Source: Paraglaciecola marina (GTDB taxonomy: Bacteria; Pseudomonadota; Gammaproteobacteria; Enterobacterales; Alteromonadaceae). Taken from it: DNA of 64,000 nt. The translations under genes were made by a program, and so were the position numbers. The stretch covers positions 124,001 through 188,000 of the forward strand of contig NZ_SAIS01000008.1 in the NCBI RefSeq assembly GCF_004360155.1, given 5' to 3'. Numbering within the stretch: position 1 is the stretch's first letter; the number at the start of each line of letters is the position of its first letter. The notes beneath the pieces were generated by a model. It was not told where the DNA came from and made no database searches. It worked only from the letters and a program-made list of their open reading frames with translations. Shown in pieces: positions 1-64,000 of this stretch.

Positions 1-1277
1 CAGCTTGCATTGAGTACCTCATAGATACTTGTTGTTAGCTGGCGTAACTGCGCTTGTTTAATTATATAGGGTGGCATGATGTAAACTAGTTTACCAAAGG
101 GGCGTATCCAGACTCCTTGTTTTACAAATTCTTTTTGAAGCTTTGCCACATCAACTATAGTTTTGGTTTCAACTATACCGATAGCTCCCAAAATTCTTAC
201 ATCAGCTACGGTTTCTAGTGTTACACAGCGTGTTAGCTCCTCTTTTAATTGTTGCTCAATATTAGCGACCTGCTGCTGCCAATCCCCTTTTTGAATTATG
301 GATAAACTTGCATTTGCTACTGCACATGCTAAAGCGTTACCCATAAAAGTTGGGCCGTGCATAAATACTCCAGGCTCGTCTTGACAAACTCCTTGAGCCA
401 CATCTTCTGAGCATAATGTGGCGGCTAGCGTCATGTATCCACCAGTAAGTGCTTTGCCTAAACACATAATATCAGGGCTAATATCGGCATGCTCACAGGC
501 GAATAACTTGCCTGTTCGTCCAAATCCTGTGGCTATTTCGTCACAAATTAAAAGGATATTATAATCATCACATAACTGCCTACAGCGCTTTAAATACTCG
601 GGGTGATAGATACGCATTCCACCCGCATTTTGCACTATGGGCTCAATAATAAGCGCCGCTAACTCATTGTGATGGCTAGATATGAGTTGCTCCAGTGGCT
701 TTACATCGTCTTCATTCCAAGGTTTATCAAATCGAGTCTGCGGCGCCGGGGCAAAAATTTGTTGCGATAAGGAGTCAGAAAATAAGTTGTGCATACCGTT
801 GATGGGGTCGCAAACCGACATAGCGGCAAAGGTATCGCCATGATACCCGTTGCGAGGGGTAATAAATTTATGTTTATGGCTGTTGCCTTGACAGGCCCAA
901 AACTGCAATGCCATTTTCATTGCCACTTCTACAGATACTGAGCCTGAGTCTGCTAAAAATACTCTATCTAATCCCATTGGGGTGATATCGATTAAGGTAC
1001 GGCACAAATCAACGGCTGGCTGGTGGGTTAGCCCCCCAAACATTACATGCGAAAAATCATCTACTTGCGTTTTTAATGCTGCATTAAGTAAAGGGTGGTT
1101 GTAGCCATGTATGGCTGTCCACCATGAAGAAACACCATCAACTAATTTTTCGCCACTCGATAAATGTATAAAAACACCATCAGCTTTTATTACAGGATAA
1201 CAAGGAAGCGGTTTGATAGCGGAGGTGTAGGGATGCCAAATATGTTCTTGGTCAAAAGATAAATCTGATTTGTTCAA
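1..1277 (-). CDS. bioA: BioA, adenosylmethionine-8-amino-7-oxononanoate aminotransferase (3' end outside window)
   Basis: PLP enzyme of biotin synthesis that transfers the amino group of S-adenosylmethionine to KAPA to give DAPA. The reverse-strand translation reads without a stop from 1277 to the window edge and carries class III aminotransferase landmarks: the N-terminal HIWHPYTS motif, [15 protein letters not shown], the PLP-phosphate loop [30 protein letters not shown] (the Asp contacting the pyridine nitrogen) and the lysine in [11 protein letters not shown]. The frame closes with TAA at 1281-1283, and TTG at 1275-1277 is the only sensible initiator just before the conserved start, so a TTG start is called. 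Only the last few residues should be missing. It is divergent from bioB across a BirA-type operator. Confidence 0.95.
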
Positions 1278-1288
1278 TTTTTATTCGC

Positions 1289-1321
1289 TTGTAAAGTTTC
1301 GGGTTTAAATTTGGTTGACAA
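1289..1321. promoter_or_regulatory. BirA (biotin repressor) operator between bioA and bioB
   Basis: The proteobacterial BirA site is, from memory, TTGTAAACC-N14 to 16-GGTTTACAA. Here TTGTAAAGT (1289-1297, 7/9) and GGTTGACAA (1313-1321, 8/9) face each other across 15 nt, exactly between the divergent bio genes. It overlaps the proposed -35 of bioB, which fits repression by biotinoyl-AMP-loaded BirA. birA itself is not in this window. Confidence 0.85.
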
Positions 1322-1342
1322 TGGAGCTGCGACACATAGACT
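1315..1342 (+). promoter_or_regulatory. Probable bioBFCD promoter
   Basis: A perfect -35 TTGACA (1315-1320) is followed after 16 nt by TAGACT (1337-1342, 4/6 of TATAAT). The -35 lies inside the right half of the BirA operator. A transcript from here starts about 40 nt before the bioB ATG at 1392. Confidence 0.6.
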
Positions 1343-1391
1343 AAGCGCCACATTTAGCAGTGTAAAGTTAGAATATTCTATAGGTTCAATT

Positions 1392-2519
1392 ATGTCTACG
1401 TCACCCAGTTTAAGTACATCATCTCTATTACCTTCTGATGCTATTGCAGCTCCTCGTCATGATTGGACAATTAAAGAGGTGAATGGTTTGTTTGATATGC
1501 CTTTTAACGACTTAATGTTTAAGGCTCAAATAGTTCACAGAAAGCATTTTGACCCAAACCAAGTACAAGTTAGTACCTTGTTATCTATAAAAACAGGTGC
1601 CTGCCCAGAAGATTGTAAATATTGCCCCCAGAGTGCCCGTTATGATACTGGCTTAGAGAAAGAACGTTTACTTGAAATAGACAAGGTCATTCAACGAGCA
1701 AGAGAAGCCAAAGCTGCGGGTTCAACACGTTTTTGTATGGGAGCTGCTTGGCGTAATCCAAAAGATAGAGATATGCCTTACGTCACTGATATGGTCAAAG
1801 AAGTTAAAAAACTAGGACTAGAAACATGTATGACATTAGGCATGTTGACCACAGAGCAAGCCGTTGCATTAAAGCAAGCTGGACTGGATTATTACAATCA
1901 TAATTTAGATACTTCTCCAGAGTTTTATGGGGATATTATCACTACGCGAACTTATCAAGATAGATTAGACACACTCGATAACGTAAGGGAAGCAGGTATG
2001 AATGTGTGCTCTGGCGGAATCGTTGGCATGGGTGAGACATCTGATGACCGTTCGGGCTTGTTGACCCAATTAGCGAACTTAGAACAACATCCAGAAAGTG
2101 TACCTATTAATATGTTGGTTAAGGTAAAAGGCACGCCAATGGAAAATGTCGAAGACCTTGATTACTTTGAATTTATACGAACCATAGCCGTTGCCAGAAT
2201 AATGATGCCAAAATCTTATGTACGTCTATCTGCTGGTCGTGAAGCCATGAATGAACAGATGCAGGCTATGTGCTTCATGGCTGGGGCAAATTCCATTTTT
2301 TATGGATGTAAATTATTGACTACCTCAAATCCTGATACCCATGAAGATGTCATGCTATTTAATAAGCTCGGTATTAATTCAAAACAAACTCGGGAGTACT
2401 CAGATGAGGCTCATGAGGCCGCATTGTTAGAGGAAATAGACGATAGGTCAGGTAAAAATGTGGCTGATAACTTATTCTATGACGCAACGTTAAAGCAAGC
2501 TGAAACAGTTAACATCTAA
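1392..2519 (+). CDS. bioB: BioB, biotin synthase
   Basis: Radical-SAM enzyme that inserts sulfur into dethiobiotin, the last step of biotin synthesis. The SAM-cluster motif CPEDCKYC gives cysteines 71, 75 and 78. Further family signatures follow: [36 protein letters not shown] and [15 protein letters not shown]. The open frame runs back to 1311, but that longer start lies inside the BirA operator and promoter, so ATG 1392 is chosen (375 residues, slightly longer than the E. coli enzyme of about 346). Its TAA shares its last base with the bioF ATG, so translation is likely coupled. First gene of bioBFCD. Confidence 0.97.
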
Positions 2520-3691
2520 TGGCATTTAAATTTATATCTGAAGCATTGAAAACCCGAAGCCAAGATGGCTTGTTGCGTCGTAGACAAGTGGTTGAATCTG
2601 CTAATGGGCCCATGATTCAAGTCGAAGGTAAGCATTATATAAACTTTTCAAGTAATGACTATTTGGCCATGCGACGCTCTACCGTTGTAATGCAAGCCTG
2701 GGCCGATGGTCTAGCGGAGTTTGGCGCTGGGAGCGGGGCTTCACCTTTAGTGACTGGTTATACCAATGCTCACCAAGCCCTTGAAGCATATCTTGCAGAA
2801 CGGTTAAATCGAGAGAAAGTGCTGTTATTCAATTCTGGATTTTCTGCTAATCAAGCTATTTGTCAGGGATTATTTGGCCACATTCATCAAAAAAATCCAG
2901 GTATAATTATTGCTGACAAGCTTATGCATGCTTCTTTTGTTGAAGGAGCTCAAGGGGTAAGTGCTAAATTTAGCCGTTTTAAGCATAACGATGCATCTCA
3001 CCTTCAGGAATTACTTAGTAAAAGCAATACAAAAAATACCTTAGTCGCTACTGAGGGGGTATTTAGTATGGATGGCGATCAAGCTCCACTGACTAATATT
3101 GTTCCAATAATTAATACTGAGTCCACTTGGCTTATGGTGGATGATGCCCATGGTTTTGGTACATTAGGTGATAATGGTCTAGGGGTAGTCGAAGTATTTA
3201 ATTTGTCTCAACAACAAGTGCCTATTTTGATGGGAACTTTTGGTAAAGCTATTGGCACCGCGGGTGCTTTTATTGCGGGAAGTGAGGACTTAATTAACTA
3301 CCTTATTAATTATTCTCGACATTATATATACAGCACTTCAATGCCGGCAGCACAAGCCTATGCAAGTCTAACGAGCTTAAACGCTAAGCTTGGTCATGAA
3401 CGTCGCCAAGTATTAAAAGAAAGAATTGAGTTGTTTAAAGCCTTGGCAGATAAAGCGGGTATAACATTAATGCCCTCAGATACCGCTATTCAACCAGTAT
3501 TTATCGGATGTCCAGAAAAAGCGGTAGCAGCGAGTGGGCGATTAAAAAACTTGGGAATTTGGGTGACTGCGATTCGGTACCCTACAGTGCCAAGGCATAC
3601 TGACAGGCTACGTTTAACCTTAAGTGCAGGTCATGATGAAAGGGATATTTATGCATTGGTTGACGCTTTACAATTGACATTACTGTCTTGA
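2519..3691 (+). CDS. bioF: BioF, 8-amino-7-oxononanoate synthase
   Basis: PLP-dependent condensation of pimeloyl-ACP/CoA with alanine to give KAPA, the first dedicated ring-forming step. Family markers are FSSNDYLAM near residues 43-51, GSGASPLVTG near 71-80, LMVDDAHGFGTLG near 205-217, and the PLP lysine in GTFGKAIGTAGAF (K243). The 390-residue length is normal. The ATG overlaps the bioB stop by one base, and the TGA overlaps the bioC TTG start, so the gene is locked into the bio operon. Confidence 0.96.
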   Translation: MAFKFISEALKTRSQDGLLRRRQVVESANGPMIQVEGKHYINFSSNDYLAMRRSTVVMQAWADGLAEFGAGSGASPLVTGYTNAHQALEAYLAERLNREKVLLFNSGFSANQAICQGLFGHIHQKNPGIIIADKLMHASFVEGAQGVSAKFSRFKHNDASHLQELLSKSNTKNTLVATEGVFSMDGDQAPLTNIVPIINTESTWLMVDDAHGFGTLGDNGLGVVEVFNLSQQQVPILMGTFGKAIGTAGAFIAGSEDLINYLINYSRHYIYSTSMPAAQAYASLTSLNAKLGHERRQVLKERIELFKALADKAGITLMPSDTAIQPVFIGCPEKAVAASGRLKNLGIWVTAIRYPTVPRHTDRLRLTLSAGHDERDIYALVDALQLTLLS

Positions 3692-4536
3692 ATCAGATGA
3701 TTAGTTTACCAGTTAACTATAAAATTCGAATAGCCAAGCAGTTTAGCCGTGCGGCCCATACCTACAACACTGCTGCAGATGTTCAATTAGATATTGCTTT
3801 TGATGGTTTAAATTTGCTGCCCAATGTTAATGGTTTAGGTCTAGATATAGGGTGTGGTACTGGTCGCATTAGTCAACAATTAGCCAAAAAGTGTAATAGG
3901 TTGTTCGCTATGGATTTAGCTTTTGGGATGCTTGAGTATGCTCAAAAAAATAATGCATCTGATGACGACTTGGCTAAAAGTCAGTTTATTCAGTGGTTGC
4001 AAGGTGACGCAGAGCATTTGCCTTTAGCTAGTGAATCAATTGATTTAGTGTTTTCATCTATGGCTTTACAGTGGTGTAAGGATGAAACAAAAGTCTTGTC
4101 TGAAATAAGTCGAGTGATGAAGCCCCAGGCTACTGCAGTATTAGCCATTATGTGTGCAGGCTCTTTTTATGAATTAAACGATAGTTGGCTTGAAATTGAT
4201 GAGCAGCGTCATACTAATGATTTTAAAACGGCAGATAATTGGCGTCAGGCTGCTGCGGAGCAGGGGTTATTGGTTAGTGTTAACAATAAACAGTATGTGA
4301 CATGGCACCAAAATGTGCGAGAGCTCTTTGGCTCAATTAAATCAATTGGTGCTAATGTTGTCTTATCAGTAAATAGTGAACTAGTTGCCCCCGGTAAAGG
4401 TAGACATAAAATCAATAAACCTCTTAGCCGTGACACCATCAAAAATTTAGAGGTTACTTATAAGCATAAATATTCTAAAAGTTCGCAGCTTCCGCTGACT
4501 TATGAAGTATGCTTTTTGCAATGTATTAAGCCCTAA
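3688..4536 (+). CDS. bioC: BioC, malonyl-ACP O-methyltransferase
   Basis: SAM-dependent methyltransferase that masks malonyl-ACP so that fatty-acid synthesis can build the pimeloyl chain. The SAM motif I is LDIGCGTGR (about residues 52-60), with MDLAFGML and LQGDAEHLPLASESIDLVFSSMALQW following, as in the BioC family. Two starts are possible: TTG 3688, which overlaps the bioF stop (TTGA), and ATG 3697 three codons later. The difference is trivial. It sits between bioF and bioD in the usual order. No bioH-type esterase gene is visible nearby. Confidence 0.93.
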   Translation: MNQMISLPVNYKIRIAKQFSRAAHTYNTAADVQLDIAFDGLNLLPNVNGLGLDIGCGTGRISQQLAKKCNRLFAMDLAFGMLEYAQKNNASDDDLAKSQFIQWLQGDAEHLPLASESIDLVFSSMALQWCKDETKVLSEISRVMKPQATAVLAIMCAGSFYELNDSWLEIDEQRHTNDFKTADNWRQAAAEQGLLVSVNNKQYVTWHQNVRELFGSIKSIGANVVLSVNSELVAPGKGRHKINKPLSRDTIKNLEVTYKHKYSKSSQLPLTYEVCFLQCIKP

Positions 4537-4545
4537 GGAGTATGT

Positions 4546-5256
4546 ATGGGGAATTTATCATCTAATAGTCGTGCTTTTTTTATAACAGGTACCGATACCG
4601 AAGTAGGGAAAACATTTATTGGTTCAGCTTTGCTAAAAGCGTTAGCTAGCAAACAATACAAAACCGCTGCTTATAAGCCTATAGCTGCAGGATGTGAACT
4701 AACAGATAGTGGATTACGCAATGAAGATGCAATGGCGCTTTTGTCTCAAGCAAGTCTAACCTTGAGCTATGATGAGGTTAACCCGATAGCTCTTGTGCCT
4801 CCTATTGCGCCACACTTGGCAGCAGATGATGCTCAGGTTCTCATCTCACTCGATCGTGTTCGTGAAGGTTTTTTACATTTGTTAGCAAAACAACCTGATG
4901 TAATTATTGTGGAGGGGGCAGGGGGCTGGCGCTTACCTGTTAGCTCACATTATGATGGCAAGCCAAGATACTTATCAGAGTTTGTCATTGAGAGTAATTT
5001 AGCTGTTATTTTGGTGGTTGGAATGCGATTAGGTTGTCTTAACCATGCAGTATTGACAGCAGAGTCTATTCAGCAAGATGGCCTAAAAATAGTCGGCTGG
5101 GTAGCAAACCAAATTGACCTCGATATGGCAATGTTAAACGAAAACATTGAAAGCTTAAAAACTTTGATTGATGCGCCGTTTTTAGGAGCGATTCCTATCC
5201 TTGATAAACCAGATGACGCTCTTGAATATATTGATTTAGCCTTACTAGGTCTATAA
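4546..5256 (+). CDS. bioD: BioD, dethiobiotin synthetase
   Basis: ATP-dependent closure of the ureido ring, turning DAPA plus CO2 into dethiobiotin. The P-loop GTDTEVGKT (residues 15-23) is diagnostic, and the second nucleotide/substrate segment EGAGGWRLPV follows near residue 122. At 236 residues the length is normal. A strong AAGGAG ribosome-binding site lies at 4534-4539, just after the bioC stop. Last gene of the bio operon, followed by a hairpin shared with pepE. Confidence 0.96.
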   Translation: MGNLSSNSRAFFITGTDTEVGKTFIGSALLKALASKQYKTAAYKPIAAGCELTDSGLRNEDAMALLSQASLTLSYDEVNPIALVPPIAPHLAADDAQVLISLDRVREGFLHLLAKQPDVIIVEGAGGWRLPVSSHYDGKPRYLSEFVIESNLAVILVVGMRLGCLNHAVLTAESIQQDGLKIVGWVANQIDLDMAMLNENIESLKTLIDAPFLGAIPILDKPDDALEYIDLALLGL

Positions 5257-5274
5257 ATCTAAGTGGTGACAAAA

Positions 5275-5292
5275 GGGTACGACCACGTACCC
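5275..5292. terminator. Hairpin between convergent bioD and pepE
   Basis: GGGTACG and CGTACCC form a 7-bp stem with a 4-base loop. TTTT follows on the minus side, and GATTTT on the plus side, so it probably serves both converging transcripts, better for pepE. Confidence 0.6.
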
Positions 5293-5296
5293 GATT

Positions 5297-6031
5297 TTAA
5301 CGTTTTATCTGTAGATACTGACTGATGTCTTGACTGGGCTTTAGCACCTTTTGGTTTATTGTTGTTACCCCACCTTCGCTTATCTGGTTGACTTCAAACA
5401 CCACACCTTCTAGCTCGCCTTCTAGTGTTAGTTGCTTGTCTTTTAACAGCAATGCACTGCCTTCACGAATGCCGATGACAGGCATTTTAGGGTTGAGAGT
5501 ACAAAACTCTTCAATTCGTTGTGCTCGTGTTTCACCATTGTGACCTGATGGTTGGTAGTCTGTGTAATGTGGGTTTAACTGAAATGGGACAAAATTCAAC
5601 GCGTCAAAACTTGGCGGCTGAATAATAGGCATATCGTTAGTCGTGCGTATACTGTTGCCACAAATATTAGAGCCAGCACTCCAGCCAATATAAGGTGTAC
5701 CTTGTTTAACACTTTGTTGTATATCAGCTAATATATCTTGCTTATAAAGTTGCGATAAAAGATTAAAAGTATTGCCTCCTCCCACCAAAATGGCTTTAGC
5801 ATTATTAATCGCTTCTTTTGTATTAGGATACTCATGAATGCCAGAAATTCTTAGGTGCGGGAGTGCGTCCTGAACTTTTTGGGTGTAGTCGTCCCAGCTT
5901 AGCGTTACACCCGCGTAAGGAATAAACAGAACGTCTTTTATATTTCTAATATGAGATGTGATCATAGAGAACGCGTGTGCGAGATATTCTTCACTACCCT
6001 TTCGAGAGCTACTTAACATTAAAACTTTCAT
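5297..6031 (-). CDS. pepE: PepE, alpha-aspartyl dipeptidase (peptidase S51)
   Basis: Cytoplasmic serine dipeptidase that cleaves dipeptides with N-terminal aspartate. The nucleophile elbow GWSAGSN puts the catalytic serine at residue 118, and the histidine is in NPHYTDY (H155), close to the known Ser120/His157 of the Salmonella enzyme. The glycine-rich VGGGNTFNLL segment precedes it. 244 residues is near the usual 229-240. ATG at 6029-6031; only a weak GAG-type ribosome site is seen. Single gene, convergent with bioD. Confidence 0.92.
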   Translation of the reverse strand: MKVLMLSSSRKGSEEYLAHAFSMITSHIRNIKDVLFIPYAGVTLSWDDYTQKVQDALPHLRISGIHEYPNTKEAINNAKAILVGGGNTFNLLSQLYKQDILADIQQSVKQGTPYIGWSAGSNICGNSIRTTNDMPIIQPPSFDALNFVPFQLNPHYTDYQPSGHNGETRAQRIEEFCTLNPKMPVIGIREGSALLLKDKQLTLEGELEGVVFEVNQISEGGVTTINQKVLKPSQDISQYLQIKR

Positions 6032-6128
6032 TTAAATTTTTCTCATTAGCAGTGGACGCATAATTATAGAGAGTTAAAATACTTTGCCTAGAAATTATTC
6101 CAACTTTCAAACTGTTAGCAGGGGCTTT

Positions 6129-6626
6129 ATGTCAAGTAACAAAACATCAGTACTTTTTGTGTGTCTAGGGAATATTTGTCGTTCTCCAAGTGCTGAGGCA
6201 GTATTTACAAAAATGGCCCAAAATCAAAACCTAGATCTAGTGATAGATTCTGCAGGAACTGCTGGATATCATACAGGAGCAGAGCCTGATAAACGCTCTC
6301 AAGCCGTTGGCCTTGAAAGAGGCTATAGCTTTAAAGGGTTAAAATGTCGCAAAGTTACGCCTGAGGACTTTGATAAGTTTGATTATATATTGGGAATGGA
6401 TAACAAAAATATTTCTAACTTATTGGAAATATGCCCCAAAGGACATGAAGATAAAGTCGGTCTTTTTCTCAGCTTTGCTGATCTACAAGAAAAGGAAGTA
6501 CCCGATCCCTATTATGGAGGTAAAAAAGGATTTGAATATGTCTTAGATTTAATCGAAGAGGGATCCAAAGGGTTAATTCGTCAATTACAGGATAATCAGC
6601 TTGATTGTTACAATACTAATGAGTAA
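6129..6626 (+). CDS. Low-molecular-weight protein-tyrosine phosphatase
   Basis: Class II cysteine phosphatase. The P-loop CLGNICRS (nucleophile C12, arginine at C+6) lies right at the N terminus as usual, and the general-acid loop DPYYGG is near residue 128. The frame is open back to TTG 6084, but AGGGG at 6120-6124 sits at the right distance from ATG 6129 and puts the P-loop at the normal place, so 165 residues is preferred. It is alone, not next to a tyrosine kinase or polysaccharide export genes, so its substrate cannot be inferred. Confidence 0.9.
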   Translation: MSSNKTSVLFVCLGNICRSPSAEAVFTKMAQNQNLDLVIDSAGTAGYHTGAEPDKRSQAVGLERGYSFKGLKCRKVTPEDFDKFDYILGMDNKNISNLLEICPKGHEDKVGLFLSFADLQEKEVPDPYYGGKKGFEYVLDLIEEGSKGLIRQLQDNQLDCYNTNE

Positions 6627-6734
6627 TTGATTGATCTTTGATCTCAGAGCCTTTATGTTGCGCCATGAAAATTTTATAAAGCATTTACCTAACATCATAT
6701 TTTAACTTTTGCAGATATTTAATAAGGAACAATC

Positions 6735-8078
6735 GTGAGTCAATGGAAACCAGATAGCTGGCGTTCGAAGCCTATTTTACAACAACCTACTTACCAAGAT
6801 AAAGCGCATCTAAAAGATGTCGAAGGTAAGTTAAGTAGTTATCCACCATTGGTATTTGCGGCTGAAACTAGAGAGCTGTTTAAGCAACTAGGAAATGTAG
6901 CAGAAGGCAAAGGCTTTTTACTGCAAGGTGGTGATTGTGCTGAGTCATTTGATGAATTTAATGCGCCTAAAATTCGTGATACTTTTAAAGTTATTTTACA
7001 AATGGCCATTGTCCTTACTTATGCAGGTAGTTGTCCGGTAACCAAAGTAGCACGTATGGCAGGGCAATACGCAAAACCTCGTTCGGGTGATTTTGAAACC
7101 ATTAACGGCGTATCTTTACCTAGTTACCGTGGTGATATTATTAATAGCTTTGAATTCACTAAAGAAGCCCGTGAACCAGATCCTAGCCGTATGATAGAAG
7201 CCTATCATCGTGGGGCGTCCACGCTAAATTTATTACGTGCTTTTGCTCAAGGTGGTTTGGCTGATTTACACGAAGTTAACCGATGGAATATGGCGTTTGT
7301 TGAAAACAACCCATTGAAGAGTCGTTACCAAGACTTGGCAAAACGTATTCAAGATTCTTTAGAGTTTATGGATGTTATGGGAATTAATTCAACGAATACG
7401 CCTACCTTACACGAAACGAGTTTATTCACATCTCATGAAGCTTTGTTACTAAATTATGAGCAAGCCCTAACTAGAGTGGATACCCTAACGGGTAATTGGT
7501 ACAACTGTTCAGCCCATATGCTGTGGATTGGCGAGCGCACAAGACAATTAGATCATGCTCACTTGGAGTTTTTCAAGGGTATTCATAACCCTATAGGAGT
7601 AAAAGTCGGCCCAAGTATGCAAGAAGATGAATTGATTCAATTGATTGATGCCTTAAATCCTAATAACGAAGCAGGGCGTTTAACCCTCATTACTAGAATG
7701 GGAGCTGATAACCTTGAAGCCAACCTGCCCAAGTTGTTACGTAGAGTAAAGCAAGAGGGCCGTAAAGTAGTGTGGAGCTCTGACCCTATGCACGGTAATA
7801 CCTTTAAAGCGTCTAGTGGTTATAAAACTAGAAACTTTGATGCCATTCTTAAAGAAATTCAGCAGTTCTTTGCTGCTCATGAAGCAGAGGGAACTCATGC
7901 TGGTGGTATTCATTTAGAAATGACCGGGCAACATGTAACCGAATGTACCGGCGGAGCATATAAAATCGGCGATGAAGATTTAGCAGAGGCTTACAAAACC
8001 CAATGCGATCCCCGCTTAAATGCTGACCAAGTTTTAGAGATGGCTTTCTTAGTGGCAGACCACTTAAGGTCTAACTAA
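6735..8078 (+). CDS. Class II 3-deoxy-7-phosphoheptulonate synthase (DAHP synthase)
   Basis: First enzyme of the shikimate pathway, condensing phosphoenolpyruvate with erythrose 4-phosphate. This is the plant/actinobacterial/Pseudomonas type II family, not the AroF/G/H type. Signatures: [12 protein letters not shown] at the N terminus, [11 protein letters not shown] (about residues 62-72), [38 protein letters not shown] and [15 protein letters not shown]. 447 residues is typical. GTG start at 6735, with AAGGAAC about 6 nt upstream. It is monocistronic, with no phenazine or shikimate genes beside it, so a housekeeping role is more likely than a secondary-metabolism one. Confidence 0.92.
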
Positions 8079-8092
8079 AAATCAATTACCGT

Positions 8093-8117
8093 TGGGGGGC
8101 AACTAATTGCACCCCCA
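8093..8117 (+). terminator. GC-rich hairpin after the DAHP synthase gene
   Basis: TGGGGGGCAA pairs with TTGCACCCCCA, a 10-bp stem with one bulged base and a CTAA loop. No T run follows, so it may be an inefficient or Rho-assisted terminator. It separates the DAHP synthase gene from feoA. Confidence 0.4.
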
Positions 8118-8175
8118 TTGACGCAAGGTTACAAATAGTAATCATGTTTAATTGTGGTAAAAGTAGAGTAATCCA

Positions 8176-8406
8176 GTGACACTTTGGGAAATTAAAACCA
8201 AACAAACAGCGTTAATCGATGGTCTTGATCCGACTTTAGTTCCTGCCGTTATGCAGCGCTTAACAGAAATGGGCTTTGCGTCAGGTCAATCTATTCAATG
8301 TTTACGCCGCAGTCCTTTTAAAGGGCCAATTGTTTTACAACTAGGTGACTGCGTTTATTCTTTAGAGCAAGATATAGCAGATCGCATAAACGTAAGCATG
8401 AATTAA
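8176..8406 (+). CDS. feoA: FeoA, ferrous iron transport accessory protein
   Basis: Small SH3-like protein that supports FeoB-mediated Fe(II) uptake. The family pattern is visible: LTEMGFASGQSIQCLRRSPFKGPIVLQLGDCVYSL, read as two pieces around residues 29-63. 76 residues is the normal size. GTG start at 8176. feoB follows after 103 nt in the same direction. No feoC was found after feoB. Confidence 0.93.
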   Translation: MTLWEIKTKQTALIDGLDPTLVPAVMQRLTEMGFASGQSIQCLRRSPFKGPIVLQLGDCVYSLEQDIADRINVSMN

Positions 8407-8509
8407 TTCTTTTAATCTTTGTGACTTTGCTTAGTACTAAATTCCATTTCTATTTTATAAACCCGTTAGGATTGTCTCAGTATCACACTATCTTTTGTGA
8501 AGGCATTTA

Positions 8510-10324
8510 ATGAAAAATATCATCTTGGTTGGAAAACCCAACTCAGGTAAAAGTCTCCTCTTTAATCAATTAACTGGATTACGTCAGAAAGTGGCTAACT
8601 TTCCAGGAGTAACTGTAGAGTTAAAAAGTGGTCAGTTTGGTGACTACCGCCTGGTTGATTTTCCTGGTACCTATTCTTTAAAAAGTTTATCGAGAGACGA
8701 AGAGCTCGCCATTGAAAAGCTTCATGAAGCTATGCTCAGTGACGCAACCTCTTTGGTGGTTTGTAACCTTGATGCTACCCGCTTAGAACGAAGCCTAGTA
8801 TTTGGCTTACAAGTGCGTGATTTAGCCCACAAGCATAATAAAGGGGTGGTATTTTCCCTTAACATGATTGATGAGGTGCAAAGGTTTGGACACGAAATTG
8901 ACACAGAAAAGTTATCACGGGATTTAGGCTGTGCTGTTTATGCGCTATCAGCTAAGAGCTTAATTGGTTTGCACGAGTTTAAACTGGCAATACAAGATGC
9001 TGCCGAGCATCCAGAGGACTTTCTTCCAACCATTAAAGCTGACGATGAATCATCTGTTTTACAGATTAGCCGCAGCTTGTCTAAGCGTTATGGTTTGAAA
9101 GCCGATATTGTTTTAAAAAAGCAAAATAGGATTGATGGCTTTTTACTGAATAACGTGTTGGGTGGCGTGATGTTTTTCATCATCATGTTTTTGTTATTTC
9201 AAAGTATCTTTACCTGGGCCAGTCCTCTAATGGATGGCGTTGAAATGGCCTTGGGAGATATGGCTGCTTTCGTAAGCAATAGTTTACCTGATGGTATAGT
9301 AAATGATTTTATTACCGATGCCTTGTTTGGCGGGGTGGGGTCGTTTCTAGTATTTGTGCCGCAAATTATGGTACTGACGTTTATTATAGGTTTATTAGAA
9401 GACTCTGGTTATTTGGCAAGAGCTGCACTAATTTGCCATAAGCCTTTAAGTTATTTTGGTTTATCGGGCCGTAGTTTTATTCCATACCTCTCTGGACATG
9501 CTTGTGCGATACCCGCCATTATGGCAGCAAGAACCATAGAGTCACCCCGCAAAAGGTTGATTACTATGATGACCATTCCTTTAATGTCGTGTTCTGCACG
9601 GTTACCCGTTTATGCGTTATTAATTGCTGTATTGATCCCAGATACACAATACTTAGGGGGCTTATTAAACCTGCAAGGTATCACCTTCTTTATTCTGTAT
9701 TTCATTGGTATTGTCACCGCTTTATTGGTGAGCGTTTTACTTAATAAAATGACTGAGTCAGATAAAGATAAAGCGGATATGCCGTTTATTTTAGAATTGC
9801 CCACCTACAGGTTACCGCACTGGAAACCGTTAATGCACAGAGTATTAACCAGTGGAAAGCAATTTATTAAAAGAGCTGGCCCGGTAATATTTTGGGTGTC
9901 AGTGTTCATCTGGGTGCTGGGTTACTTCCCTGAAAGTGGTGAACTACAGTCTTCATATTTAGCTATGATTGGCCATTGGATTGAGCCTATCTTTGAACCA
10001 TTGGGTCTAGATTGGCGCTATGGCGTAGCAATTTTAGTGTCTTTTTTAGCCCGTGAAGTCTTTGTGGGCGCCTTAGGTACATTATTTGGTATACAAGGTG
10101 CTGATGAAAATATCGCAGGCCTAGCTGCTAACATACAAGCTGATGGCTTAACTTTAGGTGCGGGTATTGGCTTAATGTTATTTTATGTTGTGGCACTGCA
10201 GTGTGTTGCTACTGTTGCCACATTAAAAGGTGAAACAGGCAGCGGTAAAGTCGCCTGGGGCCTATTTGTTGGATACGGCCTATTGGCATATTGCATGGCT
10301 TGGTTAGCGGCGACATTTATATAA
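8510..10324 (+). CDS. feoB: FeoB, ferrous iron transporter with GTPase domain
   Basis: Inner-membrane Fe(II) permease. The N-terminal G domain shows G1 GKPNSGKS (8-15), G3 DFPGTYS, G4 NMID and G5 SAKS, followed by a linker and many hydrophobic segments from about residue 205. Gate-region signatures include EDSGYLARAA, GRSFIPYLSGHACAIPAIMAART and AREVFVGALGTLFGIQ. With 604 residues it is clearly shorter than the E. coli protein (773), mostly from a shorter linker and C-terminal region. AAGG at 8500-8503 supports the ATG. Followed by a separate Fur-box promoter. Confidence 0.95.
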   Translation: MKNIILVGKPNSGKSLLFNQLTGLRQKVANFPGVTVELKSGQFGDYRLVDFPGTYSLKSLSRDEELAIEKLHEAMLSDATSLVVCNLDATRLERSLVFGLQVRDLAHKHNKGVVFSLNMIDEVQRFGHEIDTEKLSRDLGCAVYALSAKSLIGLHEFKLAIQDAAEHPEDFLPTIKADDESSVLQISRSLSKRYGLKADIVLKKQNRIDGFLLNNVLGGVMFFIIMFLLFQSIFTWASPLMDGVEMALGDMAAFVSNSLPDGIVNDFITDALFGGVGSFLVFVPQIMVLTFIIGLLEDSGYLARAALICHKPLSYFGLSGRSFIPYLSGHACAIPAIMAARTIESPRKRLITMMTIPLMSCSARLPVYALLIAVLIPDTQYLGGLLNLQGITFFILYFIGIVTALLVSVLLNKMTESDKDKADMPFILELPTYRLPHWKPLMHRVLTSGKQFIKRAGPVIFWVSVFIWVLGYFPESGELQSSYLAMIGHWIEPIFEPLGLDWRYGVAILVSFLAREVFVGALGTLFGIQGADENIAGLAANIQADGLTLGAGIGLMLFYVVALQCVATVATLKGETGSGKVAWGLFVGYGLLAYCMAWLAATFI

Positions 10325-10346
10325 TGCAATTGGCATAGTTAAAATG

Positions 10347-10374
10347 TTGAGAATGATTCTCATTTATATATAAT
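10347..10374 (+). promoter_or_regulatory. Promoter of the iron ABC operon
   Basis: TTGAGA (10347-10352) and a perfect TATAAT (10369-10374) are separated by 16 nt. Transcription would start near 10381, about 25 nt before the first gene. The Fur box lies over the -35. Confidence 0.8.
10348..10362. promoter_or_regulatory. Fur box
   Basis: TGAGAAT-G-ATTCTCA is a perfect 15-bp inverted repeat matching the 7-1-7 Fur motif TGATAATnATTATCA at 13 of 14 specified positions or nearly so. It covers the -35 of the promoter below, so iron-loaded Fur should repress the iron ABC operon. Confidence 0.9.
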
Positions 10375-10406
10375 GCGCCTTAAGAATAACTTAAGGAATA
10401 ATGCTA

Positions 10407-11219
10407 ATGAAAAATCTTTCAAAATATATAACTAAGACAGCACAAAGTTTTTTAATCATAACGAGTTTCGCTACTTTTTCTGTTTTGGCAAATGGTGATA
10501 TTGGTGAGCATGTAAACCACCTTTCAGACAATATCAAAAAATATGAAGAAGAAGTTAATTGGTTATCAACTAAAGTTGATGGCATTGTCAGTACCTATCA
10601 AAAAAGTGGTGCTAAGGCGGCTCATCCAGATGCCTTGATGGAACATTGGGAAGCAGTCGATTTTCATGGGGCAATTGAAAGCAATTATGTACTCATTTAT
10701 GCATCAATTTGGCAGGGCTTATACGGTGTAAAAGGTAGTATCGATAAAAACTCTCCAATAGCTGATGTAAAGGCTGAACAAGTAAAGTTAGAAAGAGCTT
10801 TTTGGCAAGCCTTAGGTGCTGTTAAAATGGCGGCTAAATTTCAAGATCAGGGTTTGTTAGCTAAAGTTAAAACAACTGATGAAGCTCCAAAGAATTCACT
10901 TGAAGCATTGGTTGTAATCGATAAAAACATCCACTCAGTTGTTGCAAAATACGCAGAACAATTAACAGATACGGCCACCACTATGGTTCATGACACCTAT
11001 CTAAATTTGTTTGAAGGTGTTGAAGGTGAATTAATCGTTTTAGATGCTAATTTAGTCGAAGATTTAGAAAAGGATTTTAACGTAACATTACCGTTAGCCA
11101 TTAAAAACAATAAATCAGTTGATGAAGTGCGTGAAATTGTGACGGCTATGAGTAAAAAGTTAACGAAAGCAAAATTGTTATTAGAAAATAAAGCAAAAAC
11201 TAAAAAGGATGTATTCTAA
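10407..11219 (+). CDS. Exported protein of unknown function, first gene of a Fur-controlled iron operon
   Basis: I do not recognise the family. The N terminus is a signal peptide (basic start, hydrophobic core LIITSFATFSV, cleavage near VLA/NGD), so the product is probably periplasmic. The mature part is helical and rich in Lys, Glu and Asp, with an EHWEAVDFHGAIESNY segment (about residues 75-90) that holds several possible metal ligands (Glu, His, Asp). No cysteines are seen in the mature part. ATG 10407 fits AGGA at 10394-10397 better than ATG 10401. Three nt separate it from the substrate-binding protein gene. By context it may be an iron-binding or iron-delivery partner of the ABC transporter; this is inference only. 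Confidence 0.85.
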   Translation: MKNLSKYITKTAQSFLIITSFATFSVLANGDIGEHVNHLSDNIKKYEEEVNWLSTKVDGIVSTYQKSGAKAAHPDALMEHWEAVDFHGAIESNYVLIYASIWQGLYGVKGSIDKNSPIADVKAEQVKLERAFWQALGAVKMAAKFQDQGLLAKVKTTDEAPKNSLEALVVIDKNIHSVVAKYAEQLTDTATTMVHDTYLNLFEGVEGELIVLDANLVEDLEKDFNVTLPLAIKNNKSVDEVREIVTAMSKKLTKAKLLLENKAKTKKDVF

Positions 11220-11222
11220 TTT

Positions 11223-12260
11223 ATGCAACGTAGAACATTAATTAAAACACTTACTTGCTTAGGTGTAGTAAGCGCGCTCCCTTTTTTATCAGCAACGAGT
11301 TTTGCTGCATCGAGTCATGCCGTTTCAGTGGATGATTTACCTGAATTAACAGGGGAGTTAACGCTATATCTAGGCCGAGGTGAGGGTGGTTTATATGAAG
11401 ATGTTCTCAATGCTATTAAAAAACGTAATCCTAAATTAAAGTTGCGGATACGTCGTGGACCTACAGCTGCTTTAGCAAATAGCATTATGGCTGAAGCTAA
11501 AGCAGGTGTTCGTCAAGCTGATTTATTTTGGGCTGTTGACTCAGGTACTATTGGTCAAATAGTTGGCGAAGGGTTGGCAAAAGAACTACCGAGTGATTTA
11601 ACCAGCCAATTACAAAGTAACTTTCGCTTTAGTAATTGGGCGCCTATTTCTGGTCGTATTCGTACTTTGCCTTACAATCCCACCCGAGTGTCGGTAGATA
11701 AAATCCCTGATGACATCATGGCTTTGCCTGATTCTGATTTGTCTATAGCTTGGGCGCCTGCTTATGCGTCATTTCAATCTTTTATTACCGCGATGCGCAT
11801 GCTTGAAGGTGATAAAGCAACGACCCAATGGTTAAAAGCCATGAATAAAAAAGCTAAAAAATATGCCGGTGAGTTAGGTGTTGTTATGGCGGTAGAGCGC
11901 GGCGAGGTTGATCTTGGCTTAGCTAATCATTACTACACTCTTCGGCTTAAGTCAGGTAAACCCGATGCTAATTTAGCATTAGCTTTCAGTAAAAATGATG
12001 CAGGGTGTTTAGTCAATGTGTCAGGTGTGCTGGCGCTGAGTGAAAATAAAACGGCTTCGGACTTTATTCGTTATTTACTGTCTAAAGAAGTGCAAACCTA
12101 TTTGTCTGGTGAAGCATATGAAATCCCGTTAGCAGGACAATTACCTCCTCCAACGGGTATCCCAAGTTTGACCGACATATCGCCACCTGAAATAGACTTA
12201 ACAAAACTGGCAGATATAAGAGCTACCTTAGTGTTAATGCGTAACGCTGGGGTGTTATGA
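11223..12260 (+). CDS. Ferric-iron ABC transporter, periplasmic substrate-binding protein (FbpA/FutA-like)
   Basis: Periplasmic binding protein of the family 1 iron type. The N terminus has MQRRTLIKT followed by a hydrophobic stretch and a cleavage site near SFA/AS; the twin arginine could mean Tat export, as in FutA-like proteins. The body has TGELTLYLGRGEGGLYEDVL, GPTAALANSIMAEAKAGVRQADLFWAVDSG, and RTLPYNPTRVSVD. Tyrosine clusters (ANHYYTLRL, GEAYEIPL) match the tyrosine-based Fe(III) site of such proteins. Its ATG-overlap with the permease gene (ATGA, 12257-12260) shows tight coupling. Confidence 0.88.
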   Translation: MQRRTLIKTLTCLGVVSALPFLSATSFAASSHAVSVDDLPELTGELTLYLGRGEGGLYEDVLNAIKKRNPKLKLRIRRGPTAALANSIMAEAKAGVRQADLFWAVDSGTIGQIVGEGLAKELPSDLTSQLQSNFRFSNWAPISGRIRTLPYNPTRVSVDKIPDDIMALPDSDLSIAWAPAYASFQSFITAMRMLEGDKATTQWLKAMNKKAKKYAGELGVVMAVERGEVDLGLANHYYTLRLKSGKPDANLALAFSKNDAGCLVNVSGVLALSENKTASDFIRYLLSKEVQTYLSGEAYEIPLAGQLPPPTGIPSLTDISPPEIDLTKLADIRATLVLMRNAGVL

Positions 12261-13789
12261 TCCACCGTATAACTCGTTGGCCTTTATCCTATAGTTTTTC
12301 ATTAGTTATCGCGTTTTTGGCTTTTGTCCCAGTTATTATTTTAATTACATTAGCATCAGACAGTGCACAAATGTTTGATGCACGTAATCTCGATATTCTT
12401 AGCAACACCTTATTATTGATGTTTTTCACAGCCTTAGGCTCTGTCGCTATAGGTGTCCCGCTGGCATTAATACTCACCTACGTACATCTACCTTGGCAAA
12501 GGTTTTGGTTGATTTTATTCGCTTCGCCATTGGCGTTACCGAGTTATTTAGGGGCTTTCACCTTTTATGCTGCTTTTGGGGGCGGTGGCGAAATTGCAAG
12601 CCTACTAGGAGTAACCACACCTGAAGTTAAAGGTTTGTTTGGCTCAAGTTTGACAATGGTGTTATACACCTATCCGTTTGTTTTATTAAGCACCAGGTCA
12701 GCGTTAAATAGTTTAGATGCTAGCCAAGTATATGCCGCAAGAACATTAGGTATGTCTTTATTACCCAGTATTTGGTTTGTTGTATTACCACGTATTCGTA
12801 ATGCCATTGCAGGTGGCGCGTTATTGGCTTCAATGTATGCATTATCTGATTTTGGTACGCCTGCCATAATGGGTTTAACCACATTTACCAGTGAAATTTA
12901 TGTTGAATACAACGCCTTTGGCTTAAGCCAAGCTGCTATGTTGTCTTTACAGTTGCTTGTGGTTGTTGCGTTAATTTTATATATGGAGTCAAAGGTTAAA
13001 GTGAATCAAGAGAGGCCAGGGCAACACTTAACCCTTTGGTTTAACCATTGGCAAACTAAGCTGTTGATATTAGGAACACTGCCAGTGGTTATCATGGCGA
13101 TATTATTACCATTAGGAGTCTTTTCTTTATGGTTATGGCGTGATGGATTAGAGTATTTTGATGTGCAATATGCAATCAATTCCTTGTATGTATCTTTATT
13201 AGCGGCGCTAGTTACCGTTATTTTTGCTTTACCCTTAGCTTATGCAGCCACTAAAGGCCGTGTTGGGCGTATTCTAGAAAGAATTACATTTATAGGCTTT
13301 GGTATTCCTGGCATCGTTATGGGCACCGCTTTAGTATATGCAGGATTACAACTTCCGTTTTTATATCAAACTTTGGCCTTACTAATCTTAGCTTATGTAC
13401 TGAGGTTTTTACCGTTAGCCGTTGGCACAATACGCAGTTCAACTGAAAATTTAGAAGGCTCTTTAGCCAATGCTGCCCGTGTTTTAGGTGCTAGCCCAAA
13501 AGAAGTTTATCAGCGCATTACCTTACCCTTAACTATGCGTGGTGTAGTTGCTGGCGCGGCATTAGTCTTTCTAGAAGTGATGCGCGAATTACCGGCTACT
13601 TTATTGTTGGGGCCCATTGAATTTGAAACATTATCAACCTATCTTTGGCGTGTTTACGAAGCTGGCTATTTTGGTAGGGCGGCTATTCCTGGTTTATTGT
13701 TATTTTTCTTTTCTGCTTTAGGGTTGGCTATTATGTTTAGTACAGAGCGGTGGGGCAATATTGTGTCAAATGAAGGAGCTTCGCGCTAA
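12257..13789 (+). CDS. Ferric-iron ABC transporter, fused permease (FbpB-like)
   Basis: Inner-membrane permease with two homologous halves of about six membrane segments each, as in FbpB/SfuB/HitB. Each half has an EAA-type loop contacting the ATPase: YAARTLGMSLLPSIWFVVLPRI (about residues 158-179) and NAARVLGASPKEVYQRITLP (about 412-431). 510 residues is normal for the fused form. It overlaps the binding-protein gene by 4 nt and the ATPase gene by 1 nt (TAATG). Confidence 0.92.
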   Translation: MIHRITRWPLSYSFSLVIAFLAFVPVIILITLASDSAQMFDARNLDILSNTLLLMFFTALGSVAIGVPLALILTYVHLPWQRFWLILFASPLALPSYLGAFTFYAAFGGGGEIASLLGVTTPEVKGLFGSSLTMVLYTYPFVLLSTRSALNSLDASQVYAARTLGMSLLPSIWFVVLPRIRNAIAGGALLASMYALSDFGTPAIMGLTTFTSEIYVEYNAFGLSQAAMLSLQLLVVVALILYMESKVKVNQERPGQHLTLWFNHWQTKLLILGTLPVVIMAILLPLGVFSLWLWRDGLEYFDVQYAINSLYVSLLAALVTVIFALPLAYAATKGRVGRILERITFIGFGIPGIVMGTALVYAGLQLPFLYQTLALLILAYVLRFLPLAVGTIRSSTENLEGSLANAARVLGASPKEVYQRITLPLTMRGVVAGAALVFLEVMRELPATLLLGPIEFETLSTYLWRVYEAGYFGRAAIPGLLLFFFSALGLAIMFSTERWGNIVSNEGASR

Positions 13790-14847
13790 TGATTCAAATT
13801 AAAAATTTATCAATTCATTATGGCGATATACCAGTGATTGATAACCTAAACCTAACACTAGCCAACGATGAAATACTCATGTTAGTTGGGCCTACAGGCT
13901 GTGGTAAATCAACTATATTAAAAGCCTTGGCAGGGTTAACTCCCATTGCCGAAGGTGAAATAGTGCATCAAGATTGGACCACGAATCCTAAGAAACATAT
14001 CGTTCCTGAACAACGTAATGTGGGTATGGTTTTTCAAGACTTTGCATTATTCCCGCATTTAACGGTAGAGCAAAACATTGCGTTTAGATTAAAAGATAAT
14101 GGCCAGTCAGAGCGGTGGATAGAGGCGTTAGGTTTACAAACGTTTCGCCACGTTAAGCCGAATAACTTATCCGGTGGGCAAAAACAACGTGTTGCATTAG
14201 CACGAACGTTAGCTCATCAGCCAGCTTTTATTTTATTAGATGAGCCATTGTCAAACTTAGATGCCGCATTAAAGGATGATTTGCGTTGGGAGATTCGCAG
14301 TGCATTAAAAGATGCAGGTATACCAGCGATTTGGGTTACCCATGATCAAGAAGAGGCTTTATCGGTTGGCGATCGTATTGGTGTTTTACACGCTGGAAAG
14401 TTAGAACAACTTGATAAACCTGAGGTTTGTTATAATCAGCCAGTGAACAAGTTTGTTGCTCGATTTCTCGGTGAAACTAACTTTATTAGCGCACAAATGC
14501 TGACAGAAAATACTTGTGTTGTTTCTGCCTTAGGCGTTGAGCAAACCATCGAACAGGGCAACGAACAGTTAAGATCAATGGAATCAGTTTATTTGTTGTT
14601 ACGGCCTGAAGACCTAGCTATGCAAGTTAACGAGCTTCTTGAGGGTGAAAGAAAAGGGCACGGCACCATATTTTCAATGCGCTATGAAGGCAGTAGCCGT
14701 TTATATCAAATCCAAATAGCAGGGGAGCCACAAAGCAACAATTTAGTTAAAGTCAGAACTCTCCATGATATAAATTTAAAAGTAGGACAATCAGTTAATT
14801 TGCAAATAACCTCTAGCAGAGCCAAAACAATATTTTCAAAAGAGTAA
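13789..14847 (+). CDS. Ferric-iron ABC transporter, ATP-binding protein (FbpC-like)
   Basis: ATPase subunit. Walker A is GPTGCGKST (about residues 34-42), Q-loop MVFQDFALFPHLTV, signature LSGGQKQRVALARTLA, Walker B FILLDEPLSNLD, and the H-loop WVTHDQEEAL. After FLGETNFIS a C-terminal TOBE-type region follows (about 230-352), usual for iron and polyamine importers. 352 residues. Last gene of the Fur-controlled operon. Confidence 0.92.
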   Translation: MIQIKNLSIHYGDIPVIDNLNLTLANDEILMLVGPTGCGKSTILKALAGLTPIAEGEIVHQDWTTNPKKHIVPEQRNVGMVFQDFALFPHLTVEQNIAFRLKDNGQSERWIEALGLQTFRHVKPNNLSGGQKQRVALARTLAHQPAFILLDEPLSNLDAALKDDLRWEIRSALKDAGIPAIWVTHDQEEALSVGDRIGVLHAGKLEQLDKPEVCYNQPVNKFVARFLGETNFISAQMLTENTCVVSALGVEQTIEQGNEQLRSMESVYLLLRPEDLAMQVNELLEGERKGHGTIFSMRYEGSSRLYQIQIAGEPQSNNLVKVRTLHDINLKVGQSVNLQITSSRAKTIFSKE

Positions 14848-14870
14848 CTGATGTAAGCTGAACTTTTGTC

Positions 14871-15344
14871 TTACTGTAAAAGGCTATCGTCTATTTTATG
14901 AAATATTTGGCAAGCGTTTACTAAAGAGTTGGCTGTCAGTTCGGCCACGCCATAGACTTCGGTTTTACAGCCGTATTTTTCATTTACTTTTTTTAGCAGT
15001 AAATCAAAGTCTCCATCGCCAGACAAAAGAATTATAGTGTCTACACTTTCAGCCGCCTCTAATAAGTCGATAGTAATACCTACATCCCAGTCACCTTTCG
15101 CAGAACCATCACTTCTTTGGATATAAGGTTTTAGTTTTACTTCAAAACCAATATGCTTGAGGGCACTTTGAAACTTCTGCTGCTGTTGGTCGCCTTTATC
15201 TATAGCGTAAGCATTTGCTAGGGTGATATCTCCCTGATGAGCTATATGTTGCCAAAAGCGGCGATAGTTAAATTGTCTACCGTAGGCCTGACGCGTGGTG
15301 TAGTAAATATTTTGGACATCAACAAAAATCGCAATACGTTGCAA
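14871..15344 (-). CDS. NYN-domain (LabA/DUF88-like) putative ribonuclease
   Basis: Small PIN-like fold protein. The N-terminal acidic site FVDVQNIYYTTRQA (D9, N12) and the later LLSGDGDFDLLLKKV (three acidic residues near 104-108), plus GDWDVGITIDLL, are the NYN/LabA metal-site pattern. Length 157 is typical for the stand-alone type. TTG at 15342-15344 is the only initiator before an in-frame TAG at 15354-15356. Many relatives are RNases or RNA-processing proteins, but the substrate is unknown here. Confidence 0.85.
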   Translation of the reverse strand: MQRIAIFVDVQNIYYTTRQAYGRQFNYRRFWQHIAHQGDITLANAYAIDKGDQQQQKFQSALKHIGFEVKLKPYIQRSDGSAKGDWDVGITIDLLEAAESVDTIILLSGDGDFDLLLKKVNEKYGCKTEVYGVAELTANSLVNACQIFHKIDDSLLQ

Positions 15345-15405
15345 ACTAAATCTCTATTCGTGTCGGTTTTTTAATATATTAACAGTTTACAACTTTAAAT
15401 ATTGA

Positions 15406-15615
15406 TTAATAGTTGACTAAAAGGTCAAATAAGTTATTGCTTATTGTTTGTAAACGGGTTAAGTTATGTTCAGGTTTGCTAAACCTCTCTCTATGCAAAC
15501 CTTCGATGTTATGTCTTTCTTTGATCCAGTCAGCCAACATTAAAAACGTGGTGTTTAAGCTAAAAGCTAAATAATCACAATAACAAGCTGAATTATTGTT
15601 CGACGAAATATTCAA
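15406..15615 (-). CDS. Possible small hypothetical protein
   Basis: A 69-codon frame on the minus strand between the NYN gene and the small gene at 15736. It starts at TTG 15613-15615 and the frame stays open somewhat upstream, so the start is uncertain. The product has an ordinary amino-acid mix with a helical centre (MLADWIKERHNIEGLHRERF), which looks more protein-like than the shadow frames nearby, and no other gene occupies the stretch. No family recognised and no good ribosome-binding site seen. Confidence 0.35.
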   Translation of the reverse strand: MNISSNNNSACYCDYLAFSLNTTFLMLADWIKERHNIEGLHRERFSKPEHNLTRLQTISNNLFDLLVNY

Positions 15616-15735
15616 TATTAGGCACTCAGTAAAGTTTTTACTAGTGCGCAGTAAAATGTAAAATTTTAGTTATCGTCAAAACTGTAATGGGCTTATTTTA
15701 AAATATGCGCTTAGCATTTTATAGTGAGTTTTATT

Positions 15736-15906
15736 ATGTCATATACATATAACGGAACGCAGATCCGTGTGGAGTGCCCAGTGCACAACATATCTGTGAA
15801 TAAACAAAAAGTGGTGTTTGCCGACGTATCTGGGCAACAAACGAATACATTTTCGAATACCTCGGAAGCTAGATTATTCGTAGACTGGTTACTGCAAATC
15901 CACTAA
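15736..15906 (+). CDS. Small hypothetical protein (56 aa)
   Basis: The frame is open from GTG 15724, and ATG 15736 is the likelier start, giving MSYTYNGTQIRVECPVH as its beginning. Alternating polar and hydrophobic residues suggest a small beta-rich fold with a C-terminal helix (EARLFVDWLLQIH). A strong intrinsic terminator right after the stop supports a real short transcription unit. No family recognised. Confidence 0.6.
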   Translation: MSYTYNGTQIRVECPVHNISVNKQKVVFADVSGQQTNTFSNTSEARLFVDWLLQIH

Positions 15907-15920
15907 CCATAAATAAACTA

Positions 15921-15952
15921 AGCCACCTAACACATAGTTAAGTGGCTTTTTT
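15921..15952 (+). terminator. Intrinsic terminator after the 56-aa protein gene
   Basis: AGCCACCTAA pairs with TTAAGTGGCT (9 of 10 positions) around a 7-base loop, followed by a T run at 15948-15952. Confidence 0.85.
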
Positions 15953-16105
15953 ATTATGTACTCCCTGCTCACATCATTGATTCTTTTCTAACAATAAACC
16001 TAGTACTTAAGGCACCCTTAATACACTTGTATTAAGCGCTATACCTGTAAGCACTATTTCTTAAAGGCCTTTCAACTCATACTGAAGCTGTTAACTATTT
16101 ATATT

Positions 16106-16777
16106 ATGGCGGCTTTAACAATGTATGTGCCCAAGCTATTTAGTGTGCTTTTAATCATAAATTTTTCTACTAGTGTTTTAGCTTCTACAAATTTAATTTC
16201 TAATGAAAGTGTTGATGATTCAGGAATAGCCAGCACCTCATGGGCTTGGTTTGATTCGAGAGTTATGACCTTTTCGAGCGGCTCAAACTTAGATGCCTGG
16301 CATTCATTCAAACCAAGTGTTGTTAATGTTGGCAGACAAAACACAGCTCTAGATAATTATGGCAATAGACAATCACCCTATAAAGCTTTTGAGTTTGAAG
16401 GTGACGAAATTTATGATTTTGCATTTTCTTTTAGTGCAAAAAATAGTAACAAAGAGACGGTTAATGTAATTGTAGAGGCAGACGATAAAACAAACTTGTT
16501 TTCTGATTTTTTGAGCTATCACCAGTTAAAGCAATCAAACAGGTCTAACAGGAGCTTGGAAGCTGCTGATCATAAAAGGACGCAATACTTAGATTCTGCA
16601 AAACCTTTCTGGGATCCTTTCGATAATTTTTGGAATAATAATGCAGTTCATCCAGTATTTACTTCACAGTTACTTACTAAAATACCAGAGCCTCTAGGCA
16701 TGTTATTTTTAGGTATAGGGTTTTTAGCAATGATGCGAAATTGGCTACTTAAGTCTGTCGAGAGCAATAAGAGTTAA
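16106..16777 (+). CDS. PEP-CTERM sorting-signal exported protein
   Basis: Exported protein with a signal peptide (KLFSVLLIINFSTSVLAS) and a C-terminal PEP-CTERM anchor: the IPEP motif, a hydrophobic stretch (LGMLFLGIGFLAMM), then basic R-N-W-L-L-K. Such tails are processed by exosortase/archaeosortase-like EpsH enzymes and are typical of proteins linked to exopolysaccharide or surface. The middle region (about residues 30-190) matches nothing I know. ATG 16121 is an alternative start five codons in. No exosortase or polysaccharide gene lies in the window, so it would act in trans. Confidence 0.8.
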   Translation: MAALTMYVPKLFSVLLIINFSTSVLASTNLISNESVDDSGIASTSWAWFDSRVMTFSSGSNLDAWHSFKPSVVNVGRQNTALDNYGNRQSPYKAFEFEGDEIYDFAFSFSAKNSNKETVNVIVEADDKTNLFSDFLSYHQLKQSNRSNRSLEAADHKRTQYLDSAKPFWDPFDNFWNNNAVHPVFTSQLLTKIPEPLGMLFLGIGFLAMMRNWLLKSVESNKS

Positions 16778-16790
16778 ATGAACTTTATTA

Positions 16791-16820
16791 AAAAAGCATC
16801 CCTTGTTTGGATGCTTTTTT
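16791..16820. terminator. Bidirectional intrinsic terminator
   Basis: A-run, GCATCC (16796-16801), 7-base loop, GGATGC (16809-16814), T-run. It is symmetrical, so it can end both the PEP-CTERM gene on the plus strand and ybiT on the minus strand. Confidence 0.88.
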
Positions 16821-16864
16821 AATATCTAATTTAAAAGATGGGCGCAGTTGCTGATGTATTAGTA

Positions 16865-18451
16865 TTACATACCTTGACTGGCCAAGTAACTTTCATAATC
16901 GCCTTTAAAGTCTACTATACCGTCAGGTTGAATATCTATAATGCGAGTCGCTAGAGAGGATACAAACTCTCTATCGTGGCTTACAAATACCAAAGTACCT
17001 TTATAGTTTTCTAGTGCTAAGTTAAGTGACTCAATAGATTCCATATCTAAGTGGTTAGTAGGCTCATCCATTACCAAAATATTAGGTTTTTGAAGCATTA
17101 ATTTACCAAATAACATACGGCCTTGTTCACCTCCGGAAATAACTTTTACGGACTTATGGATATCGTTTTGCGAAAATAACAAGCGGCCTAATGTGCCACG
17201 CATCACTTGTTCGTCATCACCTTCTTGGGCCCATTGGTACATCCAATCCATAAGAGTTTTGTCTTCTTCAAACTCTTCAGCATGATCTTGGGCATAGTAT
17301 CCAATATTTGCATTGTCAGACCACTTTATTGTTCCCGCGGTGAGTTCAGTGTCACCCACTAAACACTTTAGTAATGTCGTTTTACCTACACCGTTTGGAC
17401 CGATGACAGCCACCCGTTCTCCAACTTCAATCATAAGGTCTAGGTCTTTGTATAATTCTTCTTCATAACGCTTTGCCAAGCCTTCAACCTCTAATGCTAA
17501 GCGGTGTAATTTTTTAGATTCTTCAAATCGAATAAATGGGCTTTGACGACTTGAAGGTTTAACTTCGTCTAATTGAATTTTATCAATTTGTCTAGCCCGT
17601 GAGGTGGCTTGTTTCGATTTAGATGCATTGGCAGAGAAGCGACTAACGAAGGCTTTAAGTTCTGATATTTGGGCTTTTTTCTTGGCGTTGTCTGATAATA
17701 AACGCTCGCGAGCTTGAGTCGATGCCGTCATATACTCGTCATAGTTTCCTGGGAACAAGCGTATTTCACCGTAGTCAATATCTGCCATATGAGTACATAC
17801 AGAGTTTAAGAAGTGCCTATCATGGGAAATGATGATCATAGTACAGTTGCGTTCGTTTAATACGGTTTCTAGCCAACGTATTGTGTTTATATCCAAGTTA
17901 TTCGTAGGCTCATCTAGCAGCATAATATCGGGGTCAGAAAACAAAACTTGAGCAAGTAGTACTCTTAATTTCCAACCTGGGGCAATTTCACTCATGGGAC
18001 CAAAGTGTTGCTCAACTGGTATGCCCACACCAATTAATAACTCACCAGCTCTTGATTCTGCGGTGTAGCCGTCCATTTCTGCAAACTCAGATTCTAAATC
18101 TGCTACGCGAATACCATCTTCTTCAGTCATTTCAGGGTTAGCGTATATAGCGTCTCGTTCTGACTTTACTGCCCATAATTCATTGTGTCCCATTACAACT
18201 GTATCGATAACGCTATATTCTTCATAGGCAAACTGATCTTGTTTAAGTTTACCAATTCGCTCTCCAGGGTCGACTGATACATTTCCAGCTGTTGCTTCTA
18301 AATCACCCCCTATTATTTTCATAAAAGTTGACTTACCACAGCCATTTGCGCCAATCAGGCCGTATTTATTACCATTACCAAATTTGGCAGATACGTTTTC
18401 GAATAAAGGCTTTGCGCCAAATTGTATTGTGATATTAGCAGTGGTAAGCAC
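16865..18451 (-). CDS. ybiT: YbiT, ABC-F family ATPase (ribosome-associated)
   Basis: Soluble tandem ATPase of the ABC-F group; relatives act on the ribosome (E-site binding) and not in transport, and no membrane segment is present. Domain 1 has Walker [10 protein letters not shown], a signature region and [18 protein letters not shown]. Domain 2 has [26 protein letters not shown] and [17 protein letters not shown]. The basic linker ([19 protein letters not shown]) joins them. Near-identical in layout to E. coli YbiT, with 528 versus about 530 residues. Single gene. Confidence 0.95.
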
Positions 18452-18560
18452 GGTCGATTCTCTATAAATAATGTTTATGGATTGGGTACTGTCTATTAAC
18501 TAGGCAGCCAGTAAAATTCGGCGCAAATTATGCCATAAAATTAATTGGCTAGCGATTAAA

Positions 18561-20657
18561 CTAAAGGGGGCTTTTATTATTTTTTATTATTTCTTTTTTG
18601 AGTTTTTGTAAGTGATTACGCATTAGTTTATGGGTGCGTTTGGTATTTAAAACAGAATGTTTGTGTTTATTGGTATCTTGATATTGTATACGCAGATAAA
18701 GTTGAGTGATCTGAGTAAAAGGATTACTAATGGTTGCAGGGTATTGTTGTTGTATGTCTTCACTAAAACTTAAAGGAGCCTGCCAATTTGGGCGTATAGT
18801 GCCGGCACTTTCGAATACATCTAGTGCTTTAAAATACAGTCTTTGTGTTGTGTCCATTCTATTTTTTAACCAATGGGGTAAGAAAAACAAACAAAGTAAT
18901 AAGGCAACTAAGCTAATAATACCTAACCCTAGAAGAGATAACCTGTCTGGAGTTACTTTTCCTAAAATAAGCTTAAATAGATCCTTTTGTTTTGTGTCGT
19001 CAAAGCCTAAGACAAAACGGCTCCAGTCGTAATCTAAGTCTGCCAGAAACAACCTAAAATTATTGAGCCAGGCTACATTTGACATGCGGGCCAAAGAAAA
19101 TGGAGAGTCAGCCAAAAAGCTTCCTTCGTCTTGCATGGCCTGTTGTAAACCAAATTCAATTCGATCTGGGGCAACTAAAGCTGTGGGATCGAATCGTTGC
19201 CAGCCACGTTGTTCTGTCCATGCTTCAACCCAAGCATGGGCATCGTACTGATAAATACTTAAATAGGGTGCTTGGTTGTTTTCTTTAACTAGCTCTCCTC
19301 CTTGGTAACCGGTTACTACTCGAGCTGGAACATTTCCCAAACGTAACATATATGCAAACGCACTAGCATAATGGCTGCAAAATCCAGCTTGATTTTCAAA
19401 TAAGAAGGTATCAATAGGATCGCTCAACATTAATTTAGGGCGTAGCGTATAAACGAAAGGTTGCTGGGTAAAGTACCTTAATACTGCTTGAATGAATTCA
19501 TCATCAGATGGTTTTAACTTTCTTTGGAAGGCCACCCAACTTTGGGTTTTCTTATTGCCTGACTCTGGAACGTCTAGATTGAGGCGTTGATCAATCTGGG
19601 TAAATCTTTGATGAGCCAAAGCTTGTGGATAAGAACGCACTGAATACTCATATTTACTGAGTAATGTTTGGTTGCTAATCAACTGATAGTTTGAACTTTG
19701 CCAAATTTCATTAGCACTTTTAGAATTATTAGGAGTAGCGATATCTAATGCGAATAGCCAGTTTTGATGGGTGGGCTCTACCATTATATCGTATTCAGTA
19801 TATGACCCTGTCACAGCAGGTGAAAATTCTTTGTTCTGGCGCTTTAGTTGTTCTTGTATCTTTTTACGTAATGGTGCGGTGCGCCAAGTTTTACCATCAA
19901 AATCTTCCATGACAATGGCGCGCCAGTATCTATCTTTAGGATTTGGTACTGGCCCTTGAAAGGTAGCTCTAAATGCTAGGTCACTCGATTGTGACAACTG
20001 AGCTATATCACCTGGCGTAATATTATCTGCTAGACCAGTTTCAAAACTCTTTGATGTGGGAACTTGCCATAACGGAGGCAGGTGCGGTAGAACTAAAAAC
20101 AATAAAATACTAATAGGTAAGGCTTGTAAACTGAGTTTTAGTACTGTTTTACATTGTCTTTGTATTGGCAGGCTTGGAGCTTGGAAACAAGCTAGACTAA
20201 TTAATAGAATTAGGCTCATGAGAGTATAGAAAATATAAAACCCAATTGACTGGTTAAAGATGAATCCACAGCCAATTACAAAAAATAAACTACTAACTAA
20301 TTGATAAACGTCTCTTTGACTTCTAGCCTGCATCAGCTTTAAGGCACAAGCTAACACCAGTAAGTTAACCATTATCAATAATAAACTTTCGTTAAAGCTA
20401 GAATAGATAAGCCCTAAGATGCTCAGTACTGCTAATAAATTCAATGTGCGTATGGTGGGAAGGTGTTTGTAATATTGAGAGTAAATTATGACTCTGATAA
20501 CACCACTGCAGCCAATGATTAACATTACCCAAGTAAATACTGATTCATATAGGCTCAAGCTAACTAACACCAATTCAATAGCTAGAATAAGTAAGGTGAT
20601 GCTTTTTACTGAATGCTTTGTAGTAAGCTGTTCAGTGGGGCGGAGGGCTTTAATCAC
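18561..20657 (-). CDS. TgpA-like membrane transglutaminase
   Basis: Membrane protein with about six or seven N-terminal hydrophobic segments (residues 1-195), a large extracytoplasmic transglutaminase/protease-like core, one more membrane segment near 575-595, and a cytoplasmic tail. The papain-like triad is visible: Cys in QAGFCSHYASAFAYMLR, His in DAHAWVEAWTEQRGW, Asp in RFDPTALVAPDR. Matches the DUF3488 plus transglutaminase architecture of Pseudomonas TgpA. It is the last gene of moxR-DUF58-tgpA; 3 nt separate it from the DUF58 gene. Substrate unknown; TgpA is reported essential in P. aeruginosa. Confidence 0.9.
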   Translation of the reverse strand: MIKALRPTEQLTTKHSVKSITLLILAIELVLVSLSLYESVFTWVMLIIGCSGVIRVIIYSQYYKHLPTIRTLNLLAVLSILGLIYSSFNESLLLIMVNLLVLACALKLMQARSQRDVYQLVSSLFFVIGCGFIFNQSIGFYIFYTLMSLILLISLACFQAPSLPIQRQCKTVLKLSLQALPISILLFLVLPHLPPLWQVPTSKSFETGLADNITPGDIAQLSQSSDLAFRATFQGPVPNPKDRYWRAIVMEDFDGKTWRTAPLRKKIQEQLKRQNKEFSPAVTGSYTEYDIMVEPTHQNWLFALDIATPNNSKSANEIWQSSNYQLISNQTLLSKYEYSVRSYPQALAHQRFTQIDQRLNLDVPESGNKKTQSWVAFQRKLKPSDDEFIQAVLRYFTQQPFVYTLRPKLMLSDPIDTFLFENQAGFCSHYASAFAYMLRLGNVPARVVTGYQGGELVKENNQAPYLSIYQYDAHAWVEAWTEQRGWQRFDPTALVAPDRIEFGLQQAMQDEGSFLADSPFSLARMSNVAWLNNFRLFLADLDYDWSRFVLGFDDTKQKDLFKLILGKVTPDRLSLLGLGIISLVALLLCLFFLPHWLKNRMDTTQRLYFKALDVFESAGTIRPNWQAPLSFSEDIQQQYPATISNPFTQITQLYLRIQYQDTNKHKHSVLNTKRTHKLMRNHLQKLKKEIIKNNKSPL

Positions 20658-20660
20658 GTA

Positions 20661-21680
20661 TTAATCATCACCATAAGTAGCTAATGCAGTTAAACAACTT
20701 TGGCGGTGCTCCATCCCTGAACTCGGAGCGATTTTAGTCTTCCCCAAGTCCAACCCAAATACCCGGTTTTTCCTGCTTAATTCAGCTACTTGGTAACATA
20801 GCTTACCCAGTTTAGATTCTAACATTTCAGCCTGTGATAAACCCACTGAAGCGGCGGTATGCTTTAAACTAAGCCAACCAATTTGACTATCTTCAGAAGC
20901 AAATTGTTTACTCACCATGCCCCTGCCTTTCGCTAATTGTTTCCACGCTACATGGTTTAAAGGTTCACCTAATTGATAACTTTTTAAATGTGAAAAGTCA
21001 TCTTGCCCCAATGATTGTTGGCAAGTTTTGCCTGATTCTCCAGATTCATTCAGACTTTTTTCAGCTAATGTTATATCGCAAGGTATAGGTTTAGGAAAAA
21101 CGATTATATTATTTGGGAAGGATAGGTGGGTCCAACAACGATACAAGCCCAGTGGATAAAAACATTCAACGGAAACTCGGGATAGATTTACTTTGCCCCT
21201 TTTGGGGCAAAGTAGGTTTAACGTTACTGGGTTCGTAAAGTTATTTCCGTCTATTTGATTGCCATTGCTGGATAAACTCTTATCAATATTAATTTTTATT
21301 TTTTCTGATTTGAATTTGAAGTTAATCAAGCCATTAGGCTGGAGAGTCTTTTGGTCTGCATTTAACCACATTGGAAAGTGTAAATTATCTCCTACAAACA
21401 CTTCTGAGGTTTTCCCCATTTGGAGGTGGATTTTCGCAAAATTTATATAACTTGCCAAAAGGCTAACCAAAAATATGGATACTAAAAAATAGCAAAGTAA
21501 CAACATCAAGTTATTTTGATAATTGGTGCCAAGCAAAAATAATAATCCACAAAGTCCTATAAATAATGCGCCAAATTTAGATGGAAAAATAAATATACTT
21601 TTATGATTTAGCTGATATTGATTAGCCGTTGGAATACGCTTGTCTAACCATTTATTAAGTTGCTTTTGGATTATCGACAT
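20661..21680 (-). CDS. DUF58 domain membrane-associated protein
   Basis: Two adjacent hydrophobic segments near the N terminus (about residues 32-75) anchor it. The C-terminal half carries the DUF58 pattern DDFSHLKSYQLGEPLNHVAW followed by KGRGMVSKQF. DUF58 proteins are usually encoded with a MoxR AAA ATPase and a transglutaminase, as here, and are thought to work with the ATPase in assembly or envelope tasks. 339 residues. It is 13 nt downstream of the moxR-like gene. Confidence 0.9.
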   Translation of the reverse strand: MSIIQKQLNKWLDKRIPTANQYQLNHKSIFIFPSKFGALFIGLCGLLFLLGTNYQNNLMLLLCYFLVSIFLVSLLASYINFAKIHLQMGKTSEVFVGDNLHFPMWLNADQKTLQPNGLINFKFKSEKIKINIDKSLSSNGNQIDGNNFTNPVTLNLLCPKRGKVNLSRVSVECFYPLGLYRCWTHLSFPNNIIVFPKPIPCDITLAEKSLNESGESGKTCQQSLGQDDFSHLKSYQLGEPLNHVAWKQLAKGRGMVSKQFASEDSQIGWLSLKHTAASVGLSQAEMLESKLGKLCYQVAELSRKNRVFGLDLGKTKIAPSSGMEHRQSCLTALATYGDD

Positions 21681-21693
21681 AGTTCAATCGCAA

Positions 21694-22614
21694 CTAAAGG
21701 GCGATGGGGTCAATAGCTTCTAATAGAATCTGACTCAAGCTACCTTGGGTACTGAAATCACTAGAAGCACTGCGAAGCCTATGTTCTGCAACGGAAGGTA
21801 ATACGGCTTGTACGTCTTCAGGAATTAAATAATCCCTATTATTTAAATAGGCCCAGGCTTTAGCGGCACTTAATAGTGCTTTTGTTGCTCTGGGGGATAA
21901 AGGGTTTGCAAATTGATTGCTTTCACGGCTATGGGTGACAAGGGCTAAAATGTAATTCAGTAGCTCATCAGAGGCATGAATCTTGGTTGCGGACTCTTGA
22001 GCTTGAATAAAGTGATTAAGAGGCATTACAGGTTTTATAATTGTTTTGTTGTCACCAATCTGTGCGGTCAACATGCTTTTCTCCGCTTCTTTATTTGGGT
22101 AGCCTAGTTGAATACGCATTAAAAATCGGTCTAACTGTGATTCTGGTAATGGGTAGGTGCCTGATTGATGTTGCGGATTTTGTGTTCCTATTACAAAGAA
22201 TGGTTTAGGTAAAAGGTGGGTTTTACCATCTAAGCTAACTTGCCCTTCTTCCATGGCTTCAAGTAAAGCACTTTGTGTTTTAGGACTAGCACGATTAATT
22301 TCATCAGCTAATACTAGTTGGCTAAAAACAGGTCCAGGATGAAAACGAAATTCTTGTTCTTTGTTGTCAAAAATATTAATACCCAACATATCTGCCGGTA
22401 ATAAATCTGAAGTAAATTGAATGCGAGAATATTGCAAACCTAATACCATCGCGAGGGTATGGGATAGGGTGGTTTTCCCCATTCCAGGCAGGTCTTCAAT
22501 TAACAAATGGCCATCTGCAATCAAGCAAGTTAATGCAAGCTTCACCTGTTTTGGTTTACCAATAAGAACTTGGCTAATAGTGTTAGTGGCATTTGATAAT
22601 GGGTTTTCGTTCAT
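21694..22614 (-). CDS. MoxR-family AAA+ ATPase
   Basis: Chaperone-like ATPase. Walker A is EDLPGMGKTTLS (about residues 36-47), Walker B LVLADEINRASPKTQSALLEAMEEGQV (about 96-122), sensor 1 VIGTQNPQHQSGTYPLPESQLDRF, and sensor 2 LSPRATKALL. 306 residues is standard. First gene of the minus-strand triad with DUF58 and the transglutaminase, so the ATPase probably acts on those partners. Confidence 0.94.
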   Translation of the reverse strand: MNENPLSNATNTISQVLIGKPKQVKLALTCLIADGHLLIEDLPGMGKTTLSHTLAMVLGLQYSRIQFTSDLLPADMLGINIFDNKEQEFRFHPGPVFSQLVLADEINRASPKTQSALLEAMEEGQVSLDGKTHLLPKPFFVIGTQNPQHQSGTYPLPESQLDRFLMRIQLGYPNKEAEKSMLTAQIGDNKTIIKPVMPLNHFIQAQESATKIHASDELLNYILALVTHSRESNQFANPLSPRATKALLSAAKAWAYLNNRDYLIPEDVQAVLPSVAEHRLRSASSDFSTQGSLSQILLEAIDPIAL

Positions 22615-22704
22615 GGGGATAATACTTGGTTAACTAAGTGAAATTATTCTAGCCTAAGTAAATGAGTTTTCAGATTATTATACTGATACTTGGGTATGAG
22701 ATTA

Positions 22705-22852
22705 GGGGCTGTTTATCTTTCGGGCTGGGTTTGTGTGATATCTCTACTGTCTCAACACTTATTCATGTAGAACAGCTACACATCACTCGCGCTTCGTTGT
22801 ATAAATACTGCACAGCTCGCTGTGAAAATATTCATGAAAGATAAACAGCTCC
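22705..22852. mobile_element. MITE-like element with 17-bp terminal inverted repeats
   Basis: GGGGCTGTTTATCTTTC (22705-22721) and GAAAGATAAACAGCTCC (22836-22852) are inverted copies matching at 16 of 17 bases, enclosing 114 nt with no credible gene. The 148-bp unit fills most of the 311-nt gap between moxR and seqA. No clear target duplication is adjacent; ATTA occurs just left and a few bases to the right. The short frame at 22662-22844 runs through it and is not believed. Whether it is a repeated family in this genome cannot be told from a single copy. Confidence 0.7.
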
Positions 22853-22925
22853 GAAATTAATCGGTGAATTGATCGCACCAATCCGTATAATTACGCCTTA
22901 TGTTGTATTAATTAAAAAGAAATTA

Positions 22926-23480
22926 ATGAAAAGTATTCAAATAGATGATGATTTATACCATTTCATCGCTTCTCAAACCCAAGATATAGGTGAAAGTGCT
23001 TCGGATATTTTAAGGCGTCTTGTTATGCCAAGTGATAGCAAACCTTCATCAATAAAGATTACAGAAGCAGATAAAGTGGCGCCACTAGATGTTCCAAGTG
23101 CAGAACCTACACAAGGGCAATGTCAAGCAATGGCAGTATTTGAGGAGTTACAAGGACAACAACTTGAAGCAATACCAAAGATGGTTGAGCGATGGTTATT
23201 AGTTTTATCTATTATTCATAAACATCATCAAGGATTGTTTAGTAAAGTATTAGGTATGAGCGGGCGAAATAGAACTTATTTTGCTACAAGTAAAGAAACC
23301 TTATTGGAAACGGGCAGCAGTACTAACCCTAAAAATGTTCCAGGTTCAGACTATTGGGTCATTACTAATAACAATACCGTGAAAAAGATCAATATGCTAA
23401 AGGAAGTAGCACACACTATGGGATTTGATGGACCACAAATCGAACGTTTAATAGCAGTTTTTGCACCTGAACACATATAA
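22926..23480 (+). CDS. seqA: SeqA, negative modulator of replication initiation
   Basis: Binds hemimethylated GATC sites, sequesters oriC after initiation and organises new DNA. The N-terminal multimerisation domain MKSIQIDDDLYHFIASQTQ and GESASDILRRLV (residues 1-31) and the C-terminal DNA-binding part with SGRNRTYFATSKETLLETG and NTKN-like loop positions match the family. The frame is open from 22869, but ATG 22926 gives the conserved N terminus; 184 residues versus 181 in E. coli. pgm follows after 18 nt, the usual pair. The inverted-repeat element ends 73 nt upstream, so the promoter is close to or inside it. Confidence 0.95.
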   Translation: MKSIQIDDDLYHFIASQTQDIGESASDILRRLVMPSDSKPSSIKITEADKVAPLDVPSAEPTQGQCQAMAVFEELQGQQLEAIPKMVERWLLVLSIIHKHHQGLFSKVLGMSGRNRTYFATSKETLLETGSSTNPKNVPGSDYWVITNNNTVKKINMLKEVAHTMGFDGPQIERLIAVFAPEHI

Positions 23481-23498
23481 CAATATATAAGGATCATT

Positions 23499-25151
23499 AT
23501 GGCTCTGCACCCTGAAGCTGGAAAACCCGCATCAAAGCAACAGTTAGTTAACGTCGCAAAATTAACAAGCGCTTATTACACCGATAGACCCACTAAAGGC
23601 GATAGCACGCAAGCGGTTTCTTTTGGAACGTCTGGACACCGTGGTAGTTCGTTATTGTGCACCTTTAACGATGCTCATATTGCCGCCATTTGTCAGGCTT
23701 TGGCGGAGTTTCGTTTAGAACAAGGGATTACTGGGCCATTATTTATGGGTATGGATACACATGCCTTGTCTGAAGCTGCGTTTTCTACAGCAGTTGAGGT
23801 ATTTGCTGCTAATGGTGTGTCTTTAGTAGTTCAAGAAAGTCGAGGGTATACGCCGACACCTGTTATTTCACATGCCATATTAGAATTTAATGCTAGTGAC
23901 TCTGAGTTAATAGGCGATGGTGTGGTGATAACACCTTCACATAATCCTCCTGAAGATGGAGGGTTTAAATATAATCCACCACACGGTGGGCCAGCAGATA
24001 GCGATGTCACCAATATTATCCAACAACGAGCAAATGAAATCATTGGCAATGATTTGATGGATGTTAAGCGTATTAGTCTTAGTGATGCGTATGTGTCTGA
24101 CTTTGTAAAAGAAATCGATTTTGCAGAGAATTACATTGCTCAGCTAGGCGAAGTCATTGATATGGAAGCCATTAAAAATGCTGGTTTAGTCTTAGGGACC
24201 GACCCCTTAGGAGGTGCTGGGCTTGGGTACTGGGATAGAATAGCCGAAAAGTACGGTTTAAATATTGAAGTTGTTAATCGTAATGTGGATCAACAGTTTG
24301 GATTTATGCGCCGAGATAAAGACGGCAAAATTAGAATGGATTGCTCATCGCCTTATGCAATGGCAGGCTTAATCGATTTAAAAGATAAGTTTGATGTGGC
24401 TTTTGGCAATGATCCAGATTTTGACCGTCATGGCATCGTAACTCGTAAAAGCGGTCTGATGAATCCTAATCACTATTTAGCTGTAGCAATCCAATACTTG
24501 TATCAACACCGAACTCAGTGGCCTGAAAATATTAAAGTTGGTAAAACATTAGTATCAAGCAGTATGATTGACCGCGTAGTTAAAGGTTTAGGTAAAGAAA
24601 TTGCTGAAATGCCTGTAGGTTTTAAATGGTTCGTACAGGGGTTGTTAGCTAGTGAAATTGGCTTTGCAGGTGAAGAAAGCGCTGGTGGTATTTTTTTACG
24701 CCGTAATGGTAAGCCATGGGCTACAGATAAGGACGGAATCATTCTTTGTTTATTGGCGGCTGAAATTATTGCAGTTACAGGTAAAGATCCTGGAGAGCAT
24801 TATCAAGCCCTTACAGAGCAATTCTCGGCACCTGTCTATACACGTATTGATGTCGCTGCGACCCATGCTCAAAAACAAGTATTGAGTAAAATGGATAAAA
24901 GTGTCATTCAATCAAAAGAGTTGGCTGGAGAAGCGATAACCAATATTCAAACCCATGCGCCTGGTAATAATGCAGCAATTGGAGGAGTTAAGGTCAGTAC
25001 TGAAAACGGCTGGTTTGCTGCTCGCCCCTCTGGTACAGAAGAAATCTATAAAATTTATGCTGAAAGCTTTAATGGTGAAGAGCACTTATCTTTGTTAGTT
25101 AAAGAAGCTCAGAGTTTAGTTGAAAGTGTATTTAAATCTGCTAGCGTGTGA
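23499..25151 (+). CDS. pgm: Phosphoglucomutase (alpha-D-glucose specific)
   Basis: Interconverts glucose 1-phosphate and glucose 6-phosphate, linking glycogen and sugar-nucleotide pathways. Landmarks: GTSGHRGSS (43-51), the phosphoserine loop [20 protein letters not shown] (serine near 147), the metal loop NDPDFDRHG, the sugar loop [12 protein letters not shown], and the phosphate loop [15 protein letters not shown]. 550 residues matches E. coli Pgm. An AAGGA-type ribosome site precedes ATG 23499. Co-directional with seqA and followed by a terminator; glgP is next, a sensible metabolic partner. Confidence 0.96.
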
Positions 25152-25181
25152 CCTGAAAAACAGTTAAAGAAACGTATTAGG

Positions 25182-25223
25182 CCGCGCTTGGTGATTATTC
25201 ATTAGGCGCGGTTTTGTGTTTTT
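25182..25223 (+). terminator. Intrinsic terminator after pgm
   Basis: CCGCGC (25182-25187) pairs with GCGCGG (25206-25211) across an 18-base loop, followed by TTTTGTGTTTTT. Confidence 0.75.
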
Positions 25224-25363
25224 AACATTTTTTTAATATATATTCCTCAGAATTCCTGTTAAAACTAGGTCACTGAATTTTATCCTGTACTTGTCTTGCC
25301 TCAATTTAAACAAGATGAGAAATCTAACTAGATAAAACTGCTTATTTTTTAATGAGGTAGCAA

Positions 25364-27838
25364 ATGTTAGCCAAGCCCCAAAAAACAATCAAAACCAAGC
25401 ACCTTAGTAAGAAGACTATTAAAGATGCCATTGTACGTCACCTACATTGTTCACTTGGAACAGACGAAAACAAAGCTAATAATCATGCGTGGTGGAAGGC
25501 AACCTGTGCTGCTGTTCAAGAACAAGTCTTAGAACAACTTCGTAAAACCCAAAAAAGCCATTATTTCAATGATACCCGTGCAGTTCATTACTTTTCTGCC
25601 GAGTTCTTAATGGGTCGCTTAATGTCAAACAACCTTCATAACCTTGGGTTATTTGAACGTACCGATATGGCATTGCGAGAGTTAGGAGTTAACATTACTG
25701 ATATCATGGAAGAAGAATCTGATATGGCGCTAGGTAATGGTGGGTTAGGGCGTTTAGCTGCATGTTTTATAGATTCCTTAGCCACTTTGGATCTTCCTGC
25801 TATCGGTTATGGATTGCATTACGAAAATGGATTGTTTCGCCAAGAAATAATCAAGGGTAAACAAATAGAGCGACCAGATAGTTGGCGTGATTATGGTAAT
25901 CCCTGGGAGATTTGTCGGCCTGAATCTATCCAAGAAATTTCATTAGGGGGCTATGTTGAAACTAAATATGGTGTCGATGGCAAAATTGAAAAAGAATGGC
26001 ATCCAAGTTTTATAGTCAAAGGTTTACCTTGGGATATACCAATTGTTGGCTATGGCGGCAAGACTGTAAATGTACTTAGGTTATGGCAAAGTCAAGCATC
26101 TAATTATTTTAATTGGGATGTATTTAATGCGGGTGGCTATGTAGATGCCCAGAAAGAAACGGTGCAAGCTGAGACCATATCTAAGGTTTTATATCCTAAT
26201 GATGAAACTGAAGCTGGTAAGCAGCTCCGCTTAATCCAACAGTACTTTTTCACTGCTTGCTCCCTAAAAGATATAATTCGTCGCTATAAAAGAGCTAATG
26301 GAGACGATTGGAAACGTTTTTCGAGCCAGGTTGTTATTCAATTAAATGACACTCATCCAGCCATAGCGATCCCAGAATTAATGCGCATTTTGGTAGATCG
26401 TGCTCAGTTAGACTGGGATACTGCTTGGGGTATTTGCACTAAAACCTTTGCTTATACTAACCATACACTACTACCTGAAGCCCTCGAAAAATGGCCTGCC
26501 AGAATGATTGAAAAAATCCTGCCTCGTCACCTAGAGATTATTTATGAGATTAATCACCGTTTCATGATAGAAGTAGAATCTTTATGGCCTGGCGATGATG
26601 CTAAAAAACGAAAATTATCTGTGATTGAAGAAGGTCACGATAAAATGATACGCATGGGGAATTTATCAGTGATAGGTTCTTTTGCTGTAAATGGTGTGGC
26701 TGAAATTCACTCGGCTTTAGTTAAGAAAAACCTCTTCCCTGAATTTAATGAATTATGGCCAACTAAGCTAACTAATGTCACTAATGGGATTACACCTCGA
26801 AGATGGCTGAAAGCTTGTAATCCAAAACTGTCAGCGCTAATAGATAAAAGTATTGGAGATGATTGGCCATTACATTTAGAGAAGCTTAGTGACTTAACAA
26901 AGTTTGCAGAAAATCAAAGATTTCAAAAACAATTTATGAAAATTAAGTTTGAAAATAAAGTGATTCTTTCAAAGGAGATTTTTAATTTAACCGGTATTGA
27001 AGTTGATCCTAGCGCAATATTCGACGTACAAATTAAACGTTTACACGAATATAAACGCCAGCATTTAAACTTGCTACATATTATGGCCTTATATCATAGA
27101 TTATTAGAAAACCCTAAATATGAAATGCATCCCAGAGTCTTCATTTTTGGCGCTAAAGCCGCTCCAGGGTACAAGCTCGCTAAAGACATTATATATGCAA
27201 TTAATCAAATTGCTGAAAAAGTTAATAACGATGGTCGAATAAACAACAAAATCAAAGTCGTTTTTTTGCCTAATTACCGAGTTAGTTTAGCTGAGAAGAT
27301 AATCCCTGCTGCGGATGTGTCAGAACAAATTTCAACCGCCGGAAAAGAAGCGTCTGGAACGGGTAACATGAAGTTGTCATTAAATGGGGCATTAACTGTT
27401 GGCACCTTAGATGGAGCGAATATTGAAATAGCTGAAGAAGTAGGCCCAGACAATATTTTCATTTTTGGTTTAACCGTTGACCAAGTAAAAGATTTAGATG
27501 CTAAAGGGTATAGTCCCAATCAATATTATGAAAATAACATTGAATTAAAAACTGTATTAGATTGGTTAGATACTGATTATTTTACTCCAGATAAACCAGG
27601 GGCGTTATCGGCGCTAAAATACAGCTTACTAGAAGGTGGTGATCCATATAAAGTCCTCGCTGACTTTGAATCTTATTCAAAAGTACAAATTAAAGTTGAC
27701 GCTGTATATGGCGATAAAGAAACATGGGCAAAAATGGCAATACTAAATACTGCACGTATGGGAAAGTTCACTTCGGATAGGTCCGTTAACGACTATGTGG
27801 ATAAAATTTGGAAGTTAACCCCTTGTACTGTTGAGTAA
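25364..27838 (+). CDS. glgP: Glycogen phosphorylase
   Basis: PLP-dependent phosphorolysis of alpha-1,4-glucan to glucose 1-phosphate, which Pgm (upstream) then isomerises. Signatures: [70 protein letters not shown], and the PLP lysine in [20 protein letters not shown] with DGANIEI following. 824 residues is standard. GAGGTAG about 8 nt upstream supports ATG 25364. No glycogen synthase or branching gene is nearby. Confidence 0.96.
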
Positions 27839-27938
27839 GCTTAGGTCCTTAGTGGAATTGTCAATATCAATACATTGGCGCACCACAAAGCATATTAGTG
27901 TTTAAATTTAAATCGTTCTAATTGAGTAATAGTATTTA

Positions 27939-29258
27939 ATGCAGAAAACATATGAGTCTCTTAATTCAATCCCAAATCGATATGCATTATTGGACGATAT
28001 TGAAGAGACCTTGTTATTTGATTCCGGTCAATCTTTGTTATTGATTGATGTTGTTCGTTTCTCAGATGTTAGTAGCAACTTTGGGTATGAGTTTGGCGAT
28101 CAGATATTGCTCGAAATCGCTAACCGGATCCTATTTCTATTTGGTGACACTGTTATATTCGGACGGATAAGTGGTGATATATTTGGCATGGTGCTCTCTG
28201 GTATCCACCATAGACGGGATTTATATCAGTTTTATACTCATTTAATTGAGCATTTTAAAACGCCAATACAGTGTGAGGAACATGCTTTTATTGTTGATTT
28301 TAATGTCGGCGCAACAGCAAACCCCAAACATAACACTAATGTTAGTGCTTTTTTCTCTTTGGCTGAAATTGCCTTAAAACAAGCGAAAAGTAATAAGTTT
28401 GATAACTTTCAATATACCCACGAATTAAAAAATGAAGAAGGTGGTCGCTCTTTAACATTAAAAGCGGATTTAAAGCGGGCTTTAAATAATCAAGAGCTTG
28501 AAGTTTACTTTCAACCAAAAATAGAACTCAAGTCATTAGTTATTGTTGGTGCTGAGTGTTTGTTGCGCTGGAACCATCCATTAGACGGTTTGTTGTTCCC
28601 TGGTGCATTAATTGAAGCGGCTGAGTCTTATAATATGATGAATGAACTCGGTTATTGGACCTTAGAAGAGTCTATTAAAGCTTCTGTATATTTATCAAAA
28701 GTAGGGTTATCTATTAAGCTTTCGGTAAATATGTCTCCAACCCAATTATATGATTTAAATTTTGTTTCAACCTTAACTGCATTAGCAAAACATTATAGTT
28801 TTAACTTGTCTCTTTTAGAGCTTGAGTTAACTGAAGATGTTGCCTTATCGAATTCAGTATTAGTGAAAAGGCAACTTTCAGACATTAGACAACTAGGTGT
28901 TAGTATTGCTATTGATGATTTTGGAAAGGGGTATTCAAACTTAGGTTATTTGCGAGATATCGACATCGATTGTATTAAAATTGATAAATCATTTGTTATG
29001 GGAATAGATAAGAACCCCGTAAATAAAGCAATAGTTGAAGCCAGTCAAATTATTGCTAAAGCAGCAAATTGTGAGTTAGTTGCAGAAGGTATTGAAAATA
29101 TTCAACACCTACATATTTTAAGGGAGTTGGGAGTTTCTACGGGGCAGGGCTTCCTTTTTTCTAAAGCTGTTTCTTTAAGTCATTTTGAAGAATTAGCCAG
29201 TAAAGATATAACTGTTGGTACATCCTATGTGCGAGAACAAACATTAAGTTCTAACTGA
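27939..29258 (+). CDS. GGDEF-EAL protein, likely cyclic-di-GMP phosphodiesterase
   Basis: A short N-terminal GGDEF-like domain (about residues 15-165) has the degenerate motif SGDIF where GGDEF is expected, so no cyclase activity is expected. The EAL domain (about 180-430) has ECLLRW for EALLRW, keeping the catalytic Glu, and retains the Asn in SVNMSP, the Glu in LELELTED, the double Asp in IDDFGKGYSNL, the Lys in CIKIDKSFV, the Glu in VAEGIE and the Gln in TGQGFLFSKA. An active phosphodiesterase is therefore likely. No signal peptide, membrane segment or sensor domain is seen. Monocistronic, with its own 100-nt upstream gap. Confidence 0.92.
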   Translation: MQKTYESLNSIPNRYALLDDIEETLLFDSGQSLLLIDVVRFSDVSSNFGYEFGDQILLEIANRILFLFGDTVIFGRISGDIFGMVLSGIHHRRDLYQFYTHLIEHFKTPIQCEEHAFIVDFNVGATANPKHNTNVSAFFSLAEIALKQAKSNKFDNFQYTHELKNEEGGRSLTLKADLKRALNNQELEVYFQPKIELKSLVIVGAECLLRWNHPLDGLLFPGALIEAAESYNMMNELGYWTLEESIKASVYLSKVGLSIKLSVNMSPTQLYDLNFVSTLTALAKHYSFNLSLLELELTEDVALSNSVLVKRQLSDIRQLGVSIAIDDFGKGYSNLGYLRDIDIDCIKIDKSFVMGIDKNPVNKAIVEASQIIAKAANCELVAEGIENIQHLHILRELGVSTGQGFLFSKAVSLSHFEELASKDITVGTSYVREQTLSSN

Positions 29259-29376
29259 TAAAATACCTACTATAAATATAGTAAAGTGTATCTGATAACT
29301 CCTATAAAATATCGAGTTACGATTGTGCATAGCGTATTATGGGGTTTTATCGTTAAAACCAAGACTTTTCTCCATA

Positions 29377-30447
29377 ATGACCCAAGACCAAACAAGAACA
29401 TCTACCGCAACCATCATTCAACGATTAGTAGAAAAAGGTGATTTTTTACACCTTTGTAGGGAGCAGCCTACACTTTTTTCTAAACCTATCCATTTTATGT
29501 TATCTCAGCATACTAATGTGCAAGTTATTGCTGAGGGTATTATATACTTTGAGCCTTTAGATGTGACAAACAAGGACATAGTGCTGTCATGTGGAATACA
29601 TGGCAATGAAACTGCGCCTATTGAGATTTGTGATGATTTAACTAGAGATATTTTAGTAGGTAACATAGTCGTAAAACAAAGAGTTTTAGTTATCTTTGGA
29701 AATCTACCTGCCATGGATATAGCACAGCGCTTTGTCACTGAAAATATGAATCGATTGTTTAGTGGGGAGCATAAGAATGTTACTGAAGCTCAATTGGTTA
29801 ATGATGAAAGGCGCCGTGCGAGTCAGTTAGAAGAAGCGGTTAAGCAATTTTATTATGGCCGGGATAATAAGCAGCAATCTAGCCGTTACCATTATGATTT
29901 ACATACGGCTATTCGTCCCTCTAAAAATCAAAAGTTCGCGGTTTATCCATTTCAAAACGGCAAACCTTGGGATAAAAGGCAGTTGCAAATTTTGTTGGCG
30001 TGCGGTGTAAATACTATTTTATTGTCTGGTAATCCAACCACTACTTTTAGCTATTACTCAGCCAATGAGTTTGCAGCTCACGCCTTTACAGTGGAATTAG
30101 GTAAAGTGCAGCCCTTTGGTCAAAACAACATGGCTGATTTTTATGAAGTTATCGACACCTTGACTAAAATGGTGTGTGGTAATGAGCTAGAACTTAAAGA
30201 CTATGATCCGGCTGACTTCTTAATTTATGAAGTGAACCAAGTTATTAACAAACACCATGCAGATTTTGTTCTTAATTTCGCTGATGATATGCCCAATTTC
30301 AGTGACTTTGCTAAAGGTGAGGTATTGGCCACTGAAACAGGTGCAATCTATAAAGCTGAACATGATGGTGAAGCTATAGTGTTCCCAAATGCAGGGGTAG
30401 AAATTGGTCAGCGGGCAATATTAACTGTTATACCTACAACAATTTAA
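29377..30447 (+). CDS. astE: AstE-like succinylglutamate desuccinylase / aspartoacylase family
   Basis: Zinc hydrolase of the carboxypeptidase-like fold; AstE releases glutamate from succinylglutamate at the end of the AST arginine pathway. Zinc and active-site segments are SCGIHGNETAPIEI (His and Glu), NMNRLFSG (Arg), RYHYDLHTAIR (His) and FTVELGKVQPFGQN. 356 residues is about 35 more than E. coli AstE, with extra sequence at the N terminus. ATG 29377 is taken instead of the open frame back to 29323. No other ast genes are here; HIT and YbjQ genes follow closely. Confidence 0.88.
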   Translation: MTQDQTRTSTATIIQRLVEKGDFLHLCREQPTLFSKPIHFMLSQHTNVQVIAEGIIYFEPLDVTNKDIVLSCGIHGNETAPIEICDDLTRDILVGNIVVKQRVLVIFGNLPAMDIAQRFVTENMNRLFSGEHKNVTEAQLVNDERRRASQLEEAVKQFYYGRDNKQQSSRYHYDLHTAIRPSKNQKFAVYPFQNGKPWDKRQLQILLACGVNTILLSGNPTTTFSYYSANEFAAHAFTVELGKVQPFGQNNMADFYEVIDTLTKMVCGNELELKDYDPADFLIYEVNQVINKHHADFVLNFADDMPNFSDFAKGEVLATETGAIYKAEHDGEAIVFPNAGVEIGQRAILTVIPTTI

Positions 30448-30456
30448 GGGCATATT

Positions 30457-30873
30457 ATGGCTGAATTTGTACTAGATCCTCAATTAGATAGGGATAGTAT
30501 CTGGGTAACTGACTTGCCTTTGTGTTCTGTACGTTTAATTAATGACATGAATTACCCATGGTTAATTTTGGTGCCTAAGGTGGCGAATATAAGCGAAGTG
30601 ATTGAGTTATCAGAACAACAACAGCATACCTTATGGCGTGAATCTGCGCTTGTTAGTGAAGTTCTTACACAATTGTTTACACCTGATAAGTTGAATTTAG
30701 CTGCACTGGGTAATATGGTGCCTCAACTCCATTTACATCATATTGCTCGTTTTAAAGATGATGTAAGTTGGCCTAAACCAATTTGGGGGCAGTTTCCAGC
30801 CAAGCCTTATGTTGAAAGTGCACTGAACAAACGTATAACAATAATACAAGCAGCCATAAATAAAGGAGCTTAA
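30457..30873 (+). CDS. HIT-domain protein with a Gln-x-His-x-His variant motif
   Basis: Histidine-triad nucleotide-binding fold of 138 residues. The triad region reads [11 protein letters not shown] (about 93-103), that is, Gln in place of the first His, with the following His residues kept; this variant is common in proteobacterial HIT relatives and the substrate is unknown. An AAGGG ribosome site overlaps the astE stop, and ybjQ starts 3 nt after the stop. Probably co-transcribed astE-HIT-ybjQ. Confidence 0.85.
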
Positions 30874-30875
30874 CT

Positions 30876-31202
30876 ATGATAGTAACAACAACCCATAGCC
30901 TTGAAGGTAAAAACATAGAACAGTATTTAGGAATAGTAGTAGGCGAAGCCGTAATGGGGGCAAACCTATTCAAGGACATTTTTGCATCAATAAGAGATAT
31001 TGTGGGTGGACGCTCTGGTGCTTATGAAGACGAATTAACTCGGGCACGAAAGATCGGCTTTCAAGAGCTAGAAAGCGAAGCTAGAGCAATAGGTGCTAAT
31101 GCCGTTATAGCCGTGGATATTGATTATGAAGTGGTAGGTAAGGGCGGTACTATGTTGATGGTAAGTATTAGCGGAACAGCAGTTCGATACTCAGACAAAT
31201 AA
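30876..31202 (+). CDS. ybjQ: YbjQ/UPF0145 family protein
   Basis: Small conserved protein of 108 residues forming pentamers in known structures; role unknown. Family marks: [21 protein letters not shown] at the N terminus, [40 protein letters not shown], and GTAVRY at the end. Preceded by AAAGGAGCTTAACT, a strong ribosome site. Last gene of the astE-HIT-ybjQ group. Confidence 0.9.
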
Positions 31203-31226
31203 TGTGCAGTATTGTTATAAACTTAT

Positions 31227-31382
31227 TTAGTCATCTTTGTCTTCAAACCTATCGTAAGATTCGTTGTTGTCTTTGGTGGGTTTTGATAGCTCTTGATTAG
31301 CGCTTTGCTTCAGTAGCAAAATGTTGCCTATGATTAATCCTAGTACTAAGGTGATGACGGCAACAACGATCCAAATATTCAT
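31227..31382 (-). CDS. DUF2897-like small membrane protein (51 aa)
   Basis: Short gene easily missed. The product starts MNIWIVVAVITLVLGLIIGN, a single N-terminal membrane helix, followed by a polar tail rich in Lys, Asp and Asn (ending FEDKDD). This matches my memory of the DUF2897 family of gammaproteobacteria. AGGGG lies just upstream of the ATG at 31380-31382, and the start overlaps the stop of the D,D-carboxypeptidase gene by 4 nt (ATGA), so it is translationally coupled to it. Confidence 0.8.
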   Translation of the reverse strand: MNIWIVVAVITLVLGLIIGNILLLKQSANQELSKPTKDNNESYDRFEDKDD

Positions 31383-32056
31383 GGTTTCCCCTGATTTAAT
31401 ACGAAGCGAGAGTATATTTCTGGCATGTTTTTCACTAGAGCTGCTAGTCCTAATACCTGTGATTGCTTCAATGTGGCAAGCAACATTTCTGGACTTAACT
31501 GTTTAATAATAGGCTCTGATAAATCTTTGTAACTTAAATGCCAAGGTTCACGGGCAATTCCACCTTTATAAACAGAGTAGGGACGAATAAATCCAAAGTC
31601 AGCAGCGTATTTTGCTAACCATTGACTGAGCTCAAAACAGGGGCCGTTTTCATCATATTCACTACAAACTAGATGTAAAGGGCTACCAGACTCATCAATT
31701 TTTGTTTTGTCGTAAACATCTAAATCTGTGCCCCAATGATGACGACTGGCCCCAGGCAGAGCAGACCAAGTTAAAATGGCCTGAATTTTTTGCCAATCTG
31801 TTAACGTACTAGCGTCAATTGGATTTTCATTTGCATCTAGTAGCTGAGTCTTACCAGACCATTTATTATCCCAAATACGTTTTTGTCTATCAAAACTGCG
31901 ATAACTACTGGCTATTTGGATGTCTATGGAATCAACTTTTGCAGCCTGCTGCAGCGCGTTGAAGGCCTCTGCGACTTTAGGCAAAATTAGAAAACCATCG
32001 GCTAATTTGACTAGCTGGCTTTCGTCTTTGCCTAAAATTTGCGCTTGGGTTATCAC
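31379..32056 (-). CDS. M15-family D-alanyl-D-alanine carboxypeptidase (VanY-like)
   Basis: Zinc peptidase acting on the D-Ala-D-Ala end of peptidoglycan stems. The zinc motifs are SRHHWGTDLDVYD (His and Asp ligands, about residues 118-130) and EPWHLSY (His, about 183-189). SSYRSFDRQKRIW near residue 50 is the substrate-side arginine motif. No signal peptide or membrane anchor is visible in the 225 residues, which is odd for a periplasmic cell-wall enzyme; similar stand-alone forms occur in related bacteria. One nt from dapE. Confidence 0.9.
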   Translation of the reverse strand: MITQAQILGKDESQLVKLADGFLILPKVAEAFNALQQAAKVDSIDIQIASSYRSFDRQKRIWDNKWSGKTQLLDANENPIDASTLTDWQKIQAILTWSALPGASRHHWGTDLDVYDKTKIDESGSPLHLVCSEYDENGPCFELSQWLAKYAADFGFIRPYSVYKGGIAREPWHLSYKDLSEPIIKQLSPEMLLATLKQSQVLGLAALVKNMPEIYSRFVLNQGKP

Positions 32057-32057
32057 G

Positions 32058-33191
32058 CTATGCCCCTAACAAGCGTTGCAATATGTCTTCATAGATTTCT
32101 GCTAGTGTTTCTAAATCAGACATTTTCACACATTCATCTATCTTATGAATAGTGGCATTGACCGGGCCTAACTCTATTACTTGTGCTCCAGTTGGTGCTA
32201 TAAAGCGTCCATCAGAAGTTCCGCCGGCCGTGGATAGAACTGTTTCACGACCAGTACAGTGTTTTATTGCTTGTTGAGTCGCCTCAACCAAATCTCCAGA
32301 GTCTGTTAAAAAGGGTTGGCCATTATATGTCCAGTCAATTTTGTAATCTAGTTTGTGAGAATCTAGTATGTGAGTGACTCTATCTATTAACTCTTGATCA
32401 GTTACTTCTGTTGAAAACCTAAAATTAAAGCACGCGTCTAACGATCCAGGTATTACATTACCTGCACCTGTTCCTGCATGAATATTTGATATTTGAAAGC
32501 TTGTTGGCGGGAATGATTCATTGCCATTATCCCATTGTGTATTGGCCAATTCTGCAAAGGCTAATGATGAGTCATGTATAGGGTTTTTAGCTAAGTGTGG
32601 ATAGGCTACATGGCCTTGAATACCCTTTACTACTAGATCCCCTGTCAAAGAGCCTCGGCGACCATTTTTAACTATATCACCCACTTCATCAGTGCTAGAA
32701 GGCTCTCCTACTAAGCACCAAGTAATTTTCTCGTTGCGGGCTTCTAAGGTATCTATCACCTTAGTTGTACCATTGATGAAAGGACCTTCTTCATCACTGG
32801 TAATTAGAAAGGCAACTGAACCTTTGTGATCGGGATTATTCTTAACGAAGTTTTCAGTAGCTACTAACATTGCAGCCAAACTACCTTTCATATCTGCAGC
32901 TCCACGACCATGCAGGTAGCCATCGACTTCAGTAGCTTTAAAAGGGGGGGTTTGCCAACTTTCAGCGGGGCCAGATGGCACCACATCTGTATGTCCGGCA
33001 AAACAAAAAACCGGTGATTCGGTGCCTTTTCTGGCCCAAATATTCTTAGTGTCAGCAAAAGTTAAATCTTCAACCACAAAACCTAGTGGTTTTAAAATGC
33101 TAGCCATTAAGTCCTGACATCCAGCATCTTTGGGAGTAACCGACTGACGGTTAATTAGGTTCTTCGTTAAATCTATTACATTATGGCTCAT
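32058..33191 (-). CDS. dapE: DapE, succinyl-diaminopimelate desuccinylase
   Basis: Dizinc hydrolase of the lysine/diaminopimelate pathway. Metal-binding segments: [12 protein letters not shown] (His, about 66), [11 protein letters not shown] (Asp, about 99), [12 protein letters not shown] (Glu pair, about 133-134), and the late His in [17 protein letters not shown] is also typical. 377 residues is normal. It overlaps the yffB-like gene by 4 nt, the usual neighbour order. Confidence 0.95.
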
Positions 33192-33532
33192 GCAAATACC
33201 TCTGAGTATTGATCGGGTTTAAAGCCAATAAAATAAGAATCCTTATGAAACAATATGGGCCGTTTTATCATGGCCGGATGTTCAAGCATAAGTTTCATCG
33301 CATTATCTTTGTTAATGTTTTGTTTTTGTTCATCGCTTAATTGCCGAAATGTGGTGCCACGCTTATTTAGCATTTGTTCCCAGCCAAGGGCTTGTTCGGC
33401 TTTATTTAGCCATTCAGCCTCTAAACCATCTTTTCTATAATCGTGAAAAGTAAACTCAATATTTTGTGCAGTAAGCCAATTTCTGGCCTTTTTAATGGTG
33501 TCGCAATTCTTTATGCCAAATAGAGTGGTCAT
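33188..33532 (-). CDS. yffB: ArsC/Spx-fold protein (YffB type)
   Basis: Thioredoxin-fold protein of 114 residues, with [20 protein letters not shown] at its start in two parts: a single active Cys (C10) in NCDTIKKA. The later part has [12 protein letters not shown], as in arsenate reductase relatives. Placement directly before dapE is the usual gammaproteobacterial arrangement and identifies it as YffB, not a true arsenate reductase; function remains uncertain (glutathione-dependent thiol reductase has been suggested). Confidence 0.9.
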
Positions 33533-33641
33533 GGTTTCCTAATTGATAAAATCGTTTGAAGATGGACTATAGCGAGAAAATGGCAGGTAGGTAAAGAGGT
33601 TGTGATGACCATTTTAATTGTAGTTATACTAATAAATATTT

Positions 33642-34148
33642 TTAGATATAAACACTCATTATTTTGTCTTCTTTAGCCCTTACTGAATAATAGAAGGCTT
33701 GCACGCCTTTTACCTTTTCACTATTTAATATGGTAATGGGACACAAGGTACTCGCTAAGGTGTTTTTCATTTTGTGGATGGCAAACTCAGCAATAACTTG
33801 ACCTTGTTCAAATGTTTCACCTTCTTTTACCAATCGCTTGAAGCCTTCAGCCATCATAAGGTGTGAGTCCATTCCTAGTTGAATTTGAAGTTGTAGTCCA
33901 TTTATTGCCTTAAAACGCATTTGGCAGGCCAACTCAGGAAAATAAAGCATTTTTCCTGTAAATGGAGCAAAAACTTGATAGCCAGATGGCGCAATTGCCA
34001 CGCCCTCTCCAAACAGGCGCTGCGTATAAATAGGTTCTGGGACGCTATCCAAGGTGACAACCTTGCCATTTAACGGGCTCAATATGTCAAAGGTTTTAGA
34101 ATGCTTGGGTATATTGTCTGGGGTGATTAAACGGTTATATAGTCCCAT
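33642..34148 (-). CDS. IIAGlc-like (Crr) protein lacking both phospho-transfer histidines
   Basis: 168-residue protein aligning along its length with enzyme IIA-glucose: ILSPLNGKVVTLDSVPE, FGEGVAIAPSGYQVFAPFTG, LGMDSHLMMAEGFKRLVKEG, and the STLCPITILN segment. In E. coli Crr the active residues are H75 and H90; here the aligned positions are C75 (in PELACQMRF) and Q90 (in LQIQLGMD). Phosphate transfer from HPr is therefore not expected. The glucose-crystallin surface is otherwise kept, so a regulatory or scaffold role is possible. It shares one base with the stop of the ACT-domain gene, so the two are coupled. Confidence 0.85.
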   Translation of the reverse strand: MGLYNRLITPDNIPKHSKTFDILSPLNGKVVTLDSVPEPIYTQRLFGEGVAIAPSGYQVFAPFTGKMLYFPELACQMRFKAINGLQLQIQLGMDSHLMMAEGFKRLVKEGETFEQGQVIAEFAIHKMKNTLASTLCPITILNSEKVKGVQAFYYSVRAKEDKIMSVYI

Positions 34149-34531
34149 TATTTTTGAACTTTATATCCACTTTCAATTAAAGCAGCAGATGCTGTTTCTA
34201 GGTCGTTTTGCTTTACTAAAAAGAAGTCTGTCTCAAAAGTTGACAGCACGAAAATACTCACTTTCGCGGCCGCTAATACGCCGCCAATTTGTGACATGAT
34301 CCCAACCATGCTCAAGTTCAGTGGCCCTAGTACTTCAAGAGCTATCCAGCCACTATCTTTATCATCGCTATCAATTTTAATCGTTTCAGGTACGACTAAT
34401 GATAATTCTTCGTTAGTTTTACCAATAAAATATACAGGTGCTTTAAACACCTCGGCAGGTATTGTGGCATCATCTGGCAAACTATGGATGACGAAGATCT
34501 CTGGCAAGATCGCTAGTGTTTGTTTAGGCAT
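34148..34531 (-). CDS. ACT-domain amino-acid-binding protein
   Basis: 127-residue protein with tandem ACT-like halves: EELSLVVPETIKI..GWIALEVLGPLNLSMVGIMSQI and VLAAAKVSIFVLSTFETDFFLVKQ. The LSTFETDFFLV piece is characteristic of stand-alone ACT (CASTOR-like) proteins that bind amino acids. No enzyme domain is attached. Upstream of and overlapping the pseudo-IIA gene; the intergenic region upstream holds a DnaA-box palindrome. Confidence 0.85.
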   Translation of the reverse strand: MPKQTLAILPEIFVIHSLPDDATIPAEVFKAPVYFIGKTNEELSLVVPETIKIDSDDKDSGWIALEVLGPLNLSMVGIMSQIGGVLAAAKVSIFVLSTFETDFFLVKQNDLETASAALIESGYKVQK

Positions 34532-34600
34532 AAAAATTTAATGGGTAAATTTATTTATAACAGTAGGAAACCAGTCGCTAGTTGTTATGTCAAGTTGGCT

Positions 34601-34623
34601 TTATCCACGTAATCTGTGGATAA
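34601..34623. promoter_or_regulatory. Palindrome of two facing DnaA boxes
   Basis: TTATCCAC (34601-34608) and GTGGATAA (34616-34623) are inverted copies 7 nt apart. TGTGGATAA at 34615-34623 is a perfect DnaA box (TTATCCACA) on the minus strand; the left one, TTATCCACG, differs in the last base. It lies in the gap between the divergent ACT and VOC genes. Confidence 0.55.
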
Positions 34624-34712
34624 GTCTGTTGAGTACTGTTTATATAGTGTTTAATAAGCTGATATATATAGGAAAATTACTACTGGTTGTAAAATACCCG
34701 ATAATAAAACGA

Positions 34713-35141
34713 ATGCTGTATTTTACAGCGTTTGTTTCTATAAACTGGAGATATACTATAAATAAAGCGGAAGTCGGCAGTATCACATGGCGGGATCTAA
34801 CGGTTGATAATGCAACAAATGTAGCTGCCTTTTATCGATCTGTAGTGGGGTGGGGATCATTACCCGTAAGCATGGGGGAATACGATGATTATGTCATGCA
34901 AACACCAAGCGATGACTCCGGTGTAGCGGGTATTTGTCACGCTAAAGGCCCTAATACAGGGTTACCAGCTCAATGGTTAATGTATGTAAAAGTAGCGCAT
35001 TTAGATGAATCACTAAAACAGGTTTCTATACAAGGCGGTAAAGTCTTAACTGAAGTGAAAAAACTCAGTGATTCTAGCAATTATGTTGTTATTGAAGATC
35101 CCGCTGGTGCGGTATGTGTCATTTATGATGAGCAGGATTAG
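34713..35141 (+). CDS. VOC-fold (glyoxalase/bleomycin-resistance-like) protein
   Basis: Vicinal-oxygen-chelate protein: ITWRDLTVDNATNVAAFYRSVVGWG at the front, then VMQTPSDDSGVAGICHAKG, LPAQWLMYVKVAHLDESLKQV and VIEDPAGAVCVIYD. The conserved region begins near 34767. The frame is open from TTG/ATG codons back to 34587; ATG 34713 is used here, but it has no ribosome site. GGAG at 34747-34750 is placed 7 nt before an in-frame ATA (34758), which would give the family-like start of INKAEVGSITWRD. Substrate unknown. Confidence 0.8.
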   Translation: MLYFTAFVSINWRYTINKAEVGSITWRDLTVDNATNVAAFYRSVVGWGSLPVSMGEYDDYVMQTPSDDSGVAGICHAKGPNTGLPAQWLMYVKVAHLDESLKQVSIQGGKVLTEVKKLSDSSNYVVIEDPAGAVCVIYDEQD

Positions 35142-35192
35142 TTTTATTACAAATATAGTTATGCACATTATTAGAATAGAAGTTGTTGATAA

Positions 35193-36260
35193 ATGAGTTT
35201 ATTAAATATTTATGCAGGCAAACATGCCTTGAGTAGGATTAAACGTGAAGGCTTTCACACAGATTTATTTGACTATATGCTTGGCGCATCTGGTGGGCCT
35301 AAATGGTTTGTATTAGCAGGATTAGACCGTTATATTTTTTCAGAATTCTTTAAGGGCCGGACTAAACCTATAGATATAATTGGATCTTCTGCAGGAGCGT
35401 TTAGATTTGCTTGTTTTGCACAGCAAGATCCTGTTTCAGCTATAAATCGCTTAGCACAACGTTATTCCACGACAACTTACTCAGATAAACCCACAGCCAA
35501 AGAGATTACTGATAAAGGTACCGCTCTGCTTGATTACGTTTTAGGTAATACTGGCGTGCAAGAAATAGTAAACAACCCTATAGTGAAAGCGCATTTTATA
35601 GTGGCTAAATGTAAAGGGTTAACCCAATTTGAATCTAAATCTTTGCAGTTAACTGGGCTCATTGCTAGTGCTGGCGCCAATGCTATAACACGTCGCTGGT
35701 TAAATAAATTTTATCAGCGTTATGTTTTTTCTGCGCCGGGGAGTCAGTTAACTATTTCTGATCCCTATGGGATGCCATCTTATTGGGTGCCATTATCTGC
35801 TGGTAATTTACCTAAAGCTTTGATGGCTTCAGGATCAATACCCCTGATTATCGAGGGTGTGCAAAATATTCAAAATGCCCCAAAAGGGATGTATCGTGAT
35901 GGGGGGATTATAGATTATCACTTTGATCTTAATTTTGGGCCTGAAAAGGGCTTGGTACTTTATCCACACTTTAATAGACGTCCCATACCAGGCTGGTTTG
36001 ATAAGTCTTTGAAAAAACGTTTGCCCCATAATACAAGTTACGATGATGTGGTAATGTTAGTGCCATCTGAAGAGTTTATAAGCCAGTTACCATACGCCAA
36101 GATACCCGATAGAAAAGACTTTGAAACTATGCCAGTTGAACAGCGGATCCCTTATTGGGAGACGGTAATCAATCAAAGTGACCGCCTAGGGCAAACATTT
36201 GCAAAGCTGTATGAATCGCAAACAATAATTGAACATGTAAAACCGTTCGAGTTTCTCTAA
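35193..36260 (+). CDS. Patatin-like phospholipase
   Basis: Lipid acyl hydrolase fold. The oxyanion loop is LGASGGPKWFVLAG (about residues 30-43), the nucleophile elbow GSSAGAF puts the catalytic Ser at 66, and the aspartate of the dyad is in YRDGGIIDYHF. The basic Gly-Gly loop and both active residues are present, so it should be active. 355 residues, with no signal peptide or membrane helix; probably cytoplasmic. Starts 51 nt after the VOC gene. Substrate unknown. Confidence 0.88.
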   Translation: MSLLNIYAGKHALSRIKREGFHTDLFDYMLGASGGPKWFVLAGLDRYIFSEFFKGRTKPIDIIGSSAGAFRFACFAQQDPVSAINRLAQRYSTTTYSDKPTAKEITDKGTALLDYVLGNTGVQEIVNNPIVKAHFIVAKCKGLTQFESKSLQLTGLIASAGANAITRRWLNKFYQRYVFSAPGSQLTISDPYGMPSYWVPLSAGNLPKALMASGSIPLIIEGVQNIQNAPKGMYRDGGIIDYHFDLNFGPEKGLVLYPHFNRRPIPGWFDKSLKKRLPHNTSYDDVVMLVPSEEFISQLPYAKIPDRKDFETMPVEQRIPYWETVINQSDRLGQTFAKLYESQTIIEHVKPFEFL

Positions 36261-36329
36261 AGGTTAATTATTCTATGACTGAGAAATTAGCTATTGATTA
36301 GTCATTAATTTTTAGTGACTGCCGTTATT

Positions 36330-36343
36330 TTGATGTGGATCAA
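36330..36343. promoter_or_regulatory. FNR box upstream of the universal stress protein gene
   Basis: TTGAT-GTGG-ATCAA is a perfect match to TTGATnnnnATCAA. A possible -10, TTAAAT at 36365-36370, would put the box centre near -41, the class II activator position. Confidence 0.88.
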
Positions 36344-36465
36344 TACACATTTTTCTCAATACTCTTAAATAACCGACATACAAATGATTAAACTACTAGA
36401 TGTAATGGTTCATTTTACAGATCAGTAGTTTTAACTGGATAAAATCAACTTAAAGGTATGGGGAT

Positions 36466-36888
36466 ATGGACCATTATAAAAAAGTTATTGTGGCAATTGA
36501 TATTTTTTCAGAACATCAAAAAGTATTGGAACGTGCTAAAAAGCTCGCTAATAGCCCCGAAGATTTAACCTTGATTTATGCTACGTTACCGCAACTATAT
36601 TTCGAATCTTATGGGTATTCCTTAGGAACCGACTTTATCAGTGATAACCAAAAAAATGCTAATGAAGCGCTAGTGACTTTAGCTCAGAAACACGATATTC
36701 CTGATGACCAAGTATTTGCCCCCATTGGTGATCCTGCGGATGAGATCCATGCTCTTGCGGAAAGGTTAGAGGCTGATTTAATTGTCGTAGGCACCCATGG
36801 TAAAAGTGGTTTGAAATTACTATTAGGCTCAACGGCAAATGCTGTTTTACATGGTGCTAAATGTGACGTTTTAGCTGTTAAAATATAA
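36466..36888 (+). CDS. Universal stress protein (UspA family)
   Basis: 140-residue single Usp domain, starting with the beta strand KVIVAIDIFSEHQ. The ATP-binding motif Gly-x2-Gly-x9-Gly-Ser/Thr is seen in GTHGKSGLKLLLGSTANAVL (about 110-129). The gene is behind a perfect FNR box, so expression should rise when oxygen falls. Convergent with fixJ. GGGGATATGG just before the ATG serves as ribosome site. Confidence 0.9.
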   Translation: MDHYKKVIVAIDIFSEHQKVLERAKKLANSPEDLTLIYATLPQLYFESYGYSLGTDFISDNQKNANEALVTLAQKHDIPDDQVFAPIGDPADEIHALAERLEADLIVVGTHGKSGLKLLLGSTANAVLHGAKCDVLAVKI

Positions 36889-36902
36889 AGGTTACAACTA
36901 CG

Positions 36903-37538
36903 CTAATGGCAAGATAAGCCCATAACTACAAGCTCTGCTAAGGATTTGGCTTGCATTTTTTCCATTACATTAGCCCGGTGGATTTCTATGGTACGTTGGC
37001 TTAAATTTAATTCGTTGGCGATAAATTTGTTGGCGTGACCGGCGATCACTTTTTCCATTATTTGTTTTTCTCTTTTAGTTAAAGTGTCTGCACGTTTTTG
37101 TATTTGTACTTGTTGCAACACCTCAGTTTGGCTAGCTTGATTATTGGCTAATACATGTTGAATACAATCTAACAGTGCTTGTTCTCTAAATGGTTTTTGA
37201 ATAAATTCCACTGCACCTTGTTTCATAGCTTCAACTGCTAATGGCACATCACCATGGCCAGATAAAAAAATTATCGGCAAATGACAGTCCAGTGTTTTTA
37301 GTTTTTGCTGACATTCCATGCCACTCATCCCGGGCATCCTTATGTCCAATACTATACACCCAGCTAAAATGGCAAAGTCATTCTCATCATAGGCTTCCAG
37401 AAAAGCAATGGCATTAGGGTAAGTTTTGTTGGCAATTGACATTGAATCTAACAATAAACTGATGGAGTCAAGAACGGCTTCGTCATCGTCAATTAAATGA
37501 ACTAGTGAATCTGTCAGGCCTTGTGGGGTAGTAGTCAT
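36903..37538 (-). CDS. fixJ: FixJ-family response regulator
   Basis: Receiver domain (residues 1-130): acidic pair in HLIDDDEA, phosphoacceptor D65 in CIVLDIRMPGMSG, and the lysine in EFIQKPFREQALL. The C-terminal LuxR/FixJ-type helix-turn-helix (about 145-211) has LTKREKQIMEKVIAGHANKF, then ELNLSQRTIEIHRANVMEKM. 211 residues, as in rhizobial FixJ. It lies 11 nt after the sensor gene, so the two form a two-component operon. Targets probably include fnr next door, by analogy with FixJ-fixK. Confidence 0.92.
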   Translation of the reverse strand: MTTTPQGLTDSLVHLIDDDEAVLDSISLLLDSMSIANKTYPNAIAFLEAYDENDFAILAGCIVLDIRMPGMSGMECQQKLKTLDCHLPIIFLSGHGDVPLAVEAMKQGAVEFIQKPFREQALLDCIQHVLANNQASQTEVLQQVQIQKRADTLTKREKQIMEKVIAGHANKFIANELNLSQRTIEIHRANVMEKMQAKSLAELVVMGLSCH

Positions 37539-37549
37539 ATTTTTTATTA

Positions 37550-38731
37550 CTATTTTTCAATGTGAGGTAAGGTTTTGGCACCAGTAGCAGGCAAAGTAAA
37601 GGTAAATATACTGCCAAATGGCTCACCTTTAAGATAGGTAAGTTTGCCCCCATGGGCTTCAATGATAGTTTGACTAATAGATAAACCAACTCCCATTCCA
37701 GATGCTTTAGTGGTGAAAAAGGGTAAAAATAAGGACGATTCTTGTTCTTTGCTTATCCCGACGCCAAAGTCTTTTACTGATACTTCTATATTTTTTTCGC
37801 CCGCCCAATGAGTACTGATCTGAATAGCCGCAGAAGGGCGCCCTTGAAGAGAATCTATGGCGTTGTTTATTAAATTAAATAATACTTGTTGTATTTGAAT
37901 ATCGTCAATATTAACCATAGGACGTGGGTCATTTGAAAGCTTTAATTTAATGCCATGCTCTAGTATGCGGGTGTCTATCTCAGCTAAATTTAGGGTGTTT
38001 TTTATTAAGGAGCTTAAGTTAACAGTGGTTCGAATAACCTGTCCTTTTTTTACAAAATTTCTAAGACGGCTTATTACTTCGCTAGCGCGGTGGGTTTGAG
38101 CACTAATTTTGTCTAAGGTAGCTTTAACCTTAACTAATGATGGGTCATCAGATTTTGGTTGATATTGCTCAATAAAGTTTCGGCAGGCTTGTGAGTAACT
38201 AGTGATTGCTGTAAGGGGTTGGTTGATCTCATGGGCAATGCCTGCAGCCATTTCGCCCATAGTACTTAACCTAGTAAATTGGGCTAACCTTTCTCGACTT
38301 TCATTTAAATCTGCTTGTACCTTCATACGATCACTAATATCTCGAATGATACCAACAAATTGTGGATGGCTAGATTTCTTGACTTCGCCAACCGACAGCT
38401 CAATAGGGAAAATTTCACCACTACGTTTTTGAGCTTTTACTTCACGGCCAATACCAATTATGCGAGCTTGGCGGGTATGATTGAAATGCTCTAAATAGCC
38501 GTCGTGAGCATCTTGATAGGGTTGTGGCATTAAAACTCGAACGTTTTCACCAATGACTTCTGTTGCTTGATATCCAAACATTCTTTCTGCTGCATGGTTA
38601 AAAACCTCAATAGAACCCAGATGATCTATTACTATCATTGCATCAACAGCTGCATCGAGTAAGGCTAGAAACTGTGCATTGGTATCAAGTGGATTGGGTT
38701 TGTGAAGGCTAGTTGGATCGATATTTTTCAA
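37550..38731 (-). CDS. fixL: FixL-like oxygen-sensing histidine kinase
   Basis: PAS domain (about residues 20-135), then HisKA and HATPase. In rhizobial FixL the haem ligand His (H200 in B. japonicum) is followed 20 residues later by R220 in IIGIGR. Here H76 (PYQDAHDGY) and R96 (IIGIGRE) have exactly that spacing, so haem binding is likely. The phospho-His is H167 in AGIAHEINQPLTAI. N, G1 and G2 boxes of the ATPase are QVLFNLINNAIDSLQ, VKDFGVGIS and ASGMGVGLSISQTI. No membrane segment, so it is a soluble sensor. Operon with fixJ, divergent from fnr. Confidence 0.9.
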   Translation of the reverse strand: MKNIDPTSLHKPNPLDTNAQFLALLDAAVDAMIVIDHLGSIEVFNHAAERMFGYQATEVIGENVRVLMPQPYQDAHDGYLEHFNHTRQARIIGIGREVKAQKRSGEIFPIELSVGEVKKSSHPQFVGIIRDISDRMKVQADLNESRERLAQFTRLSTMGEMAAGIAHEINQPLTAITSYSQACRNFIEQYQPKSDDPSLVKVKATLDKISAQTHRASEVISRLRNFVKKGQVIRTTVNLSSLIKNTLNLAEIDTRILEHGIKLKLSNDPRPMVNIDDIQIQQVLFNLINNAIDSLQGRPSAAIQISTHWAGEKNIEVSVKDFGVGISKEQESSLFLPFFTTKASGMGVGLSISQTIIEAHGGKLTYLKGEPFGSIFTFTLPATGAKTLPHIEK

Positions 38732-38834
38732 ATAAAACGCTCCTAAATAGGGAAAACTAGGTATTAACCGAAATAATTTACGCAGAATAACGAATATATC
38801 AGCTCAAAGCTTACCGCTAGTATTTATCTAAAGG

Positions 38835-38848
38835 CTGATCTTAATCAA
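38835..38848. promoter_or_regulatory. FNR box upstream of fnr
   Basis: CTGAT-CTTA-ATCAA matches 9 of 10 bases of the FNR consensus. It lies 39 nt before the fnr ATG, just ahead of a possible -10 TATAAC (38861-38866), so it covers the -35 region; that place suits autorepression, as reported for E. coli fnr. Confidence 0.7.
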
Positions 38849-38886
38849 GGGCAGTCAATTTATAACATTAATCCGAGGAGTGTAAA

Positions 38887-39660
38887 ATGTCTCAATATGT
38901 TGCTCAACAATCATCATTGTGCCAAAAATGTTCTATGTCAGCTATGTGTATAGAAAAAGCATGTGATAGTAAGGTTAACGTAAAAGTGAGATCTCATAAG
39001 ATATTTCATAAATCAGATGCATTGTTTAGAGATGGTGAGAGATTCGACGCTATTTATATTTTACGGTCTGGTTCAGTTAAATCATCATTGTTGTCTGGGA
39101 CTGGCCAAGAACAAATCACTGGATTTTATTTTCCAGGTGACTTACTAGGACTAGATGGGTTTGAAAAAGGTGCCCATAGTCAAACTTTGAAATTTTTAGA
39201 AACTAGCAGTGTTTGCCGTATTGCTTTTAGTGAGTTAGACGCCGCCATGGCTAACTCTCAGAGTATTAGGTACAATTTATTACAAGGTATGAGCCAAGCC
39301 CTTAACGATGACGATAAGTTTTTACTTAATGCCCATTGCATGAATGCCAGTCAAAAGTTTGCGTCATTTATACTTAATTTATCTAATAAGTTTGAGAGTC
39401 GTGGGTTATCCAGTCATAATTTCGATTTGAGTATGAGCCGTGTGGATATTGCCAATTATCTAGGTATGGCTGTTGAAACTGTAAGTCGTCAGTTAACACA
39501 ATTGCAAAAAGATCACATCATAGAAGTAAACAAACGCAACATTAGTATCGTTGATTTCTCAAGGTTGCAAGATTGCTTAAATGATGAAAAAGCCATGTCT
39601 AAACACTTTATTCCATTAATGAGTAAAGGTTTTACAAGCCAAGTTTCAGCATCCCATTAA
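38887..39660 (+). CDS. fnr: FNR-type oxygen-sensing transcription regulator (4Fe-4S)
   Basis: CRP/FNR-family activator. Three N-terminal cysteines C12, C15, C21 have the Cys-x2-Cys-x5-Cys spacing of FNR, and C110 (TSSVCRIAF) corresponds to FNR C122, so a [4Fe-4S] oxygen sensor is expected. The cyclic-nucleotide fold spans about 35-150. The recognition helix (VETVSRQLTQLQ) keeps E197, S200 and R201, the residues that read TTGAT. 257 residues. CGAGGAG before the ATG is a good ribosome site. Divergent from fixLJ. An extra cysteine, C26, and C151 are also present. Confidence 0.95.
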   Translation: MSQYVAQQSSLCQKCSMSAMCIEKACDSKVNVKVRSHKIFHKSDALFRDGERFDAIYILRSGSVKSSLLSGTGQEQITGFYFPGDLLGLDGFEKGAHSQTLKFLETSSVCRIAFSELDAAMANSQSIRYNLLQGMSQALNDDDKFLLNAHCMNASQKFASFILNLSNKFESRGLSSHNFDLSMSRVDIANYLGMAVETVSRQLTQLQKDHIIEVNKRNISIVDFSRLQDCLNDEKAMSKHFIPLMSKGFTSQVSASH

Positions 39661-39705
39661 TAACTCATAGCGAAAAGTATTACTTAGACCTAAGCATAAA
39701 TCTGT

Positions 39706-40695
39706 TTAGGTCACGTTATTCTGTATACTTCCATCAAGTTCGAACTGATTGATATTGGCTATGGTGGTTTCTGCGATATTTAGCATAGCTTCATGGGTAA
39801 AGAACCCTTGATGGCTGGTTATAATAACATTAGGGAAGCTTGTTAATCTTGCTAGTACATCATCTTGAATGCCTCGAGCGGATAAGTCTTCAAAAAACAG
39901 GGTTTCTTCTTCTTCGTATACATCTAAACCTATTAAGCCCACCTTGCCTTTTTTAAGAGCGTGGATCATGGCTTTACTATCAACTAATTTGCCGCGGCTA
40001 GTATTAATGATAGATACACCATCTTGCATTTTTTCAAGAGCCGCTTCATTTATTAAATGATGTGTTTCAGGCGTTAAAGGACAGTGTAATGACACTACGT
40101 TGGCCTGAGTATATATTTCTTCGAGTGACACATAACGTGCCCCTAATTTTGTGCAGTCATCGCTTGGAAAGGGGTCATATGCTAGTATTTCACATCCAAA
40201 ACCATTCATGATTTTTACAAATGCTTGACCTATTTTTCCGGTACCAATTACGCCTATGGTTTTATTGTGAAGGTCAAATCCCATCAAGTTGCTAATTGAA
40301 AAATCTCCTTCGCGAGTTCGGTTAAAGGCCCGGTGTATACCTCGGTTTAAACAAAGTAACAAACCTACAGCGTGTTCGGCAATAGAATAAGGAGAATAAG
40401 CAGGAACTCGAACCACGGGTAAATTAAGTCTTTTCGCGCTAGGTAAATCTACATGGTTAAAGCCGGCCGAACGCAGTGCGATTAACTCAACGCCTTTATC
40501 TTTTAAAGTAGTAAGTACATCTGCGTCTAAAGTATCATTGATAAAAGCGCACACCACTTTTGCATCTTGAACTAAAGACGCAGTCTCTTTATTTAAGTGA
40601 CAAGATAGATAATGTATTTCATGTCCAGATTTTTGATTGGCTTTGTCAAAATATTCTTGGTCATACTGCTTGGTATTATAAAAAGCAATTTTCAT
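39706..40695 (-). CDS. ldhA: D-lactate dehydrogenase (fermentative, LdhA-like)
   Basis: NADH-dependent reduction of pyruvate to D-lactate. The Rossmann motif is GVIGTGKIGQAF (about residues 147-158), and the catalytic Arg, Glu and His of the D-2-hydroxyacid family are in NTSRGKLVD, LDVYEEEE and TSHQGFFTHEA. 329 residues is the same as E. coli LdhA. Upstream are a FNR box at about -41 and a TATGAT -10, so anaerobic induction is likely, fitting its fermentative role. Confidence 0.93.
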   Translation of the reverse strand: MKIAFYNTKQYDQEYFDKANQKSGHEIHYLSCHLNKETASLVQDAKVVCAFINDTLDADVLTTLKDKGVELIALRSAGFNHVDLPSAKRLNLPVVRVPAYSPYSIAEHAVGLLLCLNRGIHRAFNRTREGDFSISNLMGFDLHNKTIGVIGTGKIGQAFVKIMNGFGCEILAYDPFPSDDCTKLGARYVSLEEIYTQANVVSLHCPLTPETHHLINEAALEKMQDGVSIINTSRGKLVDSKAMIHALKKGKVGLIGLDVYEEEETLFFEDLSARGIQDDVLARLTSFPNVIITSHQGFFTHEAMLNIAETTIANINQFELDGSIQNNVT

Positions 40696-40739
40696 TTTTC
40701 TCTCTTGTATGTTGTAGTTAAACTAAACGGTTGAGCCGT

Positions 40740-40745
40740 ATCATA
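40740..40745 (-). promoter_or_regulatory. Probable -10 of ldhA
   Basis: TATGAT on the minus strand (5/6 of consensus) puts the start near 40733 and the FNR box centre (40773.5) at about -41, the class II FNR arrangement. Confidence 0.6.
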
Positions 40746-40766
40746 CATCTAGTTCATATTGTCTCA

Positions 40767-40780
40767 TTGACTTAAATCAA
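40767..40780. promoter_or_regulatory. FNR box in the ldhA / cation-efflux intergenic region
   Basis: TTGAC-TTAA-ATCAA matches 9 of 10 positions. The spacing fits activation of ldhA on the minus strand; it is about 51 nt upstream of the divergent efflux gene and could affect that too. Confidence 0.8.
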
Positions 40781-40830
40781 CAAGAAAATGTATTTGGGGT
40801 GTTTCACAGTTCGTGTATAGGTGACGTATT

Positions 40831-41670
40831 ATGAATGTTAGAAAAGTACTATTAGTTGAAGGGTGTGTTAATGCCATTATTTCCATAAGCAAGTTCGCAG
40901 TAGGTCTAAGTACTGGATCAGCGGTTATTGTCGCAGATGCTATCCACTCTTTAGCAGATTTGGCGAACAATATTTTTGCTTGGCTAGCAGTTAAGATTGC
41001 TCAGACTCCAGCTGATGATGATCACCCCTATGGTCATCAAAAATTTGAGCAATTAGCTATATTCGTTTTAGCCTCTTTACTTGTCGTTGTGGCCTTTGAG
41101 GTTTTGGTCAGTGCAGTTAAGCGCTTTGGTGAGCCAGTCACCCAAAGTAAGTTAGGTTTAATTATACTGATGACTACTGTAGTGCTTAATATTGGGTTGA
41201 CGCTATGGGAAGGTTATTGGGCGAGACGTCTCAATTCAGATTTGTTGAAAGCAGATGCAAGTCATACATTGTCTGATGTCATGACCAGTATTGCTGTGAT
41301 TGTTGGTTGGCAACTCGCAGCGTTAGGCTATTTTTGGGTTGATAGTGTGTTTGCCATGATTGTCGCTAGTATTATCTTTTACTTGGCGTTTTCTCTTTTC
41401 AAACGTGCCATACCAATACTTGTAGACCAAAGTCAGTTTGGTCGTGGAGAATTAATGGCAGCCATTGAAAAAATCCCCGCGGTTAATACAGTCCTAAATG
41501 TTCGTTCTCGTGATTCAGGGAAGGGACAGATAGCCGACGTGTCAGTTACAGTTTCTGCAAGTTTAAGTACAATAGAATCCCACAAAATTGCTGACTCTAT
41601 TGAACAAGTTTTAGCAGAAAACTTCGATATCCAAGATGTTATGGTACATATCGAGCCAGACCAACATTAA
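40831..41670 (+). CDS. Cation diffusion facilitator (CDF) family metal efflux protein
   Basis: Inner-membrane divalent-metal/proton antiporter. Six hydrophobic segments are visible in the first 200 residues, with the CDF metal motifs DAIHSLADLANN (HxxxD, second helix) and DASHTLSDVMTS (HxxxD, fifth helix), and the HPYGHQKFEQL motif between. The cytoplasmic C-terminal domain (about 205-279) ends in IQDVMVHIEPD. 279 residues; the metal cannot be told (Fe/Zn/Mn). Ribosome site AGGTGAC near 40820. Confidence 0.9.
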   Translation: MNVRKVLLVEGCVNAIISISKFAVGLSTGSAVIVADAIHSLADLANNIFAWLAVKIAQTPADDDHPYGHQKFEQLAIFVLASLLVVVAFEVLVSAVKRFGEPVTQSKLGLIILMTTVVLNIGLTLWEGYWARRLNSDLLKADASHTLSDVMTSIAVIVGWQLAALGYFWVDSVFAMIVASIIFYLAFSLFKRAIPILVDQSQFGRGELMAAIEKIPAVNTVLNVRSRDSGKGQIADVSVTVSASLSTIESHKIADSIEQVLAENFDIQDVMVHIEPDQH

Positions 41671-41731
41671 TAGTGATTGCTAGAGAATAAATCGGTTAAA
41701 TTCAAATGTAGCAAAAATAATAAATTTGATG

Positions 41732-42199
41732 TTATAGGACTCTATATTGACCATAATGAGTATAATTGATTGGCTCAACTTTATATTTAGGTTGCAAAAA
41801 AGCAATTAGATCAATGAGCTCTTGTACTGTCATAACATCGTTAAAAACTCTCATCTTGGAAGTACCATCGGGATTAACTACCTTTTCATCTAAATTGTTG
41901 TTCCTTGGTACCAGTTTATGTGAAGGGTTGATAACTGACGTGACAAGTTGAGCATAGGTCTTAACGATAGATGAGGTTCCACCTAGAAGTACTGGAGTGT
42001 CAAACTCCTTAACCAAAGTTTTGTCTTGATACCCTTCTAATGAATGACACGCTAAGCATTTATATTTCATAAATACTTTTTCTCCAGCAACTATATCACC
42101 TTTAGGTAAACTAAATCCCTTGGGAGATTCAGGACCAAACTCACAAGCACTAATACCTAGAAATATCGTAAAAATAATAATAAATCGTATTAATTTCAT
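41732..42199 (-). CDS. Cytochrome c lipoprotein (monohaem)
   Basis: The signal peptide MKLIRFIIIFTIFLGISAC ends in a lipobox (Cys 19), so the protein is a lipid-anchored periplasmic c-type cytochrome. The single CLACH haem motif follows at about residues 51-55, and a Met in the region KMRVFND or VMTVQEL may be the distal ligand. The frame is open to 42253, but only ATG 42197-42199 gives a proper signal peptide (155 residues). A FNR box about 87 nt upstream suggests induction at low oxygen. The C terminus (YTHYGQYRVL) is unusual. Partner oxidase unknown. Confidence 0.87.
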   Translation of the reverse strand: MKLIRFIIIFTIFLGISACEFGPESPKGFSLPKGDIVAGEKVFMKYKCLACHSLEGYQDKTLVKEFDTPVLLGGTSSIVKTYAQLVTSVINPSHKLVPRNNNLDEKVVNPDGTSKMRVFNDVMTVQELIDLIAFLQPKYKVEPINYTHYGQYRVL

Positions 42200-42279
42200 T
42201 TTATGCAACTTCTTTTGATGACAGAAGAGATAACCATAGTTGCAGATAGGCATCTTGGGAAAGCAAGCATGGTAGTTTA

Positions 42280-42293
42280 TTGATGTATGTCAA
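42280..42293. promoter_or_regulatory. FNR box upstream of the cytochrome c gene
   Basis: TTGAT-GTAT-GTCAA matches 9 of 10 positions, upstream of the minus-strand cytochrome gene. The promoter hexamers are less clear: TATCTG at 42243-42248 (minus) is a weak candidate. Confidence 0.7.
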
Positions 42294-42340
42294 TTTACTA
42301 AGAAAAAAGGCTGTTTAAGTTAATGAGAGTTTATTCAGAT

Positions 42341-42417
42341 TGGTACAACCGAGTGGACTCGAACCACCGACCCCCACCATGTCAAGGTGGTGCTCTAACC
42401 AGCTGAGCTACGGTTGT
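42341..42417 (-). tRNA. tRNA-Val (anticodon GAC)
   Basis: Reverse strand reads a full cloverleaf of 77 nt including encoded CCA: acceptor ACAACCG/CGGTTGT, D-arm GCTCAGCTGGTTAGAGC, anticodon arm CCACC-TTGACAT-GGTGG with anticodon GAC at 42381-42383, and T-loop TTCGAGT. The D-, anticodon and T-loops follow E. coli tRNA-Val(GAC) almost exactly. No neighbouring tRNA is present and I see no duplicated 3' end suggesting integration. Confidence 0.97.
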
Positions 42418-42615
42418 ATTGATATAGACGCTTTAAGACTGTGCTTTGAAGCGGCGCGTATGATAACTATGCCTTAATTACTCTGCAAGCCTTTTTTATC
42501 TCTATAGGTTTAATCGAGCAGCATTCATACAATTCTTTACTATTAGCCCTGGCGCCGCTAGCTATAAATCGTATTTTTAAGATCAACTTTAAAATAATTG
42601 GACTTAAATCAATGG

Positions 42616-43620
42616 CTAAATTTGCTGTGGCGCTATATTGCAGTTTTTGAATAGCTCTTGCCAAAACGTTAAATGTTGTGTCATTGCGTTTGAATATTCC
42701 ACAAACCCTAAAGTGTGTTGGGTGTGAATATATTGTTTAAAGCTTGGAGAGAGGTGAGGGTGGTTTACTAGCTCTTTAATTATTGGTGTGAGCTGATAGT
42801 GATAATGATTTAATTGCCCAGCGATAGGCTGTATTTTTTCTATAAAAAATAGTCTGAATACATTGGTTAGGTATTCAAGTTTTTGTTTTTTAGGGGGAGT
42901 ATCACACCCTAATTTCGACTCATTTATTGTTAACCAATGGGTTAGTTGTTCAAGATGATTGCTTAGTAATAATTGGGTATGCCAAATTTGAGCTGGCAAA
43001 GGGGTATCTAATAACTGTTTAAGATAGTGTTCTATTTGTGATTGTTCGCTTACTGTGGGGGCTGAAAGCTCCATTAAATAATGTAAAGCGGCTTTGGTTT
43101 CATTTAAACCATCATTAGGTGTCCCATGAATAAAGCCTGTGTTTGTTGATAATCCATGTTTTATTTCGGTACTTGTTTGAACCAGGTTGGCCCATACTTT
43201 TGGAAGTTGTTGCTCTTTTAGTGATAGCCATTGCGATAGTTTGGATTGTAATTGAGGATTTGTGGTTTCAGACAAACAGGTTTGTAATGCCTTTAATAGC
43301 TTTGTTTCGTAAATATAACGTGTAGATGGGAGTTGTATGCGCCCCAGAACAGTATTTCGCTCCGCTACTAAAGAATATAGTTCACAATGCTTGAGGCCAT
43401 AAAAGTCAGTGAGTTTTATGGTGGTGGAAGGGATACTTTGCTTCAATGTGTTTATTTTTGGGTAGGGCGGAAGGCTTACCTGAGCTAGTTGAGCTTGTTC
43501 TACTTCGAGTATATTTGCCATACGTGTTGAGTAATCATACAGGTGATCTTCTATTGTATTGCTTGGCGTGCAAGACAATAAGGTGAATCCTAATCCAGCA
43601 AGTATTATTGCTTTTATCAA
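42616..43620 (-). CDS. DUF3080-like lipoprotein
   Basis: Lipoprotein: AIILAGLGFTLLSC gives a lipobox with Cys 17, so it is anchored by lipid in the envelope. The rest (334 residues total) is helical, with DYSTRMANILEVEQ near the N terminus, matching the DUF3080 family as I remember it. Conserved but of unknown function. It is 5 nt downstream of the pteridine reductase gene, a frequent partner in related genomes. Confidence 0.85.
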   Translation of the reverse strand: MIKAIILAGLGFTLLSCTPSNTIEDHLYDYSTRMANILEVEQAQLAQVSLPPYPKINTLKQSIPSTTIKLTDFYGLKHCELYSLVAERNTVLGRIQLPSTRYIYETKLLKALQTCLSETTNPQLQSKLSQWLSLKEQQLPKVWANLVQTSTEIKHGLSTNTGFIHGTPNDGLNETKAALHYLMELSAPTVSEQSQIEHYLKQLLDTPLPAQIWHTQLLLSNHLEQLTHWLTINESKLGCDTPPKKQKLEYLTNVFRLFFIEKIQPIAGQLNHYHYQLTPIIKELVNHPHLSPSFKQYIHTQHTLGFVEYSNAMTQHLTFWQELFKNCNIAPQQI

Positions 43621-43625
43621 ATTGA

Positions 43626-44369
43626 CTAACCTTTTGTATTTGAAGATAAACTGCGTCCTCCATCAACAGCAATAATTTGACCAGTAACATAAGTCGCTTC
43701 AACTAAAAAGCCAATCGCATGGGCGATATCTTGCATTTGTCCTAATCGCTGTGCAGGTATTTGTTCTAAAATTTGGTGCTTATCTTCTTCTTTTAATTGG
43801 GTTTCTGGCCACAATATTGCGCCGGGGGCGATCCCGTTTACTCTTATTTTTGGGGCTAATTCGATGGCCAATGATTGGGTCATAGTAACAAGCGCCGATT
43901 TTGCCATGCAATACAAGGTGTGGTTTTTTAAGGGTTTAGCAGCATGAATGTCCACCATATTGATAATCACTCCACTATTTAGTGCTAATGTATTTGCGCA
44001 ATATTGAGACAAAAATAATGGTCCCTGCATGTTACTGCCCACTAAGCTGTGCCAGTCATCTGCAGAAATACTGCCTATTGGTGTAGGGTAAAAAGATGAT
44101 GCGTTATTAATCAGTACATCTAATCGACCAAAGGCATCAATGGCTTGTTGACCAATCGCCTCTACTGCATTTATATCCGATAAGCTTCCTTGTACAAGCG
44201 CTGTTGAATTAGGCCTAATTTTATTCAGTTGCTGACTAAGGGCTTCTGCTTCTGACTTTGATTTATCAAAATGAATTACGATTTTTGAGCCCAATGAATG
44301 CAGGTATTTTGCTGTATGTGCGCCTATTCGTTTGGCACTGCCTGTAATAAAGGTAACTTTGTCTTTCAT
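43626..44369 (-). CDS. Pteridine reductase (SDR family, FolM/PTR1-like)
   Basis: NADPH-dependent short-chain dehydrogenase. The cofactor motif is TGSAKRIG (residues 10-17), the TGxxxRxG variant that marks pteridine reductases (ordinary SDRs have TGxxxGxG). The catalytic Tyr and Lys are in TLYCMAKSALV (Y-x3-K), preceded by the NNAS segment. Probably reduces dihydrobiopterin/dihydrofolate-type substrates. 247 residues. In an operon with the DUF3080 lipoprotein. Confidence 0.9.
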   Translation of the reverse strand: MKDKVTFITGSAKRIGAHTAKYLHSLGSKIVIHFDKSKSEAEALSQQLNKIRPNSTALVQGSLSDINAVEAIGQQAIDAFGRLDVLINNASSFYPTPIGSISADDWHSLVGSNMQGPLFLSQYCANTLALNSGVIINMVDIHAAKPLKNHTLYCMAKSALVTMTQSLAIELAPKIRVNGIAPGAILWPETQLKEEDKHQILEQIPAQRLGQMQDIAHAIGFLVEATYVTGQIIAVDGGRSLSSNTKG

Positions 44370-44439
44370 TAAATGTTACTTACTCAAGGAGAAAATAGAA
44401 GGATATATTTGAATAAAGGTAAAGACTAGAGAGGGATCA

Positions 44440-45081
44440 CTAAGGTTGAATATTCTTTGGCTGATACTTGTCTAAAGGCATTATGTTTTGGAGATTAAGT
44501 AAAGTGTTATACAGAGAATCAACCAACTCTCTATTAGCTAAAAACGCTGGTAACTTACCTCCTGGATCCCCGCCGCCTTGGTAGCTTATTTCAGTCACAC
44601 CCTTTGAGATAGGGGTCGCTTTCCAAGTACCCTGCATGTTTTTCATCCTAACAAATTTTGGATGGGCCGGGATTAGGGAGCTTTTATCCGTAAGTTCTAT
44701 TATTACCGAGTCTTCTATATAAGAAATGGTAGAATAGGTCACCATGTCACGATCTTTAACCGGCCATGGGGCACCAAAAAACGTATTCACTAGACTTTCG
44801 GTAGCCGATACTTTTTCTAATATTTCGACTTTAATACAGTTGTGGATCCACTCCGGGCAAGCTTCGATATCATCAAATAATGCTATTAATGCCAAAGGAT
44901 GTGCATGTACTTGTGTTGTTGCAAGGACTTGGTTGTATCCAGAAGCAGTTTTTTGACTATAAACGCTAACATTATGTTTTTGTTTTTTAAGGTCCCAAGT
45001 CTCTGCATATGTTTGACTACAAAAAATTGCGCATATTAAGAGTATTAGGTATGTCACTGTTTTTGATGTTGAGCATTGCAT
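44440..45081 (-). CDS. Exported START-domain lipid-binding protein
   Basis: Signal peptide with hydrophobic core TYLILLICAIFC and a cleavage site near TYA/ET, so probably periplasmic. The mature part has START features: ALIALFDDIEACPEWIHNC, GAPWPVKDRDMVTYS, and a C-terminal long helix (ANRELVDSLYNTLLNLQNI). The domain forms a hydrophobic pocket for lipids or similar ligands; the ligand here is unknown. 213 residues. Divergent from the thrS leader. Confidence 0.87.
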   Translation of the reverse strand: MQCSTSKTVTYLILLICAIFCSQTYAETWDLKKQKHNVSVYSQKTASGYNQVLATTQVHAHPLALIALFDDIEACPEWIHNCIKVEILEKVSATESLVNTFFGAPWPVKDRDMVTYSTISYIEDSVIIELTDKSSLIPAHPKFVRMKNMQGTWKATPISKGVTEISYQGGGDPGGKLPAFLANRELVDSLYNTLLNLQNIMPLDKYQPKNIQP

Positions 45082-45105
45082 CGATAAACCTTATCTCGTT
45101 ATAAT
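45076..45105 (+). promoter_or_regulatory. Promoter of the thrS operon leader
   Basis: TTGCAT (45076-45081) and a perfect TATAAT (45100-45105) are 18 nt apart, with a start near 45112, well ahead of the thrS ATG at 45259. An intrinsic terminator lies in between. Confidence 0.6.
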
Positions 45106-45145
45106 ATGTGCCGCTTTGATAGTAGCAGAGCGTATTTGTTATAAG

Positions 45146-45167
45146 CACCCTTTTTTGGGTGTTTTTT
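45146..45167 (+). terminator. Intrinsic terminator in the thrS leader
   Basis: CACCC (45146-45150), six-base T loop, GGGTG (45157-45161), then six T residues. It is about 92 nt before thrS and about 35 nt after the proposed start, so it would truncate most transcripts unless relieved; a candidate attenuator. A second promoter downstream of it would be an alternative. Confidence 0.75.
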
Positions 45168-45258
45168 ATTTTTATCAATCGGTTTAATAGTTTAAAGCTG
45201 ATTCAATATATTCGCATGTGGCGCTTGGTAGGTGTCACCACTGCATTAAGGATTCTAT

Positions 45259-47172
45259 ATGCCCGTAATTACTCTTCCCGATGGCAGTCAACGCCAATTT
45301 GATCACGCAGTTTCTGTACTTGATGTTGCTAACGATATAGGCCCTGGTTTAGCTAAAGCTACTATAGCCGGTAAAGTTGATGGTGTCCGTGTTGATGCTT
45401 GTGACCTAATCGAACAAGACGCAAAGTTACAAATTATCACAGCAAAAGATGAAGATGGTCTTGAGATTATCCGTCACTCTTGTGCGCATTTAATTGGTCA
45501 TGCAATTAAACAGCTTTATCCAGATGTAAAAATGGCTATTGGTCCAACTATTGATAATGGCTTTTACTACGATATCGATATGGAACATTCGTTAAATGAT
45601 GACGACTTGTTAAAAATAGAAAAGCGCATGCTGCAATTAGCTAAGACTAGTTATCCGGTAGTTAAAAAAGTGGTGAGCTGGCAAGAAGCCCGTGATGCAT
45701 TTGAAGCTCGTGGAGAAACCTACAAAATTCAAATTCTTGATGAAAATATTGATAAAGATGACAAGCCAGGTCTGTATCATCATGAAGAATATATCGATAT
45801 GTGCCGTGGTCCCCATGTACCTAACATGCGTTTTTGCCAACACTTTAAAATAATGAAAGTGGCAGGTGCTTATTGGCGTGGTGATAGTGACAATAAAATG
45901 TTGCAACGTATATACGGGACTGCTTGGGCTGATAAAAAGCAATTAAAAGCCTACTTAAATCGTTTAGAAGAAGCTGAAAAGCGAGACCACCGTAAAATAG
46001 GTAAGGCCTTAGATTTATTTCACTGGCAAGAAGAAGCGCCTGGAATGGTCTTTTGGCATAATGATGGTTGGAGTATTTATACAGAATTAGAAAAATTCGT
46101 ACGTAGCAAATTACATGAATATGATTACCAAGAAGTGAAAGCCCCTCTTATGATGGACAGATCTCTTTGGGAGAAATCTGGCCACTGGGATAAGTATGCT
46201 GAAAACATGTTCACTACTACGTCAGAAAAACGAGAATATGCTGTTAAGCCGATGAACTGCCCGGGTCATGTACAAATCTTTAATCAAGGTTTGAAGTCTT
46301 ACCGTGATTTACCACTGCGTATGGCTGAGTTTGGCTGTTGTCATCGTAATGAACCTTCTGGTGCATTACACGGTTTGATGCGTGTACGTGGCTTTACTCA
46401 AGATGATGCTCATATTTTCTGTACAGAAGAGCAAATTTTGCAAGAAGTCGGCGGTTGTATTGATTCTGTATATGAAATTTACAAAATATTTGGTTTCGAA
46501 GATATTTCTGTAAAACTGTCAACTCGACCTGAAAAGCGAGTGGGTAGTGAAGAAATGTGGGACAAGGCAGAAAAAGAATTAGCAGAAGCGCTATCCTCAA
46601 AAGGTATTGATTTCCAATATCTGCCAGGTGAAGGTGCTTTCTATGGTCCGAAGATTGAATTCACACTACACGACTGTCTAGATAGAGCTTGGCAATGCGG
46701 TACAGTACAACTTGATTTTTCTATGCCTGGGCGTTTAGGTTCTACCTATGTCGCTGAAGATGGTGAACGTAAAGTTCCAGTAATGATCCACAGAGCTATT
46801 TTGGGATCATTAGAACGATTTATCGGAATTTTGATTGAAGAATATTCTGGGCTGTTTCCATTATGGTTGGCTCCAACACAAGCCGTTGTGATGAATATTA
46901 CTGATAAACAGGCTGATTATTCGAATAAAGTAGTGAAAAAGTTAAAAGAAAGTGGATTTAGGGCTAAGTCGGACTTGAGAAATGAGAAGATAGGCTTTAA
47001 AATCCGCGAGCACACGCTTAGGCGTGTCCCATATTTGCTTGTTGTTGGCGATAAAGAGATGGAAAGTGGGGAAATCGCAGTACGTTCGCGTAAAGGTGAT
47101 GACCTCGGGAAAATGTCTATAGATGAGTTTATAGATATGGCCATGTTAGAAGTCAACAGCAAAGCTATTTGA
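45259..47172 (+). CDS. thrS: Threonyl-tRNA synthetase
   Basis: Charges tRNA-Thr. Domains in order: N-terminal TGS ([18 protein letters not shown], about 1-62), editing domain with [10 protein letters not shown] and the CRGPHVPN motif (about 70-220), class II catalytic core with motif 1 near [18 protein letters not shown], motif 2 [25 protein letters not shown] (split: [11 protein letters not shown]), zinc Cys in KPMNCPGH, motif 3 [14 protein letters not shown], and a C-terminal anticodon domain. 637 residues. AAGGATT about 9 nt upstream. First gene of the translation operon to ihfA. Confidence 0.97.
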
Positions 47173-47195
47173 TTAATCTTTTGGAGGAATAACAT

Positions 47196-47738
47196 ATTAA
47201 AGGCGCTAACATGAAGGCTAAAGATTCGAACAAGGCTCGAATCAATGAAGAAATTACTGTAAATGAAGTTCGTTTGGTAGGTAAAGATGGTGAACCATTA
47301 GGCGTTGTGTCTATAACAGAAGCCATGAATACCGCTGAACAAGCAAATTTAGATTTGGTTGAAATTAGCCCTAATGCTGAGCCGCCAGTATGTAAAGTAA
47401 TGGATTACGGTAAGTTCTTGTTTGAAAAAAGCAAGACACTTAAAGAGCAAAAGAAGAAGCAAAAGCAAATTCAGGTCAAGGAGATTAAATTTCGCCCTGG
47501 CACTGATGAAGGCGATTACCAGGTAAAACTGCGCAACCTGCGTCGCTTTCTAGAAGCGGGTGACAAGGCCAAAGTAACGATACGTTTTCGCGGTCGAGAA
47601 ATGGCGCACCAAGAAATTGGCATAGAACAGCTAAAGCGTGTAAGAGCGGATTTAGAAGATATTGCTAACTGCGAGTCTTTCCCACATAGGGTTGAGGGTC
47701 GTCAGATGATCATGGTGCTTGCCCCAATTAAGAAGTAG
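47196..47738 (+). CDS. infC: Translation initiation factor IF-3
   Basis: Binds 30S subunits and checks start-codon pairing. The sequence matches E. coli IF3 throughout: [65 protein letters not shown]. An ATG exists at 47211, but GGAGG (47183-47187) lies 8 nt before an in-frame ATT (47196), and the codons read ATT AAA GGC, that is MKG, like E. coli IF3 with its AUU start. The ATT start (180 residues) is preferred; this rare codon underlies IF3 autoregulation. Confidence 0.95.
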
Positions 47739-47854
47739 TTAAGGTTTACAAGTAGTTCGGATTCTGCACCCGATCTCACCTTGCTGCTAAACATGAAACT
47801 TAGACTTTGCGTTTCTGCAAAACAAAAAGTCATTAACAATGCGGAGTTTTAGCA

Positions 47855-48052
47855 ATGCCTAAAATGAAATCCAACAGTGGAGCAGCCAAGCGTTTTAGAA
47901 AAACCGCTTCTGGTCGCTTTAAAAGCAAACAGTCTCACTTGCGTCATATTTTGACCAAGAAGAGTTCTAAGCGTAAACGTCACTTACGTGGCAAAAAACT
48001 AGCCCATGTGGCTGACACTGCGTTGATTCAACGCATGTTACCTTACGTTTAA
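47855..48052 (+). CDS. rpmI: Ribosomal protein L35
   Basis: 50S protein of 65 residues, beginning [20 protein letters not shown] and ending [15 protein letters not shown], as in the family. Strongly basic. Between infC and rplT. In E. coli the infC-rpmI gap is where L20 binds to shut off rpmI-rplT translation; the 116-nt gap here (47739-47854) could fold likewise but I cannot model it. Confidence 0.97.
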
Positions 48053-48068
48053 GACAGGAGACTAGAAA

Positions 48069-48425
48069 ATGGCAAGAGTAAAACGTGGTGTTGTTGCACG
48101 TGCCCGTCACAAAAAGGTACTAAAGCAAGCCAAAGGTTATTATGGAGCTCGTAGTCGAGTTTATCGCGTTGCTGTACAAGCAGTAACAAAAGCTGGTCAA
48201 TATGCATACCGTGACCGTCGTCAACGTAAACGTCAATTCCGTCAATTATGGATTGCACGTATAAACGCGGCGTCTCGTCAAAATGGTTTGTCTTACAGCC
48301 GTTTCATCAATGGTTTGAAAAAAGCCTCTGTTGAAATCGATCGTAAGATTTTAGCTGATATTGCGGTACATGATAAAAATGCATTTAGCGCATTAGTAGA
48401 TGCTGCTAAAGGTGCATTAGCTTAA
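48069..48425 (+). CDS. rplT: Ribosomal protein L20
   Basis: 50S assembly protein of 118 residues: [70 protein letters not shown]. It is the operon autorepressor in E. coli. AGGAG about 9 nt upstream, 16 nt after rpmI. Followed by a strong terminator. Confidence 0.97.
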
Positions 48426-48457
48426 TTCTTTAAACAATTAAGTTTAAGTTCTTTCAC

Positions 48458-48490
48458 AAAAACGGCGAACCAGGATGGTTCGCCGTTTTT
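48458..48490 (+). terminator. Intrinsic terminator after rplT
   Basis: AACGGCGAACC (48461-48471), loop AGGAT, GGTTCGCCGTT with a T run, flanked by A residues. An 11-bp perfect stem, very strong. pheS therefore probably has its own promoter. Confidence 0.92.
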
Positions 48491-48492
48491 GT

Positions 48493-49849
<1,357 letters not shown>

Positions 49850-49863
49850 GTCGAGCCAAGAAT

Positions 49864-52248
49864 ATGAAATTTAGTGAAAAGTGGTTAAGAGAGTGGGTTA
49901 ATCCTGCAATTTCTACTGAAGAGTTATCAGAGCAGCTAAGTATGGCTGGCCTTGAAGTTGATGGTGTTGAATCCGTAGCCGGTGAGTTTTCAGGTGTAGT
50001 TGTGGGTGAAGTGGTCGAATGTGGCCAGCACCCAGATGCGGATAAGCTTCAGGTGACTAAAGTCAACGTAGGTGAAGATGAGCTACTCGATATAGTGTGC
50101 GGTGCATCTAATTGCCGTAAAGGTATTAAGGTTGCAGTGGCTAAAGTAGGTGCAGTTTTACCCGGTAACTTCAAGATTAAGAAAGCAAAGTTACGAGGCC
50201 AACCTTCGTTTGGAATGTTGTGTAGTTTTTCTGAGCTTGGCATATCTGATGACCATGATGGTATTTTAGAATTGCCTGAAGATGCTGAAGTCGCTCAAGA
50301 CATTAGAGAGTATTTACAGCTAAACGATGTATCAATTGAAGTTGACTTAACGCCAAATCGAGCTGACTGTTTAGGTATTAAAGGTTTAGCCCGTGAAGTT
50401 GGCGTATTAAACCAAGTCGCAGTGATTGAGCCAGAAGTTAAAGACGTCGAGGTACAAATTCAAGATGTTCGAACTATTTCTCTAGAGGCGCCAGAAGCTT
50501 GCCCAAGATATTTAGGCCGTGTAATTAAGAATATAAACCTTCACGCGTCTTCTCCGTTATGGATGGTAGAAAAGTTGCGTCGCTCAGGGATTAGAAGTAT
50601 TGATCCTGTGGTTGATGTGACAAATTTTGTATTGTTAGAGTTAGGTCATCCGATGCACGCTTTTGATAATGATAAAGTGGTGGGCGACGTAATTGTACGT
50701 TTAGCTCATGATGCTGAAAAACTGACATTGTTAGATGGCAATGATGTGTCGTTACAAAGCAACACTCTTGTTATTGCTGATAGTGAAAAAGCGTTAGCTA
50801 TGGCCGGTATTTTCGGTGGCCAAGAGTCAGGGGTTACAGCCGAAACTAAAGATATCTTTTTAGAGAGTGCATTTTTTGATCCCGATTTAATTATGGGTAA
50901 AGCTCGTCAATACGGATTACATACTGACGCATCACACCGTTATGAAAGAGGGGTTGACCCGCAATTGCAAAAAGTAGCAATGGAAAGAGCTAGCTCGTTA
51001 CTGCTTAGTATTGTAGGTGGTGAAGCCGGACCAATTGTTGAAGCTGTTGCCGAATCTCATGTGCCACAGAATCGTTCGGTTACACTTAGACATAGCCGTT
51101 TAACCAAAGTACTTGGTATCGAAATTGCTAGTGATAAAGTAACAGATATTATTGAGCGTCTAGGGTTTGGGGTTTCATTCGACTGCCAAGTTTGGCAGGT
51201 AAGTGTTCCGCCTTATCGTTTTGATATCAGTATTGAAGAAGACCTAATTGAAGAAGTAGCACGTGTGTATGGTTACAATAGTATCCCCCATATTGCACCA
51301 GTTGCTAGTTTGAAGATGTCTAAGCATCAAGAGCAAAAAGTACAATTAGATGAATTAAAAAACTGTTTAGTAGAAAGTGATTATCAAGAAGCAATTACGT
51401 ATTCGTTTATTGATCCTAAAGTCCAATCTGCTTTATATCCTGATGTAGAAGGTTTGGCGTTGCCTCATCCTATTTCATCTGAAATGTCGACTATGCGAGT
51501 AAGTTTATGGACAGGCTTATTACAAGCTGTGTCTTATAACCAAAAACGTCAACAGCCAAGAGTCAGGTTATTCGAGTCAGGCTTACGTTTTATACCCGAT
51601 ACAACTGAAAAAACGGGAGTAAGACAAGAGTTTGTCATCAGTGGTGTAGCTGCAGGTGCAGTGACCGATGAAAACTGGGATTATCCCACTAAATCCGTAG
51701 ATTTTTACGATGTTAAAGCAGATGTTGAAAACCTGCTTGACGCTGCTGGTGTTAACGGTTGCAGATTTGAGTTGTGTGAACATAGCGCATTACACCCAGG
51801 ACAAAGTGCTGCGATTTTTGTGGAAGATAAGTTAGTTGGTTACTTAGGTGCAGTTCACCCGCAATTTGAAAAATTATTAGGGTTGCATGGACGAACATTT
51901 GTATTTGAACTAGAAATAACAGCTTTAGGCCTTAAAAAGTTACCTGTTGCAGAAGAAATTTCAAAATTTCCTGCAAATAGACGTGACATTGCAATTGTTG
52001 TAGACAATGATAAAGTAGTAGGCGATATATTGAGTTGTATAGAAAAATCTAGCGCAAATCAATTGGTTGGCCTAAACTTGTTCGATGTATACACAGGCAG
52101 CGGAATTGCAGAAGGAAAGAAAAGTTTAGCGATTTCACTTACTTTGCAAGACAAAAGTAAAACACTAGAAGAAAACGATATTCAGGCAGCAGTTGATGAT
52201 ATTTTAGCTGTTCTGTCAGAAAAGTTTGAAGCATCTTTGAGGGATTGA
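49864..52248 (+). CDS. pheT: Phenylalanyl-tRNA synthetase, beta subunit
   Basis: Large subunit of 794 residues with N-terminal tRNA-binding domain ([19 protein letters not shown], about 44-62), B3/B4 editing domain (about 200-400, [21 protein letters not shown]), B5 (about 405-475), a degenerate synthetase core, and a C-terminal anticodon-binding fold ([14 protein letters not shown] onward). Normal length. ihfA starts 5 nt after the stop. Confidence 0.97.
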
Positions 52249-52252
52249 CGGT

Positions 52253-52549
52253 ATGGCGTTAACCAAAGCCGAAATGGCGGAACATTTATTTGAAAAACTA
52301 GGGATTAATAAGCGCGATGCGAAAGATCTTGTTGAGACATTTTTTGAAGAAGTGCGTGAAGCCTTAGAGTCTGGCGAGCAAGTAAAATTGTCGGGCTTTG
52401 GTAACTTTGACTTAAGAGAAAAAAGTGAAAGGCCAGGAAGAAACCCGAAAACAGGGGAAGATATTCCTATTAAAGCTAGGAGGGTTGTTACCTTTAGGCC
52501 GGGTCAAAAGCTTAAAAGTAGGGTTGAGAGTTCAAAACCTACTGATTAA
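52253..52549 (+). CDS. ihfA: Integration host factor, alpha subunit
   Basis: DNA-bending architectural protein of 98 residues. [18 protein letters not shown] and [20 protein letters not shown] lead to the intercalating-proline arm [20 protein letters not shown]. It is the usual last gene after pheT in gammaproteobacteria. The ATG overlaps the intergenic GACGGT without a strong ribosome site, suggesting translational coupling with pheT. Confidence 0.97.
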
Positions 52550-52566
52550 AAAATGTTTTGGATATA

Positions 52567-52603
52567 AAAAAACCGGTTAAGGTAATTCCATAACCGGTTT
52601 TTT
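52567..52603. terminator. Bidirectional terminator after ihfA
   Basis: AAAAAACCGGTTA (52567-52579) and TAACCGGTTTTTT (52591-52603) form a 13-bp perfect inverted repeat with an 11-nt loop, serving ihfA and the convergent aminotransferase gene. Confidence 0.93.
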
Positions 52604-52616
52604 ATTGCAAAATACT

Positions 52617-53807
52617 TTATAAAACGGACACTAATGCTTTTGCTAAGGCATCGACGTTGTTTTTACTGATCCCAGCAATATTCACTCTACTTGAGCCAAC
52701 GAAATATACACTATGTTGATCCCTTACAGCTTGAACTTGCTCCGGAGTAATACATAAGAAAGAGAACATTCCCTTTTGTTTCTTAACAAATTCAAAGTCT
52801 TTTGTTGCACCATACTCGTTCATCTTTGCCACTAATAGAGCGCGTAAGTCTTGCATACGGCTACGCATGCCTTCAACTTCAGTCATCCATTCAGTTTTCA
52901 ACGTTTCATCATTTAAGATGATATCAACTAAGGCTCCACCATATGAAGGAGGCATAGAATAGATACCACGAGCAATCGCTTGAATTTGAGTTTGTATCGC
53001 CTGTCGAGTTTTAGTGTTTGCAGTCACCATAACCGCTATACCCACTCTTTCACGGTATAAACCAAAGTTTTTAGAGCAAGAGGCAGCAATTAGGACTTCT
53101 GGTAGGTTATTTACTAACAAACGCATCCCGTAAGCATCTTCTTCTAATCCATCGCCAAAACCTTGATAGGCAGTATCTACAAATGGAATAAAGCCAGTTT
53201 TTTGAGCTAACTCTAAAACCACTTGCCATTGTTCTTTACTTAGATCAGCGCCAGTAGGGTTATGGCAGCAGCCGTGTAATAATACTATGTCACCTTTTTT
53301 TACTTTGCCTAGGCATTCAGCCATAGCGTCAAAATTAATAGATGCGTTTGTTTTATCAAAATATGGGTAAGTTTCTAGCTTCAGTCCTGCATTACCAATC
53401 AAAGGAATATGGTTCGCCCAGGTTGGATCACTCACCCATACAGTTGTATTTTCGTCACAACGTTTTATGAGCTCTGCTAAAATACGCAGGGCTCCACAAC
53501 CGCCAGGTGCTTGAACTGCAGCTATACGGTCTGCTAATAATACTGGATTACCTTTTCCCAACATTAGTTCTAACATACCGTCGATATAACCTTGCACGCC
53601 CTGAGGCGTAATATAGGTCTTTGAGTCTTCTTGAGCCAATAAAATAGTTTGAGCCTTAGCTACTGAGGTAAGAATGGGTGTATGACCTTGTTCGTCTTTA
53701 TAAACGCCTACACCTAAGTCAATTTTATGTGGATTTTTATCAGCTTTAAACGCCGTTGATAAACCTAGAATAGGGTCGGCTGGAAGTTGCGGCAATACGT
53801 CAAACAT
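52617..53807 (-). CDS. Aspartate/aromatic amino-acid aminotransferase (class I, AspC/TyrB type)
   Basis: PLP transaminase of 396 residues, the normal AspC/TyrB size. Landmarks: IDLGVGVYKDEQGHTPILTSV near 28-48, GGCGALRILAEL, HGCCHNPTGADL, FVDTAYQGFGDGLEEDAYG, the PLP-lysine segment SCSKNFGLYRERVG (about 243-256) and SSRVNIAGIS near the C terminus with the substrate arginine. The sequence alone does not separate AspC from TyrB; both use aspartate, 2-oxoglutarate and aromatic acids. Single gene. Confidence 0.93.
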   Translation of the reverse strand: MFDVLPQLPADPILGLSTAFKADKNPHKIDLGVGVYKDEQGHTPILTSVAKAQTILLAQEDSKTYITPQGVQGYIDGMLELMLGKGNPVLLADRIAAVQAPGGCGALRILAELIKRCDENTTVWVSDPTWANHIPLIGNAGLKLETYPYFDKTNASINFDAMAECLGKVKKGDIVLLHGCCHNPTGADLSKEQWQVVLELAQKTGFIPFVDTAYQGFGDGLEEDAYGMRLLVNNLPEVLIAASCSKNFGLYRERVGIAVMVTANTKTRQAIQTQIQAIARGIYSMPPSYGGALVDIILNDETLKTEWMTEVEGMRSRMQDLRALLVAKMNEYGATKDFEFVKKQKGMFSFLCITPEQVQAVRDQHSVYFVGSSRVNIAGISKNNVDALAKALVSVL

Positions 53808-53891
53808 GATGTTCCTTAAATGATCTTTAAAAAAGGGCTGAATAAGCGCGTATTATGACACCGCGCTTATAAAAAACGAGTTGAATTTATA

Positions 53892-54653
53892 CTAATTTAT
53901 ACTGAAATTGAAATTTTGACTTGAAGTACAGTTTGCTTCGCTATCGTAGGTCTTTTCGTGCCAAAAAACGTTATGTTTTTTATCTATCTTTACAACTGTA
54001 GAAGAACGAGTGCCGTAATCGTTACCTTGAATAAATATTGACGATACATGCCTTTCCCACTCAATTGGAACTCCTGTTTTAGGAAGCTCTGCATCGGGCG
54101 CTTTATAAGTATCTAAAAGTAACTCAAATAGAATGTTTGAGTGTATATCGTGGCCGTTTTTACAGTACTCTTCTAGTGCAGCCACTCCTTTATTAATTTT
54201 AGGCCAGGGGCTGTTTAAATCTGCATTAGATAAACCATAATAACCATCAGTTAATGTTTGCAATTCGTTGGAGTGGTTATTATAGACTGCGAGCTTATCC
54301 CACTTTCCAAATAGCAGGTTATAGCCATTGTAGTTGTCTTTACTGCTAGTGAGTTGCTGCCAATAACTTTCCGTTGGGTGTTGTAGATAGTGACTTACTA
54401 GCTCCCCTCGGGAAATAGCCTTTGGATTAACTTTGTTTGGATCACGAATATTAGTCAGCGAGGCTAGATATCCTTGTTTGTTAATTCCCATCCAAGTACC
54501 ACCTGCTACCAGATCTTGTCCAGCAAGTATGTTTTGGTTTGGTTTCCAATAATGAGACCCTGCAGTTTCTCGCGCAAAAAATTCATCACGGTTAGCTGCA
54601 ATAACTAAAGGGTAATCCTCATGCTGGTTAACAGCTACAAATAAAATACACAT
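53892..54653 (-). CDS. NRDE/TANGO2-family protein
   Basis: 253-residue member of the NRDE family, named for the NRDE motif seen in VIAANRDEFFARET (about 17-30) after the N-terminal Cys (MCILFVAVNQHEDYPLV). LAGQDLVAGGTWMGINKQG and LTNIRDPNK are further shared blocks. The N-terminal Cys could be an N-terminal nucleophile hydrolase residue. Human TANGO2 is a relative; role in bacteria is unclear, with haem handling proposed. ATG at 54651-54653. Confidence 0.88.
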   Translation of the reverse strand: MCILFVAVNQHEDYPLVIAANRDEFFARETAGSHYWKPNQNILAGQDLVAGGTWMGINKQGYLASLTNIRDPNKVNPKAISRGELVSHYLQHPTESYWQQLTSSKDNYNGYNLLFGKWDKLAVYNNHSNELQTLTDGYYGLSNADLNSPWPKINKGVAALEEYCKNGHDIHSNILFELLLDTYKAPDAELPKTGVPIEWERHVSSIFIQGNDYGTRSSTVVKIDKKHNVFWHEKTYDSEANCTSSQNFNFSIN

Positions 54654-54673
54654 TGCTTAAGCAAACCTTACAA

Positions 54674-55630
54674 CTATTTTGTCTTTAATTTATCAACGCT
54701 TAAAAACAGTTTTTCTGTTCTTTCTAAAAACTCTTGGGTATCTATACTACCGGTAACATTATAAGTAGGAGGTAATAATATGGGGTCGTATACTGGACGT
54801 GGATTAAAGTCTCCGCTGTTTAAAAATCCCAATACATAAATCGGTGCGACAATAGTGGCGGTCATTAAAAATGATATAATATTTCTGCGCCTATTAGTTT
54901 GATGAAAACCAATAAACAAGGTTAACCAAATAAACCCAACTATCAGACCTGCTAATAACAAGAGTTCAAACCATGCAAACCAAGCTCCGGGGTGAATATT
55001 GAATATGACAACATTTTTACTTAACAAGAGTAGATTGACGAATAAAAACATTAATAAGGTTAAGTTAACTTGATTGGTTAAATGACTTTCTTTTTTCACG
55101 ACTTTGGCAAGCACCGCAAAACAAAGTGGCCATAAGCAATATGCAGCTAATTGGCCAAGCTCCGTGGGCAATGCTTTAAGTAAATTAAACTCATTTACAC
55201 TACTGAAAAATTGTAATGCTAGCATTAGTCCTAAACACATCAAGGATAAAGCCACTGCTAGTGGTGCTCTATTTAGCCAACTTAAGTTTTCTTCTAATTC
55301 ACTTAGGGGAATAGCTTCTGCCAATGGTGCTTTTGTATCGATAATTCTTAACCGAGTTCGGCCGACTTTAATAATATCTTGGGGGTTCAATTTCGCCTGA
55401 GTAACAAACTTATTATTCACCTTTATGCCGTTTGCAGATTTGCAGTCGTTCACCATAAGTAGACCTGATTCAGGGTCCATGGCAACTAACATATGGCTAG
55501 GGCAGACGTAAGGATCATCAAGACGTAAATCATTATTAAAATCACGCCCTACATTCACATAATCTTGTTCAAATTTAAAATGTTTGAGTGGGATATTTTT
55601 TCTAGATAAAAGTTCTAAAACTATTGCCAT
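54674..55630 (-). CDS. FHA-domain membrane protein
   Basis: N-terminal FHA domain (about residues 15-105): NVGRDFNNDLRLDDPYVCPSHM, then NDCKSANGIKVNN, keeping the Gly-Arg, Ser-x2-His and Asn-Gly marks needed for phosphothreonine binding. After about residue 125 come roughly five hydrophobic segments (VALSLMCLGLMLALQFF, CLWPLCFAVLAKVV, LLMFLFVNLLLL, FELLLLAGLIVGFIWL, NIISFLMTATIVAPIYV), so the FHA domain should be cytoplasmic. It overlaps the upstream protease gene by 10 nt. No Ser/Thr kinase is in the window. Confidence 0.88.
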   Translation of the reverse strand: MAIVLELLSRKNIPLKHFKFEQDYVNVGRDFNNDLRLDDPYVCPSHMLVAMDPESGLLMVNDCKSANGIKVNNKFVTQAKLNPQDIIKVGRTRLRIIDTKAPLAEAIPLSELEENLSWLNRAPLAVALSLMCLGLMLALQFFSSVNEFNLLKALPTELGQLAAYCLWPLCFAVLAKVVKKESHLTNQVNLTLLMFLFVNLLLLSKNVVIFNIHPGAWFAWFELLLLAGLIVGFIWLTLFIGFHQTNRRRNIISFLMTATIVAPIYVLGFLNSGDFNPRPVYDPILLPPTYNVTGSIDTQEFLERTEKLFLSVDKLKTK

Positions 55631-56874
55631 GATATTGCATCCATAAATTTTTGAGAGAATGCCAAAGCAGAGTCTTTGGTCACGCCGGCTAGAGTGTAGT
55701 GGCTTAATAAACCTTTACTTTGATGATCGATGCTGGCCCCAACAAATAGCACATCATACAATTCATCAAATTCCTTGTAAGCTCTTACGCAAAATACCGT
55801 TTTGTTAGTAACACCATGGCGATTTGTTACTTTATCTTCTTCACATTCAAAGTTAGTTACATCATCTTTAGAGGCATTGTTACTCGGACCTGCACCGGTA
55901 ATACTTTGAGTGAAAAAATTATAAAAGCGATGTTTTCCAAGTGATTTTCCATCTAACCACTCAAATTCAAGTTCTAAACCTCCGGTACGTAATCCGCTGT
56001 GAACATAAACTTGCTCATCAAGTTGGCAACGACTTTCTACTGATAAATATAATGCTTCTCTGTCACTAGTATTTGAGCCACCCCAGCAGGAAATGAATTC
56101 GGTAATATTAGCGGGTACTAATGCCTCTCCTAAAATACTGGTGGGCCAGTCTCGCATTTTTAATCTATCAAAAAGTACTTGCTGATTGGCTTTTATCTGC
56201 TGTTGCAGGCGAGGCTTCAGTTGTTTGTTACTAAGTGGTTCTGCATGCTGACTTTCCAATAACCCCATTACTTTTGATAAGGGAATTAAAAAGCCTATTT
56301 GGTTTCCAGCTGTTGCTACGTTAACCCCCATTACTTCACCTAAGTCATTTACAACTGGGCCTCCACTCATTCCTGGATTAATTGATCCAGTAAAATGAAT
56401 CCTTTGGTAAAAGCTATTCTTCTTTAACCCATTAAAGGTACCTGGAACCACTATCATACCTAGGTCATGGGGGTTACCTAAAGAATAAATATCGCTACCT
56501 TGCTCTGGGAGGGATGACGCAATAGGAAATGCTGACTCATCAGCTAATTGTAACTTTCTGACTAAAGCTAAGTCATTTACAACATCTACATCAACTAACT
56601 GTAATTGACCTTCACTACCATCATTTGCCATATATTCAATGCGAAATTTATCAGGGTTGTAAACATACTCAGAAACAACATGATAATTAGTGACAATGTT
56701 ACCTTCGAGATCAATTTGAAATCCTGAGCCAATAGATGATTTATTGCCTGATTCAAGTTCGATAATTTTTATTTGATATAAGGCGGTTCGATGTTGCCCA
56801 AATAGACTTTGGGCAGTTTGTTGGCTATGGACAACTGAGCTAAGCAAACACAACAAAAATATAAAAATTTTCAA
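55621..56874 (-). CDS. Exported trypsin-like serine protease (S1, DegP-like fold)
   Basis: Signal peptide (MKIFIFLLCLLSSVVHS, residues 1-17), so periplasmic. The catalytic triad is complete: H65 (NIVTNYHVVSEY), D101 (NDLALVRK) and S170 (NPGMSGGPVVND). The C-terminal 220 residues are not a PDZ domain; they contain paired cysteines and match nothing I know. 417 residues. The gene overlaps the FHA-membrane gene by 10 nt, so the two proteins probably work together, with the membrane protein linking an outside protease to an inside phosphothreonine reader. Confidence 0.9.
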   Translation of the reverse strand: MKIFIFLLCLLSSVVHSQQTAQSLFGQHRTALYQIKIIELESGNKSSIGSGFQIDLEGNIVTNYHVVSEYVYNPDKFRIEYMANDGSEGQLQLVDVDVVNDLALVRKLQLADESAFPIASSLPEQGSDIYSLGNPHDLGMIVVPGTFNGLKKNSFYQRIHFTGSINPGMSGGPVVNDLGEVMGVNVATAGNQIGFLIPLSKVMGLLESQHAEPLSNKQLKPRLQQQIKANQQVLFDRLKMRDWPTSILGEALVPANITEFISCWGGSNTSDREALYLSVESRCQLDEQVYVHSGLRTGGLELEFEWLDGKSLGKHRFYNFFTQSITGAGPSNNASKDDVTNFECEEDKVTNRHGVTNKTVFCVRAYKEFDELYDVLFVGASIDHQSKGLLSHYTLAGVTKDSALAFSQKFMDAISWQ

Positions 56875-57321
56875 TATATGACTTCCAGTGAAATTGAAAT
56901 GGGGGACATGCAGGCATTAATTTTTCAAGTTAACAAGATTGTTTACAGATGAAATAACGACTTACATGAGCAATTATCCCCCTAGTGTAAATTGCACACG
57001 CCTATATTGAAATGGTTGATAGTGTAAAACCTTTCATTCTTTGTATAGAATATTTCTAAATCTGCTAATTTATTATTCATTTATAAAGCAATTAGGGACC
57101 AAGCCTAAGCTTTTTACTTTAAAGGGTGTTGGAATTCTTGAGCATTTTTTTGTTTCACTAATAATTTTATTATAAGAAAAAGCAGATCAAATTTGGTGCT
57201 TTGCAATATATAAGTAACAATACCCATAATTAATAAAGTTATTTTCCACATAGTTAATCCATGTGGAATACATCAAATAAAATATACTCACAGATATCGT
57301 GCCAGCCACGGAGAATAAAGA
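56875..57321 (+). other. Intergenic region upstream of the gamma-synthase-like gene
   Basis: 447 nt, AT-rich, between divergent genes. It contains a palindrome at 57244-57268, described separately, and no credible gene. I could not pick confident promoter hexamers. No MetJ box (AGACGTCT) was seen. Confidence 0.5.
57244..57268. promoter_or_regulatory. 25-bp palindrome upstream of the PLP gamma-synthase-like gene
   Basis: TTCCACAT (57244-57251) and ATGTGGAA (57261-57268) are perfect inverted copies 9 nt apart, ending 53 nt before the start codon. It could be an operator for an unidentified dimeric regulator. TTTTCCACA at 57242-57250 also fits the loose DnaA-box pattern. Confidence 0.5.
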
Positions 57322-58560
57322 TTGAAAAATAAAGGTTTTACCACTCGCCTAGTACATGCCGATCGCATGGTTAACTCCCCAGAAAATGGAGCAGTACATC
57401 AAGCCACCACTAATTCAGTATTATTTGAGTTTAAAGAGGCACAAGACATAGTTGATGTATTTCAAGGTAAAAAAGCGGGTCATGTCTATGGTCGCTCATC
57501 CACAGCCTCTAACGTTGCCTTGCAGAATATACTTAATCATATAGAAGATGGGGTAGGGGCAATAACCTTTGCGACAGGTATGGCGGCAATAACTGCTACT
57601 ATGTTGAGTCTATTTAAAGCGGGTGATCATATAATAGTGAGCCACTTTTTATTTGGTAATACTCGAAGTCTTATTGAAACAATGGAGTCTTTAGGCATCG
57701 AAATTAGCTATGTTGATGTAACTGATGTCATAAATGTGAAGTCAGCCTTAAAAATTAATACTAAAGCTGTGTATTTAGAAACTATTGCTAATCCTGTCAC
57801 CCAAGTCGCGGATTTAAGGGCAATAGGGCAATTATGCCAAGCTGAAAATATTTTGTTTTTAGTTGATAACACTATGACACCAGCAAATATGTTTAATGCT
57901 AAATCTGTATTGGCATCACTTACCATTGGCTCATTAACAAAATACATAGCTGGACACGGCAATGTGTTAGGTGGCGTTGTGGTGGATACTGGTGTATTTG
58001 ATTGGGAAAGCTTTGAAAATATACTGCCAATATACCGCGGTACTGATATAGCACAATGGGGTTTAACCCAAATTAAAAAGCGTGGTTTACGTGATATGGG
58101 GGCAACGTTGTCGCCTACTTCTGCCCATGCCATTTCTGTAGGGCTAGAAACCCTTGCGCTACGCACTAATAAAATCTGTGAGAACGCCATGCGTTTGGCG
58201 TCATATTTACATGGGCACGAACATGTAGCTGCGGTTTATTACCCTGGTTTGGCCGATCACCCGCAACACTTTTTAGCTCGAGAGCACTTTAAAGGCTATG
58301 GTGGCATTCTTAGTTTCGATTTAACCGATGGCATTGACCCTATTGCCTTTTTAAATGCATTGAACTTAGTAATTTGTGCTACTCACTTAGGTGATACTCG
58401 TACTTTGGCACTCCCTGTAGCATCAACTATTTATTTCGAGTGTACTGCAGAGCAAAGGCATGAAATGAATGTGAGTGACAATATGATAAGAATGTCTATT
58501 GGTATAGAGGATGTTGATGATCTTGTGGCAGATTTTGAGCAAGCCTTCGCTCAGTTTTAA
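57322..58560 (+). CDS. Cystathionine gamma-synthase family PLP enzyme
   Basis: Cys/Met-metabolism PLP family: YGRSSTASNVALQNIL, FATGMAAITATMLSLFKAGDHII (about 82-104), the PLP Asp in LFLVDNTMTPANMF, and the lysine in IGSLTKYIAGHGNVLGG. 412 residues. The exact reaction (gamma-synthase, O-acyl-homoserine sulfhydrylase, gamma-lyase) is not settled by motif alone. TTG start at 57322, with GGAGAA at 57310-57315; an in-frame TAA at 57316-57318 excludes longer starts. No other Met genes are nearby. Confidence 0.88.
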   Translation: MKNKGFTTRLVHADRMVNSPENGAVHQATTNSVLFEFKEAQDIVDVFQGKKAGHVYGRSSTASNVALQNILNHIEDGVGAITFATGMAAITATMLSLFKAGDHIIVSHFLFGNTRSLIETMESLGIEISYVDVTDVINVKSALKINTKAVYLETIANPVTQVADLRAIGQLCQAENILFLVDNTMTPANMFNAKSVLASLTIGSLTKYIAGHGNVLGGVVVDTGVFDWESFENILPIYRGTDIAQWGLTQIKKRGLRDMGATLSPTSAHAISVGLETLALRTNKICENAMRLASYLHGHEHVAAVYYPGLADHPQHFLAREHFKGYGGILSFDLTDGIDPIAFLNALNLVICATHLGDTRTLALPVASTIYFECTAEQRHEMNVSDNMIRMSIGIEDVDDLVADFEQAFAQF

Positions 58561-58577
58561 GAACTAATATTACTGAT

Positions 58578-58603
58578 GGATATGCCTTATCCAAGGCATA
58601 TCC
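58578..58603. terminator. Perfect 11-bp hairpin without T run
   Basis: GGATATGCCTT and AAGGCATATCC with a 4-base ATCC loop, 18 nt after the gamma-synthase-like stop. No T run on either side, so termination may need Rho or it may protect the transcript end. Confidence 0.45.
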
Positions 58604-58795
58604 AGCGTCACTCAACTAAGTAAACTTTACGTTTACCCCATCTATTCCTAACAATTTAATCTGCATTTTTATCTACCCTCACAGTTATATTTATTTACTT
58701 CTCTTAAAAAAATTAGCGGGTATTGCAAGGTACATATTAAGCCTATATTCTAAATTTAAGCCTAAAGAATAATAACAAAGAAACTAGGAGCTATT

Positions 58796-59956
58796 ATGCA
58801 CAGACGAGACTTTATATTTGGTAGCAGTGCAGCTGTTGCGGCGTTATCTTCAGGAGTGTTAAGTGGTTGTACAACTACTCCAAGTCAAGCAAAGGTATTC
58901 AGTAAGTATAGCCAGGTGCAGCCCATTGGTTCGCCTATTGCACCCATTCAATCAAGTTTAGACAGAGTAACTCGTTCGATTGTTGGGTTAAGGCCTTTTC
59001 GTAAGCCCGGCCCAAGACTTGAAGCCAGCTCAATTGGAAATAAATATCTAGTTCATAACTATGGGCATGGCGGTGGTGGTGTATCTTTGTCTTGGGGGGT
59101 GGCAGAAATAGCTGCAGGCCTAATAAGGCAACAGGGCAGTGGTGAAGTTGGGATTTTAGGTTCAGGCGTGATTGGCCTGTCTACAGCACTAGAATTACAG
59201 CGTTCTGGCCTTAATGTCACCATATACGCCAAAGATTTTCCACCTTATACAACATCAAATATAGCTGGCGCAATGTGGCATCCAGTTACTTTATTTGAAA
59301 AGGACCAAGTCTCGCCACAAACAATGCACATGTTGCATTTGGCTGCCCAAATAGCCTTTAAGCGTTTTATTACCTACGCCAATGATACCCGCTATGGCGT
59401 AACTTGGATACGTCAACATGGCCTCAGTAATAAACCTATGGATTCAAGCAATCCATACATAGGTGGCGATGCACTTTACCCTGGTTTAGTACGCAATCAA
59501 TCTAATCAAAATGCTATGTTTGGTATGCCTTATTACGATGCTTATTATACCCTAATGATTGATCCAGATATTTACCTTAGGGCGCTAGTAAATGACTTTA
59601 GAAGTGCCGGTGGTAAAATGGTTGAACAGAGTTTTGAAAGCCCAGAAGACATTGCCAATCTACCTCAATCTTCAATTGTGAATTGCATGGGGTTAGGAGC
59701 TGGTAAAGTATTTAATGACGAGTCAATTATACCCGCCCGTGGACAGTTGAGCTTTTTATTACCTCAATCGAATATCGATTACGGCTATGCCATGATGCAC
59801 CCAAATCATGGGTTACTATATAGCTTCCCTCGTAAAGCAGGTATATTAATTGGCGGTTCGGTTGGTAAAGGTGATTGGAATTTAGGGGTAGATGAAAGCG
59901 AAGTAAAACGCATGGTAAAAGGGCACGCCATGCTAGCAAGTTTGGCTAATAGCTAA
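58796..59956 (+). CDS. Tat-exported lipoprotein, D-amino-acid-oxidase-like FAD enzyme
   Basis: N terminus MHRRDFIFGSS with twin arginine, hydrophobic stretch, and a lipobox LSGC (Cys 25), so it looks like a Tat-exported lipoprotein. The FAD fold has VGILGSGVIGLSTALEL (GxGxxG, about 117-133), IYAKDFPPYTTSNIAGAMWHP (split motif typical of D-aspartate/D-amino-acid oxidases), GLVRN, and IPARGQLSFLL with GGSVGKGDW at the end. 386 residues. AGGAG about 8 nt upstream. An envelope location is unusual for this family. Substrate not known; D-amino-acid genes lie 3 kb away. Confidence 0.85.
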   Translation: MHRRDFIFGSSAAVAALSSGVLSGCTTTPSQAKVFSKYSQVQPIGSPIAPIQSSLDRVTRSIVGLRPFRKPGPRLEASSIGNKYLVHNYGHGGGGVSLSWGVAEIAAGLIRQQGSGEVGILGSGVIGLSTALELQRSGLNVTIYAKDFPPYTTSNIAGAMWHPVTLFEKDQVSPQTMHMLHLAAQIAFKRFITYANDTRYGVTWIRQHGLSNKPMDSSNPYIGGDALYPGLVRNQSNQNAMFGMPYYDAYYTLMIDPDIYLRALVNDFRSAGGKMVEQSFESPEDIANLPQSSIVNCMGLGAGKVFNDESIIPARGQLSFLLPQSNIDYGYAMMHPNHGLLYSFPRKAGILIGGSVGKGDWNLGVDESEVKRMVKGHAMLASLANS

Positions 59957-60030
59957 AATTCATGTGTATGGGTGAACTTTGTTGCCGAGAAATCGGTATG
60001 TATAGCTAATCAGGGAAGACTAGCTATAAA

Positions 60031-60414
60031 TTAGTTTTCATATAGCTCCAGAGGTAAACCGTCAGGATCGCTAAAAAATGTAAATTTTTTCTGGGTATAT
60101 TCATCAACCCTGATGGGTTCTACCTTTATGGATTTACTCAGTAAATATTCAACTACTGCTTCTACCGAGTCAACAACAAAGGCTAAATGACGTAAGCCCT
60201 GCGCCTCTGGGTAGCTAGGCCTTGCAGGGGCGTTATTGAAAGAGAAAAGTTCTATTTGCCCACCATCGGGTAATTGTAAATCTAATTTATATGAATTTCG
60301 TGTCTCTCTGTAATGTTCGGCAATAATCTTTAATTCTAAAATTGAGGTATAAAAGTGTTTTGATGTCTCATAGTTAGAACAAATAATTGCAGCATGGTGA
60401 ATCGATTTAAGCAT
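60031..60414 (-). CDS. VOC-family glyoxalase-like protein (YaeR type)
   Basis: 127-residue VOC protein: MLKSIHHAAIICSNYETSKHF (His metal position), LDLQLPDGGQIELFSF, AQGLRHLAFVVDSVEAV, and FFSDPDGLPLELYEN with the last Glu. His/Glu metal ligands of the glyoxalase fold seem present (H7, E56, H80, E125 region). Close to E. coli YaeR/GloA2 in layout. Single gene on the minus strand. Confidence 0.87.
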   Translation of the reverse strand: MLKSIHHAAIICSNYETSKHFYTSILELKIIAEHYRETRNSYKLDLQLPDGGQIELFSFNNAPARPSYPEAQGLRHLAFVVDSVEAVVEYLLSKSIKVEPIRVDEYTQKKFTFFSDPDGLPLELYEN

Positions 60415-60511
60415 GGTAGAATTCTTAATAACAATATGAATAAGGTAGAGAGTATAAAAAGTTTTTAGCTCTATTTTATTGTAATTACAAGTTCTATTGC
60501 CAATTCACACA

Positions 60512-61351
60512 ATGACTATTAAGAGTACACAAATACACTTGATGCTTAAATTAACAAAACATAAATTAGCTTCCTTGGTGCTTTGGTGGCTGGTTATCAT
60601 TCCAGCTATTCCCTTTCTTCTAGTGACAATAGGGATATCGATATATGCATATTGGCCCCGTGATTTTTCTTCTGTGACTGAATTTGAGATAACTGAAGGC
60701 ACACAGTATATAACCTTGTCGGCACATGGTGTGAATGACTCCCCTAGTAGTTGGAGCGATGAATTACAGCAAGCTATGGCCGATAAAACCTACCCTCAAT
60801 TACAGTTGGTTACCCAACAACATCAAAGTATTGATTGGCAACATTATTCAGATAATGTGTTTTTATGCTCAGTTGCGGGTAAAAAAATTGGTTTAGAAAT
60901 AGGTGAGCGCTTGGCTAAGGTAGCCAGCCTAAAAGCAATTCACGCGGTAGGCCATAGTTGTGGCTCGTTTGTTGTATTAGGAATATGTGAAGGGCTTAAA
61001 TCAATTAATTCAAATATATTGGTACAAACTAGCTATTTAGACCCAGTATCTGTGTATTCGGGCTTTTACTGGGATTATGGAATTGAATACTTTGGGAGTT
61101 GTGCTGATTTTACCGATAACTATATAGACACCCGTGATACTGTACCCGGTAGTAATACCCCTTTACCCCACGGGTTTACTTTTGATGTTACACTGCTTCA
61201 AACACCAGAATATTCTCTAGTACCGCCCCATGCTTGGCCAACTCGTTATTATTTAAATGCTTATAAAGCACAGCAGGTTCCGATTTTGTATTTAGGAAAT
61301 GCAAACTCCCTACAAAGCTATAAGAAAGGTGAGTCTTTGGGGCTACATTAA
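60512..61351 (+). CDS. Membrane-anchored alpha/beta hydrolase-like protein
   Basis: One hydrophobic N-terminal helix (LVLWWLVIIPAIPFLLVTIGISIYAYW, cited in parts) anchors an extracytoplasmic domain. LSAHGVNDSPSSW is an oxyanion-type HG motif, GHSCGSFVVLG is the nucleophile elbow (GxSxG with Cys at the variable position), and DPVSVYSG and PPHAWPTRY offer the Asp and His. Likely an esterase or lipase-like enzyme, substrate unknown. Start uncertain: TTG 60497, ATG 60512 and ATG 60542 are all in frame and none has a good ribosome site; ATG 60512 is used. Confidence 0.75.
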   Translation: MTIKSTQIHLMLKLTKHKLASLVLWWLVIIPAIPFLLVTIGISIYAYWPRDFSSVTEFEITEGTQYITLSAHGVNDSPSSWSDELQQAMADKTYPQLQLVTQQHQSIDWQHYSDNVFLCSVAGKKIGLEIGERLAKVASLKAIHAVGHSCGSFVVLGICEGLKSINSNILVQTSYLDPVSVYSGFYWDYGIEYFGSCADFTDNYIDTRDTVPGSNTPLPHGFTFDVTLLQTPEYSLVPPHAWPTRYYLNAYKAQQVPILYLGNANSLQSYKKGESLGLH

Positions 61352-61382
61352 GTTTGTGCTTTATTGTTTCTTTTTAGGGGGG

Positions 61383-61413
61383 AAGTAATGCGCCAGTGGC
61401 TGGCGCATTACTT
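61383..61413. terminator. Perfect 14-bp hairpin overlapping the osmC-like stop
   Basis: AAGTAATGCGCCAG and CTGGCGCATTACTT with a 3-base loop. It lies between the convergent hydrolase and OsmC-like genes and includes the OsmC-like stop codon. No T run on either strand. Confidence 0.5.
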
Positions 61414-61804
61414 AAACTAAGGTGTAACTTGTAGTGATTTCGACGTTTCCAGTTAACATCAACATTACAGAGCAGTACTTTTCGGCAGACAATTGCACAG
61501 CCCTTGCAACGATCTTCTCTGATAAGTCGTCACCAGATACGATATAATGGGCATGTATTGCAGTAAACACTCGAGGTGCGTTTTCAGCACGTTTTGTGTC
61601 TAACTCGCATACACAACTGTTGATGTGTTTACGAGACTTGTTAAGTATGTCAACTACATCAATTGATGAACATGAGCCAACGGCTAAAAGTACTGATTCC
61701 ATAGGAGATACACTTTTACCGCTTGCGTCCATTTCTAGGCTATGACCAGTTTCTGTTTCGCCAATAAATGTTAGATTGTCCTGCCAGGTCACGGTTGCTT
61801 TCAT
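61412..61804 (-). CDS. OsmC-family peroxide-detoxifying protein (YhfA type)
   Basis: 130 residues. The two catalytic cysteines of the OsmC/Ohr fold are in VGSCSSIDVVDIL (C45) and AEKYCSVMLML (C110), with the N-terminal MDASGKSVSPMESVLLAVG block. The Ser-Pro-Met-Glu form matches the YhfA subgroup and not OhrR-regulated Ohr. Cytoplasmic thiol peroxidase-like role. Eight nt downstream of the CvfB-like gene. Confidence 0.9.
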   Translation of the reverse strand: MKATVTWQDNLTFIGETETGHSLEMDASGKSVSPMESVLLAVGSCSSIDVVDILNKSRKHINSCVCELDTKRAENAPRVFTAIHAHYIVSGDDLSEKIVARAVQLSAEKYCSVMLMLTGNVEITTSYTLV

Positions 61805-61812
61805 AATGATGT

Positions 61813-62661
61813 CTACTTTTCTACTAAGGTTACTTTTTGTTTATCTAACAAGATGCGTTTTTGTTTGTACAGTGATCCCAGTGCCTTTTTATAGGTATTT
61901 TTACTAACGTTAAAGCGTTTTGAAATCTCTCCTGCAGGGCTTTTATCGGTAAGCGTTGAAAGGCCACCGTGTGCTATAAGATCTTCTATTATCTGTTCTT
62001 CTAGCTCGTTGCGGGCACTCGGGTCATGAAACTGAAAACATAAATCAATTTTACCATCTTCACGTACACGCTTGATGTAGCCTTCCATGGAGTGACCAAC
62101 CTTAATTGGGTGGAATACTTCATCCCTAAAGATAAGGCCTAGATGAGAGCCATTGATCACTGCCTTGTAACCCATTTCTGTTTGACCACAAATCAATAAA
62201 TCTACTTTTTGTTTAGCTTGATACAAGCCAGATTCGGTATTGGACTCCTCGTATAAAAAGTCACTCAATTTAGTTGAGGCAGCAAGTCTGCCTGTTTCTT
62301 CATCACAAAAAACATACACCACATATGAAACACCTTCGGCCATAGGGTAATCTTGCTCACTAAATGGCACCAGCAAATCTTTTTCTAAACCCCAATCGAC
62401 AAAGGTGCCAACTTTGGTAATACTCACAACTTTTAAAAAGGCACAGTGATCCACAAATACCTTAGGGCGTTTAGTGGTGGCAATAATACGATCGTCGCTG
62501 TCGTGGTAGATAAAAACGTTAACCTGATCATTTATCTTACAGTCTAATGGGGCTGATTTGCTTGGTAATAGTATTTGGGTTCCGTCACTGCCATCTAAGT
62601 AAAAGCCAAAGGGGACTTCTTTAGACACGGTTAATGTATGGAATTTTCCGACTTGTAACAT
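61813..62661 (-). CDS. CvfB-like S1-domain RNA-binding protein
   Basis: 282 residues with three S1-like beta domains followed by a C-terminal winged helix: KFHTLTVSKEVPFGFYLDG, KVVSITKVGTFVDWGLEKDLLVPFSEQ, GHSMEGYIKRVREDGKIDLCFQ, and the final SPAGEISKRFNVSKNTYKKALGSLYKQKRI. This layout is that of CvfB/YitL. RNA binding is expected; role in gene expression control is known in Staphylococcus but not here. Probably co-transcribed with the OsmC-like gene. Confidence 0.9.
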   Translation of the reverse strand: MLQVGKFHTLTVSKEVPFGFYLDGSDGTQILLPSKSAPLDCKINDQVNVFIYHDSDDRIIATTKRPKVFVDHCAFLKVVSITKVGTFVDWGLEKDLLVPFSEQDYPMAEGVSYVVYVFCDEETGRLAASTKLSDFLYEESNTESGLYQAKQKVDLLICGQTEMGYKAVINGSHLGLIFRDEVFHPIKVGHSMEGYIKRVREDGKIDLCFQFHDPSARNELEEQIIEDLIAHGGLSTLTDKSPAGEISKRFNVSKNTYKKALGSLYKQKRILLDKQKVTLVEK

Positions 62662-62821
62662 AATAGGTTCGATTGTGGACTGCTAAATAATGAACGCATT
62701 GTACCTGATTTATTATTAAGCCAACACGTTACTAAAAAATAAACACAGTTCAGTTCCACTTCTTTTCATGAATTGATTCATGGCATAATTAGGCACCTGC
62801 AACCTAAGTTAGTTAAATACA

Positions 62822-63691
62822 ATGGATATGAATACGAATACGGTTTACCTAAATGGTGAATTTATGCCAATGGATCAAGCTAAAATCTCTCCTTTAGATA
62901 GAGGCTTTCTGTTTGGCGATGGGATATATGAAGTTGTGCCTTCTTATGATGGAAAACTAGTTGGGTTTGCTTTACATATGGAACGTATGCAAAAGGGCTT
63001 AGATACCATTGGAATTAAATTATCTAAAACGTTAGATGAGTGGCGAGAGTTATTTGATACGCTTATTAGTGAAAACGGAGCTGGAAATTTAGGGGTTTAT
63101 TTACATGTGAGTAGGGGCGCAGACACAAAGCGTTTTCATGCCTACCCTGATCACTTACCACCTACAGTTTTTGCTTTCGCCTTTGAGATTGCCGCCGCAA
63201 CAGTGGCTGATAGAAAGTTTGTTAAAAAATTCAAAGTCACTAGCACCAAAGATCTTCGTTGGAAACGCTGCCAAATTAAATCTACGTCACTGCTAGGCAA
63301 TGTGATGCATTTTCAACAAGGAATTGATGCAGGTGTAAATGAAATACTGTTGCATAATGCCGAGGGGCAGTTAACCGAAGCCGCTGCATGTAATGTATTT
63401 ATTGTTAAAGATGGCAAAGTGTTCACACCACCATTAGATAACCAAATATTGGCCGGGGTTACTCGAAATATGTTGTTAGATATTTTACGTAATCACAGTG
63501 AGATAGAAGCCCAAGAATGTGTGATAACAATGGAGCAGGTCAAGCAAGCTGATGAAGTATGGTTAACTAGCTCAAGTAAAGAAATAGCACCAGTGGTTGA
63601 ATTAGATGGTCAAGCTATTGGAGATGGTGAGGTAGGGGCTGTTTGGGAGTTTGCTCAAAGGCTATTCTCGGCGAATAAGTTTTTTTACTAA
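62822..63691 (+). CDS. D-amino-acid transaminase (class IV aminotransferase)
   Basis: PLP enzyme of the branched-chain/D-amino-acid fold. VYLNGEFMPMDQAKISPLDRGFLFGDGIYEV is the family N terminus (cited in parts: LDRGFLFGDGIYEV), the PLP lysine is in RCQIKSTSLLGNVMH (about residue 150), and LTEAAACNVFIVKDG and ILAGVTRNMLLDIL follow. 289 residues fits D-Ala transaminase better than branched-chain IlvE. ATG 62822 has a weak ribosome site; ATG 62828 is an alternative. Directly precedes alr, suggesting D-alanine/D-glutamate supply for cell wall. Confidence 0.85.
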   Translation: MDMNTNTVYLNGEFMPMDQAKISPLDRGFLFGDGIYEVVPSYDGKLVGFALHMERMQKGLDTIGIKLSKTLDEWRELFDTLISENGAGNLGVYLHVSRGADTKRFHAYPDHLPPTVFAFAFEIAAATVADRKFVKKFKVTSTKDLRWKRCQIKSTSLLGNVMHFQQGIDAGVNEILLHNAEGQLTEAAACNVFIVKDGKVFTPPLDNQILAGVTRNMLLDILRNHSEIEAQECVITMEQVKQADEVWLTSSSKEIAPVVELDGQAIGDGEVGAVWEFAQRLFSANKFFY

Positions 63692-63723
63692 TTTCGTATT
63701 TTTAAATAATAAGCACTCAATTT

Positions 63724-64000
63724 ATGTCAAGACCCGCAAAAATATTTATAGATTTAGCTGCTGTTGAAGCTAATTATAAATATGCTCAAATACTTGCACC
63801 TAATTCAAACGCTATAGCAGTTGTGAAAGCTGATGCTTATGGTCATGGTGCCGTAGAAGTAGCGAAAAAACTTGCTTCCTCGGCAGAGCTTTTTGCTGTG
63901 TCTTGCCTTGAAGAAGCTTTGGTACTTCGAAAGGCAGGTATTGAACAATCAATATTATTGTTGGAGGGCTGTTTTAGTCAGGATGAAATCCCGTTAGCTG
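63724..64000 (+). CDS. alr: Alanine racemase, 5' part only
   Basis: Converts L- to D-alanine for peptidoglycan. The first 92 residues are in the window: SRPAKIFIDLAAVEANYKYAQ, the PLP lysine in AVVKADAYGHGAVEVAKKL (about K35), SSAELFAVSCLEEALVLRKAG. Frame open to the window edge. It follows the D-amino-acid transaminase after 32 nt. Confidence 0.92.
   Translation, partial: MSRPAKIFIDLAAVEANYKYAQILAPNSNAIAVVKADAYGHGAVEVAKKLASSAELFAVSCLEEALVLRKAGIEQSILLLEGCFSQDEIPLA

Follow-up and report, generated by a model that had tools for sequence, protein, structure and literature searches.

Paraglaciecola marina carries a FixLJ-type two-component system beside a CRP/FNR-type regulator, and this arrangement raises the question of whether the two form one oxygen-responsive circuit. 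Within the window, a 64,000-nucleotide stretch of the P. marina genome, positions 36330 to 42293 hold usp, fixJ, fixL, a four-cysteine fnr, ldhA, a CDF transporter gene and a cytochrome c lipoprotein gene (cytc), as identified from open reading frames and Pfam and NCBIfam matches (Table 1). We propose a two-step low-oxygen switch in which FixLJ would act on fnr, and FNR would turn on targets with roles in survival and fermentation while repressing its own gene; we give this reading a probability of about 0.7. Every regulatory step proposed for this genus is read from sequence.

Table 1. Genes and putative regulatory features of the P. marina locus (window coordinates)
Feature	Position	Strand	Evidence or note
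FNR box before usp, TTGATGTGGATCAA	36330-36343	+	perfect
Putative usp promoter -10, TTAAAT	36365-36370	+	class II spacing from box
usp, universal stress protein	36466-36888	+	Pfam Usp 6.4e-26
fixJ, response regulator with LuxR-type HTH	36903-37538	-	5xso B. japonicum FixJ 3.3e-49; NCBIfam FixJ
fixL, single haem-PAS histidine kinase	37550-38731	-	1dp6, HisKA, HATPase_c, NCBIfam FixL
Conserved FixJ-type element, about 40 bp; first unit TAGGTATTAACC, second unit around TTACGCAGAATAACG	38758-38796	+	model R1, alignment A3
Putative -10 of FixJ-dependent fnr promoter, TAGTAT	38818-38823	+	predicted start about 38830
FNR box before fnr, CTGATCTTAATCAA	38835-38848	+	9/10
fnr, CRP/FNR regulator with four cluster-type cysteines (12, 15, 21, 110)	38887-39660	+	5cvr/5e44 1.8e-41
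ldhA, D-lactate dehydrogenase-type D-2-hydroxyacid dehydrogenase	39706-40695	-	Pfam/NCBIfam
Putative ldhA promoter -10, TATGAT	40740-40745	-	class II spacing from box
FNR box before ldhA (ldhA/CDF intergenic region)	40767-40780	-	9/10
CDF cation transporter	40831-41670	+	TIGR01297 8.3e-59
cytc, cytochrome c lipoprotein (CxxCH)	41732-42253, start perhaps 42199	-	Pfam Cytochrom_C 5.4e-5
FNR box before cytc	42280-42293	-	9/10

Sensor proteins and gene arrangement

A first-pass annotation had described a compact FixLJ-FNR island with a haem-PAS FixL-type kinase, a four-cysteine FNR and four FNR boxes, the usp box perfect and those of fnr, ldhA and cytc at 9/10. The domain matches bore out this gene set, the boxes were recovered exactly as described, and both sensor assignments agreed with structural alignments. 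Residues 23-144 of FixL, the PAS region, aligned to B. japonicum FixL 1dp6 (6.5e-32). The proximal histidine and distal arginine are the functional residues of the FixL haem PAS; both the HD-Y histidine and the GIGR arginine were present in the window protein and invariant in 14/14 aligned FixL sequences, window included. HisKA and HATPase_c domains were also matched in Pfam, and no membrane part was seen in the window protein. By these domain and residue criteria, FixL is a predicted oxygen-sensor kinase. Its score against the rhizobial NCBIfam FixL equivalog (349.8 bits) was below the cut-off of 850, with the match beginning only at profile position 123, and this was still its best-scoring family. 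In the FixL tree, which bears on a possible transfer of fixLJ from another lineage, the window sequence sat on a long branch of unsettled placement. FixJ, which has a receiver and a LuxR-type HTH, likewise had FixJ as its best match, at 237.7 bits against an equivalog cut-off of 255.

FNR residues Cys12, Cys15, Cys21 and Cys110 aligned to the cysteines of FNR 5cvr/5e44, and the protein differs in this from FixK, which lacks cluster cysteines. Its score against the NCBIfam Fnr subfamily was 193.6 bits (cut-off 228), it branched apart from the canonical-type FNR of other family genomes, and it was the sole match to its own sequence in the genome, where no second FNR or FixK was found. The cysteines and the boxes mark it as a putative cluster-type regulator with predicted 4Fe-4S lability.

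Among the remaining genes, cytc encodes a lipobox, LGISAC, read off the sequence, and the CDF transporter gene and ldhA share one intergenic region. No receiver gene was found downstream of fixJ within the window. On the nitrogenase criterion for membership of a nitrogen-fixation circuit, a nifH profile search of the genome returned nothing above the cut-off, which the control search passed in 3 of 14 genomes.

The compact fixLJ-fnr block is one among several arrangements. Only the window, among six clade A loci (the others being L061-L065), had fixLJ adjoining fnr; relatives either kept usp-glgC-fnr-ldhA without fixLJ there or carried fixLJ beside a cysteine-less FNR paralogue. The cysteine-less paralogue adjoins fixLJ in P. 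arctica, P. sp. MB-3u-78 and relatives (L075-L080, L095-L098, L100 and L101). Absence of the N-terminal cysteine motif from these proteins suggests that a FixK-like protein occupies the slot beside fixLJ in the sister species. Apart from this motif, the paralogue of the P. arctica group resembles window fnr in its divergent position beside fixL and in the element described below, which is weaker in L080.

A FixJ-type element and an FNR box before fnr

The conserved element upstream of fnr is a new observation. When a model of the element (R1), built from 21 elements of relatives with the window left out, was run on the 4.64-Mb genome, the fnr promoter ranked first (46 bits, E 1.9e-11). The second-best match (E 1.3e-4) lay before a 260-amino-acid gene, unrelated to fnr, that is preceded by the element in six other fixLJ genomes too. 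The first 12 nt of the element resembled the S. meliloti FixJ site, with a mean of 9.0/12 over 22 fnr-type elements and of 10.4/12 over nine second-gene elements; neither mean was reached by any of 1000 column permutations, and the first unit of the window itself matched at only 8/12. The 16-nt S. meliloti site used alone matched the window fnr promoter at 12/16 (shuffle p 0.04), as it did two further clade A rows. Further, a hexamer with at least 4/6 matches was located 20-22 nt past the element in 21/22 cases (shuffle mean 5.4, largest 12).

At about +12, the fnr box closely follows the predicted start of this promoter, which suggests that the box is a feedback operator; repression is a better reading of the box than activation. 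Its centre was 45 nt from the ATG in the window and in 4/5 clade A relatives. An activating -41 reading was rejected on the position of the box relative to the predicted FixJ-dependent start. Positive autoregulation of fnr through this box is unlikely, even with a TATAAC 12 nt past it and with the precedent of Rhizobium leguminosarum, where, in the available portion of PMC7888657, FnrN activates its own gene from a distal site. The same source has the proximal site, an FNR box near the start, repressing fnrN, which is the likeness to the window. No -10 hexamer at the activating gap of 21 was present in the window or in five clade A fnr rows, whereas usp and ldhA each have one, and the predicted FixJ-dependent -10 is upstream of the fnr box. 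The only fnr row with a -10 at gap 21 was L083, from another clade.

The element also tracked fixL across the family. It was kept with fnr where fnr lies 8-27 kb from fixLJ, in 6/7 clade B genomes. The full element (E ≤1.1e-5) was detected in 12/196 family genomes, all 12 with the compact fixL that was present in 13/196 overall; nine of the twelve had supplied model sequences, so this count is largely in-sample. The three model-independent genomes (the window genome G000, G101 and G218) all carried compact fixL. Individual genomes departed from this pattern: G184 had compact fixL and no element at E up to 0.001, G011 (84% complete) had the element without a fixL match as good, and G023 had fixL and no full element before the second target. 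An element accompanying all gammaproteobacterial fixLJ was rejected, since 68 other named fixL loci gave no match at E up to 1.

It is improbable, more so than positive autoregulation, that FixLJ and FNR adjoin for historical reasons alone, with another regulator binding the element and FNR independent of FixJ. The adjacency of fixLJ and fnr may be recent, because it was seen at one of the six clade A loci, and in G004, which lacks compact fixL, the second gene is still preceded by a half-matching element. The full model also failed to detect the S. meliloti fixK promoter, where element spacing differs, and a whole promoter architecture common to Paraglaciecola and rhizobia was rejected because the model missed both L246 and L247. 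Against separate histories stand the model-independent genomes, the element before an unrelated gene in fixLJ genomes and the agreement of the first unit with the FixJ site beyond 1000 permutations. Collectively, the genomic ranking of the element, its FixJ half-site, its retention with distant fnr and its co-occurrence with fixL indicate that FixJ probably controls fnr directly.

FNR boxes before usp, ldhA and cytc

The FNR boxes were supported by their conservation and placement. The window contained 15 matches with at most one mismatch, compared with 4.49 in shuffles (sd 2.29, largest 10), and 4/5 of its intergenic matches sat in the island, a region picked post hoc that makes up 988 of 7691 intergenic bp. 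Genome-wide, there were 28 perfect palindromes versus 12 for the reversed control (22/28 inside ORFs and 6/28 intergenic, the usp box included) and 667 matches with at most one mismatch versus 364. For five matches in a stretch of island size, the Poisson P was 0.0019. The island noted earlier is indeed dense in boxes, but it is not unique, and density is not the argument because chance would give about 1.5 stretches of such density in this genome; as proof, density was rejected. A fifth 9/10 match of the island, at 38159, lies inside fixL.

A box with at most one mismatch was present in 8/8 cytc, 12/18 usp and 8/14 ldhA rows, and in 0/12 control upstreams. The cytc box was perfect in 7/8 relatives' rows, and the CDF gene, a possible FNR target, had a box within one mismatch in 2/7 orthologues. 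Promoter placement was assessed by counting exact gaps from box to hexamer (at least 4/6) in comparison with shuffles. For usp, a hexamer was found at gap 21 in 12/13 boxed rows, window included (shuffle mean 1.5, largest 5), and for ldhA in 6/8 rows of sufficient length, window included, among nine with a box (shuffle mean 0.8, largest 4). The first-pass annotation, which had placed two sites near -41, was right for these two genes. At cytc, TATGGT lies at gap 41, a class I-like distance seen in 3/7 rows of sufficient length; less firmly, this box fits about -61 better than -41. That the boxes are chance palindromes of an AT-rich genome is very improbable and, for usp, ldhA and cytc, largely refuted, since their position and -10 spacing are conserved in orthologues and no control upstream has such a box, even though most perfect palindromes lie inside ORFs and similar density arises elsewhere. 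These findings support the boxes before usp, ldhA and cytc as real predicted FNR boxes.

The ccoN gene of the cbb3 oxidase is a classical FixK/FNR target. FNR control of ccoN was rejected here, as no box within one mismatch was found in its upstream 1.5 kb. This absence counts against the proposed switch, as do the FixL, FixJ and FNR scores below their NCBIfam cut-offs.

Serial oxygen sensing and known FixLJ cascades

In the proposed switch, a fall in oxygen would lead the FixL haem to release O2 and FixJ to be phosphorylated, as expected from family knowledge. Phosphorylated FixJ would then bind the element and raise fnr transcription, a step for which the sequence evidence is good. FNR made by this route would still need its oxygen-labile 4Fe-4S cluster, and would thus be active only at lower oxygen. 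Active FNR would switch on usp and ldhA through class II sites and probably cytc through a class I site, and would shut down its own gene when bound just downstream of the FixJ-dependent start. Sensing would be serial; therefore, how much of this one regulator is made would depend on FixLJ, and how active it is on its cluster. For Alteromonadaceae, we lean slightly toward a broader reading in which FixJ directly drives whichever CRP/FNR paralogue bears the element, the slot beside fixLJ alternating between an oxygen-sensing FNR and a cysteine-less, FixK-like protein; in P. marina, a single FNR that is FixJ-made, self-sensing and self-repressing from about +12 would place two sensors in series, with feedback but with no FixK in between.

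In Sinorhizobium, Bradyrhizobium and Caulobacter, the main FixJ target of the FixLJ-FixK cascade is a CRP/FNR gene, according to the part of PMC4999443 available. The resemblance to this cascade proposed earlier, with a cluster-cysteine regulator at its end, was supported by the element, the cysteines and the half-site: a haem-PAS FixL, FixJ, a CRP/FNR target and a similar FixJ half-site are common to both. Unlike that cascade, the predicted window target keeps four cluster cysteines, the spacing of the element differs without cross-detection by the model, and the genome has neither nifH above the cut-off nor a receiver gene after fixJ.

The layering of two oxygen sensors in one circuit, also put forward earlier, was matched by the parts found here and had already been shown in R. 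leguminosarum, via FxkR and FixK, in the sections available of PMC7888657. In the hFixL-FxkR-FixK-FnrN pathway described there, a kinase pathway primes a cluster-type FNR acting at lower oxygen, as proposed for the window. In that account, the kinase reaches FNR by way of FxkR and a FixK that lacks the cluster, whereas FixJ apparently acts on fnr directly here. Layered FixL/FNR sensing is thus known in Rhizobium, and the direct wiring here differs as a variant. No report of direct wiring from FixJ to a cluster-type FNR was found in the literature, though its parts are known. Outside rhizobia, FixLJ of Burkholderia dolosa induces a fixK reporter at low oxygen; unlike P. marina, B. dolosa is a betaproteobacterium, and in the accessible main text of PMC5234846 the target is named fixK and "fnr" is absent. 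The window FNR shares four cysteines, the recognition helix and TTGATNNNNATCAA sites with E. coli and Aliivibrio FNR, and differs from them in lying on a branch apart from the canonical-type FNR of its family and in its apparently FixJ-controlled expression.

If correct, this reading would add free-living marine Gammaproteobacteria to the bacteria with a FixLJ cascade, here in a genome where no nifH match passed the cut-off, and would stack two oxygen sensors on one protein. Why bacteria layer oxygen sensors has been raised for rhizobia in the available parts of PMC4999443 and PMC7888657. Close relatives with and without iron-sulphur cysteines beside fixLJ constitute a natural experiment on such layering, and the element offers a tool to scan for FixJ targets beyond Alphaproteobacteria. 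An S. meliloti plasmid, too, carries a usp gene with its fixLJ genes; there usp adjoins fixL, and fixT adjoins fixJ.

Genes of the proposed oxygen-response island and their FNR boxes

The genome holding the window comprises 4.64 Mb in 75 contigs, and the seven genes (usp, fixJ, fixL, fnr, ldhA, a CDF transporter gene and the cytochrome c lipoprotein gene cytc) and four intergenic FNR boxes reported by the first-pass annotation were present at the positions it claimed. FixL is a kinase with a single PAS domain alignable to the B. japonicum FixL haem domain, and its histidine and GIGR arginine were invariant in 14 of 14 sequences, including that of the window. FixJ was alignable to B. japonicum FixJ, HTH included, and FNR to Aliivibrio FNR, with Cys12, 15, 21 and 110 falling on cysteines. 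FixL, FixJ and FNR all scored below the curated NCBIfam cut-offs. The FNR protein as query gave one match in the genome, in a search that a very divergent paralogue could escape, as CRP did. The nearest named fixL loci were from Paraglaciecola (P. mesophila, chathamensis, polaris, arctica, sp. MB-3u-78 and sp. 20A4) and one Alteromonadaceae strain; 39 relatives were drawn, 21 of which share the window's genus.

Sites with at most one mismatch to the FNR box numbered 667 in the genome versus 364 in the reversed control, and perfect sites 28 versus 12. The Poisson probability of five sites in a stretch of the island's size was 0.0019, so one or two equally dense stretches are expected in the genome. 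The island holds four of the five intergenic sites of the window in 988 of 7,691 intergenic bp, the region having been chosen post hoc. Thus, density fails as proof of the boxes, and they are real for another reason, conservation, which is the stronger test.

Conservation was counted as the best site per upstream row over all rows of relatives, some paralogues among them. Boxes with at most one mismatch preceded usp in 12 of 18 rows (7 perfect), cytc in 8 of 8 (7 perfect), ldhA in 8 of 14 and the CDF gene in 2 of 7. Before fnr they were found in 5/5 rows of clade A, the window's group of fnr loci, 0/7 of clade B, 0/6 of clade C and 1/5 of the others. No such box was found in the 12 rows of the control genes (patatin-like, crr, dapE and arsC). 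Rows that carry a box, including that of the window, were examined for a -10-like hexamer (4/6 or better) at a gap of exactly 21 nt, the class II activating distance. The hexamer was present in 12 of 13 usp rows (shuffles: mean 1.5, largest 5) and in 6 of the 8 ldhA rows long enough (mean 0.8, largest 4), in agreement with the earlier proposal of sites near -41. It was present in 1 of 7 fnr rows (locus L083, outside clade A) and 1 of 9 cytc rows. Before cytc, TATGTT or TATGGT lay at a gap of 41-42 nt in the window and loci L063, L064 and L083, with a hexamer at exactly 41 nt in 3 of 7 rows; such spacing fits binding in class I fashion.

Six of the 28 perfect boxes lay outside genes, the usp box among them; the others were near cydA, a glgC-like gene (box ~250 bp upstream), clpB, a RadA-like/PilZ pair and an outer-membrane protein pair. 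The cbb3 gene ccoN had no FNR box with at most one mismatch in its upstream 1.5 kb.

A conserved FixJ-type element before fnr

Printing and aligning the fnr upstream regions revealed a conserved block, TAGGTAttttCCGaaatnnatTACGCnnAnnnCGaATAT. This element was found before fnr in 5/5 loci of clade A, 7/7 of clade B and, in full, 5/6 of clade C; the sixth clade C locus (L080) gave a weak match. It was absent upstream of fnr in the five other loci, L083-L087. In six of the seven clade B genomes fnr lies ~8-27 kb from fixL, and the block accompanies fnr, not fixL; in locus L081 it is still beside fixL although this place has no fnr. A model built from 21 copies from relatives, window excluded, ranked the window copy first in its genome (46 bits, E 1.9e-11). 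The runner-up (C3:196343, E 1.3e-4) lies upstream of a gene for a 260-aa protein.

PMC4999443 gives the S. meliloti FixJ site as TAAGTAATTTCCCTTA and names TAAG and CSNAATWT as its elements. Compared over its first 12 nt, the conserved block agreed with this site at a mean of 9.0/12 over 22 fnr-type copies and 10.4/12 over the nine elements of the 260-aa gene, the window copy alone matching at 8/12; 0 of 1,000 column permutations reached either mean. The whole element model missed the S. meliloti fixK promoter, in which the exact 16-mer lies 85 nt before fixK with downstream spacing unlike that of the element.

In 21 of 22 copies, a -10-like hexamer lay 20-22 nt beyond the element (shuffles: mean 5.4, largest 12). 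The window's hexamer would place the fnr start at ~38830 and the FNR box at ~+12, where bound FNR would repress its own gene. A repressing box at -2 is described for R. leguminosarum fnrN in PMC7888657.

Of 40 genomes, 11 carry the 260-aa gene, counting that of the window; G001 has a broken copy besides. Its orthologues in six genomes (G002, G006, G012, G015, G017 and G019) carry the element ~100 nt upstream, those in G014 and G016 a weaker one and that in G004 a half match; G023 had no full element. In G001 the element matches before the broken copy (L260), and fixL is split, as if this branch were decaying. The presence of the element at a second, unrelated gene is a better argument than co-occurrence with fixL that it is a regulator site rather than a mere relic of the fnr lineage.

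Coordinates of features in the window, its genome (G000) and loci of relatives
Feature	Coordinates	Remark
Inferred -10 of fnr, TAGTAT	window 38818-38823	20-22 nt after element
Second probable FixJ target, 260 aa	L204 6448-7230 (G000:C3:196448-197227)	sub-threshold DUF1451 match only
Near-perfect FNR box	window 45165-45178	sole further intergenic one; between 213-aa gene (44440-45081) and thrS
cydA (cytochrome bd oxidase subunit I), window's genome	L221 1051-2637	perfect FNR box ~140 bp upstream
fixL of G001	L080 8513-9719	split into two ORFs
glgC (ADP-glucose pyrophosphorylase-like)	L064 7798-9060; L233 3014-4408	between usp and fnr, where window carries fixJL; in window's genome a glgC-like gene elsewhere, perfect FNR box ~250 bp upstream
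Clade A FNR of G016	L064 9285-10055	arginine replaces third N-terminal cysteine; cysteine two residues on
Single-receiver gene after fixJ	L066 7530-7961; L075 7763-8194	two of 12 loci

Co-occurrence of the element with compact fixL

In a family survey of 196 genomes, 20 had FixL matches at E <=1e-60, of which 13 were compact, with identity of 45% or more and a reading frame of no more than 442 aa, and seven were long hybrid-like frames. The element was detected at E <=0.001 in 14 genomes, in full in 12 (E <=1.1e-5) and as a half-model match in G043 and G048 (E 9e-4). All 12 full-element genomes have compact fixL; G184 has compact fixL and no element at E <=0.001. Nine of the 12 had fed the model (among them G067 as L093 and G045 as L101, matched by contig coordinates), which leaves just three independent positives: the window genome, G101 and G218. 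The informative negatives are the 183 genomes with neither compact fixL nor the full element. Among 40 relatives, the element was present in 14/14 with compact fixL (13 in-sample) and, of the 26 without, in G011 alone (84% complete, in-sample). Co-occurrence is thus shown in part.

Proposed wiring and evolution of the locus

Collectively, ordinary parts in an unusual wiring make a variant of the FixLJ cascade a fairly well-supported reading, in which binding, direction of effect, oxygen thresholds and feedback are proposed from the genes, residues, conserved sites and spacing demonstrated here. The R. leguminosarum network described in PMC7888657 follows the same logic but has FixK in between; FixK2 auto-repression is reported, with its mechanism unknown, in PMC9104804. 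Among the open-access papers listed, none could be recognised as dealing with FixLJ in Alteromonadales or with direct control of a cluster-type FNR by FixJ.

The window FNR falls in clade A (tree support 97/99). In G016 the block reads usp-glgC-fnr-ldhA-CDF-cytc with no fixLJ inside (glgC by Pfam), and G014, G017 and G019 share this arrangement near fnr, the glgC position being occupied by a gene of matching length. In these four genomes fixLJ is elsewhere, adjoining a paralogue without the N-terminal cysteines. At 10 of 80 named fixL loci, fixL has a CRP/FNR gene no more than 500 bp away; eight of these loci are in Alteromonadaceae (L093-L098, L100 and L101) and two are weak or odd (L123 and L144). 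Within the ten, the cysteine motif is confined to L093 and L094, so the slot beside fixL holds either kind of regulator.

The window has no single-receiver gene after fixJ; 12 loci carry one. PMC7078487 describes FixT as a single receiver that inhibits FixL. The single-receiver gene is FixT-like by position, and a glutamate seems to replace its usual phospho-acceptor aspartate.
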